A stretch of 20,858 nucleotides of DNA, from the NCBI GenBank assembly GCA_946539625.1, contig CAMNHT010000008.1, positions 1 through 20,858 of the forward strand. The letters run 5' to 3'. The stretch is from an uncultured Clostridia bacterium. GTDB lineage: Bacteria > Bacillota_A > Clostridia > Christensenellales > CAG-138. The translations under genes were made by a program, and so were the position numbers. Below the pieces are notes generated by a model that saw only the letters and a list, made by a program, of their open reading frames with translations, did no database searches and was not told the origin of the DNA. Of the stretch, positions 1 through 20,858 are shown piece after piece. Within the stretch, counting starts at the first letter, position 1, and the number at the start of each line of letters is the position of its first letter.

Positions 1-47
1 ATCGGGTCGGCTCGTCAAGCGGTTGTGGCAGATCGGCCGATTCTTAC

Positions 48-79
48 AAAAAAGATCTCCGTCGCTTTGAACGGAGGTC
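48..79 (-). terminator. Intrinsic terminator, likely the end of the pyr-pur operon
   Basis: Read on the minus strand, a stem (six perfect pairs CTCCGT/ACGGAG, extended by two more pairs after one C-A mismatch) with an 8-nt loop is followed at once by six T's and then GT. This is a classic rho-independent terminator facing the same way as purL. It lies about 140 nt beyond the purL stop, and the IS-like palindrome at 85-143 lies between them. That it ends the superoperon is inferred from position. Positions 1-47 show no supportable feature. Confidence 0.7.
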
Positions 80-84
80 GGATT

Positions 85-143
85 TGAACTGCACCCCAAA
101 TGTTAGACATGTGATATAATGCTAACAAGAGGGGTGCAGTTCA
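85..143. mobile_element. 59-bp palindromic mini-element with IS3-like ends (MITE or IS remnant)
   Basis: The two ends are a perfect 13-bp inverted repeat (TGAACTGCACCCC). The similarity continues inward: left end 85-110 and the reverse complement of right end 119-143 also share TGTTAG and CAT, with only a few differences. The outer bases are TG and CA. From memory this resembles the ends of IS3-family (IS150-group) insertion sequences. Only about 8 nt separate the two ends, so no transposase fits. The flanking trinucleotides (att at 82-84, cta at 144-146) do not match, so no 3-bp target duplication is visible. It could be a MITE, two fused IS ends, or a dyad unrelated to transposition. Confidence 0.5.
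112..120 (+). promoter_or_regulatory. Possible extended -10 promoter element
   Basis: TGATATAAT contains a consensus TATAAT at 115-120 preceded by a TG extension, in the centre of the IS-like palindrome. There is no good -35 at 17 bp upstream (the bases there are CACCCC). Such a -10 would fire rightward, toward the hairpin at 178-219 and antisense to the purL 3' end. Evidence is the motif only. Confidence 0.3.
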
Positions 144-177
144 CTAAGTCGATGGAGCATGCTTTTTCGCTGACGGA

Positions 178-219
178 ATCCCCGATCCATTCTCCGGAGA
201 AGCGATCCGGGGCTTTTTC
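178..219 (+). terminator. Plus-strand hairpin with T-run just past the purL stop
   Basis: Bases 180-187 pair with 204-212 (CCCCG-ATC with GAT-C-CGGGG, one bulged C), enclosing a 12-bp palindrome TTCTCCGGAGAA. The stem is followed on the plus strand by C and five T's (214-218). It would stop rightward transcription before it enters purL antisense. On the minus strand the same stem directly follows the purL stop but lacks a T-run, so it could protect the mRNA 3' end rather than terminate it. No plus-strand gene is visible upstream inside the window. Confidence 0.45.
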
Positions 220-220
220 G

Positions 221-3200
221 TCAGACGCCCCGGAAATACCGTACTGCCGATTCAAACAAACGGCTGTCGTAACTGCCTGGGACGTTCCGGTACAGGTTTG
301 GGCCGACGCGTTCGGAGTGACCCATCTTGCCGAGAACTCTGCCGTCGGGCGAGGTGATGCCCTCGATAGCGAGAACGGAGCCGTTCGGATTGAAGCGAAG
401 ATCCGAAGTCGGAACGTCGTTCAGATCCACGTACTGTGCGGCGATCTGCCCGTTTTCGATCAGATCTTTGAGGAGCGCGTCTGATGCGATGAACCTGCCC
501 TCACCATGTGAGATGGGGACGCTGACAATCTCCCCGACCTGCAGCCCGGAGAACCAGGGCGACTTGTCGGAAACGATCCGCGTACGCACGATGCGGGACT
601 GATGACGTCCGAGGGTGTTGAACGTGAGAGTCGGACTGTCGGGTGTCGGATCGGTAATCCTTCCGTACGGCACCAGCCCCAGTTTCACCAGTGCCTGAAA
701 ACCGTTGCAGATGCCGAGCATCAGTCCGTCGCGGCGTTCCAAAAGTTCCGTAACGCCTTCCCGGATCGACGCATTGCGGAAAAACGCCGTGATGAACTTG
801 CCGCTGCCGTCCGGTTCATCGCCGCCGGAGAAACCGCCGGGGATGAACACGATCTGCGCCTGTTTCAGCGCGTCCGCAAAGCGATCCACAGAACGGCGGA
901 TACCGTCTGCGGTCAGGTTGTTGATGACCAGGATCTCCGGATCCGCTCCGGCTTCACGAACGGCTCTCGCACTATCGTACTCGCAGTTGGTGCCCGGGAA
1001 AACAGGGATCAAAACCCGCGGGTGCGCGCAGCGAACGACAGGAGCAGCCCGATGCACGGTATGGTAAGAGAGGGCTTCATAGGTCTCTGTCTTTTTATCC
1101 AGACCGGTAGTCCAAACGGATTCCAGACGGCGTTCCCAGCTCAGACACAGGGCGCCCGCATCCTGAGATGTCTGCCCGTACGTGAAGTATGGCTCTTCGG
1201 TGACGGTGCCGATGACTTTCCCATCCGGAACGGCTCCCGTGACTTCCGCAAGGAACGAGCCGTATTGCTTGCGCGTCAGATCGGCGACGGGGATCGTTTC
1301 GTCAAAGCGAAACCCGTAGCCGTTGCCGAACGCCATCTTCAGCACGCCTTCTATCATGCCGCCGGAGCCGACAGCCCAACAGGATGTAACGATTCCTGCG
1401 CGCTGCAGCTCCGTGATCCGCGCAAAGAGCGCAAGCAGGGATGCTGCCTTCGGCAGACCTTTTTCGTCCCGTTCCGGTGTGAAAAGAGCCACCGGGTGAC
1501 CCGGCGCTTTGAATTCGGGAGAAACAATATGCGCCGCCTTGTCGGTCGTGACCGCAAAGCTGACGAGTGTAGGCGGCACGTCAAGTTTTTCAAAGGTCCC
1601 GGACATGGAGTCCTTGCCGCCGATCGCGCCGATCCCCAGATCCATCTGCGCACGGAATGCGCCGAGCAGCGCGCAAAGAGGCTGTCCCCAGCGCTTCGGA
1701 TCGCGGCCGGGCTTGCAAAAGTATTCCTGAAAACTCAGATAGACGTCCTCGAACTTCGCGCCTGCGGCGACCAGTTTGGAGACGGAATCCACCACAGCAA
1801 GATACGCGGCATGATATGGACTGCGCTCGGAAAGATACGGATCGAAACCGTATGCCATCAGAGAACAATCGTCGGTGTGTCCCTGTTCCACAGCGATCTT
1901 GTGGACCATTGCCTGAATGGGCGTCAGCTGATGCTTGCCGCCGAACGGCATGAGCACGGTCCCCGCGCCGATGGTGGAATCGAAACGTTCGGAAAGCCCG
2001 CGGTGAGAGCAGAGGTTCAGATTCTCCGCGACCCGTTCACAGGCAGCTTTGAAACTTGTTTCCGGGACCGCGTCTTCCTTTTGCGGTGCGGCGGCTTCAA
2101 TGCTGATATGCTTTTCCGCGCCGTTGGAGTTCAAAAAGTCGCGGCTGAGGTCCACGATACGCCTTCCGTTCCAGTTCATGACCAGACGCGGCTCCTCGGT
2201 GACGACCGCCACCGGGCACGCCTGCAGATTTTCCTGCGTGGCTAAAGTCAGAAAGTGCTCGGTGTCTTCGGGTGCGACCACAACCGCCATACGTTCCTGC
2301 GACTCGGAGATCGCAAGCTCAGTACCGTCCAGGCCTTCATACTTGCGAGGGACGGCATTCAGGTCGATTCGGACGCCGTCCGCCAGTTCGCCGATCGCGA
2401 CGCTGACGCCACCCGCGCCGAAATCATTGCAGCGCTTGATCAGCCTTGCCGCTTCCGGATCGCGGAACAGTCGCTGAAGCTTGCGTTCCTCCGGCGCGTT
2501 GCCCTTCTGCACCTCGGCACCGCAGACCTCAACGGAACGCGCGGTATGCGCCTTGGAGGAACCGGTGGCGCCTCCGATACCGTCCCTGCCGGTGCTGCCG
2601 CCCAGGAGAATCACGACGTCGCCCGGAGCGGGACGCTCCCGCCGCACGTTTGCCTGCGGCGCGGCGGCGATGACTGCGCCGATCTCCATACGTTTGGCGG
2701 CGTAGCCCGGGTGATAAAGCTCCTCAACAAGCCCGGTCGCCAACCCGATCTGATTGCCGTAGGAGGAGTAGCCAGCAGCTGCCGTGGTGACAAGCTTGCG
2801 TTGCGGAAGCTTGCCGGGAATGGTCTCGGAAACCGGCGCAGTGGGATCCGCCGCGCCGGTGACGCGCATAGCCCCGTAAACGTATGCCCTGCCTGAAAGC
2901 GGATCGCGGATCGCGCCGCCGATGCAGGTGGCGGCTCCGCCGAACGGTTCGATCTCGGTCGGATGGTTATGTGTCTCGTTTTTGAACAGAAGCAGCCAAG
3001 GCTCCGGTTTGCCGTCCACCTCCACCGTGATTTTCACGGTGCAGGCGTTGATCTCTTCGGATTCATCCAGCTTGTCCAGCTTGCCGCGCCGCTTGAGGTC
3101 GCGGACGGCTATGGTCGCAAGGTCCATCAGACAAGGCGGCTTGGTGCGGCCGAGATCTCTGCGCAGCGCAAGATAATCCTCGTAGGTTTGCTGCAGTTCC

Positions 3201-3919
3201 GGATCCGTAAAGCTCGCCCGGTCGATGATCGTATGGAAGGTGGTATGACGGCAGTGATCGGACCAGTAGGTGTCGATCATGCGAAGCTCGGTGATTGTGG
3301 GGTCGCGGTCTTCGCCGCAGAAGTATTCCTGACAAAAAGCAATGTCCGCTTCGTCCATGGCAAGCCCGTAGTCCCGGATCATGTCCGACATCTCCGCTTC
3401 ATTCAGCGTTCGGAATCCTTCCAGGGTACGGACGGAAGTCGGGATCTCATACGGGATCTTTAACGTATCGGGCAGTTCCTCAGCAGCCTCGCGCGCCTCC
3501 ACGGGATTGATGACATACTTTTTAATATGCGAAAGTTCCTCTTTGTCGAATACGCCGTAGAGGGCATAGACCTTTGCCGAACGAATCATGGGACGCTCGG
3601 ACCTGAACAGGATCTGAATGCACTGCGCGGCGGAGTCCGCCCGCTGATCGAACTGGCCCGGCAGGTGTTCCACGGCGAATACAGCGTCAGCGTCGGAAAG
3701 ATCGGGATTCATGACGGCAATGTCCACCTGCGGTTCGGAGAAAACCGTCGGAACAGCGGCTTCGAACTGCTCCCGGCTGATCGATTCGACGTCGTAACGG
3801 TTCAAGATGCGGACCCTTTTTAGCCCGGTGATCCCGAGGAACGAATTCATTTCGCGGCACAGCGCCTCTGCCTCATGGGCAAAGCCGGGCTTCTTTTCGA
3901 CAAAAATGCGATAGACCAT
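221..3919 (-). CDS. purL: Phosphoribosylformylglycinamidine synthase, long fused form
   Basis: Converts FGAR plus glutamine and ATP to FGAM, step 4 of IMP synthesis, in the cytoplasm. The 1232-residue product is the single-chain form: a PurS-like N-terminal region, two AIR-synthase-like halves (the first carries the WSDHCRHTTF motif), and a C-terminal class I glutamine amidotransferase. The glutaminase triad appears intact: Cys1071 in GICNGFQ, with His1201 and Glu1203 in GHSERV. The length fits the clostridial/Bacteroides type (about 1230-1260) rather than the split PurS/PurQ/PurL set of Bacillus. The start at 3919 is chosen because AGGAGG lies just upstream and it abuts the purD stop; the reading frame stays open for 21 more codons, but that stretch lies inside purD. 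This is the last gene of the operon. Confidence 0.97.
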   Translation of the reverse strand: MVYRIFVEKKPGFAHEAEALCREMNSFLGITGLKRVRILNRYDVESISREQFEAAVPTVFSEPQVDIAVMNPDLSDADAVFAVEHLPGQFDQRADSAAQCIQILFRSERPMIRSAKVYALYGVFDKEELSHIKKYVINPVEAREAAEELPDTLKIPYEIPTSVRTLEGFRTLNEAEMSDMIRDYGLAMDEADIAFCQEYFCGEDRDPTITELRMIDTYWSDHCRHTTFHTIIDRASFTDPELQQTYEDYLALRRDLGRTKPPCLMDLATIAVRDLKRRGKLDKLDESEEINACTVKITVEVDGKPEPWLLLFKNETHNHPTEIEPFGGAATCIGGAIRDPLSGRAYVYGAMRVTGAADPTAPVSETIPGKLPQRKLVTTAAAGYSSYGNQIGLATGLVEELYHPGYAAKRMEIGAVIAAAPQANVRRERPAPGDVVILLGGSTGRDGIGGATGSSKAHTARSVEVCGAEVQKGNAPEERKLQRLFRDPEAARLIKRCNDFGAGGVSVAIGELADGVRIDLNAVPRKYEGLDGTELAISESQERMAVVVAPEDTEHFLTLATQENLQACPVAVVTEEPRLVMNWNGRRIVDLSRDFLNSNGAEKHISIEAAAPQKEDAVPETSFKAACERVAENLNLCSHRGLSERFDSTIGAGTVLMPFGGKHQLTPIQAMVHKIAVEQGHTDDCSLMAYGFDPYLSERSPYHAAYLAVVDSVSKLVAAGAKFEDVYLSFQEYFCKPGRDPKRWGQPLCALLGAFRAQMDLGIGAIGGKDSMSGTFEKLDVPPTLVSFAVTTDKAAHIVSPEFKAPGHPVALFTPERDEKGLPKAASLLALFARITELQRAGIVTSCWAVGSGGMIEGVLKMAFGNGYGFRFDETIPVADLTRKQYGSFLAEVTGAVPDGKVIGTVTEEPYFTYGQTSQDAGALCLSWERRLESVWTTGLDKKTETYEALSYHTVHRAAPVVRCAHPRVLIPVFPGTNCEYDSARAVREAGADPEILVINNLTADGIRRSVDRFADALKQAQIVFIPGGFSGGDEPDGSGKFITAFFRNASIREGVTELLERRDGLMLGICNGFQALVKLGLVPYGRITDPTPDSPTLTFNTLGRHQSRIVRTRIVSDKSPWFSGLQVGEIVSVPISHGEGRFIASDALLKDLIENGQIAAQYVDLNDVPTSDLRFNPNGSVLAIEGITSPDGRVLGKMGHSERVGPNLYRNVPGSYDSRLFESAVRYFRGV

Positions 3920-3920
3920 C

Positions 3921-5189
3921 TCAGTCCTCCTGTTCGGCCAGGGCACGTTTTCCGATGTCCCGACGATAGTAGACGTTTTCAAAGCGGATCTGTTCCGCTG
4001 CGGCGTAGGCTTTGTTCAAAGCCTCCTTCAATGACGACGCTTTGCCGGTGACGCCGAGCACACGGCCGCCGGAAGTGACGAGCCTGCCGTCCTGTTCCTT
4101 CGCGCCAGCCACGAATACTTCGGCGTCGAGGTCGTTCGGAATGCTGATGGGATACCCTTTTTCGTAAGATTCCGGATAGCCCTTCGACGCAAGGATCACG
4201 CAGGCGGCCGCGCCGTTGTCGAATTCCACGGGACACTCAGCAAGCTTTCCCTCCGTCACCGCCCGCATGACAGTGAAGAGGTCGGTCTTCAGAAGCGGCA
4301 GAACCACCTGCGTCTCCGGATCTCCGAAGCGGCAGTTGTATTCAATGACCTTCGGACCGTCTTTGGTCAGCATCAATCCGAAGTACAGACAGCCCTTGAA
4401 CGGTCTGCCCTCGCTTGCCATGGCGCGGATCGTAGGCAGAAAGATCTCCCGCATGCAGCGTTCCGCGATCTTTGCGGTATAGCATGGATTCGGTGCGACC
4501 GTTCCCATGCCGCCGGTGTTCAGGCCTGTGTCGCCTTCCCCCGCCCGCTTATGATCCATCGAAGAAACCATGGGAACAAGTGTCTTCCCGTCGGTAAAGC
4601 AAAGGACGGAGACCTCCGGTCCCTCCAGAAACTCCTCGATGACGATACGCTCGCCGCTCTTGCCGAAGCGTCTTTCCTTCATCATGGCACGGACGGCTTG
4701 TTCGGCTTCTTCCCGCGTCTGTGCGATAATCACACCCTTGCCGAGTGCGAGCCCATCGGCCTTGATCACGATTGGGAGATTCGCGTTCTCAAGATATCGA
4801 AGCGCATCGTCTGCATTGTCAAAACTCTCATAACGCGCCGTGGGAATCCCGTAACGCTGCATCAATTCTTTTGAAAACACCTTGGACGCTTCGATGATCG
4901 CGGCGTTCTTGTTCGGGCCGAAGCACGGCACGCCGGCAGCTTCCAGAAGATCCACTGCGCCGAGCGCCAGCGGGTCGTCCGGCGTCACCACTGCGTAGTC
5001 GATGTCCTTCTCCTTTGCAAAGCGCACGATGCCTTCCAGATCCGTCGCGGCGACCGGAACGCAGACCGCATCCTTTGCGATACCGCCGTTGCCGGGAAGA
5101 CAGTAAAGCGCGGTGATCTCCTTATTTTCTTTCAATTTTTTGACGATGGCGTGCTCACGTCCACCACCGCCGATGACCATGACTTTCAT
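3921..5189 (-). CDS. purD: Phosphoribosylamine-glycine ligase (GAR synthetase)
   Basis: Joins phosphoribosylamine and glycine with ATP to give GAR, step 2 of IMP synthesis. The 422-residue length is normal for the family. Visible motifs are the N-terminal GGGGREHA (residues 7-14), the ATP-grasp lysine segment KADGLALGKG (143-152) and NTGGMG (224-229) followed by the PNP segment. The usual PEAPL-like motif reads TPDDPL here (69-74), a variant that I believe is common in clostridial PurD. The start has GAGGAG upstream. It sits 10 nt after the AICAR transformylase gene and 1 nt before purL, so it is probably translated together with both. Confidence 0.97.
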   Translation of the reverse strand: MKVMVIGGGGREHAIVKKLKENKEITALYCLPGNGGIAKDAVCVPVAATDLEGIVRFAKEKDIDYAVVTPDDPLALGAVDLLEAAGVPCFGPNKNAAIIEASKVFSKELMQRYGIPTARYESFDNADDALRYLENANLPIVIKADGLALGKGVIIAQTREEAEQAVRAMMKERRFGKSGERIVIEEFLEGPEVSVLCFTDGKTLVPMVSSMDHKRAGEGDTGLNTGGMGTVAPNPCYTAKIAERCMREIFLPTIRAMASEGRPFKGCLYFGLMLTKDGPKVIEYNCRFGDPETQVVLPLLKTDLFTVMRAVTEGKLAECPVEFDNGAAACVILASKGYPESYEKGYPISIPNDLDAEVFVAGAKEQDGRLVTSGGRVLGVTGKASSLKEALNKAYAAAEQIRFENVYYRRDIGKRALAEQED

Positions 5190-5199
5190 AGCGTTCTCC

Positions 5200-6384
5200 T
5201 CAATGATGGAACAGCCGCAGGCCTGTAAAGCACATCACCATGTCATGTTTATCGCAGCATTCGATGACCGCATCGTCGCGGATGGAACCGCCGGGCTGCG
5301 CGACGTACTTCACGCCGCTCAAATACGCACGTTCGATGTTGTCCGAGAACGGGAAGAACGCGTCGGAGCCGAGCGCGACGTTTTGTACACGGTTCAGATA
5401 CGCCCGTTGTTCCTCCGCGGTAAAGGGCTCGGGCCGATGCGTGAAAAAGCGCTGCCATACGCCCTCTGCGCAGACGTCCTCTTCGTTCTGATTGATATAG
5501 CCGTCGATGATGTTGTCACGGTCCGGTCGCGCCGTCTTCGGCAGGAACGGCAGATTCAGAACTTTATCCGCCTGACGCAAGAACCAGGTGTCCGCCTTGG
5601 ATCCCGCGAGCCGTGTGCAGTGAATGCGGGACTGCTGCCCCGCGCCAACGCCGATCGCCTGCCCGTCCACAGCATAGCAGACGGAGTTGGACTGCGTATA
5701 CTTCAGTGTGATCATGGATACGATCAGATCGCGGACGGCGCTTTCGGGCAAATCCTTATTTGCTGTGACGATGTTCTGCAGCAGTGAACGGTCGATTATG
5801 CATTCGTTCCGTCCCTGTTCAAAGCTCACGCCGAAGACCTGCTTCTGCTCTCGCGGCGCGGGGGCATATGCGGGATCGATCCGAACTATGTTATAGCCGC
5901 CCTTGCGCTTAGCTTTCAGAATCTCCAGCGCTTCGGGCGTGTAGCCCGGCGCAATTACGCCGTCGGAGACCTCGCGTTTGATCAGCGAAGCAGTCAGCGC
6001 GTCGCATTCGTCGGAGAGCGCCACCCAGTCCCCGAAGGAACAGAGCCGGTCTGCGCCGCGTGCTCTTGCGTAAGCGCAAGCCAGCGGATTCCCTTCCAGT
6101 TCAGAGATGTCGTTCACAAAGCAGGCTTTTTTGAGCCGCTCCGGCAGTGGCGTGCCGACCGCTGCAGAGGTCGGACTCACATGCTTGAAGGAAGCCGCGG
6201 CGGGCAGTCCCAAAGCCTGCTTCAGTTCTCTGACGAGCTGCCAGGAGTTAAGTGCGTCCAGAAAATTGATATAGCCGGGGCGACCGTTCAGAATCTCAAC
6301 CGGAAGCTCGCTCCCGTCTTCCATAAAAATACGAGCCGGTTTCTGGTTCGGGTTGCAGCCGTATTTCAATTCAAATTCCTTCAT
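5200..6384 (-). CDS. purH: Stand-alone AICAR formyltransferase (C-terminal half of PurH)
   Basis: Transfers a formyl group from 10-formyl-THF to AICAR, giving FAICAR, step 9 of IMP synthesis. At 394 residues it corresponds only to the AICARFT domain; the N-terminal IMP cyclohydrolase (MGS-like) domain of ordinary PurH (about 510-590 residues) is missing. The catalytic Lys67-His68 pair is visible in SFKHVSPTSAAVG. Further family signatures are SVCYAVDGQAIGVGAGQQSR and the very C-terminal LRLFHH. Recalled from memory, the sequence is closer to the eukaryotic ATIC transformylase domain than to E. coli PurH. The start at 6384 has AAGGAG upstream. The missing cyclohydrolase is supplied by the PurO-like gene 9 nt upstream in the transcript. 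Confidence 0.94.
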   Translation of the reverse strand: MKEFELKYGCNPNQKPARIFMEDGSELPVEILNGRPGYINFLDALNSWQLVRELKQALGLPAAASFKHVSPTSAAVGTPLPERLKKACFVNDISELEGNPLACAYARARGADRLCSFGDWVALSDECDALTASLIKREVSDGVIAPGYTPEALEILKAKRKGGYNIVRIDPAYAPAPREQKQVFGVSFEQGRNECIIDRSLLQNIVTANKDLPESAVRDLIVSMITLKYTQSNSVCYAVDGQAIGVGAGQQSRIHCTRLAGSKADTWFLRQADKVLNLPFLPKTARPDRDNIIDGYINQNEEDVCAEGVWQRFFTHRPEPFTAEEQRAYLNRVQNVALGSDAFFPFSDNIERAYLSGVKYVAQPGGSIRDDAVIECCDKHDMVMCFTGLRLFHH

Positions 6385-6393
6385 ATTCGCTCC

Positions 6394-7113
6394 TTATCTG
6401 TTTCGGTTGATCAGTCGTTCCTCATACGCTCCCGTCTCCGGTTCGATGAATCGGACGTAGAGGGAGATCCGGTTGTCCGCGTCCAGGCTCTCCCACAATG
6501 CTTCGGTAAAGGCATCGATATCGCTGCCGATCCTCACACGCTCCGGTTCGCCCTGAAAGGTCGGAAGCGGATTCCCGTCGTGCATGTAGGTATGGATAAA
6601 ATGACCGAGACCGGGTTTTGCCGGATAGGAAAAGGCAAAGCGGGCGCAGTCGCTGCCGGATTCATCGATGCTCTTGAGAATACTCATCTCGTATCGTGGC
6701 TTCGCGGGGTCCAGTCTGAAAAGTCCGCTGATCCGCGGCGTAAAATTAGGCGCATCCGGCTCGAAGCAGCGGGATTCGAGCGATTCGAAAAAGCTCTTTC
6801 CCGCCCTCAATCCATCATAAACGGTATCGGTCTGATCGCCGTTGGTCACGATCAGCAGGTTTTGATACTGACGCAGGGCGGCGTAGATGATCAGACTAGG
6901 ATCCTCCACCTTTGAAGCGTCGAACGGTTCCGTAAAGACTTCTCCGTCATGCACCGTGAAGACGCGGTTTCTGGAGTTTACGCTGCGTCCCATAATGAAA
7001 TAAGCGGCGACGGCGCGCGTTCCGTCCGCCGTGCGTCCCAGCACAATGCCTCTGCCCGGATAGGCGTTTCCTCGGACAAGCCCCGAAATCTCTGGCGTTT
7101 GATAAATGTTCAT
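6394..7113 (-). CDS. purO: Archaeal-type IMP cyclohydrolase
   Basis: Predicted to close FAICAR to IMP, the last step of de novo purine synthesis. The 239-residue product is unrelated to the PurH N-terminal domain. It matches the PurO family in its N-terminal NAYPGRG (16-22), the NGDQTD segment (91-96) and TPRI (125-128), each with a counterpart in methanogen PurO as I recall it. It is some 35 residues longer than archaeal PurO, mainly in the C-terminal half. The ribosome binding site AAAAGGAG precedes the ATG. Its place between purN and the transformylase-only purH makes the role very likely. Assignment rests on motif recall plus context. Confidence 0.88.
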   Translation of the reverse strand: MNIYQTPEISGLVRGNAYPGRGIVLGRTADGTRAVAAYFIMGRSVNSRNRVFTVHDGEVFTEPFDASKVEDPSLIIYAALRQYQNLLIVTNGDQTDTVYDGLRAGKSFFESLESRCFEPDAPNFTPRISGLFRLDPAKPRYEMSILKSIDESGSDCARFAFSYPAKPGLGHFIHTYMHDGNPLPTFQGEPERVRIGSDIDAFTEALWESLDADNRISLYVRFIEPETGAYEERLINRNR

Positions 7114-7132
7114 ATTGACTCCTTTTCATGAA

Positions 7133-7753
7133 TTATGACGGATCTGCAAGCATGTCGGCCGCGACTGTTTCGACCGCTTTCGGCAGAAGAATCCACTCCG
7201 CCTGCTCCATGACGCGTCGCTGCAGCACTTCCGGCGTGTCGCCCGGAAGAACCTCCACCGCTTTTTGCAGCAGGATCTCTCCCCCGTCCGGAATCTCGTT
7301 GACGAAATGAACCGTGGCACCGGTGACTTTGACACCGCGGGCAAGCGCCGCCTCATGGACGTGCAGTCCGTAATAGTCCTTTCCGCAGAAGGATGGGATC
7401 AGCGCCGGATGGATATTGAGAATGCGGTGATCCCAGCGGCGTGTGAACGCCGGAGAAAGAATGGTCAGAAAGCCCGCGAGAACGATCAGCTCGATCTTGT
7501 GAAGTTCCAGGACACGCTGTAGTTCCTGCTCGAATGCTTCCCTGCCGCCCAGTGCCTTTGCGGAGATCGCAATCGCGGGGATGCCCGCCGCTTTCGCCCG
7601 CTCCAGCGCGTAGGCATTCTTTCGGTTGGAAACCACAAGCGCGATCTCCGCATGATGAATAACCTCGCCGCGCGCTTCCAAAATCGCCTGCAGATTTGTT
7701 CCTCCGCCGGATACCAGCACTGCGGTGCGGATCTTGCCGCGTTCATTCAGCAT
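7133..7753 (-). CDS. purN: Phosphoribosylglycinamide formyltransferase (GART 1)
   Basis: Formylates GAR with 10-formyl-THF to give FGAR, step 3 of IMP synthesis. It has 206 residues, typical for PurN. The N-terminal VSGGGTNLQAI (14-24) is the phosphate-binding loop. The catalytic residues correspond to Asn113 and His115 in LNIHPALIPSF and Asp156 in EIPDGG. The start codon overlaps the end of purM by 7 nt (ATGCTGA), which implies translational coupling. Nothing looks degenerate. Confidence 0.96.
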   Translation of the reverse strand: MLNERGKIRTAVLVSGGGTNLQAILEARGEVIHHAEIALVVSNRKNAYALERAKAAGIPAIAISAKALGGREAFEQELQRVLELHKIELIVLAGFLTILSPAFTRRWDHRILNIHPALIPSFCGKDYYGLHVHEAALARGVKVTGATVHFVNEIPDGGEILLQKAVEVLPGDTPEVLQRRVMEQAEWILLPKAVETVAADMLADPS

Positions 7754-8790
7754 AGTTCGATCCTCTGTTCGCCGCGCACGATCTCGCCCAGAATGTAAGC
7801 GTCTTCTCCCTGTTCATGCAGGATATTCAGAGCCGTATCGGCATCCTTTGCCGCGACGGTCAGACACATGCCGACGCCCATATTGAACGTGTTGAACATA
7901 TCCCGGCGGGAAATGCCGCCCGTCCGTTCGATCAGTTTAAAAATCGGCAGAACGCGCACGTCCTTCTCACGGATCCGCGCACAGAGTCCCTCGGGGATCA
8001 TGCGCGGAATATTCTCGTAAAAACCGCCGCCGGTGATGTGGGACACGCCCTTGACGCAGACCTGTTCCATCACGGCAAGCACGGGCTTGACATAGATGCG
8101 GGTGGGCGTGAGCAGTGTCTCGCCGAGACTTTTTCCGCCCAACGCCTCCATGGGGGTTTGCAAGTCGGCGTGCTCCACGTCGAATACCTTGCGGACCAGA
8201 GAGAATCCGTTGGAGTGAACGCCGGAGGACGGGAGCGCGATGACAACATCGCCCGGCTCCGTCTCCGCGTTGTTCAGAATGCGTTCCCTGTCCACCACGC
8301 CGGTGGAATAGCCGGCAAGATCGTACTCGTCCGCCGGGTAAAAGCCGGGCATTTCGGCAGTTTCTCCGCCGATGAGGGCGCAGCCCGCCTGAACGCAGCC
8401 GTCGCACACACCCTTGACGATCTGCTCGATGCGTTCCGGAACGTTTTTTCCGCAGGCGATGTAGTCCAGAAAGAACAGCGGTTTTGCGCCGCAGCAGATG
8501 ATGTCGTTGACGCACATCGCGACGCAGTCGATCCCAACGGTGTCATGCCTGTCCATCAGGAACGCAAGCTTCAGCTTAGTGCCGACACCGTCGGTTCCGG
8601 AAACCAGGACCGGACGGCGGATGCCGGTCAGATCGAGCTCAAACAGTCCCCCAAAGCCGCCTACGTCTGAGCAGACTCCGGGGGTCATCGTTTTGGCAAT
8701 ATGCCGTTTCATCAGCTCCACGGCACGGTATCCGGCGGTGATATCCACGCCCGCCGCCGCGTACGCTTCGGATTTGGAAAACTCGTTCAT
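7747..8790 (-). CDS. purM: Phosphoribosylformylglycinamidine cyclo-ligase (AIR synthetase)
   Basis: ATP-dependent closure of FGAM to AIR, step 5 of IMP synthesis. It has 347 residues, the normal length. The N-terminal half carries the signature GTDGVGTKLKLAF (65-77), and the C-terminal half has HITGGGFYENIPRM, as expected for the PurM/PurL ATP-binding superfamily. The gene starts 3 nt after the purF stop, with AAGGAA upstream, and overlaps purN. It is an ordinary family member. Confidence 0.97.
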   Translation of the reverse strand: MNEFSKSEAYAAAGVDITAGYRAVELMKRHIAKTMTPGVCSDVGGFGGLFELDLTGIRRPVLVSGTDGVGTKLKLAFLMDRHDTVGIDCVAMCVNDIICCGAKPLFFLDYIACGKNVPERIEQIVKGVCDGCVQAGCALIGGETAEMPGFYPADEYDLAGYSTGVVDRERILNNAETEPGDVVIALPSSGVHSNGFSLVRKVFDVEHADLQTPMEALGGKSLGETLLTPTRIYVKPVLAVMEQVCVKGVSHITGGGFYENIPRMIPEGLCARIREKDVRVLPIFKLIERTGGISRRDMFNTFNMGVGMCLTVAAKDADTALNILHEQGEDAYILGEIVRGEQRIELC

Positions 8791-8793
8791 GTT

Positions 8794-10218
8794 CTATTCC
8801 TTTCCGTTCCAGCAATAGGTACAAAGCTCACATTCCGGCAGACCGATGGCCTCGATCACATTCTCCACGGATTGAAACTCCAGTGAGGCGAAATGGAACC
8901 GTTCACAGATATTCGCTCGCAGCTTCCTGCCCCGTTCCGTCGAACCGTCGGCATACTCATCAAGATGTTCGAAGCCCGCTTCTCCTTCCAGTTCCAGAAT
9001 CACCCGGCGCGCAATGAGCTCCATATCCGAGGTCGCCCGGGTGAAGTTCAGATACTTGCAGCCGAACATGATCGGCGGACAGGCGGAACGCATGTGAACG
9101 GACTTGGCGCCGTTTTCATAGAGGAATTCCACCGTTTCCTTGAGCTGGGTGCCGCGAACGATGGAATCGTCCACGAAAAGCAAATTCTTATCCCGGATCA
9201 GCTCCGTCACAGGGATCTGCTTCATTTTTGCGATTGTATTGCGGTCCACCTGCGCGGGCGGCATAAAGCTCCTCGCCCATGTCGGCGTATACTTAATGAA
9301 TGCGCGGGCAAAGTGTTTGCCGCTCTCGTTGGCGTAGCCAATGGCGTGCGGCGTGCCTGAATCCGGAACGCCGCCCACATAGTCGATCTCCTGCACATCT
9401 TCTCTGTTCCGATCCGAACGTGCGAGAATCGCGCCGTTACGGTAACGCATGGACTCCACGTTGACTCCCTCGTACGTGGAAGTCGGATAGCCGTAGTAGG
9501 ACCACAGGAAAGAACAGATGCGTTTCTCCCTGTCGGGTGCGCGCAGCTGCGTCATGCGCTCCGGCGTCAGTTCGACGATCTCGCCGGGACCGAGCTCCTT
9601 TTCAAAGACGAAGCCAAGCTTTTCATATGCGAAAGACTCGAAAGAGACCGCATAACCGTCGTCACGTCTGCCCACGGTGACGGGGATTCGCCCGATCCGG
9701 TCTCTTGCAACGATAAGAGAACCGTCCTGTCGCAGGGTTAGAATGGAAGCCGTACCTTCGACTGACGCCTGCGCAAAGCGGATGCCCTCCGCAAAGTCAG
9801 CCTTTTGGTCAATCAACGCGGCCAGCAACTCGACATCGTTGACCCTGCCGCCGGTTTTGGCGTCAAAGTGTACGCCTGAGCCGGACAGATATTGATCGAT
9901 CAGCGCTTCCGCGTTGTTGATGCGTCCGATCGCGCAGATGGCATATGCGCCGTGATGAGAGCGGATCAACAAAGGCTGCGGCTCGCTGTCGCTGATGCAT
10001 CCGATGGCCGCGCATCCGCACATTTCTTCGAAGATATGTTCGAAGCGCGTACGGAAAGGCGCGTTCTCTATGCTGTGTATTTTTCGCTGCAGACCGATCT
10101 CCGGATCATACGCCGCCAGCCCGCCTCGGCGGGTGCCGAGATGGGAATGGTAGTCGGTGCCGAAGAAAACATCGGCCAGACAGTCCTGTTTCGATGTGAT
10201 GCCGAAAAATCCTCCCAT
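8794..10218 (-). CDS. purF: Amidophosphoribosyltransferase homologue lacking the N-terminal nucleophile cysteine
   Basis: By position this is step 1 of purine synthesis (PRPP to phosphoribosylamine). It has 474 residues. The C-terminal phosphoribosyltransferase half is recognisable, with the PRPP loop VDDSIVRGTQ at 349-358. The N-terminal half has a class II amidotransferase layout (HLGTRRGG at 26-33, then SDSEPQPLL), but it begins MGGFFG where canonical PurF has MCGIVG, so the catalytic cysteine is replaced by Gly2. The canonical VRYST segment reads CISDS and HNGNLTN reads AIGRINN, so the glutamine-binding Arg and oxyanion Asn also seem lost. Cys463, Cys466 and Cys469 near the C-terminus could belong to an iron-sulfur site. 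The start at 10218 has AGGAG; the frame stays open for 22 more codons into the purC-purF gap without a good binding site. I recall similar MGG-starting proteins annotated as PurF in Bacteroides and clostridia. Confidence 0.9.
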   Translation of the reverse strand: MGGFFGITSKQDCLADVFFGTDYHSHLGTRRGGLAAYDPEIGLQRKIHSIENAPFRTRFEHIFEEMCGCAAIGCISDSEPQPLLIRSHHGAYAICAIGRINNAEALIDQYLSGSGVHFDAKTGGRVNDVELLAALIDQKADFAEGIRFAQASVEGTASILTLRQDGSLIVARDRIGRIPVTVGRRDDGYAVSFESFAYEKLGFVFEKELGPGEIVELTPERMTQLRAPDREKRICSFLWSYYGYPTSTYEGVNVESMRYRNGAILARSDRNREDVQEIDYVGGVPDSGTPHAIGYANESGKHFARAFIKYTPTWARSFMPPAQVDRNTIAKMKQIPVTELIRDKNLLFVDDSIVRGTQLKETVEFLYENGAKSVHMRSACPPIMFGCKYLNFTRATSDMELIARRVILELEGEAGFEHLDEYADGSTERGRKLRANICERFHFASLEFQSVENVIEAIGLPECELCTYCWNGKE

Positions 10219-10295
10219 GTAAGAAACTCCTGAAATTGTATTCTTGCCACGCGTCCGCAGAGTCTCTGTGCCGCGCAGGATCAAAGATGCGCTTT
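10219..10295 (-). other. 77-nt gap between purC and purF
   Basis: This is the widest spacing in the operon; all other junctions are 36 nt or less. In the minus-strand RNA it contains a short dyad CAGAGACTCTG and then the purF ribosome binding site (AGGAG). No convincing -35/-10 pair and no T-run terminator are seen. It may be a processing or translation-control site, or simply a spacer. Confidence 0.3.
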
Positions 10296-10982
10296 TTACG
10301 CAAAGAAGAGTTCGGAAAGCGTCATCGGATCAATGTACTTGCCGTCCTTGTACACGCGCATATTGCCCGAAGCGATCTCATCGATCAACATAACCTTTCC
10401 GTCGGCATCGTATCCGAACTCGAACTTGATGTCATAGAGGACCATGCCGCGCTTCGCCATTTCGTCCGCGACAATCTGCGTGATCTTCTGCGTCATCGCT
10501 TTGATCTCGTCGTACTGCTCTCCGGTCATGACGCCAAGTACCACAAGACCGTCCCTGGTGACCAAGGGATCGCCTTTCGCGTCGTTTTTGAAAGTGGTTT
10601 CCACATACGCGGGCAAATCTGCGCCTTCCTCGATATATTCACTGTAACGCCGCAGGAAGCTTCCAACCGCCTTATGACGGCAAATGACCTCGAGCCCCTT
10701 GCCGAACACCTTGGCGGGCAGAACCTCCATGGTGGTGTTTTTGAGGTCTGCGGACACATAATGCGTGCGAATGCCGGCGGCGTTGACCTTCTCGAAGAAG
10801 TAGACGGACATGCGCAGGTTCACGTCGCCCACGCCGTCGATCGTCAAACCGACGCTGTTCTCGCCGGGATCGAAAACACCGTCCTTGCCGGTGCAGTCAT
10901 CCTTGAATTTCAAAAGATAGTTACCGTTTTCGAGCGCATAGACATTCTTGGTCTTTCCGGTGTATACAAGCTTGTTTTCCAT
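10296..10982 (-). CDS. purC: SAICAR synthetase, divergent clostridial-type
   Basis: Condenses CAIR with aspartate using ATP to give SAICAR, step 7 of IMP synthesis. It has 228 residues, slightly shorter than E. coli PurC. The family's start motif is present as YTGKTKNVY (7-15), and the late core as DIKFEFG (184-190). The motif that usually reads DEFSPDGSR is instead [11 protein letters not shown] (201-211), and the C-terminus ends soon after. I regard this as a known divergent PurC branch rather than damage, because the ATP-grasp-like core is continuous. The start at 10982 has AGAGG upstream. It lies between purE and purF. Confidence 0.93.
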
Positions 10983-11018
10983 TTCAATAAACCTCTTTTC
11001 TGAATCTGTTGTGTCTTG

Positions 11019-11516
11019 TTAAGACTGTTCGAGTTCTTTCGTCAACTGCGCGTCCTGCGCAAGGATCGCAGAAGCGGCGGCTTCGCGTCTCTCCGTCAGG
11101 AGGCGGGACAATTCCGCGTTCTCAACGGACAGGATCTCCGCTGCCAGCAGGGCTGCGTTGACGCCGCCGTTTACCGCCACAGTCGCCACGGGAACGCCGG
11201 AAGGCATCTGGACCGTGGATAAAAGCGCGTCCATACCGTCGAATACCGGTCCCTTGCAGGGCACGCCGATGACCGGAAGTGTGGTGTTGGCTGCAACAGC
11301 GCCTGCGAGATGAGCCGCCATTCCTGCAAAAGCGATGATCGCGCCAAAGCCGTTTTCACGGGCGCAGCGGGCAAATTCCGCGGTTTCGACCGGGGTCCTG
11401 TGCGCGGAATAGATATGGGTCTCAAACGGAATCTCCAGTTCCTTCAGCACGTCGATCGCCTTCTGAACCACCGGAAGATCGCTTTTGCTGCCCATCACAA
11501 TGCCGATTTTTTTCAT
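11019..11516 (-). CDS. purE: AIR carboxylase / N5-CAIR mutase catalytic subunit
   Basis: Makes CAIR, step 6 of IMP synthesis. It has 165 residues. Visible are GSKSD (9-13), the catalytic histidine segment SAHRTP (His39, 37-42) and AGMAAHLAG (64-72), then a C-terminal [10 protein letters not shown] helix. The SAHRTP and AAHL motifs fit class I PurE, which normally works on N5-CAIR made by PurK. No purK is present in this window, so either purK lies elsewhere or the enzyme uses AIR plus CO2 directly. It is the first purine gene of the operon, 24 nt after pyrI, with GAGGAAA before the ATG. Confidence 0.96.
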
Positions 11517-11540
11517 ATGCTTTCCTCAGATACGCGTCAA

Positions 11541-11960
11541 TCAGCCGCCTGCCTTGGTTTCACAGTAGAGACAGCGGTAGACTTTGTTCTCCCGGTCTGT
11601 CAGCCGGAAGATGTGCCGAAGCTCCTGCTCGGTCGACGTGATGCAGCGCGGATTCTTGCAGATCAAAACGTCCGTCAGAGTCTCGGGAAGCTCCATCTGC
11701 CGCTTCTCCACCAGCGCGCCGTTGCGGATGATGTTGACCGTTGCGCCCGGATCCACGTATGCAATGACATCAAGATTCACGGGGATGTCTGCGTCGATCT
11801 TGATGATGTCCTTCTTGCCCATTTTGCGGCTCACCACGTTGCGGATGATAGCCACAGACAGGTCAGTTTTGTCGAGTTTGAGCAGATGATAGAGCTTCAT
11901 GCCCTGTCCTGCGGTGATGTGGTCAATGACCACGCCGTTCTGGATGGAATCGATGTTCAT
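11541..11960 (-). CDS. pyrI: Aspartate carbamoyltransferase regulatory chain
   Basis: Non-catalytic chain of ATCase that binds nucleotide effectors (CTP/UTP inhibit, ATP activates in the E. coli enzyme) and holds catalytic trimers together through a zinc domain. It has 139 residues. The zinc ligands are all present: Cys101 and Cys106 (C-x4-C) with Cys130 and Cys133 (C-x2-C). The N-terminal effector-binding region includes the LKLD and K-rich segments typical of PyrI. The start overlaps pyrB by 4 nt (ATGA), with GGAGG inside pyrB, as expected for subunits made in fixed ratio. It ends the pyrimidine section. Confidence 0.96.
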
Positions 11961-12883
11961 AGTGTTCCGGCCTCCTTCAGCAATTTCAAAATCAAAGCCA
12001 TTCTCATGTATTTGCCGTTGAGCACCTGCTTGAAATAACAGGCTCTCGGATCGTCATCAATGGCGACGCTGATCTCATTGACCCTGGGCAGCGGATGCAG
12101 AATGGCAAGATCGGGTTTGGCGTTCTTCAACTTGTCCGGCGTAAGAATATAGCTGTCCTTCAGTCGGAGATAATCCTCCTCGTTGAAGAAGCGCTCGCGC
12201 TGGACGCGGGTCATGTAGAGGATGTCAAGCTCCGGCATCGCCGACTCGAGATCGGTGGTCTGCGTATAAGGGATGTTGAATTTCTTCAGACTGCCCTTCT
12301 TGACGTAGGAAGGTACTTTCAGTTCTTCAGGTGAGATCAGAACGAACCGATTGCCGTTGTAGCGCGACATGGCATTGATGAGGGAATGCACCGTACGGCC
12401 GAACTTTAGGTCGCCGCACAGACCGATGGTCAAGCCTTCAAAACGGCGTTTCTCACGCCAGATGGTCAAAAGATCCGCCAGCGTCTGCGTCGGATGGCAA
12501 TGTCCGCCGTCTCCGGCGTTGATAACGGGGATTGATGCGTTGGTCGCCGCCACATAGGCCGCGCCTTCCTTCGGATGGCGCATGGCGATGATGTCAGCGT
12601 AACAGGAAACGGTCTTTGCCGTGTCCGCCACGCTCTCGCCCTTTGCGGCAGATGAAGACATGGCACTGGAAACGGAGATTACGTGTCCGCCCAGTTCATA
12701 CATTGCTGCCTCAAAGCTCATTCGGGTGCGTGTCGACGGTTCAAAGAAGAGGGTCGCAAGTTTCTTGCGGTCGCATGCGTGCGCATACTTGTCGGGGTTT
12801 GCGATGATGTCCTCCGCGGTGGCGATGAGCTCCTCCAGTTCTTGGGTGCTCAAGTCCAGGATGTCAATGATGCTGCGTTTCAT
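11957..12883 (-). CDS. pyrB: Aspartate carbamoyltransferase catalytic chain
   Basis: Condenses carbamoyl phosphate and aspartate to carbamoyl-aspartate, the committed step of UMP synthesis. It has 308 residues, the usual length. The carbamoyl-phosphate loop STRTR is at 50-54, [11 protein letters not shown] at 127-137 and HPLPR at 263-267, all as in active transcarbamoylases. The start overlaps the pyrE stop by 4 nt (ATGA) and has GGAGG upstream. With PyrI next door the enzyme is probably an allosteric E. coli-like holoenzyme rather than the lone PyrB trimer of Bacillus. Confidence 0.97.
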
Positions 12884-13524
12884 TTGATACCTCCAATCCA
12901 GTTTTCATCTGAGGGGTTATCGCGGAAGGCGATCAGCCGTTCCACGTCTTCTGTTTTGATATAGCCCTCCCGGGCGGCAACTCTGACGATGCAGTCAAAA
13001 TCTGTCAGAGAATGGTTTTCGACCTGTGCGGCGGAAAGACGCTCCAGACCTTTTTTCATTCCGTAGGTGAAGATGGATACTACGCCGAGCACCTCAGCGC
13101 CCGCTTCCCGCAGGGCTTCGACGACTTCGATAACGGAACCGCCTGTGGAGATCAGATCCTCCACCACCACAACCTTCTGCCTCGGCTCCAGCCGTCCTTC
13201 GATGCGGTTCTGTCTGCCGTGATCCTTGTTTCCACTGCGAACGTAGCCCATGGGGAGTCCCATAAGGTGGCCGACGATAGCCGCATGCGCGATACCGGCG
13301 GTAGACGTACCCATGAGAACCTCCGCTTCCGGAAAATACGTTCTGACAAGTTCAGCAAGCCCGTTCTCCACGTCGTTCCGCACCGCCGGAGCAGTCAGTG
13401 TCAGGCGGTTGTCGCAGTAGATGGGGCTTTTGATCCCGCTTGCCCAGATGAACGGCTCCTCCGGGCGAAAAAACACAGCCCGTATTGACAGCAGATCCTG
13501 TGAGATTATTGTAGAAAGATCCAT
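12880..13524 (-). CDS. pyrE: Orotate phosphoribosyltransferase
   Basis: Transfers the phosphoribosyl group from PRPP to orotate, giving OMP. With the start at 13524 it has 214 residues, normal for PyrE. The PRPP-binding motif [13 protein letters not shown] is at 118-130, preceded by the catalytic-loop segment [11 protein letters not shown] (97-107). The frame is open for 32 codons upstream, but that stretch overlaps pyrF, whereas ATG at 13524 has AAAGGAGGGG at ideal spacing, so the shorter form is preferred. It lies between pyrF and pyrB, overlapping pyrB by 4 nt. Confidence 0.95.
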
Positions 13525-13540
13525 GGTTCCCCTCCTTTGT

Positions 13541-14239
13541 TCAATCGACGAACTCGGCGATGCACCGCGCATATGCCGCAGCGGGATCAGGTGCAGCGGT
13601 GATGGGACGCCCCACCACAATGTAGTCCGAACCGGCGGCCTTCGCCTGTGCCGGCGTCATCACGCGTTTCTGGTCGTCGCGGTCTCCGTCGGCAAATCGG
13701 ACGCCGGGCGTCACGGCAAGAAAGCCCGCTCCGCAGCGGGTATGGACCGCAGCCGCCTCCAGTGGGGAGCAGACCACCCCGTCAAGTCCCGCCCGCTTTG
13801 CGTTCTCGGCATAGGACAGAACCACCTCGTCCATAGGCTCACGGATCAGCAATTCAGTCTCCAAAGCTTCTTGATTGGTGGATGTGAGCTGTGTAACGGC
13901 GATCAGCAGCGGTCTGGAACCGTCGGGGCGAATGAGGCCCTCCAACGCGGCGCGCATCATCTCGGCAGTGCCTGCCGCGTGAAGATTGACGATGTCCGCA
14001 TCCAGTCCCGTAAGTACAGTCATCGCCTTTCTGACCGTGTTGGGAATGTCGTGGAGCTTCAGGTCCAGAAAGATCTTATGCCCCCGCTGCTTGATCTTTC
14101 GCACAATCGCCGGTCCCTCGGCATAAAACAGCTCCATGCCGATCTTCACAAACGGCTTTCTTTCCGGAAAATGGTCCAGAAACGACAGGGTCTGCTCTGC
14201 GGTTGGAAAATCGCAGGCGATGATGACGTCTTTTCCCAT
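13541..14239 (-). CDS. pyrF: Orotidine 5'-phosphate decarboxylase
   Basis: Decarboxylates OMP to UMP, the last de novo step. It has 232 residues in the family-I TIM-barrel format. The catalytic DxKxxD motif is present as Asp59, Lys61 and Asp64 in LDLKLHDIPNTV. Near the C-terminus VTPGVRFADGDRDDQKR and DYIVVGRPIT match the phosphate-binding segments. The gene starts 1 nt after pyrD with AGAGGAG upstream, and pyrE follows after 16 nt, so the last two UMP steps are consecutive. Confidence 0.97.
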   Translation of the reverse strand: MGKDVIIACDFPTAEQTLSFLDHFPERKPFVKIGMELFYAEGPAIVRKIKQRGHKIFLDLKLHDIPNTVRKAMTVLTGLDADIVNLHAAGTAEMMRAALEGLIRPDGSRPLLIAVTQLTSTNQEALETELLIREPMDEVVLSYAENAKRAGLDGVVCSPLEAAAVHTRCGAGFLAVTPGVRFADGDRDDQKRVMTPAQAKAAGSDYIVVGRPITAAPDPAAAYARCIAEFVD

Positions 14240-14240
14240 G

Positions 14241-15146
14241 TTATTCTCCTCTCAAATCTTTCAGTTCCCTTATGCCGTAACGATCCATCGCATCGGGCAA
14301 ATCTTGAATGATCCTTTTACAAGCCCAAGGATCGATGAGATTGGCCGCCCCCACCTCTACGGCTGCGGCGCCTGCCATCATCATTTCCAGCACGTCCTCC
14401 GCGCTGCCGACGCCGCCCATGCCCACTACCGGGATCTTTACCGCGTGTGCAACCTGCCAGACCATGCGCAGAGCCACCGGAAAGACTGCCGGTCCGGAGA
14501 GTCCGCCGGTCGTGTTGGCAAGAACGGGTTTTCTGGTCCTGAGATCAATCCGCATTCCCAAAAGGGTATTGATGAGGCTGATCCCGTCCGCGCCGGCCTG
14601 CTCGCAGGCTTTCGCGATCGCTGCGATGTCGGTGACGTTGGGCGTCAGTTTGATGATGACCGGCTTTGTTGTCATAGCCTTGACCTCCCGTACCACAGAA
14701 GCCGCGGAAGCGGGATCGGTCCCGAAACTGATGCCCCCGCCATGGACGTTCGGACAGGAAATATTGACTTCCAGCCAGCCCACCTGCGGGCAGGCGTCCA
14801 GCCTTGCGCAGGTTTCGGCGTACTCCGCAACGGAAAAACCGCTGACGTTTGCCATGACCGGCTTATGAAAAACCTTCGCAAGCTTCGGAAGTTCGGTATT
14901 GATGACCCGGTCCACGCCCGGATTCTGCAGTCCGACAGCGTTGAGCATTCCCGCCGGGCAGTCCGCGATCCGCGGCGTCGGATTTCCGAAGCGCGGCTCA
15001 CGCGTCGTGCCCTTAAAGGAAAACGTGCCTAAAATATTGATATCGTACAGTTCCGCAAACTCCCAGCCGTAGCCGAAGGTTCCCGAGGCCGGAATCACCG
15101 GATTGTCCAGTCCGATCCCGCAGAGGTCCACGCTCAGTCTTCCCAT
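14241..15146 (-). CDS. pyrD: Dihydroorotate dehydrogenase B, catalytic subunit
   Basis: Oxidises dihydroorotate to orotate on FMN and passes electrons to PyrK. It has 301 residues, typical of class 1B. The N-terminal PASGTFGYG (19-27) and the active-site cysteine Cys131 in NISCPNVHGGG mark the class 1 enzymes; 1B is indicated by the PyrK partner. Its start lies within the pyrK 3' end (13-nt overlap) with AGGAGGAG upstream, fitting a heterotetramer made from coupled genes. NAD+ as final acceptor is inferred from the family. Confidence 0.96.
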   Translation of the reverse strand: MGRLSVDLCGIGLDNPVIPASGTFGYGWEFAELYDINILGTFSFKGTTREPRFGNPTPRIADCPAGMLNAVGLQNPGVDRVINTELPKLAKVFHKPVMANVSGFSVAEYAETCARLDACPQVGWLEVNISCPNVHGGGISFGTDPASAASVVREVKAMTTKPVIIKLTPNVTDIAAIAKACEQAGADGISLINTLLGMRIDLRTRKPVLANTTGGLSGPAVFPVALRMVWQVAHAVKIPVVGMGGVGSAEDVLEMMMAGAAAVEVGAANLIDPWACKRIIQDLPDAMDRYGIRELKDLRGE

Positions 15147-15868
15147 CGGATCTCCTCCTTTTGCAAAACCGGTCCTTCTTTGCAGATGCGCTTATAACCG
15201 GTCACAGTTTTACAGGAGCATCCCATACACGCGCCGAACCCGCATCCCATGCGCTTCTCAAAGCTGAACGAACCTCCGGTATGGATCTTGCGGTACACAG
15301 TCCGAAGCATCGGCTCCGGCCCACAGGTATAGACGTGGGTATAACGCTCAGGCAGTGCGTCTGTGACAAAGCCTTTGATCCCGTAGGATCCGTCCGCTGT
15401 AGTGACAGCGACTGTGCAGCCCGTCGCCCGAAACTCTTTCTCGTAAAAGACCTCCCGGACCGTGTTGAATCCGAGCACCGCCGTAACGTTCTTGCCCTCG
15501 GCGCGCAGGTATTTCGCCAGCAGATACAGTGGCGGTACACCGACACCTCCCCCGATCAGCAAGGGCTCTGTCCCGGAGAGTGCGGTGTCGTATCCGTTGC
15601 CCAGCCCGGTCAGCACCGGGATCGTCTGCCCCGGCGTCATGCGGCTCAGCGCTTCTGTGCCCCTACCGACGACCTTATAAATCAGCGTCAGCACGTCTCC
15701 TTCGAGATCGCAGACGGACAGCGGTCGCCGAAGAAAGAGTTTGTCCAGTCTCAGGTTGACGAACTGCCCCGGCCGCGTGACCGCAGAAGTGTCGCCCGTG
15801 AGCTTGATCTCATATACGTTGTCGGTCAGCTGTCTCTGCGCGGCAACCGTAAACAATTCTTCCTTCAT
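15134..15868 (-). CDS. pyrK: Dihydroorotate dehydrogenase B, electron transfer subunit
   Basis: FAD and [2Fe-2S] subunit that links PyrD to NAD+. It has 244 residues. It has the ferredoxin-reductase fold: FAD-binding RRPLSVCD (47-54), the nucleotide-binding GGGVGVPPL (106-114) and TCGPEPML (181-188). The C-terminal cluster cysteines are Cys209, Cys214, Cys217 and Cys229. It overlaps pyrC by 4 nt and pyrD by 13 nt. No residue of note is missing. Confidence 0.96.
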   Translation of the reverse strand: MKEELFTVAAQRQLTDNVYEIKLTGDTSAVTRPGQFVNLRLDKLFLRRPLSVCDLEGDVLTLIYKVVGRGTEALSRMTPGQTIPVLTGLGNGYDTALSGTEPLLIGGGVGVPPLYLLAKYLRAEGKNVTAVLGFNTVREVFYEKEFRATGCTVAVTTADGSYGIKGFVTDALPERYTHVYTCGPEPMLRTVYRKIHTGGSFSFEKRMGCGFGACMGCSCKTVTGYKRICKEGPVLQKEEIRWED

Positions 15869-17076
15869 ATTTTTTGACCCTCATCCCGATAAACAATCCG
15901 TCCGCCGCAGACCGTCATGAGACACCTGCCGCGTACCCGCATGCCCTCGAACGGCGTCGCACGGCCTTTGCTGAGAAAGACATCCGGATCGACGTTGTAT
16001 TCCGCATCCAGATCCCAGACCGTGTAGTCATTCTGCGCAAGGGGAATCCCGAACCGCTTCCTTGGATTGTACGCGAGCAGATCCAGCAGTTTCTCGATGG
16101 ACAGAATGCCGGGCACGACCATCTTCGTATAAAGCACCGGGAAAGCGGTCTCAAGCCCGACAATCCCGAATGCGCTGCCGCGGAGTCCTTTTGCTTTTTC
16201 CTCCACGCTGTGCGGCGCGTGATCGGTGGCAATTATGTCTATGGTGCCGTCAAGGAGTCCCTCGATCAGCGCTTCCCGGTCAGCCGGGGATCGCAGCGGA
16301 GGGTTCATTTTAAAACGCCCGTCCTCCTTCAGGTCGTTTTCGTCCAGCACCAAATAATGTGGAGCGGTCTCGCAGCTTACGTCCATCCCCTCCCGCTTTG
16401 CCCGGCGAAGCAGGGCAACGCTCTCCTTCGTCGAAATGTGACAGACATGATATGCGCACCCCGTCTCCCGCACCAGATCCAGATCCCTGCGGATCTGTCC
16501 CCATTCGCTTTCAGAGCAGATCCCCGCATGACCGTGTAACGCAGCATAGGCACCTTCATGGATATAGCCTCCGCGAAGAAGGAGGTTGTCCTCGCAGTGT
16601 GCGGCGATCATCTTTCCCAGTCCCTTCGCGGTGAGCATCGCTTCGCGCATGATCCCTTCGGACTGGACACCTCGCCCGTCATCGGAAAAAGCGGCGACGT
16701 GCGGCGCAATGGCCTGCAGATCGGCAAGCTTTATCCCTTGTTCGCCGACGGTGATCGCACCATAGGGGTAGACACGGATAAGAGCCTGCTCCGCAATCAT
16801 TGCCTCCTGAACCGCCAGGTGCTCCGGACTGTCGGGCACCGGGTTCAGATTCGGCATCGTACAGACAGCTGTATATCCGCCTCTTGCAGCAGCGGCGGAA
16901 CCGCTTGCGATGGTCTCTTTATAAGAAAAACCCGGCTCGCGAAAGTGCACATGCACATCGCAAAAGCCGGGAAAGATAGCGTAGTGATCGGATACAGGCA
17001 GATTGGCTGTATCAACGGGCGGAATGAGGGCATCGATTTCTCTGGGAACCCCGCTGATATAGCAGTCAAACGTCAT
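15865..17076 (-). CDS. pyrC: Dihydroorotase, class I
   Basis: Cyclises carbamoyl-aspartate to dihydroorotate in the cytoplasm. It has 403 residues, an amidohydrolase of the multifunctional (class I) type. Metal-site residues are visible: DVHVH (Asp40, His42, His44), SDDG (131-134), His160, His213 and Asp285 in TDHAPH. This is the first gene of the operon. The start has the weaker binding site GAGAGGGG. A promoter match lies so close that the leader would be only about 30 nt, leaving no room for a PyrR-type attenuator or riboswitch. Confidence 0.96.
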   Translation of the reverse strand: MTFDCYISGVPREIDALIPPVDTANLPVSDHYAIFPGFCDVHVHFREPGFSYKETIASGSAAAARGGYTAVCTMPNLNPVPDSPEHLAVQEAMIAEQALIRVYPYGAITVGEQGIKLADLQAIAPHVAAFSDDGRGVQSEGIMREAMLTAKGLGKMIAAHCEDNLLLRGGYIHEGAYAALHGHAGICSESEWGQIRRDLDLVRETGCAYHVCHISTKESVALLRRAKREGMDVSCETAPHYLVLDENDLKEDGRFKMNPPLRSPADREALIEGLLDGTIDIIATDHAPHSVEEKAKGLRGSAFGIVGLETAFPVLYTKMVVPGILSIEKLLDLLAYNPRKRFGIPLAQNDYTVWDLDAEYNVDPDVFLSKGRATPFEGMRVRGRCLMTVCGGRIVYRDEGQKI

Positions 17077-17112
17077 AGTGCGCCCCTCTCAATCCGTTTC
17101 CAATTAATAATA

Positions 17113-17142
17113 AATTTATCATGAGAAATCTGTCGCTGTCAA
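17113..17142 (-). promoter_or_regulatory. Predicted sigma-70 type promoter of the pyr-pur operon
   Basis: On the minus strand, TTGACA (17142-17137) is followed after 18 bp by TAAATT (17118-17113), with a TG just before the -10 (TGATAAATT). The predicted start is near 17106, about 30 nt before the pyrC ATG. The -35 is a perfect consensus. No other pair as good lies upstream of any operon gene. Confidence 0.6.
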
Positions 17143-17157
17143 CCCAAAAGGCACAAA

Positions 17158-17301
17158 TCCGACATATATATAATGTCAGCCCTTTTCGGTATTGTGCCGG
17201 TATGATGAAATAGAGCTAAATGTCGATATCGGTCGACCGGTCTCGTCAAAATACGGAAAACCGCTTGCTTTTTCCGACATAATACGATATATATAATAAA
17301 A
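17158..17301. repeat. Repeated AT-rich dyads in the divergent pyrC-fchA promoter region
   Basis: Two related segments, at 17158-17177 and 17273-17301, both start TCCGACATA and contain an ATATATATAAT run. The first is also an inverted repeat, GACAT-7 nt-ATGTC (17161-17177), lying 19 bp upstream of the pyrC -35. Between them is a 10-bp palindrome CGGTCGACCG (17230-17239) and a hairpin CGGAAAA/TTTTCCG (17254-17276) overlapping the fchA promoter. They could be operators for a shared regulator; this is inference only. The remaining bases of 17077-17360 show no gene. Confidence 0.35.
17265..17293 (+). promoter_or_regulatory. Possible fchA promoter
   Basis: TTGCTT (17265-17270) and TATATA (17288-17293) are spaced by 17 bp on the plus strand; a TATAAT at 17292-17297 is an alternative -10 with a poorer -35. 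The leader to the fchA ATG would be about 60 nt and includes a good ribosome binding site (AAGGAG, 17347-17352). Confidence 0.4.
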
Positions 17302-17360
17302 CACGTTTGGCGCATTCACCACGCCGAACCCGCACTTAATCAATAAAAAGGAGAAAACCG

Positions 17361-17987
17361 ATGAGCCTTTCTGAACTGTCCGTACATTCTTTCTTTGAAC
17401 TGCTTGGATCTGACGCAGCTGCCCCCGGCGGCGGCGCCGCCGCGGCTTTGGCGGGTTCCCTTGGATCCTCCCTTGCCGAAATGGTCTTTGCCCTGACTTC
17501 CTTTCGAAAGCAGTACGCACAATTCCAGGAAGAGACGGAAGCCGGTATGGAGCATTGCGCTGCTCTCCGCACGGCTTTCCTCACCGCGATGGAACGCGAC
17601 GCCGAGGTCTTCCACGGCTTCTCTGCCGCACTGAAGCTTCCCAAGCAGACCGACAGGGAAAAAGACATCCGTTCCATTGCGATACAGGATGCGCTGAACG
17701 CCTGTATTGAATCTCCCCTGCACATGATGGAGCTCTCTTATGAAGCAATCAGTCTGGTCCTGAACATGCCCGGCAAAACCAATTTTAACGCAGCAAGCGA
17801 TCTCGGTGTGGCGGCGCTGATGCTCGGCGCTGCCGTTCAAAGTGCCTGGCTGAATGTTCGGATCAATCTTTCCATGCTGAAGGACAGAGAGAAAGCCGCG
17901 GCTTACCGTGCCCAGGGAGAAGATCTGCTCAAGCGTACGCTGGACATTTCCAACGCGGTCTACGAGCAAATACTCAGCGAACTCTGA
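17361..17987 (+). CDS. fchA: Cyclodeaminase/cyclohydrolase family protein (methenyl-THF cyclohydrolase)
   Basis: Predicted to interconvert 5,10-methenyl-THF and 10-formyl-THF, or to act as a formimino-THF cyclodeaminase; the family (FTCD C-terminal domain, FchA) does either. The product is 208 residues, all-helical, with the N-terminal signature APGGGAAAALAGSLGSSL (21-38) then MVFALT (41-46). No formiminotransferase domain is attached. AAGGAG lies 8 nt before the ATG. It is divergent from the pyr-pur operon, whose PurN and AICARFT consume 10-formyl-THF, which favours a role in one-carbon supply over histidine breakdown; no hut genes are seen nearby. There is no clear terminator of its own. 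Confidence 0.85.
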   Translation: MSLSELSVHSFFELLGSDAAAPGGGAAAALAGSLGSSLAEMVFALTSFRKQYAQFQEETEAGMEHCAALRTAFLTAMERDAEVFHGFSAALKLPKQTDREKDIRSIAIQDALNACIESPLHMMELSYEAISLVLNMPGKTNFNAASDLGVAALMLGAAVQSAWLNVRINLSMLKDREKAAAYRAQGEDLLKRTLDISNAVYEQILSEL

Positions 17988-18070
17988 TCTATGCTTTTCT
18001 GCGTGATAAGCAGATCGACTGTTCTTCACACAGGCCTACCAGCCCGTTCTGTCGAGTTTTTGAAAAACGT

Positions 18071-18099
18071 CCAAAAAGAGCGGCGGGAAACCCGCCGCT
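18071..18099 (-). terminator. Intrinsic terminator of the iron-sulfur flavoprotein gene
   Basis: A perfect 9-bp GC-rich stem (AGCGGCGGG/CCCGCCGCT, 18079-18087 with 18091-18099) with a 3-nt loop is followed on the minus strand by CTTTTTGG. It lies about 80 nt past the stop at 18178. On the plus strand there is no T-run after the stem, so it would work poorly for fchA. The rest of 17988-18177 shows no gene. Confidence 0.85.
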
Positions 18100-18177
18100 G
18101 TATGAAAGCCCGTCTCCCGGGCAGTTCGTCTCAGTGCAATTTCGTTCGGAACTTCTGACGTTCCCTTCGCAGAGACC

Positions 18178-20835
18178 TTACTCCTGTTCGGTCGGATAAT
18201 CCGATTTCCCGGTGATCTTGCGCTTGACGATCTTGCCCATGCGTTTCAACGCGTACGGACCGACCAGCTTCATCATTTCCTCCGCGGTATGCATGTCGCT
18301 TGCGGCAGGCAGATCGCGGGAAAGGTGGATCGCGTCGAACTCGCAGCGCGTGGTGCAAAGACCGCAGCCGATGCACTGGTTGAGATCGACGATCGTTGCG
18401 CCGCAGCCGAGGCAGCGGCTCGCTTCGATCTTTACCTGCTCCTCGGTAAGCGGCAGCCTGAGATCCGCAAACGTCGCTTTTGCCTCGCCCGGTTTGAATC
18501 CGGGACGCTGGCGCGGAGAGTTGTCAAACGAATCGGGACGCGTGATATCCTCACGGTCGAATTCGATGAACTTCCGCAGATCTCTGCCGATCGTCATTGA
18601 TTGACCCGGATGCACGAAACGATTGATCGAAACCATGCCCTCCTTGCCGTCCGCGATCGCGTCGATCGCAAACCGTGCGCCGTGGAAGATGTCGCCGCCG
18701 ACAAAGATGTCTGGTTCGGCGGTCTGCAGAGTCACGGGATCGGCGACTGCCGTGCCGTTTCTGCGCACTTCGACCTTGCTGCCGTCTAAAAGCTTTCCCC
18801 ATTCGGCGCTCTGACCGATCGCCATCAGTACGTTTTCGCACGGAACGGTCATCGTATCGTTCTCGTCATAGGTCGGGCTGAAGCGGTGTTCCTCGTCAAA
18901 TACACGTGTGCAGCGTTTGAACACAACCGCCGTAACCTTGCCGGTTTCGTCGCGCAAGACTTCCTTGGGTCCCCAGCCGTTTTCGATCGCAATGCCCTCC
19001 TCGAGCACTTCCTCGACCTCGTCCTTGGCCGCCGGCATTTCCTCGCGGGATTCCAGGCACAGCATCGTGACCTTGCCGGTCGTTGCACGAAGCGCGGTCC
19101 TTGCGACGTCCGCCGCAACGTTGCCGCCGCCGACCACCACGACATCGCCGGAGAGCGTTTCATTGCCGTTCTGATTGATGCGCTTTAAGAACGCGACGCC
19201 GGATTCGACGCCCTCGCCATCCTCGCCGGGTACGCCCGCACGCCTGCCGCCCTGCAGACCGATCGCGATATAAAACGCCTTAAAGCCCTGACTACGGAGT
19301 TCGTCAAGCGTAATGTCCTTGCCGACTTCGACGCCGCAGCGGATCTCTGCACCCATCAGCTTAACGATTTCGATCTCCTTTTCGAGCACGTCTTTTTCGA
19401 GACGGAAGCTCGGAATGCCGTTCATCAGCATGCCGCCCGGACGGTTTTCCTTTTCGAACACAGTGACCGGATAGCCCTCGCTGCGCAGCCAGTATGCAGC
19501 AGACAGTCCAGCGGGACCTGCGCCGATAACGGCGACCGGGTAGTCGGTCCACTGATTGCCTTCGCCGTTTTCGCAGATGACCGTGAAGTTTTCCGGATGT
19601 TCGAGTTCCCACTGTGCAAGGAACTTTTTGATCTCGTCGATCGCAACGGGCTTGTCGATCGTGCCGCGCGTGCAGCGGTCCTCGCACCGACGGTTGCAGA
19701 CCGCGCCGCAGACCGCCGGGAACGGGTTATCCTTGCGGATCAGCCTGACGGCGTCGGCATAGCGTCCCTCCGCCGCCATCTTGATATAGCCCTGCACGGC
19801 AATGTGCGCGGGACAGGCGGTCTTGCACGGGGATGTGCCCGTGTCGTAGCAGTTCTCTTTGTTGTGATCGCGGTAGTCGCGGTCCCACTTGTCCTCGCCC
19901 CAGACGTGATCGTCCGGCAGCTCGTGCATCGGGTACTTGACGCGCGTGCCGTCCGCCTTGCACAGCTTCTGACCGAGCTTGGCGGCGCCTGCGGGGCAGA
20001 CCTCGACGCACTTGCCGCACGCGACGCACTTCGACTTGTCGACGTGCGCGCGGTACGCGGAGCGCGACATGTTCGGCGTGTTGAACAGCTGCGAGGTTCT
20101 GAGACCGTAGCAGCTTCCCGGCGAACAGTTGCAGATGCCGACGATGCGGTTCGGACCGTCGAGGTTCGTGATCTGGTGCACATAGCCCTTGCGCTCGGCG
20201 CGCTCGATGATCTCCATGACCTGTTCACGCGTAACATAGTGCGCATCTTTGCCGGATTCCACAAGGAATTCCGCAATGTCGCCGACGCCGATACACATCT
20301 GTCCTTCGATGTCGCCGACGCCCTCGCCGCGGATACGCTGCGCCTTGCGGCAGGCACAGACCATGGTGCAGAACTTGTCGTACTTCTGCAGCCAGTGCGA
20401 AAGATGCTCGACGGAAACGCTTTGTGAGCTTGCGTCGATCGCCTTTTCGACCGGAATGACGTGCATGCCGATGCCCGCGCCGCCCGGCGGAACGAGCTTT
20501 GCCGCAAGCTCCAGCGGCTCCTGCGGCGCAAGGTTGAACATCGTCGCAACCTCCGGATGCTCATCCGGAAGCGTCTTGTGCTCGACCATGTATTCGCCCG
20601 AGCCGACGACCCATTTCGGCACCCAGTACTGGATATGCTGATCGGGATTGTCGCGGTTCTGTTCGAGAATTCCGATCCAGGTAAGGTGGTCGATCACCTT
20701 CTGCGCGTCCGCTTCGCTCATGTTATTGCGCTCGGCAAGTTCCTTGGTCGTGAGCCCGAAGCGGCGTTTTTTGAAGCTCAGAAGAAACTTGACTTCTTCC
20801 TTTGTCAGCAGCCGGTCGAGGATCCAGAAATCCAT
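18178..20835 (-). CDS. Large GltD-like FAD/NAD(P) oxidoreductase with several Fe-S domains
   Basis: An 885-residue soluble redox protein; substrate unknown. Domains in order: a winged-helix-like N-terminus (about 1-70); a cysteine-rich region with Cys156, 160, 162, 181 and later 235, 237, 242; a ferredoxin motif Cys270-x2-Cys273-x2-Cys276-x3-Cys280; a GltD-type Fe-S region (Cys337, 341, 376, 380, 384, 388); an FAD-binding VIGAGPAGLS (436-445); an NAD(P)-binding VVVGGGNVAA (566-575); FVGGD (711-715); and a C-terminal ferredoxin-like part (Cys808, 811, 821, 824, 827, 831). The GltD-like core is that of glutamate synthase small subunits, NfnB and related electron-transfer enzymes. No GltB large subunit is present. 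An ATG at 20850 is in frame, but ATG 20835 has AAGGA at proper spacing and is preferred; the window ends at 20858, so an upstream operon partner cannot be excluded. It points toward fchA and is probably a separate transcription unit from the pyr-pur operon. Confidence 0.85.
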   Translation of the reverse strand: MDFWILDRLLTKEEVKFLLSFKKRRFGLTTKELAERNNMSEADAQKVIDHLTWIGILEQNRDNPDQHIQYWVPKWVVGSGEYMVEHKTLPDEHPEVATMFNLAPQEPLELAAKLVPPGGAGIGMHVIPVEKAIDASSQSVSVEHLSHWLQKYDKFCTMVCACRKAQRIRGEGVGDIEGQMCIGVGDIAEFLVESGKDAHYVTREQVMEIIERAERKGYVHQITNLDGPNRIVGICNCSPGSCYGLRTSQLFNTPNMSRSAYRAHVDKSKCVACGKCVEVCPAGAAKLGQKLCKADGTRVKYPMHELPDDHVWGEDKWDRDYRDHNKENCYDTGTSPCKTACPAHIAVQGYIKMAAEGRYADAVRLIRKDNPFPAVCGAVCNRRCEDRCTRGTIDKPVAIDEIKKFLAQWELEHPENFTVICENGEGNQWTDYPVAVIGAGPAGLSAAYWLRSEGYPVTVFEKENRPGGMLMNGIPSFRLEKDVLEKEIEIVKLMGAEIRCGVEVGKDITLDELRSQGFKAFYIAIGLQGGRRAGVPGEDGEGVESGVAFLKRINQNGNETLSGDVVVVGGGNVAADVARTALRATTGKVTMLCLESREEMPAAKDEVEEVLEEGIAIENGWGPKEVLRDETGKVTAVVFKRCTRVFDEEHRFSPTYDENDTMTVPCENVLMAIGQSAEWGKLLDGSKVEVRRNGTAVADPVTLQTAEPDIFVGGDIFHGARFAIDAIADGKEGMVSINRFVHPGQSMTIGRDLRKFIEFDREDITRPDSFDNSPRQRPGFKPGEAKATFADLRLPLTEEQVKIEASRCLGCGATIVDLNQCIGCGLCTTRCEFDAIHLSRDLPAASDMHTAEEMMKLVGPYALKRMGKIVKRKITGKSDYPTEQE

Positions 20836-20858
20836 ATGGTTTTCCTTCATGCCGCCGG

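Follow-up and report, generated by a model that had tools for sequence, protein, structure and literature searches.

Background

Textbooks present glutamine as the substrate of the first reaction of de novo purine synthesis. The closest described enzyme to the protein studied here, named PurFx below, is canonical PurF of the B. subtilis type (1gph, 1ao0; TIGR01134). Both have the two-domain fold, the PRPP loop, four cysteines at Fe-S positions and the same place in the operon. On the contrary, PurFx lacks Cys1, the glutamine loop and the oxyanion Asn, its flexible loop is remodelled and its identity to canonical PurF is 28-32%. E. coli PurF without Cys1 is reported to be unable to use glutamine and still able to use ammonia (PMC3261824). 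PRPP amidotransferases are described as using ambient NH3, which possibly enters from the glutamine site, and simulations reported in the same source point to an arginine-gated front channel (PMC12017579).

By analogy, the clearest parallel appears to be NAD synthetase, i.e., a single family whose members depend on either glutamine or ammonia, ammonia being given as the physiological donor of the single-domain enzyme (PMC3376133). However, the glutaminase domain is absent from the ammonia form of NAD synthetase, whereas it is kept in PurFx, apparently dead but conserved. The fold matches of PurFx also include beta-lactam and carbapenam synthetases (1jgt, 1q15), whose Ntn domain is related to glutamine amidotransferases and which have presumably lost Cys1 as well. 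These synthetases have another synthase domain and another chemistry, without PRPP.

According to a review on archaea (PMC3261824), one PurF copy (Mlab_0150 of Methanocorpusculum labreanum) has Ser in place of the nucleophilic Cys and is suspected not to be a PurF. Ser is also found at this position in a second PurF of the genus g255 (see below). No description of a PurF family without glutaminase site was found in the titles and abstract openings of the open-licence literature, a scope beyond which most subscription papers lie. The PurFx family is far larger than the single archaeal copy, and some genomes yield no PurF besides it.

The PurFx gene and its reading

The window, i.e., the whole stretch of 20,858 nucleotides that was analysed, contains an ORF at 8794-10218 (minus strand) which starts with an ATG at 10218 and encodes 474 aa with the N-terminus MGGFFGITSKQDC (MGGFFG). 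Its score with the NCBIfam purF model TIGR01134 is 169.4 bits, i.e., below half of the cut-off (350). Pfam detects a glutamine amidotransferase domain, the two-domain PurF fold (Ntn domain and type I PRTase) extends over the full length, and the closest solved structure is B. subtilis PurF. Relatives are usually annotated as ordinary amidophosphoribosyltransferase, the name they carry in public sources except for one hypothetical protein.

The start at 10218 is backed by an AGGAG (10227-10231, minus strand), read from the sequence and likely the ribosome-binding site, and by the start positions of the relatives. A start further upstream that would provide a Cys was rejected: the in-frame extension to the TTG at 10284 adds 22 residues, none of them Cys. 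A sequencing error is excluded because 17 contigs carry the 13 sequences of the 90% cluster (P0002) and because genome G001 contains, in the same operon, a copy 99% identical to that of the window. The ORF is confirmed as a full-length PurF-type protein with Gly where Cys1 is expected. PurFx is under purifying selection: dN/dS values against three relatives are 0.07, 0.08 and 0.14, dS being near saturation (~1.5-1.7) in two of the three comparisons. A pseudogene was rejected on the basis of these low ratios, read with the same restriction, and of the conservation.

Loss of the glutaminase site

PurFx members from the window and 44 genomes (45 in total, the truncated copy of G308 being excluded) were aligned with 52 canonical PurFs, and E. 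coli PurF was added later. The canonical pool was obtained from 53 sequences after removal of L114, which has no CG motif and was later found to be another Cys-less PurF.

The first-pass annotation had called for an alignment with the E. coli and B. subtilis structures. In the VIA-align ranges, the first pair is residue 2 of the model (Gly) with chain residue 1 of 1ao0 and 1gph (B. subtilis) and of 1ecb (E. coli); the Gly2 codon (10213-10215, minus strand) is thus in the place of the Cys1 nucleophile. This residue is Gly in 43/45 members and Ser in 2/45, and the N-terminal Cys is absent from all 45. Residue 13, the next Cys of the window protein, was rejected as nucleophile: it is Cys in 34/45 members, Ala in 10/45 and Val in 1/45, so it is not obligatory.

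The remainder of the site is modified in the same manner. The segment DYHSHLG (residues 22-28; 10135-10155, minus strand) replaces the canonical LQHRG in all 45 aligned members, and the canonical Arg26 is Leu in 45/45. Two Bacteroidales copies have DYNSHLG. The glutamine loop RYxTxG is deleted in 45/45, at the junction Ile75-Ser76 in the window (9991-9996, minus strand). The oxyanion Asn102 is replaced by Val, Ile or Thr in 45/45. The canonical Asp127 is kept in 4/45, including the window (Asp128). Given the loss of this site, the N-terminal domain should no longer be able to hydrolyse glutamine. A metal or ammonium site formed by the conserved histidine pair was also considered, and it is weakened by the DYNSHLG of the two Bacteroidales copies.

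Conserved PRTase and Fe-S residues

The PRPP-binding loop DDSIVRGT (residues 350-357; 9148-9171, minus strand) is intact: D351, S352, V354, R355, G356 and T357 are found in 45/45 members, D350 and I353 in 44/45. The PRPP flexible loop KYTPTWARSF (residues 309-318; 9265-9294, minus strand) is remodelled, with one residue inserted, and its Arg316 aligns with the gate residue Arg333 of E. coli. Among the other E. coli gate residues, Tyr259 and His26 correspond to Y241 and H26, which, like R316, are found in 45/45; Phe260 is Tyr in 39/45 and Phe in 6/45.

Four cysteines, each present in 45/45, align with those of B. subtilis-type PurF: Cys235 (9514-9516) with Cys236, Cys387 (9058-9060) with Cys382, and Cys466-x-x-Cys469 (8812-8823) with Cys437 and Cys440, all on the minus strand. 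We take these positions to be those of the Fe-S ligands, the cluster of PurFx itself being putative.

The first-pass annotation had read, on the window protein, a missing Cys1 (MGGFFG instead), a replaced glutamine-binding Arg and oxyanion Asn, and an intact PRPP loop. The absence of a Cys-first start upstream and the alignment of the 45 members bear out these readings.

The purine operon of the window

All the genes of the operon are on the minus strand, in the order purE (11019-11516), purC (10296-10982), PurFx, purM (7747-8790), purN (7133-7753), a PurO-like IMP cyclohydrolase (6394-7113), a stand-alone AICAR formyltransferase (5200-6384, PRK07106), purD (3921-5189) and a fused purL-purQ (221-3919). 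The profile matches from purE to purLQ agree with the earlier description of an otherwise intact purine operon. PurC is divergent (228 aa; 119.7 bits for a cut-off of 189.9; Pfam SAICAR_synt). The PurO-like protein has 53 bits for an NCBIfam cut-off of 150 and 196 bits with Pfam IMP_cyclohyd. The product of purD is the next enzyme and consumes phosphoribosylamine (PRA). The purL-purQ product has its own glutaminase domain (GATase_5); its start was set at an in-frame ATG and the Pfam search was run on 221-3946.

In the region 5200-7113, IMP formation is encoded by the PurO-like cyclohydrolase and the stand-alone AICAR formyltransferase, not by a bifunctional PurH. The operon is preceded by what we take to be a pyr cluster. 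Beyond the pyr genes, a gene of the FTCD_C family (formiminotransferase-cyclodeaminase, a folate enzyme family) is found at 17361-17987 on the opposite strand. No Rfam family reaches its gathering score in the window.

Loci, spread and phylogeny of the family

Of at least 596 stretches in species genomes, at least 595 were confirmed as PurFx loci, and the nearest 80 of these were compared. PurFx is within a pur cluster in 78/80 and directly before purM in 71/80; two loci (L153, L177) have no pur neighbour. A canonical purF is in tandem with PurFx in 8/80, in both orders. In 31 of the 80 loci, tblastn gives purE as the first pur match encountered upstream of PurFx, with no purC match between them. 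Within the stretch fetched, a pur gene is beside PurFx in 13 of the 45 aligned loci and in none of the other 32; this includes all 27 aligned loci less than 59% identical to the window (0/27). For stand-alone PurFx, no shared neighbour was found in more than 5 of 44 loci within 7 kb, when pur, pyr and antisense frames are excluded.

Across the phylum, the family is found in 28/398 genomes at E 1e-60. Relatives in named records are those of Peptoclostridium acidaminophilum (52% identity) and of Bacteroides, Parabacteroides and Phocaeicola (46-47%). The first-pass annotation had supposed that other anaerobes contain related sequences starting with MGG; this was right and understated. A wider scoring gave at least 8,000 and at least 7,996 candidates, figures which do not describe a family size since the weak end possibly contains canonical PurFs. 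No relative was found on viral contigs (query P0112).

The gene pepT directly follows PurFx in Peptoclostridium acidaminophilum, Bacteroides finegoldii and Parabacteroides distasonis (L247, L248, L249), and gcvT comes next after pepT in the two Bacteroidales. This order may reflect a link to peptide and glycine breakdown, a source of ammonia. Neither pepT nor gcvT is matched in the window or in 125 further loci.

A quick maximum-likelihood tree was calculated from 108 rows, without bootstrap; one branch separates 56 PurFx members from 52 canonical PurFs, with an SH-aLRT support of 100. All 56 PurFx members of this diverse alignment match TIGR01134 at E 0.001 or better.

Other Cys-less PurFs were encountered. 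In the genus g255, the Cys-less copies have 435-451 bits, i.e., above the TIGR01134 cut-off, and keep HRGQ; their loss is separate from that of PurFx. They are found in 4/4 genomes (L114 and L241 in G432, L224 in G347, L226 in G411, L227 in G369), with MSG(I/V)FG at the start, RGG for RYxT and no HNG. A Cys-type PurF is also present in 4/4; in G432 it is the Cys-less copy that is found in the pur operon, the Cys-type copy being on a different contig. A further PurF copy (L229, genome G329) starts with MSGIFG, keeps RYSTS and has no HNG motif, possibly another loss of the nucleophile.

Genomes in which PurFx is the only PurF found

A survey of 147 genomes of the class with query P0001 separates two score bands: matches of 335-1083 bits, found in 45 genomes considered as PurFx carriers, and the others among those listed, which do not exceed 165 bits. 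Seventeen carriers, from 11 families, yield no further PurF at E 1e-20, while 28/45 have one or more, so that PurFx may do something else in the latter. Completeness is at least 90% in 14 of the 17 and below 90% in 3.

No sequence above the TIGR01134 cut-off was found in 16 rechecked PurFx-only genomes, nor in Criibacterium bergeronii, Levyella massiliensis, Evtepia gabavorous and an Intestinimonas MAG, four named records to which the completeness figures do not apply. A canonical copy is present in Flavonifractor An112 and an Agathobaculum MAG (2 of the 22 genomes checked with this model). PurFx is thus found without any match over the purF cut-off in 21 genomes (17 plus the four named records). 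A second, Cys-type purF in the same genome had been suggested as a check: in G001 (84% complete), whose PurFx is 99% identical to that of the window, none is above the cut-off.

PurD is present in 45/45 carriers and purM in 44/45, and all 17 PurFx-only genomes have both. The exception for purM, G432, also carries a Cys-type PurF and the second kind of Cys-less PurF. PurL-type matches were obtained in 20/20 PurFx-only genomes, none of them over the cut-off of that model. The operon was inspected in all of the 17 but G349 and G346: PurFx is in the pur operon in four (G001, G313, G342, G365) and is located elsewhere in 11, whose pur regions were examined. In the 10 of these 11 in which both genes are visible (all but G338), purE and purM are neighbours and no purF match separates them. 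Canonical purF is thus considered as gone from its slot, which leaves PurFx as the sole candidate identified.

A glutamine synthetase domain is present in 20/20 PurFx-only genomes; in nine of them the sole match is weaker, in a frame of ~640-800 aa. A shortage of glutamine as the cause of PurFx is thus unsupported.

Proposed function and alternatives

It is likely that PurFx is the first purine enzyme here, which would form PRA from PRPP and free ammonia and bear a dead glutaminase domain. The sequence data argue strongly for the formation of PRA and suggest free ammonia as the nitrogen donor. With the two-domain fold and the Fe-S cysteines kept, the PRTase domain would convert PRPP to 5-phosphoribosylamine, and nitrogen would come from the free cytoplasmic ammonia of an anaerobe of ammonia-rich habitats. 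Ammonia may enter through the emptied glutamine pocket or through the arginine-gated front channel, two routes proposed because ways of entry for NH3 are known, the gate residues align and the loop covering the pocket is lost. PurFx is widespread, and the gut bacteria that have it as their only such enzyme probably begin purine synthesis from free ammonia.

The first-pass annotation had left four options: free ammonia, a separate ammonia donor, another nucleophile or another reaction. The loss of the site and the operon on which they were based stand; ammonia appears as the best of the four and the other three as less likely.

The main rival to free ammonia is a glutaminase in trans: PurFx would contribute the synthase part to a complex that depends on glutamine and receive ammonia from a separate glutaminase, or from a canonical PurF in a mixed oligomer. 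The canonical purF in tandem at 8 of the 80 near loci, in both orders, is consistent with such a complex, and two-subunit forms are known for NAD synthetase (PMC3376133). It is nevertheless rather improbable: in 21 genomes with PurFx nothing matches above the purF cut-off, every window gene from purE to purLQ is explained as a purine enzyme and, as the operon shows no gene for a partner, a separate glutaminase is less likely, although one encoded elsewhere in the genome may exist.

PurFx could also be a PRPP-sensing regulator or catalyse another phosphoribosyl transfer, PRA being formed by another route in the PurFx-only genomes. The 32/45 aligned loci whose retrieved stretch contains no pur gene would fit this role, as would pepT after PurFx in Peptoclostridium and two Bacteroidales, and the requirement of Salmonella purF strains for purines is reported to have exceptions under some growth conditions (PMC3485032). 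On the contrary, PurFx is directly before purM in 71/80 near loci, the purE-purM slot is empty in 10 genomes with PurFx elsewhere, and 17 genomes from 11 families, all with purD and purM, yield no PurF type other than PurFx. Another reaction is therefore unlikely, even more so than a complex. Hydrolysis of glutamine by another nucleophile, to which Asp128 of the window (canonical Asp127) and the strongly conserved DY(H/N)SHLG might point, is very improbable because the entire glutamine loop is lost (45/45), and residue 2 is Gly or Ser (43/45 and 2/45), Cys13 is found in 34/45 and Asp127 is kept in 4/45.

Beyond the use of free ammonia by PurFx in this operon, a broader and more doubtful proposal may be made tentatively. 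PurFx would represent a large unrecognised class of PurF using ammonia, not glutamine, which has repeatedly displaced canonical PurF in Clostridia; its former glutaminase pocket (DY[HN]SHLG, no glutamine loop) would be a site of ammonium entry or sensing, and purine synthesis would be gated by ammonium and not by glutamine.

If free ammonia is the donor in many gut anaerobes, annotation and metabolic models would be wrong on their nitrogen demand and on their sensitivity to glutamine analogues (e.g., DON, azaserine). Cultured strains carrying PurFx exist and may be used for testing. The PurFx family would also be a naturally occurring example of how an Ntn glutaminase domain is kept under selection after its catalysis has been lost.
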